Position numbers and translations under genes: made by a program. A DNA stretch of 64,000 bases. Origin: Gemmata massiliana. GTDB taxonomy: Bacteria > Planctomycetota > Planctomycetia > Gemmatales > Gemmataceae. The notes under the pieces were generated by a model. It was not told the DNA's origin, did not search any database, and worked only from the letters and a program-made list of their open reading frames with translations. Location of the stretch: contig NZ_LR593886.1 in the NCBI RefSeq assembly GCF_901538265.1, positions 7,027,738-7,091,737 of the forward strand. The letters are read 5' to 3'. Shown piece after piece: positions 1-64,000 of the stretch (position 1 is the first letter of the stretch; each line of letters starts with the position of its first letter).

Positions 1-3392
<3,392 letters not shown>

Positions 3393-3434
3393 ATCGAATC
3401 CCCTTTGCGGCAGGAGGTCGCGTTCTGTGTCCCG

Positions 3435-3544
3435 AGCCCAGGGCGTTGCCCTGGGCTGAGAAATCGCAGGCTTACAGCCTGCACCGGCGTATTTTTTAGC
3501 CCCGGAGGGGGCGAAACTCCTCGGCCCGGGGCACCGCCCCGGGC
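3435..3544. repeat. Cluster of three hairpins between rpoB and rpoC
   Basis: The rpoB-rpoC gap holds three consecutive perfect stems: 3435-3444 with 3448-3457 (10 bp, loop GTT), 3466-3472 with 3476-3482 (7 bp, loop TAC), and 3524-3532 with 3536-3544 (9 bp, loop ACC). The block CCTGGGCTGAGAAATC at 3450-3465 recurs with one change at 60213-60228, so this looks like a dispersed intergenic repeat and not an operon-specific signal. No T-run follows on the minus strand, so termination is unlikely. Effects on mRNA stability or rpoC translation are possible but not shown. Confidence 0.6.
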
Positions 3545-3552
3545 ACCCGCGG

Positions 3553-7317
<3,765 letters not shown>

Positions 7318-7817
7318 CGGTGTGCTCCTTACCCAGGTTGAAACGATGGCACGACGTATGGGCCACCGTCGCCCCTGGTGGCAACGGGCCTTGCGTCGTT
7401 GAGCAGCGGGCGTTATTGAATGACGATGTAGGCGGCCCCGGCGCGCGTCGCACCTATCGGGGGCACAGAAAATACGACTCCCCCATACAGACCCGCCACA
7501 ATAGCTGCCGGGTTCGGATGAGGGACGTCAACGGGCATCGGCATGGTGTTGAATCGAGAAGGTACGACACATCGAAGCGAGTGGGTTGTGTGCATTTTCA
7601 CCACTGGCTACGCGGAATCGCCCCACTTCACCCGCTTCGTACACATCATGTGAGGAAGAGAGCGGAGCGGGAACGCTAGGGTCGTAACAGAGCGAAAGCG
7701 GGAAACCCGCCATACAATAATAATACCCAGGCGGGACAGAAAAGTCACCCCACCTGGGCATTTTTTTTGCAGTCTGCCAAAAACGCCCACTCATTGCGAG
7801 TGGAACGCGGCCCCCAC
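7318..7817. other. Long rplL-rpoB intergenic region
   Basis: About 500 bases separate rplL from rpoB, with no credible gene on either strand. The visible content is a hairpin at 7698-7710 (GCGGG-AAA-CCCGC) and the strong hairpin at 7726-7758. This is where many bacteria have an attenuator or secondary promoter that sets the ratio of ribosomal protein to RNA polymerase mRNA; such a role here is inferred from position only. Confidence 0.5.
7726..7768 (+). terminator. Hairpin with 8-T run between rplL and rpoB
   Basis: The 10-base arms CCCAGGCGGG (7726-7735) and CCCACCTGGG (7749-7758) pair with one mismatch and are followed on the plus strand by eight Ts at 7761-7768. This is a textbook intrinsic terminator on the plus strand, where no gene is seen upstream. 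On the minus strand, the direction of the operon, the hairpin is preceded by A8 and followed by TATTATTATT, so it may act as a weak attenuator after rplL. Confidence 0.55.
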
Positions 7818-8210
7818 TCAGCCGGCCGGCTTGATGGTGACCTTCGCGCCGGTTTCTTCCAGTTTCTTCTTCACATCTTCAGCGGTCTTCTTGTCCACGT
7901 TTTCCTTGATGGCCTTCGGCGCGCCTTCAACGGTCGCCTTGGCTTCGCCCAGCCCCTGGCCGGTCAGCTCGCGGACGACCTTGATCGTCTTCACCTTGTC
8001 GGCGAAGCTGTCGAGGATGACGTTGAATTCGGTCGGCTCAGCCGCCTTTTCAGCCGGAGCAGCACCGCCAGCGGCACCGCCCGGAGCAACCATCACGCCG
8101 CCAGCGGCGGGTTCGATCTGGTACTTTTCCTTCAGGTAGTTCTTCAGCTCAACGGCTTGCGCGATGGTGAGGCCCGCGAGTTGGTCGCCGAGTTCGGTAA
8201 CGGATGCCAT
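7818..8210 (-). CDS. rplL: 50S ribosomal protein L7/L12
   Basis: Stalk protein L7/L12 (130 residues), which recruits translation factors to the ribosome. It has the expected layout: an N-terminal dimerisation segment (TELGDQLAGLTIAQAVELKN), an Ala/Gly-rich hinge around residues 36-55, and the conserved C-terminal domain with KTIKVVRELTGQGLGEAKA and VEGAPKAIKENV. The start ATG at 8210 has AAGGA about 9 bases upstream. It lies 210 bases downstream of rplJ; that gap contains a perfect stem with a 4-base loop near 8307-8330. Confidence 0.98.
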   Translation of the reverse strand: MASVTELGDQLAGLTIAQAVELKNYLKEKYQIEPAAGGVMVAPGGAAGGAAPAEKAAEPTEFNVILDSFADKVKTIKVVRELTGQGLGEAKATVEGAPKAIKENVDKKTAEDVKKKLEETGAKVTIKPAG

Positions 8211-8420
8211 GTCTCAGTTCCTTTAAAACAGCGCCGGGTGAAGCGGTCCGGCTAGGAGCGTAATAGCTGGTCGGGTTAAAGCTCGGGGCATCGCCGCGAG
8301 CGAGGAATCCGACCCTTCGGGGTCGCGATTCGTTTTATTCTTCAGCTTTTGAAGGCTGCATTTTCCAAGTTCGGGGCAGCGTCCCCGGGTAACTACAGAC
8401 AACGATCACGACTCGCGAGT

Positions 8421-8966
8421 TCAGCCCGCGGCCGGAGCCGGGGCGCCCTCGCCCTTCTCTTCGATGGCCTTCAGGATGCCGGCCAGTTGCGTCGCCGGAC
8501 CGGTCAGGGCGCCCACGATCGAGGAGCCGGCGCTGAGCAGCGCGTTGAGCACGTCGCCGATCGCTTCCTGGCGGGTCGGGATGACCTTGAGTTGGTCCAG
8601 CGGCATCAATTCACCGTCGGCGATCCCGGTCTTCGCCTTGACCTTCTCGGGCAACTTGGGATCGGGGCGGAGCTGCTTAAGGACCGCGTCGACCGCGGTG
8701 CCGAGCGCCTTCGGGCTGTCCGCACCCCAGCACAGGAGCGTCGGGCCGGAACCCGGATCGACCTTCATCCCGTTCTCGTCGAACACCTTCTTCACGAAGC
8801 TGTTCTTGACCATCTTCACGCGAACCTTCTTGTCGCGCAGGTTCTTCCGCAGCGTGTAGTCCGCGGCGGAGTCGAGTTTCAGCGGCTCCAGCAGGACGAA
8901 GTCCCGCACGCCCTTGAACGTCTTGCGGAGATCGTTCAGCTCCAATTCTTTGATCTTCTTGCTCAT
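8421..8966 (-). CDS. rplJ: 50S ribosomal protein L10
   Basis: Ribosomal protein L10 (181 residues), the base of the L7/L12 stalk. The N-terminal globular domain is recognisable, and the C-terminal helix that binds L12 dimers is followed by an Ala/Pro-rich tail ([11 protein letters not shown]). It lies between rplA and rplL as usual. The 138-base leader upstream includes a hairpin-forming GC-rich stretch near 9040-9055; L10-L12 complexes autoregulate through such leaders in other bacteria, but a binding site was not established here. The Shine-Dalgarno sequence is weak. Confidence 0.96.
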
Positions 8967-9104
8967 GGTTGACTCGCAGTTGGCTCGTGTTTGGTGTCGG
9001 TGTGGGGTGCTTAGCCTCGGCCCCTGTCCGGGTGCGTCACGGGGCGCCTTCGCCCCGAACCTCTATCCCAGCGAGAGGGACCAAACACTAAACGCGAACA
9101 CAAC

Positions 9105-9986
9105 TCAAACCGTCAGTCGGATGCCCGCCGACATGGTGGCCGAAAGGACGACCCCGTTGATGAAGTTACCCTTGACCCCGGACGGCTTGACGGAGCGGAT
9201 CTGTTCGACGAACACGGTGATGTTCTCGACCAGCTTCTGTTCATCGAAGCTCATCTTGCCGACGCCCGCATGGATCTGTCCGGTCTTGTCCGACCGGTAC
9301 TCGACCTTACCCGCCTTGAACTCGCGGACCACGCTCGCGAGGTCACCGGTAGCCGGAACCACGGTACCAGCCTTTGGGGTCGGCATCAGACCGCGCGGCC
9401 CGAGCACCTTACCGAGGCGCGACACCTGACCCATCATGTCCTGCGACGCGAGGGCCACGTCGAAGTCGAGGAAGTTCTGCTTCTGCACCTTCTCGACGAG
9501 GTCCGCCCCACCGACCACGTCCGCCCCGGCCGCCTTCGCCTTCTCGATGTTGTCGCCCTGACAGAACACGGCGACGCGGACGCTCTTCCCGATCCCGTGG
9601 GGCAGCGGGATGGCCCCGCGCACCATCTGGTCCGATTGCGTCGGGTCGATCCCGAGGTTGATGTGGATCTCGACCGTTTCGTCGAACTTCGCGCGCTTGA
9701 GTTTCTTGAGCTCGGCGACCGCCTGCTTCACGCTGACCGGGCCGGCATCGCGGAGTTTCTTCTCCACGTTTTTGAGGTGGTTGCGGAGTTTCTTCCCGCG
9801 GCGCGGCGGGACGCCGGGCTTCTTCTTGACCTGCGGGGTTTCGAGCGCGTCGGCCTTCTTGACTTGCGGGGCCTCGGGGGCGTCGGGCTTCTTGTCGCCC
9901 CCGGTGGGAGCCGCGACAGCGGCCTCCGTCGGCGCTGGGGCAACCACGGGATCGCCCGCCGGTGCGGGTTCTTTGTCGTTTGCCAT
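9105..9986 (-). CDS. rplA: 50S ribosomal protein L1 with N-terminal extension
   Basis: Ribosomal protein L1, which binds 23S rRNA at the E-site stalk and can repress its own operon. The family is typically about 230 residues; this protein is 293 because of an N-terminal Ala/Pro/Lys-rich extension of about 70 residues containing a short internal repeat ([13 protein letters not shown]-like). The L1 body includes [15 protein letters not shown] near the middle and the C-terminal [12 protein letters not shown]. The frame is open 30 bases further to 10016, but the ATG at 9986 is chosen because GGAG and AGAGG lie just upstream and it starts MANDKEP. It is downstream of rplK. Confidence 0.95.
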
Positions 9987-10171
9987 AACTCCAAAACCTC
10001 TCGTATCGGGGTTCATCGCGAATCGCGACTACGACCCCTTCCGCGGCGCATGGGCGCCGCGGTAAGTGAGAAGATAACGATTACAACACCAAACAAGTGT
10101 TGGCAACGGCGACACGCCGTTTTTCTCTTGACAGCGACCTGCGTGATCCGAAACGCAATCGGGCGGGAGGA

Positions 10172-10636
10172 CTACTCGACCACCGTGATGCCCATGCTGC
10201 GGGCGGTGCCTTCGATGATCCGGGCCGCGTGGTCGACATCGCTCGCGTTCAGGTCGGCCTGCTTCTGCGTCGCGATGTCCTTCACCTGCTTCTTGGTGAC
10301 GGTGAAGCCCTTGTACTTGCCGCCCTTTTTCGAGTCGGCCGGGATCACTTCCTTGCCCGCCTTCTTCGCGTGCGGGATCTTGGCCGCGAGCTTCAGCAGG
10401 ATCGCGGCGGGCGGGCTCTTGATTTTGAACTCGAAGCTCTTGTCCGAATACACGGTGATGACCACCGGCAGCATCAGCCCCTTCATTTCGGGCTTGTTCG
10501 TCTTGTCGTTGAACTGCTTGACGAACATACCAATGTTCACCCCGTGGGCACCGAGCGCCGGGCCGACGGGCGGTGCCGGGGTTGCCGACCCACCGGGGCA
10601 CTGGAGCTTCACTTGGCCCGTCACCTGCTTCGCCAT
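10172..10636 (-). CDS. rplK: 50S ribosomal protein L11
   Basis: Ribosomal protein L11 (154 residues), part of the GTPase-associated centre and needed for stringent-response sensing in other bacteria. Typical N-terminal segment [19 protein letters not shown] is present, followed by the 23S rRNA-binding C-terminal domain ending in [11 protein letters not shown]. The start at 10636 has AGGTG upstream. It sits between nusG and rplA, the canonical position. Confidence 0.97.
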
Positions 10637-10732
10637 TGCTGCACCTGGAACGGATGGTCTTTGAAGAATTAACTGTTGTAGTACCGGCGCCGGGCAACGT
10701 CCACAACCGCGTCGAACCCGGCGCGCACAGCA

Positions 10733-11665
10733 CTACACCTTGGCAACTTGCCAGTATTCGAGTTCCACCGGGAGCGGCCGGCCCCAGAACGTGACAACCA
10801 CCGTGATCTTCGGCGCGTCGGTCGGGTCTTTCGGCTCGCTGATCGCGGTGACTTCGCCCTCGGAGTTCGCGAACGAGCCCTCGCGGATGCGCACGCGGTC
10901 GCCCTTCTCGAACTCGATCTTGATCTTCTTGCCCTTGTTGTCCACCCCGGCCTGTTTCTCGCCGGTGAGCATCTGCTGGACTTCTTGGTCCGACATCGGC
11001 TCCGGGGTCGGCGCCTCGTTGGGCTTGTTGCGCAGGTTCAGGAAGTCCCCGACCCCGCTCGTTTCGCGGAACAGGTACAGGATACGGTCGTTGAACTCCA
11101 GTTCCGCGAACAGGTACCCCTGGAACTTCTTGCGCTTGCGGGTGACCTTCCGCTCCACCGTCACCGTGTCGCCGGTCTTCTTGTCCTTAACCTTGACCGC
11201 CTTCTTCTCGATCACCTCTTCGTAGGGGATCATGATCTGGCCGAAGTACTCTTCCAGCCCTTCGATCGCGACTTTACGAAGGATGGCGGCCTTGATCGTG
11301 TCCTCGCGCCCGCTCTGGACCTTGATCGCGTACCACTTTTTCTTGCTTTCCGGCACCGGCTCGGCCGCGGGTTCGTCGTCATCGTCCGACGCGGGCACCG
11401 GCCCAGGCTCCTCGTCTTCCTCCTCGGACTCGGACCCACGAGCCGCCCGCGGCTTCTTGGTCGGTTGAGACTCTTCGGCCATTTCCGGAGCCGCTTCAGC
11501 TTCGGCGACACTTTCCGCCAGTTGATCGCCCGGCTCGATCAACTCCTGCGCCTCGCTTTCGGCGGGCGCGGGGGCAGAAACAGCGTCGTTCGATTGCGCG
11601 TCAACGACCGGGGTTGCGGGTTCCGGTTCGTTAGTCGCGGGGACGTCGGTGGTGTCTTCAGTCAT
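10733..11665 (-). CDS. nusG: Transcription termination/antitermination factor NusG, extended
   Basis: NusG couples RNA polymerase to elongation, Rho termination and the ribosome. Usual length is about 180 residues; here it is 310. Residues 1-110 are a strongly acidic, low-complexity extension rich in Glu, Asp, Ala and Pro, with no recognisable domain. The NGN domain starts at about residue 111 (WYAIKVQSGREDTIKAAIL), and a KOW motif follows near residues 255-280 (FEKGDRVRIREGSF). There is also an insert of about 40 residues in the NGN region (KKAVKVKDKKTGDTVTVERK). It lies directly after secE, as expected. Confidence 0.95.
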   Translation of the reverse strand: MTEDTTDVPATNEPEPATPVVDAQSNDAVSAPAPAESEAQELIEPGDQLAESVAEAEAAPEMAEESQPTKKPRAARGSESEEEDEEPGPVPASDDDDEPAAEPVPESKKKWYAIKVQSGREDTIKAAILRKVAIEGLEEYFGQIMIPYEEVIEKKAVKVKDKKTGDTVTVERKVTRKRKKFQGYLFAELEFNDRILYLFRETSGVGDFLNLRNKPNEAPTPEPMSDQEVQQMLTGEKQAGVDNKGKKIKIEFEKGDRVRIREGSFANSEGEVTAISEPKDPTDAPKITVVVTFWGRPLPVELEYWQVAKV

Positions 11666-11707
11666 GTTGAATCGGCCCTCGGCCGCCTCGCGGTCCCGCG
11701 TTACACG

Positions 11708-12685
11708 TTACCACTTCTGTTCTTGTTGGACCTGCGCGCCCTTGTCCGCACTGGTCGGACGGGCCGGGAGCACCCCGACCGTGTTGCGGCTCAGCAGCCA
11801 GCCCCAGAACAGGTCAACTGCGAGCAGGAACAGCGTCATCAGGAGTGTGGTGATGAGCACCACGACGGTGTCCTGGGCCAGCCGCTTACGGGTGGACCAC
11901 GACACCTTGTTCATTTCCGCTTCGGTCGCGATGAGGAACTCGGCGAAGTCCGGCACGTTCACCGACCGGAACCCGATCCACAGCGTCACCGCGATGATGA
12001 GCACGAGTACCACGACCTTCGCGCCGATGCTCAGCAGGAAGCCGTTCATCAGCGGGATCGGCTGGATCCCGAACGGCATCGCGAGCAGCATCTGCGTCGG
12101 GACCAGCCCGTTGATGTACAGCGACCACGCACCCGACCCGCCGACGAGCAGGATACCGAGAATGGTGAGGCGCCGGACCTTCACGCCGAGCGACCGCTTG
12201 TACTGGTGAGAGGAGAACCACCCCTGCTCTTCCAGGGCGACCATCCACCGTTTGCCGGTCGGTCCGGCAAAGAACCGCAGCGCGAGGTACGCGAGCCCAA
12301 CAACAACCAGACCGCCGATCGCCATCCCCGCCGGCCCCTCGATGTTCATCGCGAATGCACGGGCCAGGAAGAAAATCGTGATGGCCGCGGAGATCATCAG
12401 GAAGATGCCGCCGTGTACGCCCCTCGGCGCGTCGCCCGCGATCTTCCCGCCGAACCACACCAGCGTCACCAGCACGGCGCACTCGGCGATGAACCAGAAC
12501 AAGTAGTCCGCCGGCCGGTTGGCCAGGCTCGGCGTCACGTACTGAGCCCACGTCACCGGGATCAGGTAGAACACGATCGCGAGCGCCGCGCACACGTAGA
12601 TCGCACCCAAAAGGCTCGCGATCGGCAGGCTCAGCGTTTGGCCCGGCGTACTGGGCACGGAACTGGGTTCAACAGCGGTCGCCAT
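11708..12685 (-). CDS. secE: Preprotein translocase subunit SecE, large multi-pass form
   Basis: SecE is the essential small subunit of the SecYEG channel. Here only the last 80 or so residues resemble SecE: an amphipathic helix (EAEMNKVSWSTRKRLAQDT) followed by the conserved membrane helix. The roughly 240 residues before it contain about six further hydrophobic segments, making a seven-pass protein of 325 residues against 60-130 in most bacteria. The frame is open from a GTG at 12724, but the ATG at 12685 is preferred for its strong purine-rich ribosome site (GGAGAGGACGGAGC). Position between tRNA-Trp and nusG supports the call. Confidence 0.9.
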   Translation of the reverse strand: MATAVEPSSVPSTPGQTLSLPIASLLGAIYVCAALAIVFYLIPVTWAQYVTPSLANRPADYLFWFIAECAVLVTLVWFGGKIAGDAPRGVHGGIFLMISAAITIFFLARAFAMNIEGPAGMAIGGLVVVGLAYLALRFFAGPTGKRWMVALEEQGWFSSHQYKRSLGVKVRRLTILGILLVGGSGAWSLYINGLVPTQMLLAMPFGIQPIPLMNGFLLSIGAKVVVLVLIIAVTLWIGFRSVNVPDFAEFLIATEAEMNKVSWSTRKRLAQDTVVVLITTLLMTLFLLAVDLFWGWLLSRNTVGVLPARPTSADKGAQVQQEQKW

Positions 12686-12949
12686 GCTCCGTCCTCTCCA
12701 TCCCGTCTTGGGTACGTCCCTCACGTGCGTGTGCGTGTCACAATCGCAACGGGAACGGGCGCGTCTCGTTCGTATTTCGCCTTGGAACCACTTGGAACTA
12801 AATGTGAGCCGAACCGGTCCACATGAGCCAACCGGCCGCTGAACCGGGTGTTTTTCCCTGTTCGGCGGCCGGTCGCGTATCGACTACGTTTGCGTTTCGG
12901 GTACCGAGATTCGGCACCGGGCACCGAACCCCATCGACACCCGGGACAG

Positions 12950-13021
12950 CACGAGCGGAGGGATTTGAACCCCCAACCGACGGTTTTGGAAACCGTTGCT
13001 CTACCGTTGAGCTACGCTCGT
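12950..13021 (-). tRNA. trnW: tRNA-Trp (anticodon CCA)
   Basis: Seven-base acceptor arms 13021-13015 and 12957-12951 pair fully; T8, A9 and a GCTC D-stem follow. The anticodon loop is TTCCAAA with a 5-bp stem ACGGT/ACCGT, giving CCA. The T-arm carries the GGTTCAAATCC consensus. The discriminator base is G, and the CCA end is not encoded. Located between tuf and secE, its usual place. Confidence 0.97.
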
Positions 13022-13127
13022 AGAGCCATCAGCCCTGGCAACACGCAGTTAACTCAAAGGGACGGCGACACCAACTGATCTCGCCGCCCCGACCAACGCT
13101 GCTACCAGAAACCAACGCACCCCAAAA

Positions 13128-14429
13128 TCAGGCAATGATTTTCGTCACGACGCCGGAGCCGACGGTCTTGCCGCCCTCGCGAATCGCGAAACGGAGGCCC
13201 TCGTCCATAGCGACCGGCATGCCGTCCATCAGCTCGACGGTGATCTTCACGTTATCACCGGGCATGCACATTTCGACTTCCGCCGGGAGCGTGATCGAAC
13301 CGGTCACGTCCGTGGTGCGGAAGTAGAACTGCGGCTTGTAGCCCTTAAAGAACGGCGTATGGCGCCCGCCTTCGTCCTTGGACAACACGTAGATGTTGGC
13401 CTCGAACTTGGTGTGCGGGGTGATGCTGCCCGGCTTGGCGAGCACCTGGCCACGTTCGATCCCGTCGCGCTCGATCCCGCGGAGCAGCGCCCCGACGTTG
13501 TCACCGGCGATGGCCCGGTCGAGCGTCTTCTGGAACATTTCGATGCCCGTGAGCACCGTCTTCACGTTGTCCTTGCGGAGCCCGATGATCTCGACTTCGT
13601 CACCGACCTTCGCGGTGCCGCGCTCGACGCGCCCAGTCGCCACAGTCCCACGGCCCTTGATCGAGAACACGTCTTCGATCGACATGAGGAACGGCTTGTC
13701 TTCTTCTCGCTGCGGGAGCGGCACGTAGGTGTCGAGCGCGAACATCAGCGCGTCGATCGAGAGCGAGCCCGGGTTCTCCGAGGTCGCGTTTTCGAGAGCC
13801 TCCTTCGATCGCCCGAACACGATCGGGATGTCATCGCCCTTGAACTCGTACTTGTTGAGCAGGTCGCGGAGCTCCATCACGACGAGCGGGATGAGTTCCG
13901 GGTCTGCCTTGTCGCACTTGTTGAGGTACACGACGATGTTCGGCACGCCGACCTGCTTGGCGAGCAGGATGTGCTCACGGGTCTGGGGCATGGGGCCGTC
14001 GTCGGCGGCGACCACGAGGATGGCGGCGTCCATCTGGGCGGCGCCGGTGATCATGTTTTTGATGTAGTCGGCGTGGCCGGGGCAGTCGATGTGGGCGTAG
14101 TGGCGGCCCTTGATCGTCTGCGAGTAGTCGAGGGTGTCCGCGCCCGGGTAGTCGAGCAGATCCTTGTACGGCAGGGCGTCCTTGCTCGCGTAGGTGCGGT
14201 CGTTCGACTCGTACTCGACGTGGGACACGGCGATGGTGACGGTCTTGTTCGCGTCGCGAACGATCCCGCCCTTCGCGATTTCCGCGTAGGTCTTGAACTC
14301 TTTGATCTTGTTCACATACGCGTTACGAGCCATGATCGCAGCGGTCGTGGTCGTTTTGCCGTGGTCGATGTGACCGATCGTCCCGACGTTGACGTGCGGC
14401 TTGGTGCGCTCGAATGTCCCCTTAGCCAT
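13128..14429 (-). CDS. tuf: Elongation factor Tu with internal insert
   Basis: EF-Tu delivers aminoacyl-tRNA to the ribosome using GTP. At 433 residues it is about 35 longer than usual. The P-loop GHIDHGKT is at 19-26, DCPGH at 115-119 and NKCD at 160-163; domains 2 and 3 are canonical. Switch I reads [15 protein letters not shown] (61-75) where most EF-Tu have ARGITINTSHVEY; the Mg-binding threonine equivalent (T65) is kept, but the glycine before it is replaced by threonine. Between strand SHVEY and [11 protein letters not shown] lies an extra segment of about 31 residues (roughly 77-108). The start has GAGGAG immediately upstream. It is the only tuf in this window, in the canonical tRNA-tuf-tRNA context. 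Confidence 0.96.
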
Positions 14430-14510
14430 CGCTCCTCACTCCTCGACGGTTTAACGTGGTGGTTGCAGGGGTCGCGGCCGAACGGCCGTCTTCCCGTTTC
14501 GGTCCGAGAG

Positions 14511-14583
<73 letters not shown>

Positions 14584-14688
14584 AATACCCAGGTACAGGG
14601 TAAAAGGTTCGGACCAAAAGTGAAGGGGCGGACGACCGGGGGGCTGAACTTTCCTTTGAACTTTTTCCCGTTCCAGTTTCCCGGCCAG

Positions 14689-14760
14689 AGCGGGCGAAGG
14701 GATTTGAACCCTCGACATCTTGCTTGGAAGGCAAGAGCTCTACCGCTGAGCTACACCCGC
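14689..14760 (-). tRNA. tRNA-Gly (anticodon TCC)
   Basis: Acceptor arms GCGGGTG (14760-14754) and CGCCCGC (14696-14690) pair with one G-U. The anticodon stem CTTGC/GCAAG closes CTTCCAA, giving anticodon UCC. The T-arm has GGTTCAAATCC. No encoded CCA. It is the equivalent of E. coli glyT in the same cluster. Confidence 0.97.
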
Positions 14761-14942
14761 ACGAACGATCGCGAAGCTCGGAGTCCGGAACGCGGAACAA
14801 GATACCAAAGCTACCCAGCAAACCGCCGCAAGCCCATTCACTCTCCTCGCCTGGTCACTTTCACTTTTCGCTTCCGGTCTTCGCGGCTCTCGCTCTCGTC
14901 ATCAATCCGCGATCTACGATCCTCGCTCCGCATCCGATCGAG

Positions 14943-15025
14943 TGGGTAGGGAGGGATTTGAACCCCCGAATCCCGAAGGAGCCAGATTTACAGTCTGGTG
15001 CAATTGACCACTCTGCCACCTACCC
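14943..15025 (-). tRNA. tRNA-Tyr (anticodon GTA)
   Basis: A class II tRNA of 83 nt with a long variable arm (CTCCTTCGGGA region). Acceptor arms GGGTAGG (15025-15019) and CCTACCC (14950-14944) pair perfectly. The anticodon stem CCAGA/TCTGG closes CTGTAAA, giving anticodon GUA. Discriminator A. Equivalent of E. coli tyrU. Confidence 0.97.
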
Positions 15026-15093
15026 GTGAACCACCCGCCGTCATTCTTTCTTGCGAACACTCTCGATTGTATGAACCGATCCCAGCAGTGAAA

Positions 15094-15165
15094 AGCTCGC
15101 GGAGGGAGTTGAACCCACGACCAGCGGTTTACAAAACCGCTGCTCTACCACTGAGCTACGCGAGC
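15094..15165 (-). tRNA. tRNA-Thr (anticodon TGT), first gene of the tRNA-tuf cluster
   Basis: Acceptor arms GCTCGCG (15165-15159) and CGCGAGC (15101-15095) pair perfectly. The anticodon stem GCGGT/ACCGC closes TTTGTAA, giving anticodon UGU. T-arm GGTTCAACTCC. It is the equivalent of E. coli thrU and the 5'-most member of the cluster. Its 5' half and upstream flank are duplicated in decayed form at 47034-47136, and a recombinase remnant starts 155 bases away, suggesting it was used as an integration site. Confidence 0.97.
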
Positions 15166-15220
15166 GGAACGCCTTATTTCCAAGTATTTCGCAGGTATCC
15201 AGCGTTTCAGCTCCGCGGCC
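15127..15220. repeat. Candidate att-site copy (left): 5' half of tRNA-Thr plus upstream block
   Basis: The sequence from the tRNA-Thr anticodon loop through its 5' end (15127-15165) matches 47034-47072 at 34 of 39 positions in the same orientation. Further upstream, GCGTTTCAGCTCCGCGGCC (15202-15220) is identical to 47107-47125, with nearly equal spacing (34 versus 32 bases). The matching begins at the anticodon stem-loop, a common crossover point for tyrosine recombinases. Interpretation as attL is inference. Confidence 0.6.
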
Positions 15221-15319
15221 CAACACCCGCCCACCCGCCAGAACACCTACTATTCTCGGAAACGGTTACGCGAAGATCAACTCCCCGCGGCCCGAACCAA
15301 CAACCGCTTTCGAGAAGCG

Positions 15320-16506
15320 GTGGTCGTGTCTAAGACCGATTCTATAGCGCCCGGGTTCGCGAACAAGACTCAGAAACCACAGACGCCATACCCCGAATTC
15401 CCACTCTTTCCTCACGTCACCAACCGCTGGGCCAAGAAGATCCGAGGGAAGCTCTGTTACTTCGGCCCCTGGAACGATCCCGACGGAGCCCTCAAGAAGT
15501 ACGAGGAGCAAAAAGACACCCTGCACTCCGGACGCAAGCCACGCGAGGTGTCAGCAGGTGTCGCGATCAAGAATCTGTGTAACGCCTACCTGAATTACCA
15601 GAAGGCCAAGCTCGGCCGCGGAGACCTGTCGCCACATACCTGGAAGAACTACCGCGAGACCGCCGAGCTCATCGTCACCAAGTTCGGCAAGAGCCGCCTC
15701 GTCTCTAGAATCTGCGCCCCGATAACTTTACCGAGCTCCGCACGGTGATGTCCCAAAAGTGGGACCGGTCCGCGTCCGCAACTACATCCAGCAGCCCCGG
15801 AGTGTGTTCAAGTACGCTCTCGATTCCGAGCTGATCACCGCCTCGATCCGCTTCGGCCCGGGATTCGAGCGCCCCTCCAAAAAGGCGATCCGCTTGGACC
15901 GCGCGAAGAAGGGGCCACAGATGTTCGAGGCCGCCGAGATCCGCGCGCTGGTGAACGCGACAACCGTCCAGGGCAAAAGCGGCCCGAAAACGGTTCGGGC
16001 CGGAACCGCGCTCCGGGCCATGATCCTGCTCGGGGTGAACTGTGGGTTCGGGAACGCAGATTGTGGCACCCTGCCCCACTCCGCGCTCGACCTCGAGGGC
16101 GGGTGGGTCAACTACCATCGGCCCAAGACTGGGATCACGCGCCGGTGCCCGCTCTGGCCCGAAACCGTTGGCGCACTCCAGACTGCACTCGCCGAGCGGC
16201 CGGAACCGAGCGATCCGGCCGACGCGCACCTCGTGTTCACCACTCGGCTCGGCGGGAGTTGGCACAAGGACACCAGCGACACGCCCATCTCGAACGAGAC
16301 GCGGAAGCTCCTCAGCGCGCTGGGGATCAAGGGGAGCCGGAACTTCTACGCACTACGCCACACGTTCGAGACGATCGGGGGCGAGGCCAAGGACCAGGTC
16401 GCGGTAGATCACTTTATGGGGCGCGCGCGACGACGTGGCCGGTGTGTACCGCGAGCGCATCAGTGACGAGCGCCTCAAGGCCGTCACCGACTTCGTGCGG
16501 AAGTAG
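15320..16506 (+). pseudogene. Tyrosine recombinase/integrase, frameshifted
   Basis: A phage-type integrase broken into at least four reading-frame segments. Frame 1 (from 15320) carries an N-terminal region and a core-binding SAM-like segment (SPHTWKNYRETAELIVTKFG). A shift near 15708 leads to LRPDNFTELRTVMSQKW, a second near 15760 to RNYIQQPRSVFKYALDSE and the catalytic domain, and a third near 16425 to AGVYRERISDERLKAVTDFV with the presumed nucleophile tyrosine. The box II motif FYALRHTFETIG retains the arginine and both histidine/threonine context positions; the first catalytic arginine region is atypical (GVNCGFGNADCGTLP). It reads away from tRNA-Thr, the usual layout for an integrative element. 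Not functional as sequenced. Confidence 0.85.
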
Positions 16507-16718
16507 GCGTTTGGAGAGAAGGAAGGCATGGAGTTGAAAACCGCGTGAGGTGAGAGCCGGCCCAGCGGTCGCGTGACGCCGGGCGACTTCTTGGAAGTCC
16601 TCCCCTCAGGGGGGAAGATTAAGCACCCCACACTCACAACTGCACACGTCTCCGCACCGCGGGGCAAGCCTCGTCATGCACCCGCCCGATCTCGCCTACC
16701 GCCTCCGGATGTGTGCGT

Positions 16719-17014
16719 GTGCTGGCCAATTCCGCCTTCGTGACCGATGCAAACGTCACCGCAAAGGCGGCGAAGAATCGGCCGCAAACGATCGAGCTGT
16801 TTCAGGACGAGCACGACTCAGGCTCACTCATCCGCGAGCTGTCTCGGCCCGATTGCAGCCCATTTCTGACAGAGACGCGACCGCCCTAGCGAAGAACGTG
16901 CTCAGCGACCCGGCTGGCCTCGCTTGGCGCCTCGAGTCCGCGGTCGCGGTCCTCACTTCCGAACTGCCCGAAGCTCCCTCGGCCGACCTGAAGGAGGGCG
17001 CCTCTCGTGGCTGA
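16719..17014 (+). pseudogene. Decayed small gene downstream of the integrase
   Basis: No family recognised. Protein-like sequence runs in one frame from about 16719 (ANSAFVTDANVTAKAAKN and on to LIRELSRPDCSPF), hits a stop at 16887-16889, and appears to continue in another frame (AKNVLSDPAGLAWRLESA) to a TGA at 17012-17014. That stop overlaps the GTG start of the next small gene at 17007, a coupling pattern that supports a former operon. Low confidence because no homologue can be checked here. Confidence 0.3.
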
Positions 17015-17499
17015 CGTTCTCCCGTTCACCGGTGAGCCGAACCTGGCCCCGGTTGATTCGGCGGCTTTGCTCGCACTGGCGCGTGCTCCGCTCTCACAGC
17101 GCCGGTGCTTCCAAGAGTCTCCCCCGAGCATCAGGAGACGGAAGTTCAGCAGCACGCCCGTGGGCTCGCGATTGCGGCCATTGACATCCGAACGTCCGCG
17201 GCCCAGATCAGCGCCACGTTGCTGCTGTTCACCACCGAGGTGCGTCGGTTCCTTGACCGATGGCCCGACGACAACGCGGCCGAAGCGGCTCGGCTCGCGG
17301 CCGCCGTAGCGGGACTAATGCCCTGTGACGAATCGTCCGTACCTGGGTGCGGACCGGATCACCTTCAACACACGGTGGAAAAGCTCGGATCTGGCTCCCC
17401 GTGCGGGACATCGTGCGGGACCGGTTAGAAGCCTGCGAACAGTCCGATACCATCACGGGTGAACAACGACGGGACGGATCCGACCAGAGGGCAGCATGA
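17007..17499 (+). pseudogene. Decayed small gene, second in cascade
   Basis: Starts GTG at 17007 with MADVLPFTGEPNLAPVDSAA, overlapping the previous stop by 8 bases. A frameshift near 17110 moves the sequence to another frame with a helical, Ala-rich stretch (AIAAIDIRTSAAQISATLLL, then RFLDRWPDDNAAEAARLAAA). A further shift near 17340 leads to ITFNTRWKSSDLAP and VRDIVRDRLEACEQS, ending with a TGA at 17497-17499 that overlaps the ATG of the next gene (ATGA). No family recognised. The overlaps on both sides argue that these were genuine coupled genes. Confidence 0.35.
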
Positions 17500-17777
17500 A
17501 AGTCAAAAGAAAGGAGCCACGTCCACGCGCGGACGTGTTCAGTGCGAGCGGCCCGAACCTCATGGGCGCCGAGCTGTGCTAGCTCATCCTCCAGGTCCGC
17601 GACAAGCTCAAAGGCTTCAAGGAACCCGAGGAGCGAGAGCGGCTCAGAAAGGAACTCCGCGACGCTGGCCTCACCCCGGAGCTGACCGATGATGAGGGTA
17701 TTCGGCTGGACGACATCTTACGGGGGCGCCGGAGCACTGCGCACGCGGCTACCCATGATCTGCGTCACGATCTTTGA
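17496..17777 (+). pseudogene. Decayed small gene, third in cascade, internal stop
   Basis: ATG at 17496 preceded by GAGGGCAGC. The frame reads MKVKRKEPRPRADVFSASGP, meets an in-frame TAG at codon 29, then continues without frame change through a charged region (LKGFKEPEERERLRKELRDA, TDDEGIRLDDILRGR) to a TGA at 17775-17777. Total 94 codons with one nonsense codon. No family recognised. Confidence 0.35.
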
Positions 17778-18242
17778 CGTGATGTGGCTAATGCCAAAAG
17801 ACGTCACACGTCGAAGCTGAAAACCGCGGTTCGCGCGGACGATGAGCTGAGTGTAAACTGTGCGACCACCGCGCCATCGGGAGTAGCTACCCGATTAAGG
17901 CGGCGACCGAGGAACGGCGGTCTCGTACCCGCTGCCCGAGGTCGCCGCCGGCGCGGCTACTCCAAGTACGAGGAACGACCGGTTTCGGGTATGCCCACTA
18001 TTCGATTCCCTCTCCCATCAGAAATTCCTAGCGACCGAACGAACAGCTTCCAATCGCGTTATTAGGTAGCAACGGGCTTGCTCGCCAGATGGCGTAACTC
18101 TTTGGGCCGGTTGAATCGAGCAAAATCGCCGAATCAGATCGCCTCTTGGCAACCACCAAAAGCCATACACTTCGCATGGGCACTATTGAGCGAATCAGTT
18201 ATTTCAAGGGTCAAAACAATTCCGCGCCCCGGCTGATCTGAT
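17778..18242. other. Intergenic region, nothing recognised
   Basis: About 460 bases with no supported gene, tRNA or clear repeat on either strand. Composition is less GC-rich toward 18050-18240. Confidence 0.4.
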
Positions 18243-18836
18243 TCATGGTCCGGCTGAAGGTGTCTGCTCTTTGGGCGTGGGGTAGCAGTCAGCGATGAGG
18301 GATCGGATCCGCGAGCGGACGGTCGGTGAGTAGGAGATGCTGTTGCGGATCGAGTGCTTCAGGTCGGCAATCGTGTCGAACAGTCGGTTGTGGGTGGCGC
18401 CGGCGGAGCAACGTCCAGAACCGCTCGATCACGTTGAGTTGCGGACTGTAACTGGGCAAGCGCTTGAGTTCCAGGCGCGCGCGCGCAACGCCGCCTGAAC
18501 GCCTTCGCCGGCGTGCCACGGGGCGTTGTCGATGATCAGCACCACGCGCGGGTGCTTTTGGGCCGGGTAGCGAACGGCGATCTGGCGCAGGTGCTCGGCG
18601 AAGGCCCGTTGCAACCGGCGCGCCTTACTCTCACCGGTTCGGCGATACAGGCCCGTGCGACCGGCGACGGTCTTGGTGTGGAGTTGGGAGGTGACGACGT
18701 TGACCGAAGCAAAGACGTAGAGCATGTCCTTGCAATCCCAGGTGCCGACGATCGGGCGGTGCCCCTTGACCCCGAGCGTGCGACACAGGGCCGGGACCAT
18801 CGGGAATCGCACCTCGTCTTGCGAGAGCACGACTAA
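18243..18836 (-). pseudogene. IS630-family transposase fragment (N-terminus missing, frameshifted)
   Basis: C-terminal DDE catalytic domain of an IS630/Tc1-mariner type transposase. It begins at LSQDEVRFPMVPALCRTLGV right at the junction with the RHS fragment (about 18836), so the N-terminal helix-turn-helix half is absent. The second aspartate lies in VVLIIDNAPWHAGEGVQ, and the third acidic residue in SPQLNVIERFWTLLRR after a frameshift near 18480. A second frameshift near 18390 leads to the natural C-terminus ATHNRLFDTIADLKHSIRNS ending with TGA at 18243. Dead remnant. Confidence 0.8.
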
Positions 18837-21800
18837 CGTGCCGGCCTGTACCCCTTTGTTAAGGCCGCCAGTTCGTCGCGCGCCGGCTCGCTTGACGGGA
18901 TCCCCACGCCCGTCATCTCCGAATACGTGTACTGGACGCTCGGGCTCGATGACGTGTTAACCGCGCCAGAATGCGATTGCCACTCGGTGGTCAACTGTCC
19001 GAGCCCGTTGTACGCGCGCTGGATCTGGTTCACGACCGATCCGCCGCTGGCCGCGTTGTAGGCCGTTACCAGATACGTGTTCCCTTGCCCGTCGTATGCG
19101 TATTCGATGCGCCGGACCGAACCGTCCACCCCGCTCCCGAGTGTTGTGATCGCGTCACTCACCACGCGGCCGAGAACGTCGTAGGTGAGCGTGTGGACGC
19201 TCCCGTTGCAGTCTGTCGAGGTGAGCGTCTCACCCAGCGCGTTAACCGTCGTGGACTCCTGTTGGGACGCACTGGCGGACCCGATCGTCGGGTCCGCCAG
19301 TGCGTCAGGCGTACGATGTCGTTGGACTCGATGGCGCTCCCGGTTGCAACCGTAACCCCGTACACGTACCCGGTCGTTTGAATGCCCCCGCCCGTCAGGT
19401 ACGCGGTCAGACTCGTGACCCCGGCCCCGTTATACGTGTACCCGGTGGTCTTGTCGTCCGCGTCGCTCACCACCCCGTCCACGAAGTTCTCGACCGTGCG
19501 CGTGGTGCGCCCGAGCGCGTCCGAGTAGGTCCGGGTCACACGTCCGGCCGAATCGGTGACCTCGACCGCGCGCCCGGCGTCTCCGCCCGCGTTAACAGTT
19601 GAAATGAATACTGCGGGAGAAGTGCCGCCCGTGAGCCCGGCCCCGGTGCCCGTGATAGCCGACTGGTACGTACCGGCCTTGGTTCCGGTGAACCGAACCT
19701 CCCAACCCCCGCCCGCAGCGGCCGACACCTGCACGTTCCCGCTCCCGATCGACGCGAGCCCGGCCAAAGCGGTCTGAACGGTCGCGGCCGACGCATTGTG
19801 CGCCAGCGCGCTCGTCGTGGACCCTCCGAAGCTAAGCGTGAACGTACCGCTCGTCGGGCTCCCGGTCAGCGCGATCACTTGGACCGCGTCGGTCGCGTAC
19901 TTGGTCGAGGTCACAAGCGCGGTCGCCGAGCGACTCGGCGTGGTGCCCGGCCGGCTCCACGAACTGCCCCCGTTGGTTCCTACATTCACTGCAGCGACGG
20001 TGCGGCCCGCGAGATCGTAGTAGTACCTCGCGTAGCTCACACGCTGCCCGATCCCGGTCCACGGGGCGTCCAGTGCGCCCGCGCCGCTCGCGTCGTGGAA
20101 CCGGTCCCGTGTGGTCACCTGGAGCACGTTCCCGTTCCCGTCGTACACGTACTCGGCCTGTGCCAGGACCGTGTCGCCCGCCACATCCGCGTCCGAGTAG
20201 CCGGTGTCCTCACGCCCGTCGGAGACGTAAGACGCGACGACCCGGCCCGCGCCGTCGTACTTGGTTTTCTGGACCGATCCGTTCGGGGACGAGGTCTTGA
20301 TGCCCCAGCCGCGCGCGTCGTACCACGTTTGGGTGTACAGGGTGTTCGCGCCCACGCTCCCGGTCGAGGGGTTTACCGAATACGTGTCGCTCCGGTACGC
20401 TCGCCCCAGTTCGTCGTAACTGGTCGTGATCTGGGCGCGCAGTAAGCTCGAGCTGAGGGGCTGGGGGCCCCCGCTGCTCACGGTTGGCGCCACCGTGTCG
20501 GCATCAAAAAAGCGCGTCTTCGTGACGTGGTTCAAGTTGTCGTAGTCGTAGTACGCAAGGGGCCGGTTCACGCTCATGGACTCGCTCGCCTCCACCCCGC
20601 CCTTCACGGCCACGGCCCGGTTGCGCCAGTCGAACCACGCCTGTGTCACCCGGTTCGCGCTCCCCCCGCCCGGGATCTGGGTGACCTTGGTCAAGTTCCC
20701 GTCCCCGACGCCCCCGCCGTCGTACTCGTACTCCTTGACCTTCACCATGTTGGTACCGATCAAGTTGGTCGGGGACCAGAACCCGCTCGTGGGTGTGTCG
20801 TCGGTCCCCACCCACTCGCTCACCTTGCGCCCCTGACCGTCGTACACGGTCCGGTAGATCGTGCCCTGCGGGCTCACGGTCTTATTCAGCCCCCCCTGAT
20901 CGCCGTACTGGTACCGGGTGCGGTAAAAATTCACCCCCTCGGTCCCGAGCACGGCCGAGGTCGAATAGGTGAGCCCACTCAGGTTGAAGTACGCGTCCGA
21001 GTAAATCGTCTGCCCGGCTGCGTTCGTGTAGGTGCGAGACAGCGATTGGACCTGAGCGATGCTCTCGGTGCCCGTGGGGCGCCCGCCCGACACGCTCGGC
21101 GCCGAACTCATCGTGAGCGTTTCTGTATAACTCCCCGCCCGGTCCGTGCGCGCCACCGTGGTGGGGCCGGTCGCGACGTTGTTGGTCGCGTCCCATCCGG
21201 CGTACGAGCGCACCTCGTGGCTCGTATCGTTGTACACCGTGTAGTCGATACGCCCGTTCGGATAAGTCACCTTCGTGGTCCGGCCCAGCGAATCCACCTC
21301 GTAGGTCGTAGTCAGGTGCAGCCCGGCGCCTGTGGGCGTGACCCGCCCGGTTTCACCGCGAATGTCCCCGTTTGGGTCGTGTCCACGTCCGTGATCGTTT
21401 TGACCACGGCGCCGGTGAGTGTGTCGTACTCGGTGTACGTGATGATCCCGGCCTGGTCCTTGGTCCACACCGGGTGCCCGAAGGCCTCGCTCACGGTCGT
21501 CACCATGGTCGCGGCATTCGAGCCGTTCTGAGCCGTGGTCACTGTCGGGAGTGTAGCCACAACCGAGGCGACTTGGTTGAAGCCATCGTAGTAGGTGTAC
21601 GCGTAACTCGTGGTGAGTGCGCCGGTACCGTTATCGTTCCGGTACACGGTGTCCGACGCGGTGAAGAAAAAGGCATGAGTGAGTTCCGTGTGCTTAATAT
21701 ACGTTAGCGTTCTCTGGGGAACGGCGGCCCCGGTCTCGCCCTGTTTCAGGTCCACTCTCTTCAGGTACCCGACCACATCAGCTGCGGCAAAATCCGTGGC

Positions 21801-22430
21801 CGAGTTCGAGAACCCGTAGGTGTACGCGGTGACCAACCCGGTCGAGTCGTTCAGGTGTTGCGCGTTGCCCGACACGAAATTCACGAGATCGACGTACGAC
21901 TCGCTGTACCCGGTCACCACGGACGGCCCGGCCTCGAGGATCGCGCGCCCGTCCGCGTCGTACTGGGTGTACCAGCGCCACACGTTGCTCGCCGCGTCCG
22001 TGTACACCTTGAGCATCACCTGGCCGAGCCCGTTCGTGTAGATCGTGTTCGTGGTCCCGTCCGGCAGGGTCTCGACCGTTTTCGTCTTCCACGCGTTCGA
22101 GGTTAGGAGCCCTCCGGCCATGTTGGTCGTGTACGTGTAGGTGAACGTGCCCTGGCCGCCCGAGCAGACGGAGCACCCCTCGCCCCGTTGGTCACACTGG
22201 TTGCGCGCCCGGACGAGTCGTACTGGAGGTACGTGTCCGCGTAATCGTCTACTTGAGCATCAGTCAGTGAATCGACCCCGGTCCCGAGCGCCGCGACGAG
22301 CCGGGCGTAGGCGTCACCGCCGAACGCGTACTTGAGCTTTCCCGCCGAGCCGGCCCCGCTACCCGAGCCCGACCCGCTGCCCAATCCGTAGTAGCGGTAG
22401 TAGGACTGGTCGATATCGAGCGTCATCGGG
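18837..22430 (-). pseudogene. RHS/YD-repeat protein gene, truncated and frameshifted
   Basis: Many YD-type repeats typical of RHS proteins are readable, for example ITTSYDELGRAYRSDTYSVN, AEYVYDGNGNVLQVTTRDR and EYAYDGQGNTYLVTAYN. These large secreted shells often encapsulate toxins. Four frames are needed: roughly 22430-22130, 22121-21330, 21330-19270 and 19270-18837. An inserted beta-rich domain (SGTFTLSFGGSTTSALAHNA region, near 19650-19850) interrupts the repeats. Neither the N-terminal export region nor the RHS core/C-terminal toxin region is present: both ends abut transposase fragments. No immunity gene is visible nearby. A decayed internal fragment. Confidence 0.8.
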
Positions 22431-22932
22431 GCCGCAGTTCTTCTGTTTCTGGGCGACAAGGGCTCACTTCTCGTCGAACTGGACCTACGCGGTCTTCGGG
22501 GGAAAAGGGCACTAACTCGTCGTGAAGGGCTTGGGCGTGATCGCCGGCCGACCGGGTGCATCGGGTCACGGTGTCGGTGTGAACCCCGGTGAGCCGTGCG
22601 GTCTTACGGGTGCCGATGCCTTCGGCCACACGCGCCAGGACGCGGCGGACCTTCCCGGGCGGGAGCCGGGCGTCGAACAGCGGTGTGCCCTTGCGCTCGG
22701 AGAACCGGGCCATGCACGTGCGACACCGGAGCATGCGCCGGGATTGGGAAGGCCCGTAACGCGCGGTCACGGTGAGGTTCCCGTGCCCGCGCTTACCCTG
22801 ATCGGCACACCCCGAGCACCACCGTTTCGTGAACGCTGGTAAAATAACGGCGTCTCCAACCATTGCTGCCGTGGTGTGTTTTTTGGTGGAAGCCGATTTT
22901 GACTTCCCACAACCACTATTGATTGGCTCCAT
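22427..22932 (-). pseudogene. IS1-like transposase, N-terminal fragment
   Basis: The N-terminal part has paired cysteines (CSGCADQGK and LRCRTCMARFSERKGTPLFD) forming the zinc-ribbon typical of IS1-type transposases, followed by a helix-turn-helix segment (GIGTRKTARLTGVHTDTVTR). After a frameshift near 22490 the sequence reads VQFDEK, then a stop where tryptophan is expected, then ALVAQKQKNCGPDD, and ends at the RHS junction (about 22428). The DDE domain is otherwise missing. The start is uncertain; the frame is open to 22950. Confidence 0.65.
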
Positions 22933-23026
22933 CACTGCCACAGGTGACACTTCCAGCTGTAATTCGTCTACTTAACGTAATCTGACTAGTGACGCGGGTG
23001 TCAGTACCCGCGAGGAGAAACCGCCC

Positions 23027-24052
23027 GTGCCGCATCAACCCGTGACAAGGCCCCGTAATGCCTTTACTCTCATCGAGTTGCTGGTGGTAATTGCGATTAT
23101 CGCGATTCTCATTGGTCTGCTCCTGCCCGCGGTTCAAAAGGTCCGCGAGGCCGCGGCGCGCATGAAGTGCCAGAACAACCTCAAGCAGATCGTGTTGGCC
23201 TGCCACAATTACGAGAACGCCCTCGGCCGGCTGCCGGTGCCGTACTCGACCGGGGACGGTTGGGTCGTGCAGGTGCTCCCCTACATCGAACAGGGGAACC
23301 TGCTCACCGGGTACACCCGGTATTCGCCGTCCGCCCCGACGATCACCTGGCAGAGCGACGTGAACGCGGCCGCGGTCGCCACGCGCTTGGCCGTTGTGGA
23401 GTGCCCGTCGAGCCCGGTTTCGCGCACGACCCCCGTGTGGCGTGACTCGGCGGGTACCGTCCCCGGTGAGTACGGTCGGTCCGATTATTTCGCGGTTTCG
23501 GGCGCGAACGCGGCGGGCTACCTCAACGCCTGGGGCGTCGCCGCGGGCGACGCGAGCGGGATCTTCGGCGGTCAGGTGAACGGGTCCGGCGGACTGGTCG
23601 GTGGGGAGAAGTTCACCTCGGCTACGGACGGGTTGTCTAACACCATCGCGATCGGGGAGTGCTCGGGGCGCCCGTGGGTGTTCATCGCAAACGGTAAGCA
23701 GCTCACGTCCGCGTCCGACCCGAATTACCTCACGGTCGCGGCCGGCGGGTTGTTCCCCAACAGTGCCGTCGTTGACCGGCAGGGCGCGATTCTGTGGTCC
23801 AGCGTCATTCACGGCGCGTGGGCGCACAACAACACGTACAACGTGACCACGTTCAACGCGATCGGGAACGTCGGCTCGACCGGTCAATGCACGGTGAACT
23901 GCAGCAACGTGCGCGGGCTGTACTCGTTCCACTCGGGACTGGCCAACGCCGGGTTCGCCGACGGCTCGGTCCGCAGCCTCTCCACCGGTACTTCGGCCAA
24001 AGCACTGATGGCCTACGTCACGCGCTCCAATGGCGAGGTCATCAATGAGTGA
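23027..24052 (+). CDS. DUF1559 pseudopilin-like exported protein
   Basis: Planctomycete DUF1559 family, 341 residues; exact role is unknown. The N-terminus is a type IV pilin/pseudopilin signal: short basic leader, then [20 protein letters not shown] with the Glu at mature position 5, so it should be cleaved by prepilin peptidase and anchored by its hydrophobic helix. The DUF1559 body follows ([32 protein letters not shown]), ending with the conserved H-G motif region [20 protein letters not shown]. The start is GTG at 23027 with GAGGAG at 23012-23017. Its stop overlaps the start of the next gene, so the two are probably co-transcribed and coupled. Confidence 0.93.
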
Positions 24053-25013
24053 CGCCTCGCGCCGACGTGTGCTGGTGCCTGCTCCGTTTCGGGCGCTTCG
24101 ATCCCTCCGGGAATTGAGCGCACGCAGGGCCGGGGTAGCGCTTCGGGAATCGTTAATCGTGCTGGCGTTTGTGCTGGTCGCGATCGGCGTGTTCTTCCCC
24201 GCGATCCAGAAGGCACGCGCGGCTGCGGCCGACGTCACCTGTCGGGAACACCTCAAGCGCGTGGCCCAGGCCGCTCTGGGGTACGAACGGGACCGCGGGG
24301 AGTTGCCCCCGCGGTCGGTTACGACACCGGAACACGGGTGGTTCGCGCTCGTGGTGCCGCACCTGGGAGAAGAGGAGCTCGCGACGCGCATCCGCTTCGA
24401 CACCCCTTACTACGACCCGACCAACAAGGCCGCGGTTAATACCCACCTCGCGGTGGCCCAGTGCCCCGCCGCGCCACGCCAGAACCGGACCGTGGCGGGG
24501 ACGACTGACGGGGTGAAGTGGACCGCCGCGGCCACGGATTACGCCTGTAACGGGGGCGTTTTCCCCGCTGTGATGGAAGCGGGCATTCTCCCCGCGGACA
24601 CCAGCCGGTGGACCGTGTTCGCGAACGAGCGCGAGCGCCGGCCGCTGAAGCTCTCGGACGTTCAGGACGGCGTGTCTAATACACTGCTGTTGGTGGAGAT
24701 GGCGGGCCGGAACGAAGCCTGGTTCACCGGCGGGCGCGACGCGGACCACCCCCAAGCCCCCGTGCGCGGACCGTGGGCCACTCAGAACCACTTTGAAGTG
24801 CGCGGGCACTCGGCCGATGGGAAAAGTTACCCGGGACCGTGTGCGGTAAACTGCTCGAACTTCGCCGGGATCTACGCCTTCCATTCAGGTGGCGCGAACG
24901 TCGCGTTCTGCGACGGGTCCACTCGCTTCCTCCGCAAGGGGATGAATATCATGGTCCTCTACGCGCTGTGTACGCACACCGGCGGAGAAGTGCTCACAGC
25001 CAGTGATGAATAG
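24045..25013 (+). CDS. DUF1559-type protein with divergent prepilin segment
   Basis: A second DUF1559 protein of 322 residues, overlapping the previous gene by 8 bases (ATGAGTGA). The tail has the family signature ([20 protein letters not shown]) and the [17 protein letters not shown] segment. The N-terminal hydrophobic helix is recognisable but altered: [20 protein letters not shown] replaces the usual [16 protein letters not shown], keeping the Glu at position 5 but placing Arg at 4, and the leader is long and Arg-rich. Whether prepilin peptidase still processes it is uncertain. The frame is open from 24030; the overlap start at 24045 is preferred. It may form a heteromeric pseudopilus pair with the upstream protein. 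Confidence 0.88.
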
Positions 25014-25084
25014 CACGCTCTTGACTCGGGATTTCGATATACGGCGCGCCTTCAATCAAATCATCACATCCCCGAATCCCAGCC

Positions 25085-28000
25085 ATGAAGATGCTTCGCG
25101 CTCCCTTCGTAATCTTTTGTCTCGCAGCGTTCACGGTCGCTCCCGCGGCGGCCGGTGAGAGCGTGCTCGTCATCGGCGGGTGGGATTACGGCGAGACGAT
25201 GTTCGACCGCGCCGCCACCAGCACCGGCATGAGTGCCAAATTCGTCGCGACGGAAGACACGGCGCTGGTGACGGCCGATCAACTCAAGGCCGCCGATGTG
25301 ATCTTCTTGCTGAACATCAAGCCCGACGGTGCCGCCACGTTAAAGGACCGAGTCGCCGAGGCAAAAAAGGTCAAACCGGGGCTGATCGTGTTGTCACTGG
25401 CGCAGCGCGACACGCAGAAGAGCTTCGAGCAGGCGGGACTGATGGCCAAGGACACAGAGATTTACAAGTACTGGAAGTACAACGGGTTCGAGAACACCAA
25501 GCGATTACTGGTCTACACGCGGGTGAAGCACCTCAAGGGGCCGGGGGAGATCCTGCCACCGGTCGTGGTGCCCGATTTCGGCGTGTACCACCCCGTCGCG
25601 TCGGACCTGTTCCCCGACGTCCCCGCGTACATCGAATGGGCCAAGAAGACCGGGCACTTCCAACTCGGCAGCCCGCGCGTGGCCCTGCTGGTGCAACAGG
25701 GGTTCCTGATGACGGGCGACACCAAGGTGTACGAAGCCGTGATCAGCGCGCTCGAAAAGCGCGGCGTGAACGTGGCGGTGCTGTTCGGTAACCACACCGC
25801 GGGCAAGCAAAAAGAGCTGCTCGATGCGTGGAAACCGGAGCTGATTATCGACGACCACCACGCATCGACGGCGATCCGACAAGGGGCCGAGGAACTCGAC
25901 GTCCCGATCGTGAAGAACGCCATGCTCCTGCGGTCCACCGTCGCGGAGTGGGAGGCGTCGATCCAGGGGATGCTCCCCGCTGATGTCGGGTTGCATTTTC
26001 TCAGTCAGGAGGTTCACGGCATTATCGACCCGGTGGTGACGGGCGCGATGAAGGCGAACGTCGGGGGGTACAAGCTGCACGACCCGATTCCCGATCGCGT
26101 CGAGCGCCTCGCCGGGCGCGTTATGTCCTGGCTCAACCTGCGCAAGAAGGCGAACGCCGAGAAGAAGATCGCGATCGTCTATTACAACAAGTACCTCGGC
26201 AAATCGGACGTGGGCCGCGGGAGCGCCACCGGGGCGTTCATGGACGGCCCGGAAAGTCTCTTCCGCGTGCTGAAGGCGCTGAAGGAGCACGGGTACACGT
26301 TCACCAAGTTCCCGAAGGACACGGCCGAACTGCTTTCGTGGATGAAGCGCGACGGCCGTAATGTGGGTGCGTGGGCCGACGGTGACCTGGCCGAACTGGT
26401 CCGCGGTGGCAAGCCGGTTCTGTTGCCGACGACCGAGTACGAAAAGTGGTTCGCCACGCTCAGCGACGCCAATCGGGGTATCGTCACGAAGGCTTATGGT
26501 CCGGCGCCCGGCACACAGATGGCGACACCCGACCGTAAAGCGATCGTGCTCCCGCGCATCGATCTCGGCAACGTGATCCTCCTGCCGCAACCGGCGCGCG
26601 GTCCGGAGAACGACGAGAAACTCCTCCACGCGAAAGACGTCCCCCCGCCGCACCAGTACCTCGCGTGCTACTGGTGGCTCCAACACGGGTTCCGGGCCGA
26701 CGCGGTGATGCACTTCGGTACGCACGGCACGGAGTTGCTCCTGCCCGGCAAGGCGAACGGTATGTCGGCGGACAACTTCGGCGACATCTGCCTGGGAAAC
26801 ATGCCGAACGTCTACCCGTGGATCATCGACAACATCGCCGAAGCGATCACGGCCAAGCGCCGGGCCTACGCGGTGACGGTCGATCACCTCACGCCGCCGC
26901 TGGAAACGACCGGGCTGAGCCCCGAACTCCAGAACCTCCACGCGGACATCGACAAATTCTCCGCGCTCGAAGAGGGGTTATTGAAGCAGAAGTACCGCAA
27001 GACCATCTCGGACGCGGCCCGCAAAGCGGCCCTGACGCGGCACCCCGATGACCTGTCCGACAAGGACATCGAGCAGATCGCGTTCCAACTGCACCAGGTG
27101 GAACTCTCCGTCGCCGCGGTGAAACTGCACACGCTCGGGGTCGAACCGGAAGAGAAGCACCTGGTCCCGTTCCTGACGAGCATGTTGGGCCGGCAGTTCC
27201 TCGACGACCTCGGTCGCGTGCTACCCGTGCCGGCGGAGATCGCGAAGGAGCCGGAGCACGTCCCGATTTGGGTTCGCCCCCAACTCGAAGCGATGGTCAA
27301 GTCCATCGTCACCGGTGGATTGTCGCCGGAAGAGGCGCTGAAGGTGGCCGGCGCGAAGATCCCCACCGGCGACCCGACCAAGATCCTCGAAACGTTGCGG
27401 CGCGTCACCGAGTACCGCAAGGCCTTATCGCAAAGTGGCCGGGAAGTGGAGAACGTATTACGCGCGCTCGAAGGGAAATTCGTTTCTCCCGGTCCCGGGG
27501 CCGATCCGGTCCGGAACCCCGCCGCGATCCCCACGGGCCGGAACTTGTACGCCCTGAACCCCGAAGAGATCCCGACGAAGCAGGCGTGGGAGGTCGGCGT
27601 GCAACTGGTCGATCAGTTGTTGAAGGAGCGCCCGACCCTCCGCAAAGTGGCACTCGACCTGAACGGCCACGAGACGATCCGCGACTACGGCGTAACCGAG
27701 GCCGAGGCCCTGTACCTGATGGGCGTGCGCCCTATCTGGGACCACAACAACCTCGCCGTGAACGTCGAGATCATCCCGCGCGACCAACTCAAGCGTCCCC
27801 GGATCGACGTGTTCATCGCACTCGGCGGGAGCATGCGCGACACGTTCACCTCACGGGTCAAGCTCCTCGATAAGGCGATCCGCCTCGTCTCCGAACTGAA
27901 CGAGCCGGACAACTTCGTGCGGGCCGGGACCGAGGAAAAAGCGGCCGAGTTGGTGAAGCGCGGGCTCTCCCCCGAGAAGGTGAAACTGTACGCCCCGGCC

Positions 28001-29047
28001 CGCATGTTCGGCGCGAAACCGGGATCGCACGGAACGCGCATCCTCTACCTCGTTCCGAAGACCGGGGCCTGGGACGACCGCAAGGAGATCGCCGAGGTCT
28101 ACAAGCAGAACATGTCGCACGTCTTCACCGGCGAGGCGTGGGGCGAGAGCGTCCCGGGGCTCTACGAGGACGCCATGAAGGGCACGGAACTCGTGCTACG
28201 AACGTGGACGTCCAACATGACCGGCCCGCTCACCAACCACCACGTGTACGAGTACGCGGGCGGCCTGAGTCTCGCGATTGAAACGACTACGGGCAAGCAA
28301 CCGAAGCTCCTGTTCAGCGACGTGCGGGGCACCCCGAAGGTCCGCAATTTCGATGAAGTGCTGGCAACCGAAGCCCACGTCACCATGCTGAACCCAAAGT
28401 GGCTAAAGGGGATGACGGAGAACGGGTACGCGGGGGCCGGGATGATGGCCGAGGTGGTGCGGAACACGTCGGGCTGGGAGGCCACCCGCAAGGGGGCCGT
28501 GTCCCAGGATCTGTGGAACGAGATCCACGCGGTGTACGCGAAGGACAAGCACGGGCTGAAGCTGAAGGAGTGGATGGACCAGGTGAACCCCCACGCCCGC
28601 CAGGAGATCCTCGCGACGCTGCTGGAAGCGGCCCGCAAGGGCGACTGGAAGGCCGACGAGGTGACCCGGCGGGAACTGGCCCGGGAATACGCCCGCAACG
28701 TCGCCCAACATGGAGATAGTGCGGGACTGGCAACGGGCGGGAACCAGAAGCTCCAAACGGAGGTTTCGGCTCTCTTGACCGCCCAGGGAGATCCGGAACT
28801 CGCCACCCTCAACGGGGCGTACAAAACCGCCATTGCCAAGTCCGCCCAGCCGCCGGCCGGATCGTCCGCCACCGCTTCCCCGGCCCCGGCCGAAACGCCT
28901 ACAGCCGTCACCGGTAACGAGATGACCGAGACGACGTCCGCACCCAGTGCCGGGGAAGCGGGCCGGGCGTGGGTGGGTATCGGGGTCGGTGCGACCGTGG
29001 TCCTGCTGGTCGTGGCCGGGGCCGTGCGCCGCAGGAGGGCGGTCTGA
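25085..29047 (+). CDS. Exported CobN/HmuS-like tetrapyrrole (de)chelatase
   Basis: 1320 residues of the CobN/magnesium-chelatase H-subunit family. The signature HFGTHGTELLLPGKANGM lies at residues 543-560, followed by NMPNVYPWIIDNIAEAITAK and AVTVDHLTPP. Unlike cytosolic CobN it has an N-terminal signal peptide (about residues 1-23, APFVIFCLAAFTVAPAAA) and a C-terminal membrane helix (about 1293-1315) with a basic end, so the catalytic body should be outside the cytoplasm. It is followed one base later by an ExbB-like gene and then a DUF2149 gene. That trio matches the HmuS-HmuU-HmuV part of the Bacteroidota haem operon, where HmuS removes iron from haem. No CobS/CobT or ChlI/D ATPase is nearby. 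Function in metal removal from a tetrapyrrole is inferred; cobalt insertion is less likely. Confidence 0.88.
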   Translation: MKMLRAPFVIFCLAAFTVAPAAAGESVLVIGGWDYGETMFDRAATSTGMSAKFVATEDTALVTADQLKAADVIFLLNIKPDGAATLKDRVAEAKKVKPGLIVLSLAQRDTQKSFEQAGLMAKDTEIYKYWKYNGFENTKRLLVYTRVKHLKGPGEILPPVVVPDFGVYHPVASDLFPDVPAYIEWAKKTGHFQLGSPRVALLVQQGFLMTGDTKVYEAVISALEKRGVNVAVLFGNHTAGKQKELLDAWKPELIIDDHHASTAIRQGAEELDVPIVKNAMLLRSTVAEWEASIQGMLPADVGLHFLSQEVHGIIDPVVTGAMKANVGGYKLHDPIPDRVERLAGRVMSWLNLRKKANAEKKIAIVYYNKYLGKSDVGRGSATGAFMDGPESLFRVLKALKEHGYTFTKFPKDTAELLSWMKRDGRNVGAWADGDLAELVRGGKPVLLPTTEYEKWFATLSDANRGIVTKAYGPAPGTQMATPDRKAIVLPRIDLGNVILLPQPARGPENDEKLLHAKDVPPPHQYLACYWWLQHGFRADAVMHFGTHGTELLLPGKANGMSADNFGDICLGNMPNVYPWIIDNIAEAITAKRRAYAVTVDHLTPPLETTGLSPELQNLHADIDKFSALEEGLLKQKYRKTISDAARKAALTRHPDDLSDKDIEQIAFQLHQVELSVAAVKLHTLGVEPEEKHLVPFLTSMLGRQFLDDLGRVLPVPAEIAKEPEHVPIWVRPQLEAMVKSIVTGGLSPEEALKVAGAKIPTGDPTKILETLRRVTEYRKALSQSGREVENVLRALEGKFVSPGPGADPVRNPAAIPTGRNLYALNPEEIPTKQAWEVGVQLVDQLLKERPTLRKVALDLNGHETIRDYGVTEAEALYLMGVRPIWDHNNLAVNVEIIPRDQLKRPRIDVFIALGGSMRDTFTSRVKLLDKAIRLVSELNEPDNFVRAGTEEKAAELVKRGLSPEKVKLYAPARMFGAKPGSHGTRILYLVPKTGAWDDRKEIAEVYKQNMSHVFTGEAWGESVPGLYEDAMKGTELVLRTWTSNMTGPLTNHHVYEYAGGLSLAIETTTGKQPKLLFSDVRGTPKVRNFDEVLATEAHVTMLNPKWLKGMTENGYAGAGMMAEVVRNTSGWEATRKGAVSQDLWNEIHAVYAKDKHGLKLKEWMDQVNPHARQEILATLLEAARKGDWKADEVTRRELAREYARNVAQHGDSAGLATGGNQKLQTEVSALLTAQGDPELATLNGAYKTAIAKSAQPPAGSSATASPAPAETPTAVTGNEMTETTSAPSAGEAGRAWVGIGVGATVVLLVVAGAVRRRRAV

Positions 29048-29048
29048 G

Positions 29049-29693
29049 ATGGAGAAGGCCGTCTCGTCGATCACGGAGGTGATGTCAATCATCTCCAACG
29101 CCCTGCTCCTACCGGTACTGGTTGCCGTTCTGGTTTGCCTCGCCTGGACGCTGGTGTCGCTCGGAGGGTTCCTGCGCGAGTACGCCGGTCGGCGCCGTTG
29201 CCGGCGGCTCCTGGCGGCAACGGCGTCGGTCTGTGACGACACGGGTGTCGATCCCGATGATCTCTGGAAGCGGGTCGCGAACACCGGTCACGCACTAACG
29301 AACAGTCTCGTCCGGAATCTACCCGCGCGGCCCGTCGCCGCCGATGTGGTCCGCAAGCGGCTGACCGACCTGGAGAGCGAGATCGCCGACGCGCTCGCCC
29401 GGTTGTCGTTCCTGACTCGGGTCGGGCCGATGCTCGGGCTGCTCGGCACGCTCATCCCGCTCGGCCCGGCCCTGACGGGGTTGAGCGCGGGCAACATGCA
29501 GCAATTGTCGAGCAACCTCGTCGTCGCGTTCACCGCCACCGTCGTCGGGCTGGTGGCGAGTTGCATCGCGTATGGGATCGGGCTCGTCTACCGGGGGTGG
29601 TACGGGCGCGACATGGACGACCTGGAATACATCGTGAACCGACTCTACCCGGAGAACCCGACCCATGCGGCGGAAGCGAAAGTGGGACCGTGA
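29049..29693 (+). CDS. MotA/TolQ/ExbB-family proton channel (HmuU-like)
   Basis: 214 residues with three predicted membrane helices: about 14-39 (LLLPVLVAVLVCLAWTLVSL), 125-145 and 155-182. The second and third form the ExbB/TolQ core, with FLTRVGPMLGLLGTLIPLGP and LSSNLVVAFTATVVGLVASC. Such proteins assemble pentameric channels that turn proton flow into mechanical work on periplasmic partners. The start ATG at 29049 is one base after the chelatase stop, so translation is probably coupled. The end overlaps the DUF2149 gene by 29 bases. The likely partner is the DUF2149 protein, acting as the ExbD/TolR equivalent. Confidence 0.9.
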   Translation: MEKAVSSITEVMSIISNALLLPVLVAVLVCLAWTLVSLGGFLREYAGRRRCRRLLAATASVCDDTGVDPDDLWKRVANTGHALTNSLVRNLPARPVAADVVRKRLTDLESEIADALARLSFLTRVGPMLGLLGTLIPLGPALTGLSAGNMQQLSSNLVVAFTATVVGLVASCIAYGIGLVYRGWYGRDMDDLEYIVNRLYPENPTHAAEAKVGP

Positions 29694-29985
29694 GGACGAC
29701 GACCCCGCCGCCGGGTTGCTCAACCTGTTCGACATCTGGTTGGTGTTCGCGGTGTCGCTCCTGCTGGCGGCGCTGACGTACTCACAGGCCGCGCGCCCGG
29801 ATTCCGCGACGCCCGTCAAGAACCCGGGCGAGCCGGACATGGAGATCGTCAACAAGCAGGGGCAGGAGATCGAGACGCTCCGAATGACGGACCGCCAACT
29901 CACGGGAGAGGGGCAGAAACTCGGGACCGCCTACCGGCTGAAATCCGGCAAGGTGGTGTACGTGCCCGAGACCGGCAAGAAGTAA
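29665..29985 (+). CDS. DUF2149 protein (HmuV-like, ExbD-like partner)
   Basis: 106 residues: short basic cytoplasmic N-terminus, one membrane helix (about 20-42, NLFDIWLVFAVSLLLAALTY), then a small extracytoplasmic domain ending in LGTAYRLKSGKVVYVPETGK, the DUF2149 signature. The helix carries an aspartate near its start (LFDIW), comparable to the proton-path aspartate of ExbD/TolR. DUF2149 genes are repeatedly found with CobN-like and MotA/ExbB genes in Bacteroidota and methanogens. It overlaps the ExbB-like gene by 29 bases and ends this operon; the convergent pseudogene starts 16 bases later. Confidence 0.85.
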   Translation: MRRKRKWDREDDDPAAGLLNLFDIWLVFAVSLLLAALTYSQAARPDSATPVKNPGEPDMEIVNKQGQEIETLRMTDRQLTGEGQKLGTAYRLKSGKVVYVPETGKK

Positions 29986-30001
29986 ACGGGGCCAGCCGGC
30001 C

Positions 30002-30941
30002 TCACTTCGCCGGGTTGTGACGGTCAACCTCCCGCACGACGACCAGTACCGGGTTGGACGGCCGCACGTTACCCTTGTCGTCGGTGCCGAGGACGGAATA
30101 GGCGTGGTAGCCCGGCTTCAGATCCTTGACAGTGAACTTGGCCGGCCCTTTCGCCAACTCACCCACCTTTGTCGCCCCGTCGTATAGTTCCAGTTTCGTC
30201 CAGCCCGCGAACCTGGAATCGTCTACTTTGATTGTGACGGCGGAGCCGGCGTCGAACACTTCACTTTTGGCCGCCTCGCGTCCCGGCGAGGTGATTTTCA
30301 GCTTCCAGTCGAGGGTCGAGTACGCCCGGTAGATGATCGCGATGTCCTCGTTCAACAGCCAGCTCGACTTAGCCACGTCGCCCTTGAACTGCTTGGCCGG
30401 GACGACGGCCGTCAGTCCGCTTGTCCAGGTGCCGTTGTCTGCCACCCACCCGGACTCCGCCGTCACGGACTTCAACTTCACTGGCCCCTTTCGCACGTCG
30501 CCATCAGCGGGGTAACGGAGCCGAACGGCAGCGTCCAGGATCGGCATGGTCAGCACTTCCTGCCCGGCGAACTCGTGGCCGATGCCCTGGACCGCCATCC
30601 ACCCCCAGAGCGCCCCCTTCGGGCGGTGCTTGGCCAGCACCGGCTCCAGGGCCGCCGCCATACCGCCCGCCTCGCCCTGGCCGCGCTCGTGTTCGCCGTT
30701 GATGACACACCGGCACGCCCAATTGGGCGGCCGCGGGCTTGCCGTTCAGCTTCAGCGTTGACCCGACGATGACCGCGGCGATGACGCGGCCGGGGCAGCC
30801 ATCAGCAATCGCCGAGCGAACCCGCCGCCGGCCGAGAAACCGGTGGTGGGGTATGGGGCGTGGACCAGTTCCGGGTGCTTCGAGTCCGCAGCGAGTCGCT
30901 TGAGCGTTCTGTAGCACTTTGTAGTCGCGCAAGTAAAAGTC
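30002..30941 (-). pseudogene. Alpha/beta hydrolase, N-terminus lost, frameshifted
   Basis: Remnant of a serine hydrolase. The frame adjoining the insertion element reads TFTCATTKCYRTLKRLAADS and contains the nucleophile elbow TTGFSAGGGFA near 30850. A frameshift near 30830 leads to AIADGCPGRVIAAVIVGSTL, and another near 30700 to MAAALEPVLAKHRPKGALWG, then the catalytic-histidine region VQGIGHEFAGQEVL and a long C-terminal beta domain ending at 30002. The N-terminal part is missing: the coding sequence stops exactly at the inverted repeat of the IS element at 30942, and no continuation is found beyond it. Confidence 0.7.
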
Positions 30942-31619
30942 TTGGCTCATGAGGCGTCAGGGGTGAGGCCGAGCAATCGGCGGAGGTTGTCGGTGGTGGC
31001 GACTTTCAGGCCACCGGGGGGCCGGTCATTCGCGTGCGTCCCGTGCCCGCGCCTCTTGTTCGCCCGGCGCCGGGGCGGGTCATCCGGGGCGAGGTGTGGA
31101 GCCCTTTTTCCCCCGCGTTCTGGTACATCTCACCCGCCTCGGTGCGAGCCCCGGCGCCGGGCCGGTGTGGGCGGCGGCAGCTTGGGCCCGTCCCTGGAGC
31201 TTGTGGCGCAGGGCCAACAGGTGCTTGCGGTCGCAGTTCAACGCGCGGGCCCGGCGCGCGGATCGGGGTGCCCGGCCAGATACCCCGGAGGATGAGAACC
31301 CGTTGGGTCCGTGTGCGGTGCGTCTTCTGGAGTGGGGTGCCCGTGTACGCATTGAATACGGCCCCACAGTGACGGCACCGGTAGTCGAGTACCGGCGGGC
31401 GGTGCCGGGCGTGGGCCGTCCGGGCGGCACCTCGACCGCACGTCGGGCACCGTAACCCCTCCGGGGGCAACAGTTCCACCAGGAACTGATAGCACCCGGC
31501 GGCACCCATCAGGTCGAGGATCGGGAAGGCCATCCCCGGGGCTCCGAGAGGGACCCCGAGCGTGACCACTACCGAGCGCGGAGGGTAGACCGATGCACCC
31601 CTGGTGCCTCATGAGCCAA
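30942..31619. mobile_element. Internally deleted insertion sequence with 24-bp inverted repeats (IS1595/ISXO2-like)
   Basis: Terminal inverted repeats at 30942-30965 and 31596-31619 match at 22 of 24 positions (core GGCTCATGAGGC). Between them lies a shortened transposase. No target-site duplication is evident in the immediate flanks, so the element may have been rearranged after insertion. At about 680 bases it is well below the length expected for an autonomous member, consistent with a deletion derivative. Confidence 0.75.
30946..31605 (-). pseudogene. ISXO2-like transposase, deleted and frameshifted
   Basis: The N-terminal zinc-binding part is readable: YQFLVELLPPEGLRCPTCGR, then YRCRHCGAVFNAYTGTPLQK, the C-x2-C pairs typical of ISXO2/IS1595 transposases. 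Frameshifts near 31300 and 31180 are needed to follow ELGCDRKHLLALRHKLQG-like and EMYQNAGEKGL-like segments. The DDE catalytic domain is absent: after about 31020 the sequence jumps to a 20-residue C-terminal tail (LKVATTDNLRRLLGLTPDAS) whose stop lies inside the terminal repeat. The start is uncertain (31569 or about 31605). Confidence 0.65.
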
Positions 31620-31683
31620 ACAGATTCTCGAAGTTGCACTGAGCCAATGACCGGAACCGCACTCGGCGAGCAGACAGTTTTCA

Positions 31684-31755
31684 ATCATACTAAATTATAT
31701 TTTAACAATACAATATATTATTTATTTAATTTACTTATATATTGACAAATGATTA
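31684..31755. other. AT-rich islet
   Basis: About 70 bases composed almost entirely of A and T, in sharp contrast to the surrounding GC-rich DNA, between the deleted IS element and the 3' end of the CheX-like gene. No gene or clear palindrome was found. Together with flanking sequence, 31620-31926 contains nothing else recognisable. Confidence 0.6.
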
Positions 31756-31926
31756 AATGGCAATCTAGCAAAACGCGGTTTCGTTGCTCCATCCGTGAAT
31801 GGTTCGTGCGGATTCTTGCCGACCCGGGCACAGCTAGAAGGGCAGATTACCCAGCCCCTACCGCACCCCGCGTGCGTCACACCCGACGGACAACCGGGAA
31901 TGCGCCACATCATAATGGCACTACAC

Positions 31927-33600
31927 TTAGGGCAATACGTCTCCGCGCTCTCGCTGGGTGAGGAAAAGCCCGTCCGATTGGATCACCCAAGCGACACCGG
32001 TACCCTCCGTCAACACGCCGAGCAACTCGGATACGGGCACGTGATCAACTTCGAGGGGACCGACCGGGGCCTTCAGGAGCGCGAGGACCGAATCGCTCGC
32101 CTGCACTTTCCACCCCGCGGCCGACCCGAGCGCGCGTAGAACCGCGATCGCGGGCCGCGGGGTTAATCGCACGGTCACGCGAAGCACCTCGGATCCTGTG
32201 AAGGCGCGGTGGACCTCCAACACATCGCGGCTCGGCCCCGGGACCGGCTCCGCGGGTGCGCGTTCTAACCAGTCGAGGCAGTTACACGCGCTCGTGGACG
32301 GGAGGGGCTGGGCAAGCACGCCCGCGTGTAACGGAGCGGCCCCGGATTCCAGGGCGTCGATCTTCGATCGCAAGTACTGGGCTTCCTCTCGCACCTCCAA
32401 CCCGTGACAGCCCGGGTGCCCGGACCGGAAGACCACACGTCTCGTGAGCGCACGAGCCAGCGTGTACGAGCCCTGTTGAGCGGCGCAGCGGGCCCGGCCG
32501 AGCAGCGCGGCCACCGCGACCGCGACGTTCGGATCGTCTTCCGCTTTCTGGTACGCGTTCGAGGCCTCCCACCAGAGCCCCGTTCCTTCGAGGCACAGGC
32601 CCTCGCGTAGGGCGAGCGCGGTTTCGCTCGCCCCGGGTCCGTTTCTGGGCGCCCCGAGACATTCTCGAAGCCCCTCGGCGAACCGCCCGCTGCGGACCAG
32701 GGCGTCTATGCGCGGGACCGGGCTCTTCGGCCCGGTGCTCGGTTTGTTCGCGTGACTCGCAGGCAACGTGGGCTCGTCCGGCATCGGTCCGGCCCTCATC
32801 AAGAGCACACCGGCCAGGACGCCACTACCCCCACAGGCGAACGCGAGCGCCAGATACAGGAGCCAGCGCCCCAGCGCGCGAATCGGTCCGATTGACCGAT
32901 TGGCCGGAGCGGCCGGCGAACCGGTGAGTGGGAGCTCATCCGTCTCTTGTGGGAGCAAGCCCGCCACGTTCTGTTCGACGAATTCCGGTTCGGCTTCCGC
33001 TGCCCAGGCGCGGGATGTAAATGGGACGGCAACCGCCTCCTCGCACGCGGTCGGCGCACTTTCCTGGGACCGGGGAGCCGGTAGCAATTCGGCCGCTTCG
33101 GAGTGAGCCGGCCCCGAATCCGTAGTGTCAGAACCAGCAACCGTGTGTGGGCCGACGAGGTTGAGCCAGCAGGCGCCCGCGGGGCCGGAGAACGTGAGCC
33201 GAGCGGTCGGGGCGCCGGGAGGGACCGGGATCGGATCCCCGCGCACTGTCGTCGGCAGGGACATCTGCGCGGCGATCCCCACTTTTCCCAATCGCGCGCT
33301 AATGTCCCCGGCGATCACGTTGACCATTTCCCCCACGACATCACCCATGTCCGGGCTGTCGAACGGGATATCGAACCCGGCGAACGCCCGTGCGATCGTA
33401 ACCGCCTCGTCCTCGCAGAACGCCAGCGCAAAGTACCAGTGCTCGTCGCCACGGAACGAGATGGTGCTCATAATCCCCGGGGGCTGATCGCCCGCGGGCG
33501 CCTCGGGGGCGATCGCCAACCCACAAGAGCCCGTGAAAAAGACCGTAACTGACTCCTCCACAGCCTTGACGATCGCGGGGGGGGGCATGTTCAGATTCAT
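31927..33600 (-). CDS. CheX-like domain / membrane helix / STN-like domain fusion protein
   Basis: 557 residues with an unusual architecture. Residues 1-150 resemble the chemotaxis phosphatase CheX family, including the characteristic DMGDVVGEMVNVIAGDISAR segment with the E-x2-N pair. After a linker, a membrane helix lies near residues 245-270 (LLYLALAFACGGSGVLAGVL). The next part is helical and repeat-like (TPR-like, AYQKAEDDPNVAVAVAALLG). The C-terminal 90 residues resemble the STN/secretin N-domain (VTVRLTPRPAIAVLRALGSA, then VTEGTGVAW-like). A cytoplasmic phosphatase-like sensor is thus joined to an extracytoplasmic domain normally found in secretins or TonB receptors. No chemotaxis or secretin genes are nearby. 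Two ATGs (33600 and 33588) are possible starts. Confidence 0.75.
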   Translation of the reverse strand: MNLNMPPPAIVKAVEESVTVFFTGSCGLAIAPEAPAGDQPPGIMSTISFRGDEHWYFALAFCEDEAVTIARAFAGFDIPFDSPDMGDVVGEMVNVIAGDISARLGKVGIAAQMSLPTTVRGDPIPVPPGAPTARLTFSGPAGACWLNLVGPHTVAGSDTTDSGPAHSEAAELLPAPRSQESAPTACEEAVAVPFTSRAWAAEAEPEFVEQNVAGLLPQETDELPLTGSPAAPANRSIGPIRALGRWLLYLALAFACGGSGVLAGVLLMRAGPMPDEPTLPASHANKPSTGPKSPVPRIDALVRSGRFAEGLRECLGAPRNGPGASETALALREGLCLEGTGLWWEASNAYQKAEDDPNVAVAVAALLGRARCAAQQGSYTLARALTRRVVFRSGHPGCHGLEVREEAQYLRSKIDALESGAAPLHAGVLAQPLPSTSACNCLDWLERAPAEPVPGPSRDVLEVHRAFTGSEVLRVTVRLTPRPAIAVLRALGSAAGWKVQASDSVLALLKAPVGPLEVDHVPVSELLGVLTEGTGVAWVIQSDGLFLTQRERGDVLP

Positions 33601-34709
33601 GAGCGTCTCTGTACGCTAATACGATTCGGAAAAATCCGGCTCTCCATTATCGATCATTCGCGGCTCGATTTGCCTTTGAGATATCGGCTAACAAATCAGC
33701 TCGGCGCAATTTCGTGCGGGACCCGAGATAAATCGTAAGATATCATGAAAACACAGAGGTATAAATTTATCATAAATCATTATCGAAAAACGAGTTGCGA
33801 CCATATTCAGCCTCTACCGTCTTGCGAGCCAATCGTAATTGAGGCGCCGGGTCTGACTTGGCGGCATCTTCGACACGGAACCCGTTGCGCCCAATCGCCC
33901 AGTCTGAGCACGGCCAGGAGTCACCGGGCGCCGTGGTAACCAGACCGACGTGAGCAGGAGCCAAACACTATACGCCAGAGCTTCCCTTACAGAACCCTGG
34001 TGCCCGTTCACGGGTTCTGGGCGCTTCCACGCCCGTCTCCCCGGTCTAGTCCGCGGTGCACCTCACGGGGAACCGTCGGGCTCGTACACACAGTAGCGGT
34101 GTGATCACATCTCGAGACGGCCCAAACGAAGAATCCGCAAGTACCGCACACGGCTGCTTGAGTGCAATTCGGTGCCATCTCGGAGAACTTCGAGCCTGAT
34201 GCGAGACGACTGTTGTCACCTTGTAGTCGCTGCTCCACGCCTGACTCTAAAGACAGACAGAATGACTAGTGCAGCTCTTTCGCCCACGGCTCGTGAATAA
34301 AACGCGAGTTCCGCACCGAGGTGCGACGTGGCTCCGGCATCGCCTTGGCTCGTTTCAGCGCGTGACTTCACGGCCGGTTATTTCCGCCCCCGTTATTAGC
34401 GCACCAATTCTGCTCGTTCCAGATTTCGTGGCCTGAAATGCCGCGCACGCGGATTTGCTACACGGGACCGGATTGTGCGTCGGACCGTAGTTCGCTCGAC
34501 CGGAATCGAAACGCGGAGCCGCGGTCCGGTCCGAATTCTGAAAAAATGCGGACGCGCCGGGGGCTTTCTCGGGAAATGTGGGCAACACGGCGGTCCGGCT
34601 CGGGAAGCACGTCCACTCTGGCGGTGCCCGGGCCGTAGTCACCCTGTGCGTGGGAACCGGATGCGTTTCCCGATCCTTCCGGAGCTCTTCCGTGTCCGGT
34701 ACTATCTCG
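33601..34709. other. 1.1-kb intergenic region, no supported gene
   Basis: The first 200 bases, upstream of the CheX-like gene, are markedly AT-rich (for example 33735-33785) and could hold its promoter. An inverted repeat lies at 33990-33997 and 34012-34019 (CAGAACCC/GGGTTCTG) without a T-run. Short open frames on both strands show no recognisable protein features. It may be decayed DNA. Confidence 0.45.
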
Positions 34710-35447
34710 ATGCGCGGCTGGGCGCGAACGATAGTTACCATTCTTGCGACTGGCGCGGTGGTCGCGCGGGCGCTCCTGTACCTGGTCGTTCTGAGGGACG
34801 GTTCCGGGGGAGCCGCGGTTCAGGACGACGGCGCGCCGGAAGATCGGGTCACCGTCGTTGAGGTGCCAGCCGCGCCGAGCTCGCTGGTGCAAGTGGAAAC
34901 CGTCTCGCCGGGGCGAACCTTTACCAGCCGGATGAACTTCGAGCACCCGTACCAGTTCCCGCCCCACCTCAAACTCGTGTCCCGGGGCAAGCGCCAGTAC
35001 GACGCCTCCGCGGTCACCGAGTTCGGGTTCGTGTGGACCGCACGGATCCTTCCCACCGATCTGATCGAGTTCCACGCGGCACGGGACGAGTTCCTCGACG
35101 CCGGGCTCGCGGTCGCGGCGGCCCAAAGGGGGCTCAAGCGGGGGTTAGAGTTCGAGAACTTCGTCTGGGAGGCCAAAGGATTGCGCATGCCGGTTTCGGC
35201 CCTTCCGCCCCGGCCGTTCGAGCAAAAGGGCTGTTTCTATTCGATCGAAAAACAAGAGGCTCCGGTCTTTTTTCCGGTCCCGTATGCCGGCCCCCCGCTC
35301 GTCGAGTTCTCCGGGGCACGCAAGGACGCGACCGTCATAACGGAGGTCACCGCCAAAGGGTTCAAGTGGAAGAACGTGGGCGGATCCTCCTGGAACGCGG
35401 GCGAGATCGACTGGGCGGCGCGCGGGCTTCTGGCGCCGGCCAAGTGA
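34710..35447 (+). CDS. Membrane-anchored or exported protein of unknown function
   Basis: 245 residues from the ATG at 34710; the frame is open from 34578, but the chosen start places a hydrophobic signal/anchor at residues 7-27 (TIVTILATGAVVARALLYLV). The rest is extracytoplasmic with alternating beta-like segments: FEHPYQFPPHLKLVSRGKRQ, TEFGFVWTARILPTDLIEF, VITEVTAKGFKWKNVGGSSW. The recurrence of a G-F-x-W element suggests two related beta-rich domains. No family recognised. It ends 160 bases before the WD40 sigma-factor gene on the same strand, so they could share regulation. Confidence 0.7.
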   Translation: MRGWARTIVTILATGAVVARALLYLVVLRDGSGGAAVQDDGAPEDRVTVVEVPAAPSSLVQVETVSPGRTFTSRMNFEHPYQFPPHLKLVSRGKRQYDASAVTEFGFVWTARILPTDLIEFHAARDEFLDAGLAVAAAQRGLKRGLEFENFVWEAKGLRMPVSALPPRPFEQKGCFYSIEKQEAPVFFPVPYAGPPLVEFSGARKDATVITEVTAKGFKWKNVGGSSWNAGEIDWAARGLLAPAK

Positions 35448-35607
35448 CGCACCGGAGGTGTCCGGAACAGCGGGGCACCACTGTTGCACGCCGTGATCCG
35501 GCCGAGGTGCTCCGGGGGGGCGAAAAAAAATTTTGCAGCCCAGCGCGCCGGCCGGTGCAAGGCGCGCCTCTAGCTCGGTGTTCGTCGCCCGCACCCGAGG
35601 GATCGTT

Positions 35608-38600
35608 ATGACCGGTCGCATTCTTGAACTCGCCCGTCGGTTCCATACCGCACGCGCGCCCGCTAGCTCTGGCTCGGACGCGGAGCTGCTCGAGCGGTTC
35701 GTCGCCACCGCGGACGGGGAAGCCTTCGGCGCGCTCGTTGCCCGCCACGGGCCGATGGTACTGGGCGTGTGCCGGCGCGTCCTGGGGAGCCCGCACGCGG
35801 CCGAGGACGCGTTCCAGGCCACGTTCCTCGCCCTCGCCCGGTACGCCAAGAAGATCCACCGCCCGGCGGCGACCGGGGCGTGGCTCCACGGGGTCGCCCG
35901 GCGTGCCGCGTTACGGCTCCGCGGCGCGGCCGCCCGGCACGAAACCGTCCCGCTTGCGCACGACCCGCTCGCGCCGAATCCCAGCGACCCGCTCGCCCAC
36001 GTTTCCGCGCGAGAGCTCCTCACCGCGCTCGACGAGGAGCTCCAGCGGCTCCCCGAGCGCTACCGGCTCGTGATCGTTCACTGTTACCTGGAAGGTCGGA
36101 CCGTGGACGAGACCGCGGTTCGGCTCGCGACGAGCCCCGGGGCGGTGCGCGGGTGGCTCGCACGTGCCCGTGCCCGGCTCGCGAACCAGCTCGAGTCCCG
36201 CGGGTTCTCGCTCCCCGCCGCGCTCGTCGCGCTGGCGGTCGAGGTAGCGACCGACGTGCCCGCAGTTCGGGCGAGTGCCGCGGGCGTTCCGCCCGTGATC
36301 GCGGCCGTTGCGGACGCCGCCGTCGGGAGCGGGCACCGGTTCACCTGGGCCGCCGTCGTTTGCGCGGGCCTCGCGGTCGGGTGCGCGACCGCGGGACTGA
36401 TGCTCGCCCCGACCGATCTCCCGATCGCGCCCCCCGTCGCGGCTGTACCGGAACCGAAGGCGGCCCTGAGGGACGAGCCGCCGGACGCGCTCCCGGCGGG
36501 GGCACTCGCGCGCCTCGGGAACGTTCGGTTCAAACTGTCTGCTCCGCCCCTATCCGTTCGGTATTCCCCGGACGGCAAGCACCTGGCGGTCGGCGTCGCG
36601 CGCGGGACCGTTCAGGTGTTCGACGCCCGAACCGGTCGAGTCGTTCGCGAGATCCGCGCCTCACAGAAAGACGACGTGTGGCCCGAAGCGGTGCCACTCT
36701 ACTCCCCGGACGGCGCGCGCCTGGCGGTCGTCACCCGCGGCGGGCGCGTCGGGGTCTGGAACGCGGAGAACAGTGACGCGCCCGCGTGGGCGCTCCCGCC
36801 GGACGATACCGGCGTCAGGCGCCTGGCCTTTTCCCCGGACGGCAAACTGCTCGCGGGCGGCGAGGAGGGGGACGAACCGCGGGTCCGGGTGTGGGACGCT
36901 CGTACCGGTAAGGCGCACCGGGCACTCGCCGCGCACCCTCAAAACATCACCGGGCTCGCGTTCTCGCCCGACGGGGCACGCCTCGCGACGAGCTGCGAGG
37001 ACGGCGGGGTCCGACTGTTCGACGTCGCAACGAGCAAAGAGGTCCAGAAATTCGAGCACCCGGGGCTGCGCGCCACGGCCGTGGCGTGGGTACCCGACGG
37101 CAAGACCCTCGTGTCGGCGCTGACGGGCGCGCGCGGCGACAAGGCCGTGAACGAGGTCGCGTTCTGGGACACGGGTGCGAACCGGGAGGTTGCTCGTGTC
37201 GAAACGAACGGCTGGGTTCCCGAACTGGTTTTTACACCCGACGGCCGGCACGTGCTCGGCTCCGATTCCGAAGGGACGCGCGTCTGGGTTCCGACGACCG
37301 GCAAGGAGGTCCGCTACCTGCGCAACGTGAGGGGCGGGCAGCACCCGAGCCTCGCGGTGTCCGCCGACGGGAAGACACTCGCGACGCCGGGGCGCAAGGA
37401 GATCGTGTTCCACGACCTCGCGACCGGCGCGCGCGCCGGGGTGCCCCCCGGACCGGAACAGGTGTCCGCGGTGGCGTTCGCGCCGAACGGGAAGACCCTC
37501 GCGGCCGGGGCACCGGACGGGCGGGTGTACCTCTACGATCGGGTTACCGGGGAACTGCGCCGGGAATTGCGCGGCGACGGGAACGCGGTGACGAGCGTCG
37601 CGTTCGCGCCGGATGGCAAGACCCTCGCCGTTACCGCGGGGCTCTCCGAGTCCGTTCGGATCTGGGACGCGGCGTCCGGGGAACCGGTTCGCACACTCAC
37701 GCGCCCGGACAAGGACGGGTTCGGGTTCGCGTCCGCGGTCGCATACGCGCCCGACGGCAAGCGGCTCGCGGCAACGAGTTACGGGATCGTCTGCCTGTAC
37801 GACACGGCCACGGGCGAACAGGTGCGTCGGTTCGTGAACAAGGAGTTCGGGAAGGTCAATGCGATCGCGTTCGCACCGGACGGGAAGTGGCTCGCCGCGG
37901 CCGGAGAGGACCGGGCGCTCCGCATCTGGGACACGACCACCGGCGAACAAGTCGCGGCCTGGCACGTACGCCGGGAAATCGCCTCGGTGGCCTTTGCCCC
38001 GGACGGGAAGCGCATCGCCTGGGGCGGGGGCGACGGGTGGTGCCAGGTCTGGGAAGTGCCGTCCGGTCGGACGCTCGCGCGGATCAAGGGCCACGAGTAC
38101 GCGGTGCGGTCCGTGGCGTTCACCCCGGACGGGACGCGCGTGGTCACCGCCGGGGCGTTCGACACCGGGCCGCGGGTGTGGGACGCCGGTACCGGGAAGG
38201 AGCTGATCGGGTTTCGTGGGCATCTCGATAACCCGGAGGTCGTGGCGGTGGCCCCGGACGGTAAGTCCGCGGCCTCGGGCGGTAACGACGGGCAGGTGCT
38301 GATCTGGGACCTCGCGGCTACGGGTGCCGGGGTCGAGCCCATCGGAGCGCCGCCGGTCCGCACCGCGGTCGCGGCCGTTCCGGAGGGCGCGGTTCGGCTC
38401 GGGCCGGCCGGGTCCGCCGGGGACCGGGTCGCGTTCTCCCCCGACGGCAAGCGGCTGGCGTCCACGGTGCTCGTGCCCGGGAGCGACGCGGGGCTCGTCG
38501 TATGGGACGTGGCGACCCGGAAACCGGTGTGGCGGGTCGAGGGCGACCGCGACGAGATCTTCGCTCTGTTCTGGACCGCGAACGGGGAGACGGTCGCGGC

Positions 38601-39318
38601 CGCGTGCGGCTCGGAGGGGGGAACCGCGCTGGTACTCTGGGACGCTGCGACGGGGAAGGAACTGAAGCGGGTTCGCGAGCTCCCCTCGGCCTGCCAGTAC
38701 GCGCTGTCACCGGACGGGAAAACGCTGGCCGCCCGCCACCCCGTAATCAGCCCGGCGTCGGGCGCGGCGCGGTACGGCGGGGAGATCGAACTGTTCGACG
38801 TGGCGTCCGGGAAGCGCGTGCGCCGACTCAAGGGGCACGAGGGTGACGCGGTGGCGTGGAGCCCGGACGGGGCAACGCTCGCCGCGGGCAGCGCGCGCGT
38901 CGCCGAGCGCGGCACCATTCGATTGTGGGATCCGGGAACCGGGGACGTGGTGCGCGAGTGGGACTGCGGGCGGGACGGGGCGTGGGCACTGGCGTTCTTG
39001 CCGGACGGGACACTGACCGCGACTGGTGACGGCGGCGCGCTCAGTGTCTGGAACCCGGGCACCGGGAAGTCGATCCGAAAGGTGCGGGGGCGGGGCGATC
39101 TGGTCGTGGTCCCCTCCGCGGACGGGACCCGGTTCGCGGCGCACGCGTTCGACCGGCCCGTCGTCGTCCGGGACGTGCGAACCGGGCGCGAGTTGGGCGC
39201 GTACCCCGCGGGGCCGAAGTGGTTCGGGTTCGATCTGTCGCCGGACGGGAAGACCCTCGTCACGGCCGGAGGTGGGAACCTGCTGCTATGGCCCGTGCCG
39301 CTCCGCGACGGGAACTGA
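35608..39318 (+). CDS. ECF-type sigma factor fused to a membrane helix and WD40 repeats
   Basis: 1236 residues. The N-terminus is an ECF sigma factor: region 2 with HAAEDAFQATFLALARYA (about 75-95) and region 4 with LPERYRLVIVHCYLEGRTVD and GAVRGWLARARARLANQL. A hydrophobic segment near residues 252-276 (WAAVVCAGLAVGCATAGLML) probably crosses the membrane, followed by a long WD40 region with many copies of SPDGK-x-LA...VWD-x-x-TGK, about fourteen or more, enough for two propellers. This sigma-TM-WD40 layout is known from Gemmata and relatives. The membrane-exposed part may sense ligands and control release of the sigma domain; that is inference. The start is ATG at 35608; the frame is open from 35533 without good initiation signals. 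Confidence 0.92.
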   Translation: MTGRILELARRFHTARAPASSGSDAELLERFVATADGEAFGALVARHGPMVLGVCRRVLGSPHAAEDAFQATFLALARYAKKIHRPAATGAWLHGVARRAALRLRGAAARHETVPLAHDPLAPNPSDPLAHVSARELLTALDEELQRLPERYRLVIVHCYLEGRTVDETAVRLATSPGAVRGWLARARARLANQLESRGFSLPAALVALAVEVATDVPAVRASAAGVPPVIAAVADAAVGSGHRFTWAAVVCAGLAVGCATAGLMLAPTDLPIAPPVAAVPEPKAALRDEPPDALPAGALARLGNVRFKLSAPPLSVRYSPDGKHLAVGVARGTVQVFDARTGRVVREIRASQKDDVWPEAVPLYSPDGARLAVVTRGGRVGVWNAENSDAPAWALPPDDTGVRRLAFSPDGKLLAGGEEGDEPRVRVWDARTGKAHRALAAHPQNITGLAFSPDGARLATSCEDGGVRLFDVATSKEVQKFEHPGLRATAVAWVPDGKTLVSALTGARGDKAVNEVAFWDTGANREVARVETNGWVPELVFTPDGRHVLGSDSEGTRVWVPTTGKEVRYLRNVRGGQHPSLAVSADGKTLATPGRKEIVFHDLATGARAGVPPGPEQVSAVAFAPNGKTLAAGAPDGRVYLYDRVTGELRRELRGDGNAVTSVAFAPDGKTLAVTAGLSESVRIWDAASGEPVRTLTRPDKDGFGFASAVAYAPDGKRLAATSYGIVCLYDTATGEQVRRFVNKEFGKVNAIAFAPDGKWLAAAGEDRALRIWDTTTGEQVAAWHVRREIASVAFAPDGKRIAWGGGDGWCQVWEVPSGRTLARIKGHEYAVRSVAFTPDGTRVVTAGAFDTGPRVWDAGTGKELIGFRGHLDNPEVVAVAPDGKSAASGGNDGQVLIWDLAATGAGVEPIGAPPVRTAVAAVPEGAVRLGPAGSAGDRVAFSPDGKRLASTVLVPGSDAGLVVWDVATRKPVWRVEGDRDEIFALFWTANGETVAAACGSEGGTALVLWDAATGKELKRVRELPSACQYALSPDGKTLAARHPVISPASGAARYGGEIELFDVASGKRVRRLKGHEGDAVAWSPDGATLAAGSARVAERGTIRLWDPGTGDVVREWDCGRDGAWALAFLPDGTLTATGDGGALSVWNPGTGKSIRKVRGRGDLVVVPSADGTRFAAHAFDRPVVVRDVRTGRELGAYPAGPKWFGFDLSPDGKTLVTAGGGNLLLWPVPLRDGN

Positions 39319-39533
39319 GCGCATCTTCAACCGGGCGGCGCGACAAGAACCGTCGCGCTGTCCGAGTACCGCTTCGACCGAACCCGATTTGCAGGTACAA
39401 CTGCGGGCCACCCACACGGTCTGTGTCGGTGGCGATTTCGAGAAATAGCGGACGCGCCCCGCCCACTTGCGGGAAAGTTAGTAGTAACACGCACGCGCCC
39501 GGTATCGCCCGACCTCACGGGAAGGTTCATCCG

Positions 39534-41978
39534 ATGTCCGCACGACTGCGACGATGGCTCCGGACCCCGGGCGCGGGCACCGCGCCCGAAGCGACCGCTC
39601 CCGACGGCGAACTCGTGTGTCGGTTCGTCGAGGCCCGGGACGAAGCCGCGTTTACCGAACTGGTGCGCCGGCACGGGCCGATGGTTCTGGCCGCGTGCCG
39701 GCGCGTCCTCGATCCCGATGTCCACACGGCCGACGACGCGTTCCAGGCCACGTTCCTGGTCCTCGCTTCCCGGGCCGCCAAGATCTCGCCGCCGGAGCGC
39801 GTCGGGGCGTGGCTCCACGGGGTCGCGGTTCGCGTCGCGCAGAAGGCCCGGACGTGGGCGCGCAAAATCGCGCCGGCGGTACCGGGCGACCTCGCCGCCA
39901 TACCGCACGTGGTGCGGGAAGCGAACCCGGACGCGGATGAACTGCGGGCGCAGATCGACGACGCTCTCGCCGGGCTCCCGTCCAAGTACCGGGTCGCGGT
40001 CGTGTTGTGCGAACTCGAAGGGCGCTCACGGAAGGAAGCCGCGACGGCGCTCGGGTGGAGCGAGGGGACGCTGTCGAGCCGACTCGCCCGGGCGCGGAAA
40101 TTGCTTGCCGACCGGCTCGCGCGGCGCGGAGTGACCGTTCCTGCGGTGGGGCTCGGGGCCGCAGCCACAGTGCCGGTGCATTTGGCCGCACAGACGACCC
40201 GCACCGCGGCGCTAGTTGCGACGGGGGCGCACACCGGGAACGTGATCCCCGCTCGGGTCGTTGCTCTCGCGCGCGGGGTCTCCGTGCGCCCGGCCGGTTT
40301 CAAACTGGTCGCAGCCGTGCTGACCCTCGCCGCGGTCGCGCTAGGTGGCGCGGGCCTGTACGCGCTTACCGTTGCGCCGCCGGGTCCGAAAGGGGGGCCG
40401 GCGCGCGACAACCGGGAACCGGGACAACCCGTCGTCGGGGCGCCCCCGAAAGGCGAGGCCGCGAACGGCCCTCTGAAGGAAGGCGCCCCGGAACGCCCGG
40501 GGTTCGATCAGGCGACAATTGACGCGTGGGAGAAGCGCGGGTTCGAGGCCGGCTGGATCGAGGTCCACAGGTACGGGTGGAACACGTACCTGCGGAACAC
40601 GCCGGCCCGTCCGGGTCCAAGCGCCGTGCCCGCGTTCATTTACTCCGATTCCAAACCCAAGCTCACCGACGAAGGGCTCAAGAACCTGCCCCCGATCGAT
40701 GTCCCCTTCGCGCTCGGGTTGCGGGGAACGCGGGTCGCGATCACGGACGCGGGGCTCGAGCACCTGGCCGGCCTCAAGAATCTCACCCACCTCAGTCTGC
40801 TCGGCACCCGCGTAAGGGGCACCGGACTGAAACACCTGACTGGCCTCAAGAACCTCACCGCGATCGAACTGACCCAGGCGCCCGTCACGGACGCGGGGCT
40901 GAAGCACCTGGCCGATCTCAAGGGCCTCACCCGCATCACGCTGTGTTACGCCAACAATTACTACGCCCACGAGGATTTGGACGGTGCGTGGCTGAAACAC
41001 CTTGCCGGCCTCAAAAAACTCACGCACCTCGATCTGTACAGCTCGCGCGTCACGGACGAGTGGCTGGAGCACCTCGTCGCGCCCGAGGCCCTGACACACC
41101 TCGACCTGGGGCGCGCCTCCGTGACGGACGAGGGGCTGAGGCACCTCGCCAAGGTCAAGAACCTCACCAGCCTCGATCTGACCCTCAACGAGGAGGTGAC
41201 GGACAAGGGCCTGGTGGAGCTGGGTGGGCTGGAGCACCTCGCCGACCTCAACTTGTCACAGACGCGGGTGACGGGTGACGGGATGAAACACCTCGCCGGG
41301 CTCAAGAACCTCACCAGCCTCAACTTGTCCATGACACGGGTAACAGACGAGGGGCTGGGGCACCTGACCGGGCTCAAGAATCTGATCGATCTCAACTTGT
41401 ATTCCGTCCCCGGGGTGACGAACGAGGGATTGAAGTACCTCGCCGGGTTCGACAAACTCACGACACTCGACCTGTGCGCCGCCAAGATCACGGACGAAGG
41501 GTTGAAGGACGTGGCCGGTCTCAAGAATCTTACCACACTCAAACTGTGCGGTCCGTTGACCGAGGCGGGTCTCAAGCACGTGGCCGGCCTCAAGAATCTC
41601 ACCACACTCAAGCTGTGGTGCCCCGAGATGTCCGACGACGGCCTGAAGCACATAGTCGGCCTCACAAAACTCACCCACCTCGACCTGCACATCACACCGG
41701 TGTCCGACGCGGGACTGGCGCATTTGACCGGTCTCACAAACCTCACCCACCTCGATCTGGGCCTTACAAAGGTTACGGACGAGGGACTGGTACACTTGGC
41801 CGGGTTCAACAAGCTCCGCACCCTGAACCTGTCCTCGACCGAGATTACGGGGTCGGGTTGGAAGCACCTCGCGAAGTTGCAGGGCCTCACGCGCCTCGAC
41901 CTGAGCTCGACGAAAATAAGCGCCCCGCCGGTGACACTCCTTCGGAGTGCTCTGCCCGATTGTGAGATCGTTCGGTAA
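39534..41978 (+). CDS. ECF-type sigma factor fused to a membrane helix and leucine-rich repeats
   Basis: 814 residues. Sigma region 2 reads VHTADDAFQATFLVLASRAA and region 4 LPSKYRVAVVLCELEGRSRK with WSEGTLSSRLARARKLLAD. A membrane helix lies at about 263-287 (LVAAVLTLAAVALGGAGLYA). From about residue 380 to the end there are roughly seventeen internalin-like leucine-rich repeats, consensus VTDEGLKHLAGLKNLTxLxL, forming a ligand-binding solenoid presumably outside the cytoplasm. It is built like the preceding WD40 sigma gene and follows it by 215 bases. The start at 39534 has GGGAAGG upstream; the frame is open from 39219. Confidence 0.92.
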   Translation: MSARLRRWLRTPGAGTAPEATAPDGELVCRFVEARDEAAFTELVRRHGPMVLAACRRVLDPDVHTADDAFQATFLVLASRAAKISPPERVGAWLHGVAVRVAQKARTWARKIAPAVPGDLAAIPHVVREANPDADELRAQIDDALAGLPSKYRVAVVLCELEGRSRKEAATALGWSEGTLSSRLARARKLLADRLARRGVTVPAVGLGAAATVPVHLAAQTTRTAALVATGAHTGNVIPARVVALARGVSVRPAGFKLVAAVLTLAAVALGGAGLYALTVAPPGPKGGPARDNREPGQPVVGAPPKGEAANGPLKEGAPERPGFDQATIDAWEKRGFEAGWIEVHRYGWNTYLRNTPARPGPSAVPAFIYSDSKPKLTDEGLKNLPPIDVPFALGLRGTRVAITDAGLEHLAGLKNLTHLSLLGTRVRGTGLKHLTGLKNLTAIELTQAPVTDAGLKHLADLKGLTRITLCYANNYYAHEDLDGAWLKHLAGLKKLTHLDLYSSRVTDEWLEHLVAPEALTHLDLGRASVTDEGLRHLAKVKNLTSLDLTLNEEVTDKGLVELGGLEHLADLNLSQTRVTGDGMKHLAGLKNLTSLNLSMTRVTDEGLGHLTGLKNLIDLNLYSVPGVTNEGLKYLAGFDKLTTLDLCAAKITDEGLKDVAGLKNLTTLKLCGPLTEAGLKHVAGLKNLTTLKLWCPEMSDDGLKHIVGLTKLTHLDLHITPVSDAGLAHLTGLTNLTHLDLGLTKVTDEGLVHLAGFNKLRTLNLSSTEITGSGWKHLAKLQGLTRLDLSSTKISAPPVTLLRSALPDCEIVR

Positions 41979-42134
41979 GCAGCGAGCACACCGAATCGGG
42001 GCGGAGTTCGGTGCCGGGGGCGCTCCGAGCCCGTCGGGGTCCGGCGGCCGTGATCGCCTTGTCGGGTTCGGGGCGGTGAGGTGCGGCCTTTCACATGCGG
42101 AATTTGAACGAATGCTCTCATTCGGAGGACCGTT

Positions 42135-42560
42135 ATGAAGATCACGATGTGTATCGCGGCGGTACTCGTGGCCGCGCTCGGAGGGGCACCCGTGGACGTT
42201 ACAAAAGGTACCGTGCGGAACTTGATGGCGACGATCGAGGACTTCCAGCGCCCCAGATCCGCGGCCCCAAAACTGATCGAGATCGTGTCGGCCGACGCAC
42301 TGGCGAAGGCACCGGTGTTCCGCGACGACGACGGGCGCGAGGCGATCGGGAAACAGGTGGACTTCTCGAAGGAGAAACTGGTGGTGTTCGCGTGGAAGGG
42401 GTCCGGGACAGACGAGATCTCACACAGTCCGGCGGACAAGGATGGCAAGATCGGGTTCACATTCCGGGCCGGGACGGGAGAAGACGTGCGCGAGTCGCGC
42501 GTCCGTGCCTTCGCAGTACCAAAGGACAGCAAGATCGAGTTAAAGGTACAAGAGCCGTGA
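42135..42560 (+). CDS. Small exported protein of unknown function
   Basis: 141 residues with an N-terminal signal peptide (MKITMCIAAVLVAALGGAP). The mature part has a beta-rich segment (VDFSKEKLVVFAWKGSGTDE) and a charged C-terminus. No family recognised with confidence. The ATG at 42135 has GGAGGA about 10 bases upstream (42125-42130). It follows the LRR sigma gene by 156 bases on the same strand. Confidence 0.75.
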   Translation: MKITMCIAAVLVAALGGAPVDVTKGTVRNLMATIEDFQRPRSAAPKLIEIVSADALAKAPVFRDDDGREAIGKQVDFSKEKLVVFAWKGSGTDEISHSPADKDGKIGFTFRAGTGEDVRESRVRAFAVPKDSKIELKVQEP

Positions 42561-42927
42561 AGAGCGCTCCCCGGCTCGAAACGGGCGCCTCACGACGCCC
42601 AACCAGTCGATGGTGATCACTCGCTTCAGCCCCCGGCTCGGCCCTTTGCCGTGCAACAGTCTCATTTGGGGGTGTAGGAGTGTAGCAGCCAGGGCACCGA
42701 AATTTTGTAGCGCGTCCGCGCCAACAGGGCGCCGAGGGCGTGCTCATATCACGAGGTCACCCGATCGGCCGCCGCTCACCACGACACGTATCTGAATGCG
42801 CGCTCAACAAGCACGCCCGCTCGCGCCCTCCGCGGTAAGATTCACGAACCACCGAGATGCCGAAAAAATAATTGTCGGCGCGCCCAACGGCCGCGCCAGT
42901 GGCATCTTCTCAGTAGGAGGGCAGCAC
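42561..42927. other. Intergenic region before the sigma/kinase pair
   Basis: About 370 bases without a supported gene. The downstream frame is open from 42796, but no ribosome site precedes earlier starts. A promoter for the sigma/kinase pair is expected here; none was pinpointed. Confidence 0.4.
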
Positions 42928-43494
42928 ATGGACCGGCCCCCAGAAGAGGCGGGCGCGCTCCTGGAACCGTTCCGCGCCTACCTTCGACTGTTGGCACGTT
43001 TGCACTTGGCACCGCAACTGCGCGGCAAGCTCGACCCGTCGGACGTGGTCCAGCAGGCGCTCTTGCAAGCGTACCAGGCACTCGACCAGTTCCGCGGCCG
43101 GAGCCCGGCCGAGTGCGCGGCGTGGCTCCGCCAGATCCTCGCCCGCAACTTGGCCCAGGCCGTCCGCGACTTCGGGCGCGACAAGCGCGACGTGGCCCGC
43201 GAGCGGGCGCTCGGGGCGTCCGTGGACGCTTCGTCGGAGCGGTTGGAGGCGTGGTTGGCCGCGGACCAATCTTCGCCCAGTGCGCGGGCCGTGCGAGGGG
43301 AGCAGGTGCTGCGCCTGGCCGACGCCCTCGAGCGGCTCCCGGAGGCCCAGCGCGAGGCCCTGGTGCTGCAACACTGGCACGGCCTGTCCCTGGCCGAAAT
43401 CGGCACGCACTTGGGGCGCAGCCCCGACGCGGTGGCCGGGCTCATCAAGCGCGGGCTGAAACAACTGCGCCACCTGTTGCGCGAAAGCGAGTGA
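42928..43494 (+). CDS. ECF sigma factor, planctomycete kinase-associated type
   Basis: 188 residues. Region 2 is recognisable in LDPSDVVQQALLQAYQALDQ and FRGRSPAECAAWLRQILARN; region 4 in LPEAQREALVLQHWHGLSLA and IGTHLGRSPDAVAGLIKRGL. It resembles the planctomycete-associated sigma-70 subfamily that is regularly encoded just upstream of Ser/Thr kinases. The ATG at 42928 is preceded by AGGAGG at 42915-42920. Its stop is 3 bases before the kinase GTG, so the two are almost certainly one transcript, and phosphorylation control of the sigma factor by the kinase is the expected mechanism. Confidence 0.93.
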   Translation: MDRPPEEAGALLEPFRAYLRLLARLHLAPQLRGKLDPSDVVQQALLQAYQALDQFRGRSPAECAAWLRQILARNLAQAVRDFGRDKRDVARERALGASVDASSERLEAWLAADQSSPSARAVRGEQVLRLADALERLPEAQREALVLQHWHGLSLAEIGTHLGRSPDAVAGLIKRGLKQLRHLLRESE

Positions 43495-43497
43495 CCC

Positions 43498-45873
43498 GTG
43501 ACGGATAACACCAGCGAACACGAGAACCGGGTGAACCGGATCATCGCCGACTACCTGGATGCTCAACGGCACGGTCGGCCCCCGAGCCGGGAGGAACTGC
43601 TCGACCAGCACCCCGACTTGGCCGATGAGTTGCGCGCGTTTTTCGCCGACCAGGACGAGTTCGGCCGGCTGGCCGAACACATCGGCCCCGCGGGCTCGCC
43701 CGCACCGGCGCCGACCGCGGCCCGGGGTGAGACCGCACTGGGGACGGTCCACTACTTTGGTGACTATGAACTGTTAGAGGAAGTCGCGCGGGGCGGGATG
43801 GGGGTCGTCTACAAGGCCCGGCAGACCAGCCTGAACCGCGTCGTGGCCCTGAAGATGATCCTTTCGGGCCAGTTCGCGTCCCCGCGCGACGTGCAGCGCT
43901 TCCGCGCCGAGGCCGGGGCCGCCGCCAACCTCGACCACCCGAACATCGTGCCCATCTACGAGATCGGCGAACACGACGGGCAGCAGTACTACAGCATGAA
44001 ACTGATCGCGGGCCGTAACCTCAATGAGAAAATGGGGTACTTAAACCGGCACCCGCGTGCGGCCGCGCAACTGCTCGCAACGGTGGCCCGGGCCGTCCAC
44101 TTCGCGCACCGGTGCGGGATCCTCCACTGTGACCTGAAGCCGGCCAACATCCTTCTTGATGCCGAGGACCGGCCCTACGTTGCCGACTTCGGTCTGGCCC
44201 GGCGCGTCCGGCTCCCGGACCAAGACGTCGGTACAGGGGGGCTGACGCGGAGCGGGATCGTGGGCACGCCGAGTTACATGGCCCCGGAGCAGGCGCAGGC
44301 GAAAAGTGTCGTCACGACCGCGGTCGATGTCTACGCTCTGGGGGCGATCCTGTACGAGTGCCTGACCGGGCAACCACCGTTCCGGGCCGCGACGCCGCTG
44401 GACACACTGTTCCTGGTGGAGCAGTCCGCCCCGGTCCCGCCGGAGGCGCTGAACCCCCGGGCCGATCCCGCCCTGTCCGCGATCGCACTCAAATGTTTGG
44501 AAAAGGATCCGGGGCGGCGCTACTCGTCGCCCGAAGCGCTGGCCGACGACCTGGACCGGTGGCTGAGCGGCGAGCGCGTCGGCGTCCAACGATCGGGCTT
44601 CATGGACCGGTTCTTGCGCGGGTTCGGGCTGTCCGGGGATCCGGCCCCTTGTGCGCCGGCACCGCCCCCGCGCCCGGTGGTTCTGTGGACGACGGGGGCC
44701 GGGGCGTGCTTCGGAGCGATACTGGCCGCGGCCGTGTTCGTCGGCCCCATTGGGCACGCTCTACTCGATTACCGGCCGAAGCCCGTGCTGGCCTGGGAAC
44801 TGACCTCTCACCCCCTTTTCTTCCATTTTCTGCTGGAAGGCGCTCTCGCCATCGGGTTGGCCACGGGTATCGACCGGCTGTTGCGGCCGCGCCGGCCGGG
44901 ACCGTTGCTTACGGGTGAAATCGCACCCGCCATCCTCTCGGCGGTCACCGTGGTGTACGGGCTCATCTTCGCGAGTTGGGTGGCCCGTGCACTACACCCG
45001 GCCGAGGGTGACCGCCTTCCGGAACTCCTGGGTTCGCTCGGTACACTCTCCCTGCCCTGGGTGATTCTCTGTTTTTTCGGCCTGTACAACCTATCCGGGA
45101 GGCCCTTGGGCTGGTTCGGCCCGGTATCCGTGATTGCTGGTTTCGGGGCGCCAACACTCGGCTACCTCACTGGCACGGTACTCACGGGGCCAGCCGGCCC
45201 GTCCAACTCGGTCCTGGCCCCCCTCTACGGGACCGTGTGCGGGATCGTGGTAGTTATCTACGCCCACGGGCGACTCGTGTTCAATTACACATCCCCAAAC
45301 TACAACCTGATCGCGAACGCGGGTGTGCAGGACGAACTCAAACTCACCCGCTACCAAAGGGCGCGGGCGGCGCACGTCACCTGGACGTTACAGCAAGAAG
45401 GGGTCGAGCGACTGAGGCATCTCGCGATCGATATCAGCTCGGAGGCCGGGAAGGTCGCGCACCAAGAACTGACGGACGAATTCGAGGACAAGACGCTTCA
45501 GGCGCTGGTACCCATTTTGATGCCCGAGCAAATGAAGCGGTACAAACAGATCGAACTTCAGAAGGAGGGCCTCCATGCGTTCTTGCGATCACACATCCAG
45601 GACGCTCTCAAGCTGAATGCGGAACAGCGCGAGACACTGAAGGTCGTTGCGGACGATTATCAAAAAGAGTTTCAAAGTCAATTTCCGCTTTCACGCCCCA
45701 AGAGTTGGTTTTGGTGGTGGATCGAGCCAATGACGGATCGGGCTGTGCCCCGTTACATGGTCAAGATGCAGGCGCGATTCAAAGAACTCACAGAACAAGT
45801 TGTCGCCGATGTGCTCGATGACGAGCAACGCGCGATCTGGGAGCAATTGCTCGGTGAGCCGTTCAAGGGTTAA
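43498..45873 (+). CDS. Ser/Thr protein kinase with multi-pass membrane region and C-terminal helical domain
   Basis: 791 residues starting GTG at 43498. After the planctomycete-type N-terminal segment (SREELLDQHPDLADELRAFF), a kinase domain spans about 90-365: glycine loop ARGGMGVVYKA (97-107), lysine K119, catalytic loop HCDLKPAN (210-217) and DFG (230-232), APE-like SYMAPEQ. The usual HRD is HCD, so it lacks the RD arginine. About six membrane helices follow (roughly 395-585). The last 190 residues form a helical, cytoplasmic or periplasmic domain with repeated LT/LN-x-x-Q elements (LKLNAEQRETLKVVADDYQ, VLDDEQRAIWEQLLGEPFKG). Paired with the upstream sigma factor. Confidence 0.93.
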   Translation: MTDNTSEHENRVNRIIADYLDAQRHGRPPSREELLDQHPDLADELRAFFADQDEFGRLAEHIGPAGSPAPAPTAARGETALGTVHYFGDYELLEEVARGGMGVVYKARQTSLNRVVALKMILSGQFASPRDVQRFRAEAGAAANLDHPNIVPIYEIGEHDGQQYYSMKLIAGRNLNEKMGYLNRHPRAAAQLLATVARAVHFAHRCGILHCDLKPANILLDAEDRPYVADFGLARRVRLPDQDVGTGGLTRSGIVGTPSYMAPEQAQAKSVVTTAVDVYALGAILYECLTGQPPFRAATPLDTLFLVEQSAPVPPEALNPRADPALSAIALKCLEKDPGRRYSSPEALADDLDRWLSGERVGVQRSGFMDRFLRGFGLSGDPAPCAPAPPPRPVVLWTTGAGACFGAILAAAVFVGPIGHALLDYRPKPVLAWELTSHPLFFHFLLEGALAIGLATGIDRLLRPRRPGPLLTGEIAPAILSAVTVVYGLIFASWVARALHPAEGDRLPELLGSLGTLSLPWVILCFFGLYNLSGRPLGWFGPVSVIAGFGAPTLGYLTGTVLTGPAGPSNSVLAPLYGTVCGIVVVIYAHGRLVFNYTSPNYNLIANAGVQDELKLTRYQRARAAHVTWTLQQEGVERLRHLAIDISSEAGKVAHQELTDEFEDKTLQALVPILMPEQMKRYKQIELQKEGLHAFLRSHIQDALKLNAEQRETLKVVADDYQKEFQSQFPLSRPKSWFWWWIEPMTDRAVPRYMVKMQARFKELTEQVVADVLDDEQRAIWEQLLGEPFKG

Positions 45874-45950
45874 CACTACCAATCGTCCCGCCGAGTGCGA
45901 CGGCTTTCGATCCGTGCGAAGTCCAGGACTAATTCAGAATCCGGGAGAGC

Positions 45951-46537
45951 TCATCCGGCACCTACCTTGAACCCGCACCGGCGGCGCGCTCGCCGAACGC
46001 ATAATCCTCGGACAGGCTTCACGGGCCGCTTGGCTCACCGACCACGAGGGGTTGGAAGAACGGGTACCAGGGGCGTGCCGAAGCGCCGGTTGCACACGGG
46101 CAACTGGAGCTTGTGGTGGACCGCGACGAGCACGTCCTTGCGCACGGGAGCGAACCCGCAGTACCGGACCTCGACCAGACCGCCCCGTGTTCCGAACCGG
46201 ACCGCGGGTGCGCCCGGCACGAACACGAACGCGCACGCGAACTCGCGCGGCCCTTCTTCGGGTACAGCCCGCACGTGAACGGCCGGTCGTGGGCGCGGAG
46301 CCGGTCCACACGGTCGGGCTCGAACACCACGTCTGCATCGATCCACATGAGTTCGGCGCCCCCGGCCCCGAGCGCGTCCGAGGCCATCTGGTTGGGCGCG
46401 GCATCGACGGTCGAGTACCCGCGATACCGCCACACCGGGTGCCCACGGCGCTCCAGCTCCCGCAGCGCGTCCTCGATCGCCCCACCCACCGGAACCAGGA
46501 TGACGCATTCGGCAAGCGCGGCAGCAGGCGGTATCAC
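45951..46537 (-). pseudogene. Glycosyltransferase-like gene, frameshifted
   Basis: The N-terminal frame reads CVILVPVGGAIEDALRELER and GGAELMWIDADVVFEPDRVD, where DAD resembles the nucleotide-sugar/metal DxD motif of GT-A glycosyltransferases. After KK near 46265 the continuation shifts frame (PREFACAFVFVPGAPAVRFG, VEVRYCGFAPVRKDVLVAVH), shifts again near 46060, and reaches LSEDYAFGERAAGAG, resembling the acidic EDYAFC motif before the C-terminus, ending near 45951 after a last shift. At least three frameshifts, so not functional as sequenced. It is convergent with the kinase gene. Confidence 0.65.
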
Positions 46538-47308
46538 GGTTCCTCGGGAGTGTCGGCTCGATTATACGAACCATAAATCCGGGAAGTACGGGGTGATTAC
46601 CCGCCCCAGAGTGCCCTGCGCTTTTTTCGGTCGAAATTTTTTAATCGTGTTCCGACTCCGGTGGCAGTGGCGCGGGTTCGTATGAACCGTCACCGTGCGC
46701 TTCTACTGGCACACCACAATCTGGAACGCCGGCCTTGTGACGTTGATTCTGACCGTCGAAGCCCTTCGATTTTCTCAGCGGAAGTGGAAAAGTACGGTGT
46801 TCCCGATGCGAGTTGGGGCGGCAAATGCGTGCATGAGAAGCGCGCCCGACCGCATAGCGACTAACCGCGAACGCACTCACGGTTACAGGGGCAAATTAAC
46901 CGAGCAGTGCGGGCGGAGAGCTTCACGCGGCCGACACCCGTTGGCGCCCGCAAGCAGGGACAAATAGGGGTGATTGATGTCATTTAGAAATGCAAAAAAC
47001 TCGGGAGTTCCGGGCTTTTGATACGCCTTCGAGTTTTACAAAACCGCTACTCTACCACCGAGCCACGTGAGCGGAGACCCCGACCTCGAGCTGTTGCAGA
47101 CACCCGGCGTTTCAGCTCCGCGGCCGACACCCGCCCTGCCCTTCAGCGCGAGCACCGGTCGCGCCCACTGGTGCCCGCGCCCCACTTCGCACCCGAAACG
47201 CGCGGCCCGAATGCCCTTCCGACGGTAGGGTTGTACGTTTAGCTGTGCGACCCGGCGCGAACCGCGTGCCGGCCCACCGGAATCCGAATCTCCCACGCCA
47301 TCGGACCC
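46538..47308. other. Intergenic region at the right edge of the accessory block
   Basis: About 770 bases without a supported gene. The only recognisable content is the decayed half-tRNA at 47034-47136. The stretch 46560-46700 is less GC-rich than the surroundings. The upstream flank of the dehydrogenase gene (47140-47308) has no identified promoter. Confidence 0.45.
47034..47136. repeat. Candidate att-site copy (right): decayed 5' half of tRNA-Thr and its upstream region
   Basis: Positions 47034-47072 match the anticodon-loop-to-5'-end half of tRNA-Thr(UGU) (34 of 39). GCGTTTCAGCTCCGCGGCC at 47107-47125 is identical to the block upstream of the intact tRNA, and ACACCCGCCC follows in both. 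The 3' half of the tRNA is absent; similarity starts at the anticodon stem-loop. The AT-rich stretch found just upstream of the intact tRNA is replaced by GC-rich sequence here, so this copy probably has no promoter. Best read as a remnant left by integration or duplication. Confidence 0.65.
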
Positions 47309-48484
47309 ATGAATCTCAGCTACCACACCAGTTACCCCGGGATCGACGACCTGCGCGAGCGCGCGCGGCAGCGGACCCCGCGGTTCGCGTTCGAGTACCT
47401 CGACGGCGGGTGCAACGAGGACGTGAACCTGTTCAAGAACACGGACGACCTGCGCCGGGTCGAGCTGAAGCCGCTGTACCTGACGCCGCACACGACGTCG
47501 AACCTGAAGACCGAGCTGTTCGGCCACGAGTACGACGCCCCGTTCGGGATCGCCCCGATCGGGCTCCAGGGGCTGATCTGGCCGGGCGCCCCGGAGATCC
47601 TCGCGCGCGCCGCCGCCGAGCACAACGTCCCGTTCATCCTCAGCACCGTCACCACGGCGAGCATCGAGCGGATCGGCGAGATCACCGGCGGGCGGTTCTG
47701 GTACCAGCTCTACCACCCCGCGGACAACGCCATCCGCGACGACATCCTGAACCGGGCCGAGGCCGCGGGGTGCAAGACGCTGGTCCTGCTGTGCGACGTG
47801 CCCACGTTCGGCTTCCGCCCGCGCGACATCCGCAACGGGCTGGCGATGCCCCCGCGGATGACGCTCCGCAACATCCTCCAGATTTTCGGGCGCCCGAGTT
47901 GGGCGGTGCGGACACTGTTGCAGGGCACCCCGAACTTCGCCACGATGGTGAAGTACATGCCCAAGGGGTTGAACATGAAGCAGCTCGGCGCGTACATGAA
48001 CGCGACGTTCTCCGGGCGCCTGAACGAGGCCAAGATCGCCCCGATCCGCGACCGCTGGAAGGGCAACCTGGTGCTCAAGGGCGTGGCGAGCGAGGAGGAC
48101 ACAGAAACCGCGGTCCGGCTCGGGCTCGACGGGATCATCGTGTCGAACCACGGCGGGCGCCAGGTGGACGCGGGCGAATCGACGATCCGCTCGCTGGCCC
48201 CGATCGCGGCGAAGTACCGCGGTAAGCTCCGGATCATGATCGACAGCGGGCTGCGGAGCGGGCCGGACATCGCCCGCGCCCTGGCGTGCGACGCCGACTT
48301 CACGTTCCTGGGCCGGACGTTCATGTACTCGGTCGCGGCCCTCGGTCGGGCCGGCGGTCAGCACGCGATCGCCATGCTGAAAGTCCAGTTGAAGCAGGTG
48401 ATGGAGCAACTGTGCTGCCACCGCGTCGCCGACCTGCGCCAGCACCTACTGCGGAAGCCCGACGAAACCCGACCGACCGCGTGA
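47309..48484 (+). CDS. FMN-dependent alpha-hydroxy-acid dehydrogenase (lactate/glycolate/mandelate type)
   Basis: 391 residues of the FMN-dependent 2-hydroxyacid dehydrogenase family, which oxidises L-2-hydroxyacids to 2-oxoacids. The TIM-barrel signatures are present: PFGIAPIGLQGLIWPGAPEI near 75-95, WYQLYHP near 130, KGVASEEDTETAVRLGLDGI, and the active-site SNHGGRQVDAGES near 285-297 with the catalytic histidine. The FMN phosphate loop IMIDSGLRSGPDIARALAC follows. Substrate cannot be told from sequence. It is a single gene just outside the right edge of the accessory block; convergent palindromes follow. Confidence 0.9.
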   Translation: MNLSYHTSYPGIDDLRERARQRTPRFAFEYLDGGCNEDVNLFKNTDDLRRVELKPLYLTPHTTSNLKTELFGHEYDAPFGIAPIGLQGLIWPGAPEILARAAAEHNVPFILSTVTTASIERIGEITGGRFWYQLYHPADNAIRDDILNRAEAAGCKTLVLLCDVPTFGFRPRDIRNGLAMPPRMTLRNILQIFGRPSWAVRTLLQGTPNFATMVKYMPKGLNMKQLGAYMNATFSGRLNEAKIAPIRDRWKGNLVLKGVASEEDTETAVRLGLDGIIVSNHGGRQVDAGESTIRSLAPIAAKYRGKLRIMIDSGLRSGPDIARALACDADFTFLGRTFMYSVAALGRAGGQHAIAMLKVQLKQVMEQLCCHRVADLRQHLLRKPDETRPTA

Positions 48485-48546
48485 TCGCGCCGTTGGTGCC
48501 TTGGCGAACGGCCGGTGTGAACCGGCCGGTGATGTGCGAAGAAGCA

Positions 48547-48634
48547 CTTTTGACAGGATTAACAGGATCAACCGGATTAAGACCAAACACGACGTTGTCT
48601 TCTGAATCCTGTCGATCCTGTTAATCCTGTCAAA
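48547..48634. repeat. Long palindrome with 21-bp perfect arms (GACAGGATTAACAGGAT family)
   Basis: Arms 48547-48567 and 48614-48634 are perfectly complementary; imperfect pairing continues inward for about 10 more bases. The arms are made of repeated ACAGGAT/ATCCTGT units about 9-10 bases apart. It lies between convergent genes and ends in a run of A on the plus strand. It may serve as a terminator or be a dispersed palindromic repeat. Confidence 0.85.
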
Positions 48635-48666
48635 AAATGTTTCTGTCTTCTGTACTGGATGTCACA

Positions 48667-49176
48667 TTACAGCGCCGGGAGCCACCCGAAGTACGCGCGC
48701 CAATCGTCCAGCGACATCTTCATCATCACCCCGGCCAGGGCGAAGTTGCCGATAGCGAGCACCACGAGTATCGACCACACGATCATGAACGGTAGCGCGT
48801 TCCACCGGCGCACCCAAACCCAGCCGAACACCAGTCCGAGCAGAACGCCCGCGAGCCACCCGCCTCCGATCAGCAACCACAGGGCCGCGAACAGAATACC
48901 GACTGCGGTGTCACCACGGCGAAAAGCGCGAACGGTCAACCACAAGTACCCGGCCATCACGAAGACCGAGAGCTGCAGGAACGCGATCAAGAACCCGTAA
49001 GCCCAACCGCTCTTGGTAATCAGTTCGATGCTCTCCGCCTTCATGATTCCATCCCACCGGAACTCGTGAACGAGCCGCCTTCTCACGCGCTCCGGGGCGG
49101 TCCCCCGCTCCGCGGCGAATTCAAAGAGCAATCCTACGGCGCCCGAATTTGCAAACCAGCCGAAGAAATTACGCAC
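48667..49176 (-). CDS. Small membrane protein of unknown function
   Basis: 169 residues with three to four hydrophobic segments: AYGFLIAFLQLSVFVMAGYL (about 59-80), VGILFAALWLLIGGGWLAGV (about 93-120) and FMIVWSILVVLAIGNFALAG (about 130-152). The N-terminal 45 residues are soluble and charged. No family recognised. Convergent with the dehydrogenase gene; the palindrome at 48547-48634 separates them. Confidence 0.7.
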   Translation of the reverse strand: MRNFFGWFANSGAVGLLFEFAAERGTAPERVRRRLVHEFRWDGIMKAESIELITKSGWAYGFLIAFLQLSVFVMAGYLWLTVRAFRRGDTAVGILFAALWLLIGGGWLAGVLLGLVFGWVWVRRWNALPFMIVWSILVVLAIGNFALAGVMMKMSLDDWRAYFGWLPAL

Positions 49177-49319
49177 GTGTTACCTCCGGAACATACCGGC
49201 ACCGCAATCCGGCAACATGTTCTCCGCGCGTGAGGAACGATCCCTAGAATGCGCGACGGCGACCCGCGCGATCCGTCCCGTCGGGCGGCGCGGCCCGGGC
49301 GCCACTTGAGGATCATTTC

Positions 49320-49703
49320 ATGAAGGTGCTTCTCACCGCGGCGCTGGTACTGGGGCTGGCCGGGACCGTAACGGCCGAGGACAAGGCGGGTCCGGTCGGG
49401 ACGTGGAAGTGCGAAACCGACATCATGGGTCAAAAGCGCGAATCGACCGTGACCATCAAGAAGGACGGGGACAAGCTCACCGGCACCGTGATCGGGCAGG
49501 ACAAGAAGGAAGTGAAGCTCGACAACGTGAAGTTCAAGGACGGGGAACTCACGTTCTCCGTCGACCGCGAGCGCGAGGGGACCAAGTTCACTATCAAGTA
49601 CAAGCTCAAGGTCGAGAAGGACACGGTGAAGGGTAAGGCCGAGGCCGAGTTCGGCGGCGAGACCCGGTCGTTCGATGTCGAAGGCAAGCGCGAGAAGAAG
49701 TAA
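49320..49703 (+). CDS. Small exported protein, beta-rich
   Basis: 127 residues with a clear signal peptide (MKVLLTAALVLGLAGTVTAE). The mature part is a lysine-rich alternation of short beta strands (GTWKCETDIMGQKRESTVTI, KLTGTVIGQDKKEVKLDNVK), resembling the small lipocalin-like or FABP-like exported proteins common in planctomycetes. No enzymatic motif. ATG with GAGG upstream at 49308-49311. Ends at a strong hairpin shared with the convergent protease-like gene. Confidence 0.8.
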   Translation: MKVLLTAALVLGLAGTVTAEDKAGPVGTWKCETDIMGQKRESTVTIKKDGDKLTGTVIGQDKKEVKLDNVKFKDGELTFSVDREREGTKFTIKYKLKVEKDTVKGKAEAEFGGETRSFDVEGKREKK

Positions 49704-49761
49704 ACCGGCCCCGTTCACCCGCGACGATAGCCCCGCGCGAGTGGGGGCGAGCGACAAACAA

Positions 49762-49797
49762 AAAGGACCGGCGCACCAAGTGGTGCGCCGGTCCTTT
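49762..49797. terminator. Bidirectional intrinsic terminator
   Basis: A perfect 17-bp stem (49762-49778 with 49781-49797; AG at the tip) between two convergent genes. The arms end in AAAGG and CCTTT, and a T-rich stretch follows on the plus strand. Suits both the small exported protein gene and the trypsin/PDZ gene. Confidence 0.85.
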
Positions 49798-49817
49798 GCT
49801 TTTCGGCTCTCGGAGCG

Positions 49818-50870
49818 CTACTTGCCCGACTTGCGCGGAGCCGGGGCGGTCGGCAGCACCGGCGTGCTGACCGGCGCGAACTTGCCGGCCTTGAATTGCG
49901 GGAGCAGCGGGCGGATCACCTCGCTCGGCAGCACCCACGTTTCGACGCGCCCGGCCCGGGCGATGTTGATCCCCAGGACGTTGCCCTCGAGGTCGACCAC
50001 CGGCCCGCCGCAATCCTTGGCGTCCACGACCAGGTCGGTCTGGAGCACCTTCTCGAACCCGGTCCGGCGCCCGGACAGGTTGCTGCCCATCGAGTTCTGC
50101 ACGTCCCCGCGGTCCTTCGGCGCGCTCCCGAGCGTCACCTTGAAGTCCTTCAGTTCGCCCTTGCGTTTCGCCTTCACGTTAATGGTGTCGCCGCCGCGGA
50201 GCGTGTCGAGGAAGTCGCGGAGCGAGGTCTGCCCGACGATCTTTTTACCGTTCATCTCGATGATGATGTCGTCGGACTTCAGGCCCGCTTTGTCGGCCGC
50301 CCCGCCGGGGCTGAGTTCGGCGATCTTGGCGCCGACGAGCGCCCCCTCGCCGTCCTTCTCGTCGGCAGGGTAGATCCCCAGGTACCCGCGGTTCGGGTTC
50401 GTGATGACGGTGTCGCGCCCGGTCAGGTTGCGGGTCATCACGCTGACGATGCCCACCGAAACCGGGTCGCTCGTGGGGCCGGCCGCGGCCACCCAGTTCC
50501 CCGCGGGGACCGCGACGGTGTCCGCGAACGTGACCGCCTTCAGCCCCTTCACGTCCACCTTCAGGAGCGCGAGGTCCGTGGCGTTGTGCGCGGCGACAGT
50601 GGTCGCTTCGTACTCGCTGCCGTCGGGCAGGCGGACCCAGACCGCGCCCTTCAGCTCGCTCGCCTTCGTGAGGATGTAGCCGGACTCGTCGACGACCGTC
50701 CCGAGGACCGTGTCCTTGTCGTCGCACTTGATCCGGACCGTCGACTCGTTCGCCTTCGCCACGACCGGTTTGAACGGCGCGAGCAGTTTGGCGTCCTTTC
50801 CGAGTTGGGCGAGGGCCGGGGAACAGGCAGCGGCCAGTACCACGGCGGTAGTAAGCAGACGCGCGATCAT
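49818..50870 (-). CDS. Trypsin-like/PDZ protein with degenerate catalytic site
   Basis: 350 residues, exported (signal peptide about 1-21, ending SPALA). It resembles DegP/HtrA proteases but is rearranged. The first half of the protease fold (about 30-155) has GYILTKASELKG, where catalytic His is replaced by S71; D99 is present in NATDLALLKVD. A PDZ domain (about 162-248, GYLGIYPAD to FKVTLGS) is inserted before the second part, where the serine motif reads KDCGGPVVDLEGNVLGINIA, with C287 instead of Ser. Proteolysis is therefore unlikely; a binding or chaperone role is more plausible. It lies 140 bases downstream of an intact paralogue on the same strand. Confidence 0.85.
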   Translation of the reverse strand: MIARLLTTAVVLAAACSPALAQLGKDAKLLAPFKPVVAKANESTVRIKCDDKDTVLGTVVDESGYILTKASELKGAVWVRLPDGSEYEATTVAAHNATDLALLKVDVKGLKAVTFADTVAVPAGNWVAAAGPTSDPVSVGIVSVMTRNLTGRDTVITNPNRGYLGIYPADEKDGEGALVGAKIAELSPGGAADKAGLKSDDIIIEMNGKKIVGQTSLRDFLDTLRGGDTINVKAKRKGELKDFKVTLGSAPKDRGDVQNSMGSNLSGRRTGFEKVLQTDLVVDAKDCGGPVVDLEGNVLGINIARAGRVETWVLPSEVIRPLLPQFKAGKFAPVSTPVLPTAPAPRKSGK

Positions 50871-51013
50871 CGGTCGTAACTCCGCTCAGGTGGGTTGAGA
50901 AGAAACTGGTGGGGAACGTGCACGGGCGTTTCGGCCCGTGGGTCAGGAAAGGACGGTTCCGGGCGGAACCTCGGCCTCGTCCCGCGCCCCAGTGGCGCGA
51001 GGGGCCGGGGGCG

Positions 51014-52102
51014 CTACGCCCGTTTGGTCAGGGTCACCGGCAGGGTCAGGATCGTGGCCCCGCGGCGCACGGTGATCCGCACCTGGTCGCCCGGCTTCGC
51101 GGACTCCATTTGCTTGCGGAACACCTTAACGGACTTCACAACGTCGTTGTTGAACTTGGTGATCGTGTCGCCCACTTTCAGCCCGCCGCGCCCGGCGGGG
51201 CCTTCTTCTTCGACCTCCTTCAGCCAGGCGTCTTCCTCGTCGTCGTCCGGGAACACGACGCCGATGTACGCCCCGCCGCCGCTCTTGGTGGGCTTGGGCT
51301 GGTCGATCCATTCGCCCGCGACGAGCTTGTCCCAGTCGTTCTTGAACTGGTCGGCCTGCACGTGGATGTTCTGCGAGATGGGCAGCCCGATGCGGCTGTG
51401 GATGCCGATCACGTTGCCGTTCAGGTCGAACAACGGGCCGCCGGAGTCTCCCCCGACCAGCGTGCAGTCGGTGCGCAGGATGCTCTTCGTGCTCCCCTGG
51501 ATGCGCCCCAGCCGGGCGACCGGCGGGCGGCCGTCGCGCGGGCCGTTCGGGGGCCCGAGCGACACGACCCACGTGCCCTTTTGCAGGGCACCGGACTTCG
51601 CGACCGGCAGGAACGGCCACTTCCCGTCCTTCGGCCACGTGCCCTTCTTCGACTTCTTACCGGTGATCTGCACCATGCCGCTGTCGATGCCCTCGTTGAT
51701 GCCGAGGGTCTTGCCCTCGACGGTGTCGCCGTCGGGCAGTCGGATGGTCACCTCTTTGCCCGCGGTAAACGGCAGCGCGCGGCCCTCGAGGGAGCCCTTC
51801 TTCGGCAGCTCGTAGTCGCGGATGACGTGTGCCGCGGTGAGGACCAGCCCGTCCTCGCTCACGATGACCCCGCTCCCGGCGCTCGCGCCGTAGAGCACGG
51901 CGACCGTGGCCGGCGAGCACTTGTCCACGACCTTCTTCACGGTGGTCTGAAGCGACTTCAGCTCCGCGAGGTCTTCCGGTTGCGTCGTGCGCGCCGGATC
52001 CCATTTCGCTTCGGGATCGGCAGCAGTTGAAGAGGCAGCGAAGGCGGCAGCAATCAACAGACCAAAACAGACGGCCCAGCGAGCCGACCGTGGCGCTTTC
52101 AT
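51014..52102 (-). CDS. HtrA/DegP-like serine protease with PDZ domain
   Basis: 362 residues, exported (signal peptide about 1-27). The trypsin-like domain has an intact triad: H92 in LVLTAAHVIRD, D140 in GINEGIDSGMVQI and S220 in LVGGDSGGPLFDLNGN. A PDZ domain follows (about 275-355, GAYIGVVFPDD to ITVRRGATILTLPV). Such proteins degrade misfolded proteins outside the cytoplasm. The frame is open to 52537, but the ATG at 52102 gives the signal peptide and has GGAG upstream. The next gene on this strand is a degenerate paralogue. Confidence 0.9.
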   Translation of the reverse strand: MKAPRSARWAVCFGLLIAAAFAASSTAADPEAKWDPARTTQPEDLAELKSLQTTVKKVVDKCSPATVAVLYGASAGSGVIVSEDGLVLTAAHVIRDYELPKKGSLEGRALPFTAGKEVTIRLPDGDTVEGKTLGINEGIDSGMVQITGKKSKKGTWPKDGKWPFLPVAKSGALQKGTWVVSLGPPNGPRDGRPPVARLGRIQGSTKSILRTDCTLVGGDSGGPLFDLNGNVIGIHSRIGLPISQNIHVQADQFKNDWDKLVAGEWIDQPKPTKSGGGAYIGVVFPDDDEEDAWLKEVEEEGPAGRGGLKVGDTITKFNNDVVKSVKVFRKQMESAKPGDQVRITVRRGATILTLPVTLTKRA

Positions 52103-52681
52103 GGTGTGACTCCAGCGGAGCGAGGGCGTGAGTTTCCTATGAAGAGTATCGGAGGTAAATTTTGGATTCACCATCATTACCCGTTTTCTCCACTTTCTCT
52201 CATATGCGCGGGCCGTGCAAGGGGTTGGTGGTATTGTTCGCGCCCAAAGTGACCATTTGGAAGGGCAATCGTGGGGTAGCGGTGAGGAAAGATTGCGCAT
52301 CACTGGTCCCGATGTAGCCGCGCTGGTGTGCAAACGAGCGGCGCCCGGATTGCGGAATCCGGTCTCGAAACGGAGCGGGAACGGTGTGCCACCGGCTGTA
52401 AAGACCTGCTGCCGGCGCGAGGGGTGAAATTCCCGCTCGTCCTCAAACACTAGCACAGACGCGGCGCCGTGCTTCTGATAACAAACGAAATCGGCCCGAA
52501 TCGATACCAACCCTTCTTTGCGGTGCTGTAACCGCACACGATCTCCTTGTCCGCTCGCACCCGCTGACCGGATGCAATCCTTGTACCTTCCTCAGCGATC
52601 AAGCACCGTGCGGTGTTACAGGTGAATACCGGCCGGACCGCTATCAATTACTTTGAGAGTCCCTCGTACCGAAAGGTGCAC
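52103..52681. other. Divergent intergenic region, no supported gene
   Basis: About 580 bases between the HtrA-like gene and the divergent LysE-type gene. Promoters for both should lie here. Short frames (for example 52450-52647 minus) show no protein-like features. Confidence 0.45.
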
Positions 52682-53320
52682 ATGTCGTGGGAAACGTGGG
52701 GCGTGTTCTTCTTAACTGAAACGGTACTCGCGCTATCGCCGGGACCGGCGGTGCTGTTCGTCGTCTCGACGGCCCTGCGTTACGGCGGGCGCACGTCCGT
52801 GTGGGCGAACCTCGGCATCCTGTCGGGCAACACGTTTTACTTCCTGCTGTCCGCGCTCGGACTCGGCGCGGTGCTGCTCGCGTCGCACGAGCTGTTCACG
52901 ATCGTGAAATGGGTCGGAGCCGCGTACCTCGTTTACCTCGGCTCGCGGCTGATTATTTCTCCCGGTGGGAGCGAAATCGGAGATTCGCGCGACCCCAGTG
53001 GGGAGCCGGAAGTGGGTCGGGCGCGGAAGGTGTTCCGTCAGGCGTTCATACTTCAGGCCGCGAACCCGAAGGCGATCATGTTCTTCGTCGCGCTGTTGCC
53101 GCAATTCATCAACCCGAACGAGAACGTGGCGCTCCAGGTCGCGATCCTGGCGCTCACGTCCGTGGCTTCGGAGTTCGTGGTGCTGGTCGGGTACGGATTC
53201 GCCGCGGGGCGCCTGTCGCACTGGGCGAAGCGCCCCGGGGTAACGCGAACGGCCGACCGCGCGGCCGGGACGCTGCTCGTTGGGGCGGGAATTGGCTTGG
53301 GGCTAACTGCGAATCGATGA
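52682..53320 (+). CDS. LysE/RhtB-family amino-acid exporter
   Basis: 212 residues. The family start is clear: WGVFFLTETVLALSPGPAVL, with the conserved SPGP motif. About six membrane helices follow, including GNTFYFLLSALGLGAVLLAS and AAYLVYLGSRLI, the latter preceding the charged cytoplasmic loop (about 100-120) and the QAANPKAIMFFVALLPQFIN segment. LysE-type proteins export amino acids or related compounds; the substrate is not predictable. The ATG at 52682 is chosen over the upstream open frame because it begins at the conserved N-terminus. Confidence 0.92.
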   Translation: MSWETWGVFFLTETVLALSPGPAVLFVVSTALRYGGRTSVWANLGILSGNTFYFLLSALGLGAVLLASHELFTIVKWVGAAYLVYLGSRLIISPGGSEIGDSRDPSGEPEVGRARKVFRQAFILQAANPKAIMFFVALLPQFINPNENVALQVAILALTSVASEFVVLVGYGFAAGRLSHWAKRPGVTRTADRAAGTLLVGAGIGLGLTANR

Positions 53321-53348
53321 GTTGAACTCGATCGTACCGACTGGGGTT

Positions 53349-53846
53349 TCACGCGCTCGCGAGAGTAGGGCGCGTTGCAGGCTTTACACGAAAGGCCAAC
53401 CGGAGCAGATCGCGCAGCCCCGGCTCCTCGATCCGGTCAAGGGCCTCGTCGAGCGTGACCCAGACCCGCGAGCGCAGGTTGCGCTCGGGCCACGTGTCGC
53501 GGACGTCCGTGACCGCCATCCGGTAAACCAGGACGTGGAGTTCGCGCCCGAGTTTCTCGTATGAGTAAGAACCGAGCGGCTCGGAATCGAGCGCCCCGAC
53601 GAGACCGGCTTCTTCCCACGCCTCAACGAGGGCGGCTTCACCCGGGGTGTGACCGGGGTCGATCTGTCCCTTCGGGACGACCCACCGGCGCCCGCTACTC
53701 GACGTGACTAAACAGATGCGGCCGTCTCGAACCGGAATCGCCGCAGCCTGTCGCATCCAGATTGGCATCGGCATCTCTCCAGCGAGGGGCATTCTGTTGC
53801 GTATCTTGGCGTATCGGCGTCGGAGTTCAAGCTTCTTAGAGCGCAT
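53349..53846 (-). CDS. Nudix hydrolase
   Basis: 165 residues. The Nudix box is PKGQIDPGHTPGEAALVEAW followed by EEAGLVG. The EExG core that binds metal is retained, but compared with the consensus the first Glu is His and the Arg before the core is Val. Layout (AIPVRDGRICLVTSSSGRRW before the box) suggests a subfamily similar to diphosphoinositol/diadenosine polyphosphate hydrolases. The substrate is unknown. It converges with the LysE gene with a gap of only 28 bases. The N-terminal 28 residues are basic and may be overextended; ATG codons inside are alternatives. Confidence 0.85.
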   Translation of the reverse strand: MRSKKLELRRRYAKIRNRMPLAGEMPMPIWMRQAAAIPVRDGRICLVTSSSGRRWVVPKGQIDPGHTPGEAALVEAWEEAGLVGALDSEPLGSYSYEKLGRELHVLVYRMAVTDVRDTWPERNLRSRVWVTLDEALDRIEEPGLRDLLRLAFRVKPATRPTLASA

Positions 53847-53955
53847 TCACGGGATTCACATCAAGTCGCTCGGCAGTACCTATAATTTCCCCTCAAACTG
53901 CGCCGACCGGCCTTAGAGTGGTGCCCCGCGCGGGTTTATCAGGTGAAATTGTTAC

Positions 53956-55158
53956 ATGCGGCAAGAATCGTTGAGCGTCCGACAGGTGATGCAACCCGAA
54001 CCGGTCACGGTCCCGGCCGAGTGCCCGGTACGGGAAGTCATGGAGCAAATGAATCGGCTCCGGATCGGCGCCGTAATCGTTATTAATGGCACGTGCGAAC
54101 TAATCGGCATCTTCACCGAGCGCGACCTGCTGCGCCGGGTCGCCGACGCGGACCCGGGCTGGCGCGACGCGCCCGTTGCCGGGTGGATGACGCCGAACCC
54201 GTTCACCATCTCCCCGGACGTGGGGTGGGACGAGGCCGTGGCACTGATGGACCGAAACCGGGTCCGGCACCTGCCCGTCGTCGACGGCGAGCGCCGCGTG
54301 CTGGGGATCGTGTCCACGCGCACGCTGATGCTCCGGCGCGCCGAAGACCTGAACCGCTTGGTCGAGAACCGCACGCGCGCCCTCAAACAGGCACTCGACG
54401 AGATCATGTCGCGCGACGCCGAGTTGCGGTACAACCTGAGCGCCGCGGGGCGGTTCCAGACGCGGCTCCTGCTCCCGCACGCGCCCCCGGACTGGCCCGA
54501 ACTGCGCTGGGGCGTTCACTACGCTCCGCTCGACCACCTGGGCGGCGATTACTACGACGTCGCGCAACCCGGGCCGGACCACCTGGGGTTCCTGATCGCC
54601 GACGCCAGCGGGCACAGCATCGCCGCGGCGATGGTCGCGATCCTGTCGCGGACCGCGTTCTCCGAGGTATCCGGCTCAACGATTTCCCCCGGGGCCGTGC
54701 TCTCGGAGATGAACGAGCGCCTCCAGGGGCTTGCCGACGAGCGCTTCGTGACCGCGTTCTACGGCGTCCTCGACCGGCGCACGCGGGTGATGACCTACGC
54801 GAACGCCGGGCACCCGTACCCGATGCGGTTCGTGGCTCGCACCGGCGCGGTGCAGGAACTGTCGGTCCCGGGCTTCATGTTGGGCATCGTTCCCGGCGAA
54901 CAGTACCGCGAGAAAACGATCCAACTCGAACCGGGCGACCGGCTCTGCTTCTTCACGGACGGGCTGGTGGAGGCGCGCAACGAGGTGGGCGAGGGCTACG
55001 GTACCGACCGGCTCCAGCGGGCGTTTGCGCAGCACGGCTCGTGTACGGCCGACGTGCTCACGGAGCGCCTACTCGCGGACCAGCGCGCGTTCCGCGGCGA
55101 CCAGAAGCTCAGCGACGACGTGACGCTAGTCGTGGGGGAAGTGTCGCGGGAAGGCTGA
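53956..55158 (+). CDS. CBS-domain protein with PP2C/SpoIIE-type phosphatase (RsbU-like)
   Basis: 400 residues. Two CBS domains occupy about 5-130 (VRQVMQPEPVTVPAECPVRE; VAGWMTPNPFTISPDVGWDE), likely binding adenine nucleotides. A helical linker (130-160, RRAEDLNRLVENRTRALKQA) precedes a SpoIIE/PP2C domain (about 180-398) with metal-binding segments LGGDYYDV, IADASGHSIAAAM, YANAGHPYP and FFTDGLVEARN. Such phosphatases typically act on anti-sigma-factor antagonists in partner-switching regulation; no such partner is visible here. AGGTGA lies about 10 bases before the ATG. Confidence 0.93.
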   Translation: MRQESLSVRQVMQPEPVTVPAECPVREVMEQMNRLRIGAVIVINGTCELIGIFTERDLLRRVADADPGWRDAPVAGWMTPNPFTISPDVGWDEAVALMDRNRVRHLPVVDGERRVLGIVSTRTLMLRRAEDLNRLVENRTRALKQALDEIMSRDAELRYNLSAAGRFQTRLLLPHAPPDWPELRWGVHYAPLDHLGGDYYDVAQPGPDHLGFLIADASGHSIAAAMVAILSRTAFSEVSGSTISPGAVLSEMNERLQGLADERFVTAFYGVLDRRTRVMTYANAGHPYPMRFVARTGAVQELSVPGFMLGIVPGEQYREKTIQLEPGDRLCFFTDGLVEARNEVGEGYGTDRLQRAFAQHGSCTADVLTERLLADQRAFRGDQKLSDDVTLVVGEVSREG

Positions 55159-55200
55159 AGGGGATAGAAATCGGAGCCACGGAATAAGTGGGGATTAAAA

Positions 55201-55292
55201 AGAGCCGCGGATGACGCGGATAACGCAGATCAGAACCAGATAAGATTCAATTTCTGGTTTTTATCCGCGTTATCCGCGTCATCCGCGGCTCT
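55201..55292. repeat. Long palindrome (GCGGATGACGCGGATAACGC family)
   Basis: Arms 55201-55230 and 55263-55292 match at 29 of 30 positions, with a second inner stem AACCAGA/TCTGGTT (55234-55240, 55253-55259). The arms consist of repeated GCGGAT units 9-10 bases apart. It lies between the convergent phosphatase and TPR genes. Confidence 0.9.
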
Positions 55293-55312
55293 GACTTCTT
55301 GCTAATCCCTTC

Positions 55313-58300
55313 CTACTTCGTCTTTGCCGCGTCGAGCACCTTGAACATCGGCAGGTCGGCCGGGTGAATGGCCCGGGCGTCGATCCCGCGGCGCTTCGCC
55401 TCCTGGAAGGCCTTGTTCGCCTCCTCGGTGCTCTGCGACGACTGGCTCATCCGCAGCAGCGCGACGTGGAACCACCGCAGCGCGGTCGGGTCTTGGCTGA
55501 TCGCTTCGGCCAGGTCGCGCTCGGCCGCGGTGAACTGGCGCAGCGTGATCTGGACGCGGGCGCGGGTGTCGAGCAGGTCGCCCGTCAGCCCGCTCTCGCG
55601 GGTGGCGCGGGCCACCAAGTCGAGGGCTTTTTCGGCCGTCGCGGGATCAGCGGCGAGCAGCCAAGCGAGGTTGTTGAGCGCGATCACGTTGCGCGGTTCC
55701 TTCGCGATCACCTTCTCGAAGCCCTCAACGGCCCCCTTCGTGTTGTGCCGGATCGCGAGGAACTCGGACCGGTTCAGCAGCAGCGGGATCGAGTCCGGTT
55801 CTTCCGCCAGGCAGTCGTCGAACCACTTCTGCACCAGTTCGCCCTGGCGGTCCGTGACGGGTCCGCCGCGCACGATCGCCAGCCCCGCGCTCGCCCGGAG
55901 GCGGTTCGGCAGGTAGCGCCCGAACCGTTCGATGCGGTCGAAGGCTTCCGCCGCGCGCCCGTCGGCGGCCAACACGCCGGCCACGCCGACGATCCCTTCC
56001 GGGCGGTTTGGCAGAACGGCCGTGTAGCGCTCGACGGCCGCGGTCGCCATTCGTCGGGCGACGGGGGTTCCGCGCACGTTGGGCAGGCGGCTCAGTTCGT
56101 CGAGCAGTTCGGCCACGCGCGCCGACCGCATGAGGTAGTCACCGGTTCCCGAGTCCGCGACCCGGGCGTAGTCCTCGGCGACCGCCAGCCCGCGGTCCGG
56201 GCGCCCGGCCTTGCACTCGAACCGTGCGACGCTCGCCAGCGAGCTGAAGTCGCCGCCGTGCGAGGCCATCAGCTTCCCGGCGAACGTGGTAGCGGTCGTG
56301 AAGTTACCGTCCTCGACCAGCTCGTCGAGCGCGGCCCGCAGGTAGAAGGCGTAGGACGGGTCGCGCGGGTCGTTGAGCAACTGCTGGAGGCACTGGCGAC
56401 TCGCGGGGCGCATGTTGATCGCCCGGTACAGTTGCGACATCGCGAACAGGTAGCTCGGCGCGTTCGTCAGTTTGTGCGCCGCACCCAGCGACTCGATCGC
56501 CTTCTTCAGCACGTCGCGCCGGTCGGCCCCTTCGAGGTAGCGGCCCAGCGTGGTGAGCACGCTGGCGGTGGCCCGCAGTTCTTCCGGGGTGGCGTTCTCG
56601 GTCGTGGTCACGGCCTTCAGGAGCGTCATCGCCCGCGCCCGGTCGTCGGAGGTTCCGCCGACCGCGTAGATCATCGCGAGGTTGCGCCGCGCCCAGTCCG
56701 CGTCGGTCGGGGTGATGTCTTTGCTCGAGAGCAACGCTTCGAGGATCTTGGCGCCCTCGGCCGGTTGCGATTTGCTGAGCTTCACTGACAGCCGCGCTTG
56801 GGCGAGCACGCGCTTCTCCGCCGGATCAGAAACGTCCGGCACGAACGTGCTCCCGGCGGCGGTGTCGCAGTACACAGCGACCATTCCGAAGTACGCGGGA
56901 GCGGGAAGCTTGCCGCGGGCTGCCGAGAGCACTTCGGGACCGGCCCCGGCGTTGTCCTTTGACACGAACAGCGCCTTGCGGAGCCAGTCGTCGGAGTTCG
57001 CACGCGGTTGGTTAGTGGCGTCGTCGAGCAGAGTCGCGGCTTCCGGGTGCCGCAGGCTCACGGCGCACTCCGCGACCCACGCCGAACCGCCCGGGTCGCG
57101 TGCCACGAGCCCCTTGCACTGGTTGAGGACCGTGTTCGCGGCGCTCGCGGGCAGAGCCGGCAGCACGTGCCCGACCACGCGGCGGAACGGCTCGCCGACC
57201 CAGCGCGGGTCGTTGGACAGGCGCACGAGGAACTGTGCCGCACGGTCCGGGGCGTTCGACCGCACCAGGTGTGCGAGCAGCGCTTCGGCCGATTCGTAGC
57301 GGGTCGGTTCCAACTGGAACGCGCGCTCGGTCAGAATTCCTGCACTCACAGAATCGCCAGCAAGTTGCTTGAGGCGAGCGAGCGCGAGACACGCATCGGC
57401 TCGCGTCGGGTTCTCACCGAACGCGGCGATCACGCGGGCCACGATCGCCGGCGCGCTGTCGGTCGCAGCCGTGCGCGCGTCGCACAGGGCGACCGACGGG
57501 CCGTTCGCACCTTCGAGTTTCACGAGCGCGTTTCGGGCCACTGTACTTGATTCGCTGGCCCCCGCGCGCTCGTGGAGCTTCAACCACATGCCGGTGTTCG
57601 AGGGCTGACGGGCGACGATGCTCCGGAGCATGCGCACCACGTTCGTGTTGTCGCCGAGTCGGTCGTACACCTCGATCAGCCCCGACAGGAGCTTGATCTG
57701 TTCGTTCTCCGGCCAGCCCTCGATGCGGTCGTCGAGCGCGCCGAGCGGGCGCACCTGACCCGGTTCGCGTGCGTACAGGGTGGCCCGGGCGAGCCGAATG
57801 TCGGCACAGTCACCGGCCGAGGCTTGAGCCTCGTCGAGAACCGCGAGCCCCGCGACGCAACCGCTCAGATCGGCGGTCGCCAGCGAGAGGGCGGCCCACA
57901 ACCGCGCGTCCCCGGCCCGGCGCACCGCCTCCTGACGCAGCAACCGCACCGCGTCCGGTAACCGGCCCTGCGCGGTCATCACTTCCGCGACGAGAGTTAC
58001 CGGCTCGGACGACCCGCGTGTGAACCGTGCCGAGAGCTGCTTCGCGAGCGCGTCTTCCACGCGGTGCCAGCTCTCCGCAGCGCCGAGCGGCAGCGTCCGG
58101 GCCTTCACTCGCGCCCACTGCGCGACGACCGTGCCCGTGGCGTAGGGCGATTGCAGCGCGCTGTCGAGTTCGCGGGACGCGGAGTCGAACTTGCCGAGCG
58201 TCATGTACAGGTTGCCCAGGCCGACGTGGGCGGTCACGTTCTTCGGGTCCGCGTTCACCACACGCTGGTAGGCCTTCTCTTCGGAAGTCGAATCGCCCAA

Positions 58301-59518
58301 TTTGTTGAAGCACGTAGCGAGGAGCAAGTTGAGCTGAATGTCCAGACCCGGCAGCCCGACGATCTCGGCACGCAGGCTCTCGATCACCGTGACGGCCTGT
58401 TGCCACTGCTGCTCGCGCATCGCGATGCGGGCCTTCAGGTACTTCACCTGAGTGGCCGGGGCCTTGTTCGCTTCGAGCCGGCGCAGGAGCTCGGTCGTGC
58501 GAACCGTGTCGCCCTGGTGGACTAGCAGGTCGGCGAGCGGCACCATCAGGTCGAGGTCGGTGGGCGAGGCCTTCAGGCCGTCTTCGAGGACCGCGATCGA
58601 CGCGGCCGTGTTCCCGCGGACCAGTTCCAACCACGACAGCCCGCGCACAATCTTCTGGTTCTTCGGGTACAGCGCGACCGCGTCGCGCAGTAGCGCGTGG
58701 GCCGCGGGGAGGTTGCGGCTGCGCTGCATGATCTCGGCCAGCAGGAGCGACGCTTCGGCGTGCTCCGGGTCGAGTTCGAGGACGCGGTGGAGGTCCACCG
58801 CAGCGCGCTTGTACGGGTCGCCCGTGCGCGCAGCGCCCGCGTCTTCGGCGGTGAACGTCTCGAACCGCGCGCGGATCAGGTACGCTTCCGGGTTCTGCGG
58901 GAGCGCCTTCACCATGCGGTCGAGCACGTCGCGTGCGCCCGCGCCGTCTTCCATGTTCTTCCAGACGAGCTGCGCGAGTTGCTGGTAGCCGAGGAGTTCT
59001 TCCGGCGCGCACCGCACGGCGGACTCGTAAGACTTGCGTGCCGCGGCGGTCTGGTTCATGCCGACGTGCGCCTCGGCGGTCTGGTGCCACAGGCGCGACT
59101 CGTTCGGGAACTCCTTCAGCAGCTCCTCGCCGTGGGTGACGGCGTCGGCGAACTTCCCGAGCTTCAGCGAGACGGTGAGCGCCTTGCGCCGGATCTCGTG
59201 GCGGTCCGGGTCGAGCCGGAGGATCTTGTCGTAGAGGAACAGGAGCTGCGGGCTGCCCTTCTGGGCGCCGGGCCGCGCCGCGAGCAGGTCCGCGAGCTGC
59301 ACCTGGGAGTCCACGTCTTCCGGGTGGAACTCGAGGTACTGGCGCAAGTAGTGAATGGCCATGTCCGACCGGCCCGCGTCCGCGGCGCGCTCGGACTGCT
59401 GTTTCAGTGCGGTCGGGATGCGCTGCGCCTGGATCTCGTGCGCGCCGAAGAGCACGCCGGTACACACGAGGAGAACGAGGACGAGCTTGAGGAGGAAGCG
59501 CTTGTTGATCGTCGGCAT
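55313..59518 (-). CDS. Giant membrane-anchored TPR protein
   Basis: 1401 residues. An N-terminal membrane anchor at about 8-26 (LLKLVLVLLVCTGVLFGAHE) is followed by many tetratricopeptide repeats throughout the length, for example ERAADAGRSDMAIHYLRQYL, VVNADPKNVTAHVGLGNLYM and VIAKEPRNVIALNNLAWLLA. Such proteins scaffold protein complexes; no catalytic domain was seen. The frame is open to 59572; the ATG at 59518 directly precedes the basic residues and anchor. Confidence 0.9.
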   Translation of the reverse strand: MPTINKRFLLKLVLVLLVCTGVLFGAHEIQAQRIPTALKQQSERAADAGRSDMAIHYLRQYLEFHPEDVDSQVQLADLLAARPGAQKGSPQLLFLYDKILRLDPDRHEIRRKALTVSLKLGKFADAVTHGEELLKEFPNESRLWHQTAEAHVGMNQTAAARKSYESAVRCAPEELLGYQQLAQLVWKNMEDGAGARDVLDRMVKALPQNPEAYLIRARFETFTAEDAGAARTGDPYKRAAVDLHRVLELDPEHAEASLLLAEIMQRSRNLPAAHALLRDAVALYPKNQKIVRGLSWLELVRGNTAASIAVLEDGLKASPTDLDLMVPLADLLVHQGDTVRTTELLRRLEANKAPATQVKYLKARIAMREQQWQQAVTVIESLRAEIVGLPGLDIQLNLLLATCFNKLGDSTSEEKAYQRVVNADPKNVTAHVGLGNLYMTLGKFDSASRELDSALQSPYATGTVVAQWARVKARTLPLGAAESWHRVEDALAKQLSARFTRGSSEPVTLVAEVMTAQGRLPDAVRLLRQEAVRRAGDARLWAALSLATADLSGCVAGLAVLDEAQASAGDCADIRLARATLYAREPGQVRPLGALDDRIEGWPENEQIKLLSGLIEVYDRLGDNTNVVRMLRSIVARQPSNTGMWLKLHERAGASESSTVARNALVKLEGANGPSVALCDARTAATDSAPAIVARVIAAFGENPTRADACLALARLKQLAGDSVSAGILTERAFQLEPTRYESAEALLAHLVRSNAPDRAAQFLVRLSNDPRWVGEPFRRVVGHVLPALPASAANTVLNQCKGLVARDPGGSAWVAECAVSLRHPEAATLLDDATNQPRANSDDWLRKALFVSKDNAGAGPEVLSAARGKLPAPAYFGMVAVYCDTAAGSTFVPDVSDPAEKRVLAQARLSVKLSKSQPAEGAKILEALLSSKDITPTDADWARRNLAMIYAVGGTSDDRARAMTLLKAVTTTENATPEELRATASVLTTLGRYLEGADRRDVLKKAIESLGAAHKLTNAPSYLFAMSQLYRAINMRPASRQCLQQLLNDPRDPSYAFYLRAALDELVEDGNFTTATTFAGKLMASHGGDFSSLASVARFECKAGRPDRGLAVAEDYARVADSGTGDYLMRSARVAELLDELSRLPNVRGTPVARRMATAAVERYTAVLPNRPEGIVGVAGVLAADGRAAEAFDRIERFGRYLPNRLRASAGLAIVRGGPVTDRQGELVQKWFDDCLAEEPDSIPLLLNRSEFLAIRHNTKGAVEGFEKVIAKEPRNVIALNNLAWLLAADPATAEKALDLVARATRESGLTGDLLDTRARVQITLRQFTAAERDLAEAISQDPTALRWFHVALLRMSQSSQSTEEANKAFQEAKRRGIDARAIHPADLPMFKVLDAAKTK

Positions 59519-59698
59519 GTATCCGCGTCCGTGCGACCGCCGCGGTCGTGTCGGATCGCCCGAACCGGACAAGCGAGCGCGGCAGACCGGGCATGGTAAG
59601 CGGTCCCGCGCACGCGATTCAACCCCAACGGCGCGGCGGCGCCGAAATTGGGGCGAAGTGCATAAAGAGCGGGCGCGCCGGCGGATTCATGCGTCGGA

Positions 59699-60040
59699 TT
59701 ACTTCCCCGCCCGGTCCGGGGCGAAGAACGGGCGCCCGGAGCGGTGGAGGATCTGGTACCCCATCCCGGTGAGCGGGAAATCCTTCGCGACCAGCCGCTT
59801 CACCTTGGTCTTTATGCCCGTCTCTTCGACGATGTCCCCGGGCTTGGGGTCCAGCACGCCCAGGCTGTCGGTGTGGACCACGAAGCGCTCGGGGCGCACG
59901 CCCCGCCCGAGCTGTTCGAGGAACGCATCGATGCTCTCGGTCTGGAGGCAAAACGCGCCCGCGACCAGCTTCAGGCGGAACGTCTTCACCATCCACAGGG
60001 CGGCAATCGGGTCCGTGTAAAAGTATGTGGGTTGCGCCAC
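59699..60040 (-). CDS. Small conserved-looking protein of unknown function
   Basis: 113 residues from a GTG at 60040; the frame is open upstream to 60307, but that part overlaps a repeat and reads as low-quality sequence. It starts MAQPTYFYTDPIAALWMVKT-like and contains FVVHTDSLGVLDPKPGDIVE and FPLTGMGYQILHRSGRPFF. No signal peptide, no family recognised. Codon usage and sharp start suggest a real gene. Confidence 0.6.
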   Translation of the reverse strand: MAQPTYFYTDPIAALWMVKTFRLKLVAGAFCLQTESIDAFLEQLGRGVRPERFVVHTDSLGVLDPKPGDIVEETGIKTKVKRLVAKDFPLTGMGYQILHRSGRPFFAPDRAGK

Positions 60041-60189
60041 GCGAGCCTCGGATAGTGTTTGTGGGAAAAGATGAAGGTTTAGCGAACGCGGGCGCGCGGG
60101 TACACCCCAGTTGCCGGCCGCGAAACGGTTTCCGGAAGCGTGCGCGGGGGTGCTCGCGAACGCGCTGGATTTGCCGCCTGTTTGTTCCC

Positions 60190-60246
60190 AGGGTGCGCGT
60201 CTGCGCCGCGCCCCTGGGCTGAGCAATCTAACCCCTTCGGGGTACA
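60190..60246. repeat. Hairpin-rich intergenic element, second copy of the rpoBC repeat
   Basis: CCCAGGG...CCCCTGGG arms followed by CCTGGGCTGAGCAATC (60213-60228, 15 of 16 matching 3450-3465) and a second hairpin ACCCC-TTC-GGGGT near 60231-60243. A dispersed repeat shared with the rpoB-rpoC gap. Confidence 0.6.
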
Positions 60247-60301
60247 AGAATTGATAGTGCGGGCACGACACGTTGCAGAGGTACCCGTTCCCCTGGTATG
60301 C

Positions 60302-60372
60302 ACCCACCGCCCTTGCGGGCGGGGTTCACCCATTACCGTGACCGGTGAACCCCGCCCGCAAGGGCGGTGGGT
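60302..60372. repeat. Perfect 29-bp inverted repeat
   Basis: 60302-60330 and 60344-60372 are perfect complements, with a 13-base loop CATTACCGTGACC. It contains the nested palindrome CGCCCTTGCGGGCG. It lies between a minus-strand gene and the plus-strand ankyrin gene, upstream of both, so it is not a terminator by position. Confidence 0.95.
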
Positions 60373-60445
60373 AACGTCCGCAACGCGGTTGGCACAATAC
60401 GCGACTGAATGTCGCATTCACTCTCTTTGCAAGTGGCAGACACAA

Positions 60446-61075
60446 ATGCTCAGATGTGTTTTGGCTGTGGCCCTGATTTCGTGTGCGTGGGCCAAAGGTC
60501 AGGAGCCGGTTATTCCACGATTACCGCCAGCCCCCGGGCAGAAGGCAAACCCGCGGATAGCGGAGGTCGATCCCTATGAGGTTGCGCTGATCGCCGCCAT
60601 GCACCAGTTCGCCGAGCGGGGCGAGGTCGATCACCTGCGTGCGATGCTCGACAAGCACCCCAAATGGGTGAACGAGCGGCTCAAGTTTATCGGGAATCGA
60701 AAACCGAGCCACGGCGACCAGTGGGGGCTGCTCCACCGCGCGGCGATGCGCGGCCACCTCTCCACCGTCAAACTGCTCCTCGACAAAGGGGCCGACATTC
60801 AGGCGGACGGTGGTTCGGGGTGGACCCCGCTCCACTTCGCAGTCAGTGCCGAAAAAGAGGACGTCGTTCGCCTGCTCGTCGACAAAGGAGCTAACGTGAA
60901 CGCCGCTACCCAATACCTCCCACCACAACGAATACCGTCGGGTCCGCCCAACGTGGCACCGGAATTTTCCGAGCAGGTGCCAGCGCGTACACCGCTCGAT
61001 ATCGCCCGGGGAAGTAAGCGCGACGAAATCGCCAAGTTCCTGTTGTCGAAAGGCGCGAAGCCGGCGAACCGCTAA
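60446..61075 (+). CDS. Exported ankyrin-repeat protein
   Basis: 209 residues. A signal peptide (MLRCVLAVALISCAWAKGQ) is followed by a proline-rich stretch and three to four ankyrin repeats: GLLHRAAMRGHLSTVKLLLD, GWTPLHFAVSAEKEDVVRLL and a final TPLDIARGSKRDEIAKFLLS. A protein-binding role outside the cytoplasm is expected. Start ATG at 60446; an upstream open frame to 60140 crosses the 29-bp inverted repeat and is not credible. Confidence 0.88.
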   Translation: MLRCVLAVALISCAWAKGQEPVIPRLPPAPGQKANPRIAEVDPYEVALIAAMHQFAERGEVDHLRAMLDKHPKWVNERLKFIGNRKPSHGDQWGLLHRAAMRGHLSTVKLLLDKGADIQADGGSGWTPLHFAVSAEKEDVVRLLVDKGANVNAATQYLPPQRIPSGPPNVAPEFSEQVPARTPLDIARGSKRDEIAKFLLSKGAKPANR

Positions 61076-61190
61076 CGCTAACGAACAATAGACAATTGCA
61101 CTCGCTGTTCCAGCACCGCTTTCGTCCGGTGCGGCGGCGCCGTGAGCGTTCCGCGCTCCGGGTCGGGAAGTAGACACCACGGGAACACCG

Positions 61191-61216
61191 CGGGCCAGGG
61201 ATTGTTCCCTGGCCCG
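61191..61216. terminator. Hairpin between convergent ankyrin and SUKH genes
   Basis: Perfect 11-bp stem (61191-61201 with 61206-61216) and a TTGT loop, followed on the plus strand by a moderately T-rich stretch. A probable terminator for the ankyrin gene. Confidence 0.65.
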
Positions 61217-61241
61217 TGTCGTTATTCCTGTTCGCAACAAA

Positions 61242-62132
61242 TCATACGAGATCGGCGACGATGCCGAGCACCCGAAGTACCCACGATCCGTCAATATCCG
61301 GATCACCGGTGCGGCACGAGTCGAGCAGGTCCGCGTTCGTGCAGCCCGCATCTTGAAGTGCGTCAGCCAGAATCGGGAAAGCGTCTGTACGGCTGTGGTC
61401 GCGGATCGAAAGTGCCAGGTCGCGCGCCGCGTTGCTGTTGAACGCGAGCCAGTGGGCAACCTCGGCCCCGCTCAAGTCGTTCCCGCGCCGCGTCTCGCGA
61501 TTGGCCCAATATGAGATGGCGTCCGGTCCTACAGGGTAAGGTTTGAATACGTAAGGGTATTTTGCAACCGGTTCCTCTTCGCCGAAGGCCCACCGTTCGT
61601 GAACCCGTTCGACCCATTCCGGAAATGAGTTGACGAAGGTGTCAAAACCGCTGCCCGCACTAGACCAGTAGATGCGGCACTCGCGCGGTCGCGCGACCGT
61701 CACCTCGGTCGGCGAGAACATGAATTGGTATTCATCGCCACCTGCGAATTGAACCAATCGCTCAGGGCATAGTTCAGGAAATTCACCCCGTAGACCCGCA
61801 GAACCATGAATCAAGTCAGCGAAATAGTCCCGAGATTTAAGCGTAGTCCCGACTACCGAATGCCGTCGATACGGTAGTTCTTCGTTCTCCGAACGCGCGA
61901 ATAGTTGAAAGAGCTCGGTTTCACCATGCAACGCTATCGTTCCGCCGAGCCCGAAGCGCTCGGCGAACGCCCGATAGCTGAGCGGGAGCAAGAACCCGAG
62001 CGCGGTTTCAACGGCGTCCAGTTCTGATGTTGTCGGTGCGGGTTCGCGCTCGAATTTGTATTCAACGTTGTGAACCACCCGCACGCGACTAAACACTGCG
62101 TCCCAGGGCTGCTCGCTCTTTGACTCCGTCAC
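61242..62132 (-). CDS. SMI1/KNR4 (SUKH) family protein
   Basis: 296 residues. The SUKH signature lies at about 32-66 (SELDAVETALGFLLPLSYRA followed by FAERFGLGGTIALHG), with the supporting FAGGDEYQFMF and FVNSFPEWVERV. SUKH proteins are often immunity proteins against contact-dependent or RHS toxins, but also have other roles. The C-terminal 60 residues resemble a planctomycete-specific tail (ILADALQDAGCTNADLLDSC, DGSWVLRVLGIVAD). No toxin gene is adjacent; the only RHS gene in the window is a distant pseudogene. The start at 62132 lies 158 bases after a long palindrome. Confidence 0.8.
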   Translation of the reverse strand: MTESKSEQPWDAVFSRVRVVHNVEYKFEREPAPTTSELDAVETALGFLLPLSYRAFAERFGLGGTIALHGETELFQLFARSENEELPYRRHSVVGTTLKSRDYFADLIHGSAGLRGEFPELCPERLVQFAGGDEYQFMFSPTEVTVARPRECRIYWSSAGSGFDTFVNSFPEWVERVHERWAFGEEEPVAKYPYVFKPYPVGPDAISYWANRETRRGNDLSGAEVAHWLAFNSNAARDLALSIRDHSRTDAFPILADALQDAGCTNADLLDSCRTGDPDIDGSWVLRVLGIVADLV

Positions 62133-62190
62133 AACTGTTACTCCTTGCCGAGCGTCATTTCAACGCTCCAGCACCCACTCGCTGAAGGCG

Positions 62191-62286
62191 AAGAGCGTTT
62201 CACCGCAGAGGGCGCAGAGAGCGCAGAGAAGAAACACCCTTGGCTTTCTCCGCGCCCTCTCGTGCCCTCTGCGGTGAAACGCTCTT
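62191..62286. repeat. Long palindrome (GCGTTTCACCGCAGAGGGC family)
   Basis: Perfect 23-bp arms 62191-62213 and 62264-62286, extended inward by about 12 of 15 matches (GCAGAGAGCGCAGAG). The arms contain GCAGAG units 9-10 bases apart. It lies just after the end of the ceramidase-like gene. Confidence 0.9.
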
Positions 62287-62290
62287 ATGC

Positions 62291-63724
62291 TCACCCCGCG
62301 ACCGCCTTGATTTCGCGGCTCACGACCTCGATCACCGTTTCGAGCGAGCCGGGGGCGACGGCCGCGATGATCTCCTGATAAATGCCGTAGTCGTAGCTCG
62401 ACGCGGTCGGCAAATAGCCCGGCTGCCAGTCGTTCGTTACCGTGCTGATGACGAGCGCGAGGTCCGGGAATCGCGCGCGGAGCGTCGTCTGGAAGACCTG
62501 GTACAGTTCACCGGGGCAGAACACCCACACCGAGCCGCCGACGCGCGACACGGTGATCTGGTACGGGTACGACTTCCCGGGCGGCATCGCCGCGAGGCGC
62601 GTGAGCTGGCGCGTCATCTGCTCGGCGCGGGCGCGGCACTCGGACACGCGAGTTTCGTCATTCGCGGCGCGGGCCGAAGATTCTTCGCGCTCCCACTTCG
62701 CTAGCTCGGCCCGTGTCTCTTCCACCGTGGGCAGCGAGAGCCGGTACGGGAGCGGGACGACGAACCGGCGCGTACACCACGCGGCGAACGCCGCCTGTTC
62801 TTCGGCGGGAACGGGGCGGTGCGCCCAGGTGCCCAGGATCGCGCCGGACACGACCGGCCCCGTGTACTCGAAGTAGGTGTCCGGCGCCGGGAGCGCTTCC
62901 AGTGCGGAGAGCGCGGCGAACCCGAGCTGCCGACCATTGCGGTCGGCGACGGCCGCGTCCCCGACATAACCCTCGCGCGGGCCGAGGTCGCCGGACGCGC
63001 CCTGGATGAACAAGCACGGACCGCCCGTACTCGTTTCGATCACCTCGCGCATCGCGCCGACATAGTCCGGGCTGATGAGAGTGTTCGCCCACGCGAGCGT
63101 CGTCGGGTGGCAGGCATAGTTCACCACGGTGCCGAGCGTGCCGCGTGTGCCGTCGGCGAGCACTTTTGCCACGAGCACGGTGTCGTCGGCCTGCCCCTCG
63201 GTGTTGAAGCCGCAGACGAACTGCTTCGCGCGCTCGTCCCACGTGTCGCGATGGGCCGCGAGTGCGCACCGCGCGGAGCCGTACAGGATCGTTGCGTCGC
63301 GTGCCGAATCAATGGCCCGCCGCGCGAGCGCGACGCAGGTGTCCGCAAGCTGGTCGAGGTACGGCCCGATGAGGTCGCCGCCCGGGAGGTTCGCCCGCGA
63401 ACGCGACATCCACCCCGACCCGTGCGTGTGCGACAGCGCTACCATTACATCATCGGGCGCCACTTCGCCAACGCGGGTTCTGATGTTTGCGATTTCCGCG
63501 CCGTCGAGGATGCAGTGATCCATCCCGATCACGAGTAGCCGACCGGCGCCGTCGAGCGCTTCGAGGTACAGCGCGGTGGCCGTGAGCGGCTTGTGGACGC
63601 CCGTAGCGCGGTCGTGGAGCGCTGCGCCCCACATGCGGTGGTAGATGCCCACGGGGGGCGTGATGTCGGCCCGCGCGAACCCGGCCCGGCACCGCGCTTG
63701 AGGGGTGTGTACCCGCGTCTTCAT
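62291..63724 (-). CDS. Neutral/alkaline ceramidase-like protein (N-terminal domain family)
   Basis: 477 residues. The N-terminal domain family signature is present: CRAGFARADITPPVGIYHRM, ALYLEALDGAGRLLVIGMDH, and histidine motifs DVMVALSHTHGSGW and VVNYACHPTTLAW that would bind zinc. Ceramidases hydrolyse ceramide; many bacterial homologues in this family lack proof of that activity, and no signal peptide is visible, so the substrate is uncertain. The start overlaps the stop of the upstream MFS gene by 4 bases (ATGA), so both are one operon. Confidence 0.85.
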   Translation of the reverse strand: MKTRVHTPQARCRAGFARADITPPVGIYHRMWGAALHDRATGVHKPLTATALYLEALDGAGRLLVIGMDHCILDGAEIANIRTRVGEVAPDDVMVALSHTHGSGWMSRSRANLPGGDLIGPYLDQLADTCVALARRAIDSARDATILYGSARCALAAHRDTWDERAKQFVCGFNTEGQADDTVLVAKVLADGTRGTLGTVVNYACHPTTLAWANTLISPDYVGAMREVIETSTGGPCLFIQGASGDLGPREGYVGDAAVADRNGRQLGFAALSALEALPAPDTYFEYTGPVVSGAILGTWAHRPVPAEEQAAFAAWCTRRFVVPLPYRLSLPTVEETRAELAKWEREESSARAANDETRVSECRARAEQMTRQLTRLAAMPPGKSYPYQITVSRVGGSVWVFCPGELYQVFQTTLRARFPDLALVISTVTNDWQPGYLPTASSYDYGIYQEIIAAVAPGSLETVIEVVSREIKAVAG

Positions 63725-64000
63725 TCCGGTTCCTCGAACAGCGTGCCCTTCGGATTCAGCAGCGACCAGCAGACCGCGGACCCGGCGAACATCCCGCCGA
63801 ACAGGAGCAGCGTGAGGTTCCAGTTCCCCGTTCCGCCTACAAGGTGCCCGACCGCGAACGGGAACATCCCGGCGCCGATGTTCCCGGCCATGTTCATCGT
63901 GGCGAAGACCGGCGCCACGCGCTTGCCGCCCATCGAGAGCGCGGTGGCGTAGGCGCTCACGCCGCTCGCGTACCCGCAGAACGCCGCAACGCTGATGAGC
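63721..64000 (-). CDS. MFS transporter, C-terminal part (N-terminus outside window)
   Basis: The visible 92 residues include two hydrophobic segments: the MNMAGNIGAGMFPFAVGHLV region typical of MFS helix 11 and WNLTLLLFGGMFAGSAVCWS as helix 12, then a short tail LLNPKGTLFEEPE. It overlaps the ceramidase-like gene by 4 bases. The pattern suits the anion:cation symporter or sugar-acid type of MFS found beside catabolic genes in planctomycetes; substrate not determined. Confidence 0.8.
   Translation of the reverse strand, partial: LISVAAFCGYASGVSAYATALSMGGKRVAPVFATMNMAGNIGAGMFPFAVGHLVGGTGNWNLTLLLFGGMFAGSAVCWSLLNPKGTLFEEPE

What the first reader, a model, noticed from the sequence alone, without database searches (positions are those of the whole stretch)
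11708..12685. SecE with about six extra membrane helices
Only the last 80 residues look like SecE. The preceding six hydrophobic segments are not found in SecE of model bacteria and must pack around SecY or have a separate role.
Basis: partly seen in the sequence, partly recalled or inferred. Interest (0 to 1): 0.6.

Follow-up and report, generated by a model that had tools for sequence, protein, structure and literature searches.

The report
Seven-helix SecE in Gemmatales bacteria
In one order of planctomycete bacteria the normally small SecE part of the protein-export channel carries an extra, conserved bundle of four membrane helices with no relative found so far, so these bacteria appear to run an enlarged version of a channel that is otherwise very constant.

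Summary
Window 11708-12685(-) is one 325-codon gene, the only SecE in a 10.1 Mb single-contig genome, with six hydrophobic segments before the SecE core helix. One correction: segments 5-6 are the accessory hairpin that E. coli and other planctomycete SecE also have; only segments 1-4 (residues ~20-140) are extra. They join just before a planctomycete SecE N-terminal motif (like YKxxQGxxxR), so the gene is a 4-TM domain ahead of an ordinary 3-TM SecE. In Gemmataceae 84 of 86 SecE frames are at least 320 aa and the other two look cut by contig ends; the sister family has them too; the N-domain profile hits none of 213 other genomes of the class. The domain was never found as a separate gene, has no credible Pfam or PDB relative, is predicted confidently (pLDDT 92), and is under purifying selection with no conserved charged residue in the membrane. 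SecG, YajC, SecDF and YidC are present, so it replaces none of them. SecY also gained an N-terminal TM hairpin in the Gemmata clade (about 21 core helices instead of 15). Best reading: a built-in accessory scaffold beside the SecY lateral gate. Anatomy firm; function inferred.

The parts
11708..12685 (-). secE, 325 codons plus stop; fused 7-TM SecE
   Evidence: only SecE match in the genome
12692..12699 (-). Shine-Dalgarno-like GGAGAGGA, 6 nt upstream of the ATG
   Evidence: sequence printed, read by eye
12218..12685 (-). Gemmatales-specific N-terminal 4-TM domain plus short cytosolic helix, residues 1-156
   Evidence: alignments A2, A3; AF2 alone pLDDT 91.9, pTM 0.78; found only in Gemmatales SecE
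12527..12628 (-). TM1, residues 20-53 (S24, G27, A28, P43, W46 in at least 80% of 43 rows)
12437..12514 (-). TM2, residues 58-83
12344..12418 (-). TM3, residues 90-114; invariant G89 and G93 at its start
12266..12334 (-). TM4, residues 118-140 (G120 in 41 of 43 rows)
12173..12265 (-). linker predicted cytosolic, residues 141-171: EEQGWF motif, then the planctomycete SecE N-terminal motif (here YKRSLGVKVRR); the fusion junction lies at about residues 157-162
   Evidence: mean 5.2 K+R, present in all 43 rows
11957..12184 (-). TM5 (168-191), periplasmic loop and TM6 (222-243) = accessory SecE hairpin shared with 3-TM SecE
11789..11956 (-). SecE core, residues 244-299: amphipathic helix (EFLIATEAEMNKVSW) and core TM7
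   Evidence: PF00584 249-299; most conserved block in 43 rows
11711..11788 (-). predicted periplasmic C-tail, residues 300-325, ending in Trp325 (TGG in 43 of 43 rows)
12949..13021 (-). tRNA-Trp upstream of secE; conserved context
   Evidence: upstream of secE in 46 of 47 related loci, the 47th (L075) holds only 32 bases upstream
10733..11665 (-). nusG, next gene downstream

Best explanation
This is the genuine, sole SecE of the housekeeping translocon. In the ancestor of the order Gemmatales a coding stretch for four transmembrane helices became fused in frame ahead of an ordinary planctomycete 3-TM SecE (the anatomy and distribution are shown; the single origin is the simplest reading, no tree was built). 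Adding an even number of helices keeps the N-terminus in the cytosol and the SecE core in its normal orientation (inferred, partly supported by loop charges). The conserved amphipathic helix and TM7 then clamp SecY as in other bacteria (established for SecE, inferred here). TM5-6 lie where the E. coli accessory hairpin lies, beside the C-terminal half of SecY near the lateral gate (inferred from the published E. coli structure). The four extra helices form a compact, lipid-embedded scaffold attached to that hairpin by a positively charged cytosolic linker. The most likely job is that of a built-in accessory subunit: it steadies the channel and shapes the lipid and protein surroundings of the lateral gate where nascent membrane helices leave, and may hold a partner there. 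Being fused, it is present once per channel. A catalytic or ion-conducting role is unlikely. SecY in the Gemmata clade has its own added N-terminal helix hairpin, enlarging the same complex.
For: Only SecE match in the genome, in canonical context, with an intact core. Order-wide: 84 of 86 SecE-bearing Gemmataceae genomes have open frames of 320 aa or more; the two short ones sit at contig ends (G464; G435, which by its coordinates appears to be L078, an edge frame). Sister family: 6 of 7 genomes have a SecE match, all 6 with frames of 321-434 aa. N-domain hits only in SecE frames, apart from three weak chance matches. Junction at the ancestral N-terminal motif. AF2 confident for the N-domain alone and in the whole protein. 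dN/dS 0.2-0.58 in residues 1-150. Conserved residues are packing types: S24, G27, A28, P43, G89, G93, G120. In helices 1-4 only E68, R109 and R137 are columns polar or charged in over half the rows, at 56-70%. The usual partners are present. Published E. coli structure: the accessory SecE hairpin reaches SecY TM8 and contacts the lateral gate (PMC6776908, passages). SecY hairpin in a nested set of genera.
Against: No complex structure, interaction data or phenotype. The N-domain is the least conserved membrane part: mean commonest-residue share 0.46, against 0.53 for TM5-6 and 0.79 for the core. Without SecY the AF2 model is weaker in the core (blocks 261-270 and 271-280: pLDDT 64 and 75), and no domain-placement error was available, so the relative position of the domains is unknown. 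The positive-inside pattern is clear for loops TM2/TM3 and TM4/TM5 but weak for the N-terminus (K+R 1.3), and the supposedly periplasmic TM5/TM6 loop and C-tail carry 3.4 and 4.2 K+R on average. Two sister-family genomes with long SecE (G501, G518) and two Gemmataceae (G444, G465) are missed by the N-domain profile, so homology of their N-termini is not shown. The lateral-gate location is transferred from E. coli. Smaller additions to SecE occur elsewhere in the phylum, which fits neutral accretion as well.
Confidence: 0.5

Rival explanations
1. Neutral accretion: the extra helices were added by chance fusion, are tolerated because they add an even number of helices at a free N-terminus, and are now kept only because the protein must still fold and reach the membrane. 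They do no specific work.
For: Helices were also added upstream of the same kind of motif in other planctomycete lineages (L143 and L144, two genomes of family f71; L152, one genome: about two helices each, read by eye). Low sequence conservation and no conserved polar residue in the bundle. E. coli's own accessory helices are called non-essential in the title of a reference of PMC6776908.
Against: No short complete copy was seen among 84 Gemmataceae frames (36 genera) and 6 sister-family frames. Confidently predicted fold, invariant G89/G93, dN/dS < 1.
Confidence: 0.28
2. The 4-TM domain has a separate function (small enzyme, channel or receptor) that is only tethered to the translocon.
For: It forms a self-contained, confidently predicted unit.
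Against: No strongly conserved charged or polar residue inside helices 1-4; no credible relative in Pfam or PDB; not found as a free gene.
Confidence: 0.1
3. The bundle substitutes for a missing translocon component (SecG, YajC, SecDF or YidC).
For: Size and helix number would allow it.
Against: Each has a match over its family cut-off in the same genome: SecG, YidC, YajC and a SecDF fusion; SecY too.
Confidence: 0.02
4. Annotation artefact: translation really starts near the SecE part, or two genes are read as one.
For: An ATG at codon 148 lies just before the ancestral SecE start, and 22 of 43 rows have Met there.
Against: That Met is missing in 21 of 43 rows. All 43 rows are single open frames. 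The Shine-Dalgarno-like site is at the first ATG; none at good spacing was seen before codon 148 (by eye). dN/dS < 1 in the N-domain. MATAV-like N-terminus conserved.
Confidence: 0.02

Closest known systems
E. coli-type 3-TM SecE (accessory N-terminal helix pair)
   Same: C-terminal amphipathic helix plus core TM; preceding helices in the same order; NCBIfam 3-TM SecE models align from residue ~219-231.
   Different: Four more helices before them and a planctomycete linker; total seven.
Planctomycete 3-TM SecE (Pirellulales, Isosphaerales and others; ~130-230 aa with the starts chosen)
   Same: YKxxQGxxxR-like N-terminal motif; homologous over residues ~154-306.
   Different: They begin at or shortly before that motif; the Gemmatales protein has ~160 residues and four helices ahead of it.
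Other planctomycete SecE variants: about two added N-terminal helices (L143, L144, L152) and periplasmic inserts between the hairpin helices (L141, L146, L147, L150)
   Same: SecE enlarged by membrane or periplasmic modules.
   Different: Smaller or in another place; not shown to be homologous to the Gemmatales bundle.
Separate accessory membrane proteins at translocons (YidC, SecDF-YajC; TRAP, TRAM and multipass factors at Sec61, recalled)
   Same: Proposed role: extra helices next to the channel helping membrane-protein exit.
   Different: Those are separate genes; no significant sequence or fold match was found. A functional analogy only.

Membership tests
SecE/Sec61-gamma (PF00584) | Match to the family profile over amphipathic helix plus core TM above cut-off | tested here: met
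   49.5 bits against cut-off 22.7, residues 249-299; TIGR00964 46.5 against 27.55
SecE/Sec61-gamma (PF00584) | Single copy beside nusG/rplK/rplA | tested here: met
   One match in a 10.1 Mb genome; secE-nusG-rplK-rplA order in the window (L11 and L1 named from sequence)
SecE/Sec61-gamma (PF00584) | Binds SecY | not testable with these tools
   Complex prediction not available; SecY present once
E. coli-type 3-TM SecE | Total of three TM helices | tested here: not met
   Seven helices
E. coli-type 3-TM SecE | Accessory hairpin before the core | tested here: met
   TM5-6 by position; profile match to 3-TM planctomycete SecE and to NCBIfam 3-TM models from about residue 222, i.e. TM6 onward
YidC/Oxa1, SecDF, YajC, SecG (as source of the N-domain) | Sequence or fold similarity of the 4-TM domain | tested here: inconclusive
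   None in Pfam or PDB sequence searches; Foldseek best E 1.2; absence from the VIA list is not exclusion

The most novel reading that the evidence does not exclude
The Gemmatales have evolved an enlarged protein-conducting channel, with a 7-TM SecE order-wide and a 12-TM SecY in the Gemmata clade (about 21 core helices instead of 15). The new helices form a dedicated membrane-protein-exit chamber at the lateral gate, built into the core subunits rather than recruited as separate factors, and linked to the extensive internal membranes of these cells.
Probability: 0.25. Interest if true: 0.8.

Novelty: new variant of a known kind. Interest (0 to 1): 0.55.

Why it matters
SecE is among the smallest and most constant parts of the universal protein-export channel. 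A whole bacterial order in which its only copy has more than doubled its membrane part with a domain unrelated to anything found, and in which SecY grew too in one clade, gives a natural experiment on what helices around the lateral gate can do. It occurs in bacteria known for heavily invaginated membranes (abstract of PMC8567305 as listed), so the link between channel design and membrane load becomes testable.

Tried and rejected
Separate-gene origin: the N-domain profile A2 found 72 of 297 genomes of the class, all in the own order (68 of 77 Gemmataceae, 4 of 7 of the sister family, 0 of 213 others), and 2 of 392 in a phylum sample. The one hit outside Gemmatales (G206, 1.7e-5) lies in an ORF that I read as CdsA-like; two weak second hits in G416 and G438 (7e-4, 8e-4) lie in ORFs that I read as TssM/IcmF-like and HlyD/EmrA-like. 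These names are read from the sequences by eye; no family search was run on them. Rejected as relatives. Of the 9 Gemmataceae without an N-domain hit, 6 have no SecE hit either, 1 (G464) is cut by a contig end, and 2 (G444, G465) have long SecE frames (431 and 427 aa) that the profile misses. Of the 3 sister-family genomes without a hit, G501 and G518 have long SecE frames (321 and 333 aa) and G590 has no SecE hit.

Duplication of SecE's own helices: N-domain against 3-TM SecE hhalign 28% probability, first half against second half 6%, SecY hairpin against N-domain 0.7%. Rejected as unsupported; E-values of single pairwise runs are not meaningful.

Fold relatives: Foldseek against PDB with the whole protein (best E 1.5) and the N-domain alone (best 1.2), and against viral models (best 1.2), gave nothing with E below 1. 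VIA-align best Z was 6.5 (67 residues, rmsd 4.6) and 7.0 (99 residues, rmsd 5.2, ABC-exporter helices), within the range the tool calls common for helical bundles. Weak PDB sequence matches outside SecE (adiponectin receptor E 0.025, mechanosensitive channel 0.17) fell to 0.17 or vanished with the N-domain alone. Pfam gave 17 families for the 22 N-domains, each in one member only, best PF15461 at 5.7e-4 and MFS_1 at 9.3e-4, none for the window protein; treated as hydrophobic noise.

Replacement of a missing Sec component: rejected. The SecD_SecF profile gave 18 matches; 2 lie in one 1205-aa frame (SecDF fusion), 16 in other frames of 1069-1304 aa that I take for RND transporters (not tested).

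C-terminal Trp as a DNA signal: rejected. TGG in 43 of 43 rows, followed by TAA 26, TAG 9, TGA 8, with no conserved base in the next 30 (best 23 of 43). It is not universal: absent in G458, in G464 and G465, and in 6 of 6 sister-family proteins.

In print: searches listed no paper on an extended SecE; no held paper contains both 'SecE' and 'Planctomycetota'. Only the best 4 to 20 papers of each search were seen, and the library lacks most subscription journals, so this is not proof of absence.

Not done: search for multi-TM SecE outside Planctomycetota; SecY-SecE complex model; a gene or genome tree. One search listed only part of its 379 SecE matches, and from these I fetched mostly the longest frames, so additions in other families are lower bounds.

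Full report
What is there. The minus-strand frame 12685-11708 codes for 325 residues. Pfam SecE covers residues 249-299 (4.2e-13) and TIGR00964 covers 248-299. The gene sits in the usual order tuf, tRNA-Trp, secE, nusG, rplK, rplA (nusG, the others named from sequence). tRNA-Trp also stands upstream of secE in 46 of 47 related loci; the remaining locus holds only 32 bases upstream. The genome has a single SecE match. A Shine-Dalgarno-like GGAGAGGA precedes the first ATG, and the MATAV-like start is conserved.

Seven helices, four of them new. Hydropathy and AlphaFold2 (mean pLDDT 85.2, pTM 0.72) agree on seven transmembrane helices. [quoted passage not shown] coli, has an accessory pair of N-terminal helices (PMC6776908, passages). 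Residues ~154-306 align with 3-TM SecE of other planctomycetes (hhalign 100%), so TM5-6 are this accessory pair. TM1-4 are the addition. The join is sharp: many other planctomycete SecE proteins begin at or shortly before a motif like YKxxQGxxxR, here YKRSLGVKVRR from residue 162. A loose motif scan scored 61 records of other groups with no helix before it (L128 and L154 are the same gene). Seven further records of other groups scored one or two: in L143, L144 and L152 reading the sequence supports added helices, while in L007, L141, L149 and L150 I judge that the scan misplaced the motif. Another 22 records (4 of them Gemmatales) could not be scored.

Distribution. Of 95 Gemmataceae genomes 86 have a SecE match; 84 of these have a stop-to-stop open frame of at least 320 aa, and the other two lie at contig ends (G464; G435 by coordinates appears to be L078, an edge frame). 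TM segments were counted only in part of them: 47 named relatives (32 with seven, 13 with six, one with eight, one with four at a fixed threshold) and a further set. The sister family in the same order has a long SecE in 6 of 7 genomes, the seventh giving no SecE match; the N-domain profile confirms 4 of these. The profile hits 72 of 297 genomes of the class, all in this order, and in a sample of 392 genomes of the phylum the own genome plus one match that I judge to be chance. A single origin at the base of Gemmatales is the simplest reading; no tree was built.

The N-domain itself. Alone it is predicted with mean pLDDT 91.9 and pTM 0.78 as four membrane helices plus a short helix. It has no credible relative in Pfam, PDB sequences, PDB folds or viral models; these absences are limited to those libraries. 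Against eight homologues dN/dS in residues 1-150 is 0.2 to 0.58 (dN 0.03-0.47, dS 0.15-1.32). Positions conserved in at least 80% of 43 rows within residues 20-140 are S24, G27, A28, P43, W46, L75, G89, G93, F95 and G120, a pattern of helix packing. Polar or charged columns inside helices 1-4 reach at most 70%, which speaks against catalysis or ion transport.

Topology. Mean K+R per loop over 43 rows: N-terminus 1.3, TM1/2 0.8, TM2/3 2.3, TM3/4 0.65, TM4/5 5.2, TM5/6 3.4, TM6/7 3.9, C-tail 4.2. The first five loops fit N-in with loops 2/3 and 4/5 in the cytosol, so that SecE keeps its usual orientation; the TM5/6 loop and C-tail do not fit well, so the rule is only partly obeyed.

Partners, and an unexpected second change. 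SecG, SecY, YidC, YajC and SecDF each have a match in the genome. SecY carries a conserved N-terminal hairpin of two hydrophobic segments (MNWR-like start) before its normal start. I examined SecY of 29 of the 38 Gemmataceae genomes: the hairpin is in 13 of 13 of the own genus, 2 of 2 of genus g2 and 1 of 1 of genus g287, and absent in the other 13; it is absent in the 2 of 4 sister-family genomes examined. With ten usual SecY helices (not recounted here) plus two, SecE 7 and SecG 2, the core has about 21 helices against 15 in E. coli (10 + 3 + 2; SecY 10 and the SecE accessory pair, SecG two). Other SecE enlargements exist in the phylum: about two added helices in L143/L144 and L152, and periplasmic inserts in L141, L146, L147 and L150, the last PDZ-like but below Pfam's cut-off.

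How it probably works. In the E. coli structure the accessory SecE hairpin is tilted, its periplasmic loop reaches SecY TM8 and the helix joining TM7-8, and simulations suggest that it modulates the lateral gate (PMC6776908, passages). A bundle tied to that hairpin by a short basic linker would lie in the membrane beside the gate. I therefore favour a scaffold or chaperone-like accessory role at the exit for nascent helices, with constant 1:1 stoichiometry. This step is inference. Neutral accretion is the main rival and is not excluded: the bundle is less conserved than the rest, and smaller additions arose elsewhere.

The conserved last residue. The C-terminal tail is variable but ends in Trp in 43 of 43 aligned proteins, encoded TGG before three different stop codons with no conserved DNA after them. 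It is missing in G458, G464, G465 and the six sister-family proteins. It may be a short binding motif on the outer side of the membrane; untested.

Novelty. SecE membership is clear; the 4-TM domain makes it a new variant. No paper listed by my searches describes it. A proteome paper on Tuwongella immobilis, compared with E. coli, places Sec translocon proteins among the inner-membrane proteins of the Triton fraction (passages); the word SecE does not occur in it. On a check against the calls I corrected the internal Met position, the helix-block confidences, the insert sizes and the description; none of these moves the odds.

Noticed in passing
L125 (own genome SecY), L175, L178, L202-L213, L215: SecY has a conserved extra N-terminal two-segment hairpin in the genera g1, g2 and g287 but not in 13 other Gemmataceae genomes examined.
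   Followed up: partly
window 11711-11713 (codon 325): Last residue Trp is invariant in 43 of 43 aligned SecE proteins behind a variable tail; not a DNA signal by stop-codon and downstream comparison.
   Followed up: partly
L141, L146, L147, L150 (other Planctomycetota): SecE with about 105-265 residues between the two accessory helices; the insert in L150 matches PDZ models weakly (4.9e-5, below Pfam cut-off).
   Followed up: partly
L071, L072-L076, L081, L086: Some Gemmataceae SecE have a ~100-residue insert in the loop between TM5 and TM6 (424-431 aa proteins); no Pfam match for the insert in the two scanned alone (L071, L072).
   Followed up: partly
L143, L144, L152: About two extra N-terminal helices before the YKxxQG-like motif in SecE of two other planctomycete families, apparently independent additions.
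   Followed up: partly
window 10733-11665 (-): NusG is 310 aa with a ~108-residue acidic, proline- and alanine-rich N-terminal extension before the NusG domain.
   Followed up: no
window 9105-10016 (-): The frame of what looks like ribosomal protein L1 opens with a long Pro/Ala/Lys-rich N-terminal extension (303 aa).
   Followed up: no
window 15320-16466 (+): Beside the tRNA cluster (tRNA-Thr 15094-15165) two consecutive frames look like a tyrosine recombinase split or decayed; read by eye only.
   Followed up: no
L035, L053, L072: Public records titled Singulisphaera sp., Bacteroidales bacterium and Candidatus Kuenenia stuttgartiensis carry Gemmatales-type SecE; the MAG labels look wrong.
   Followed up: no
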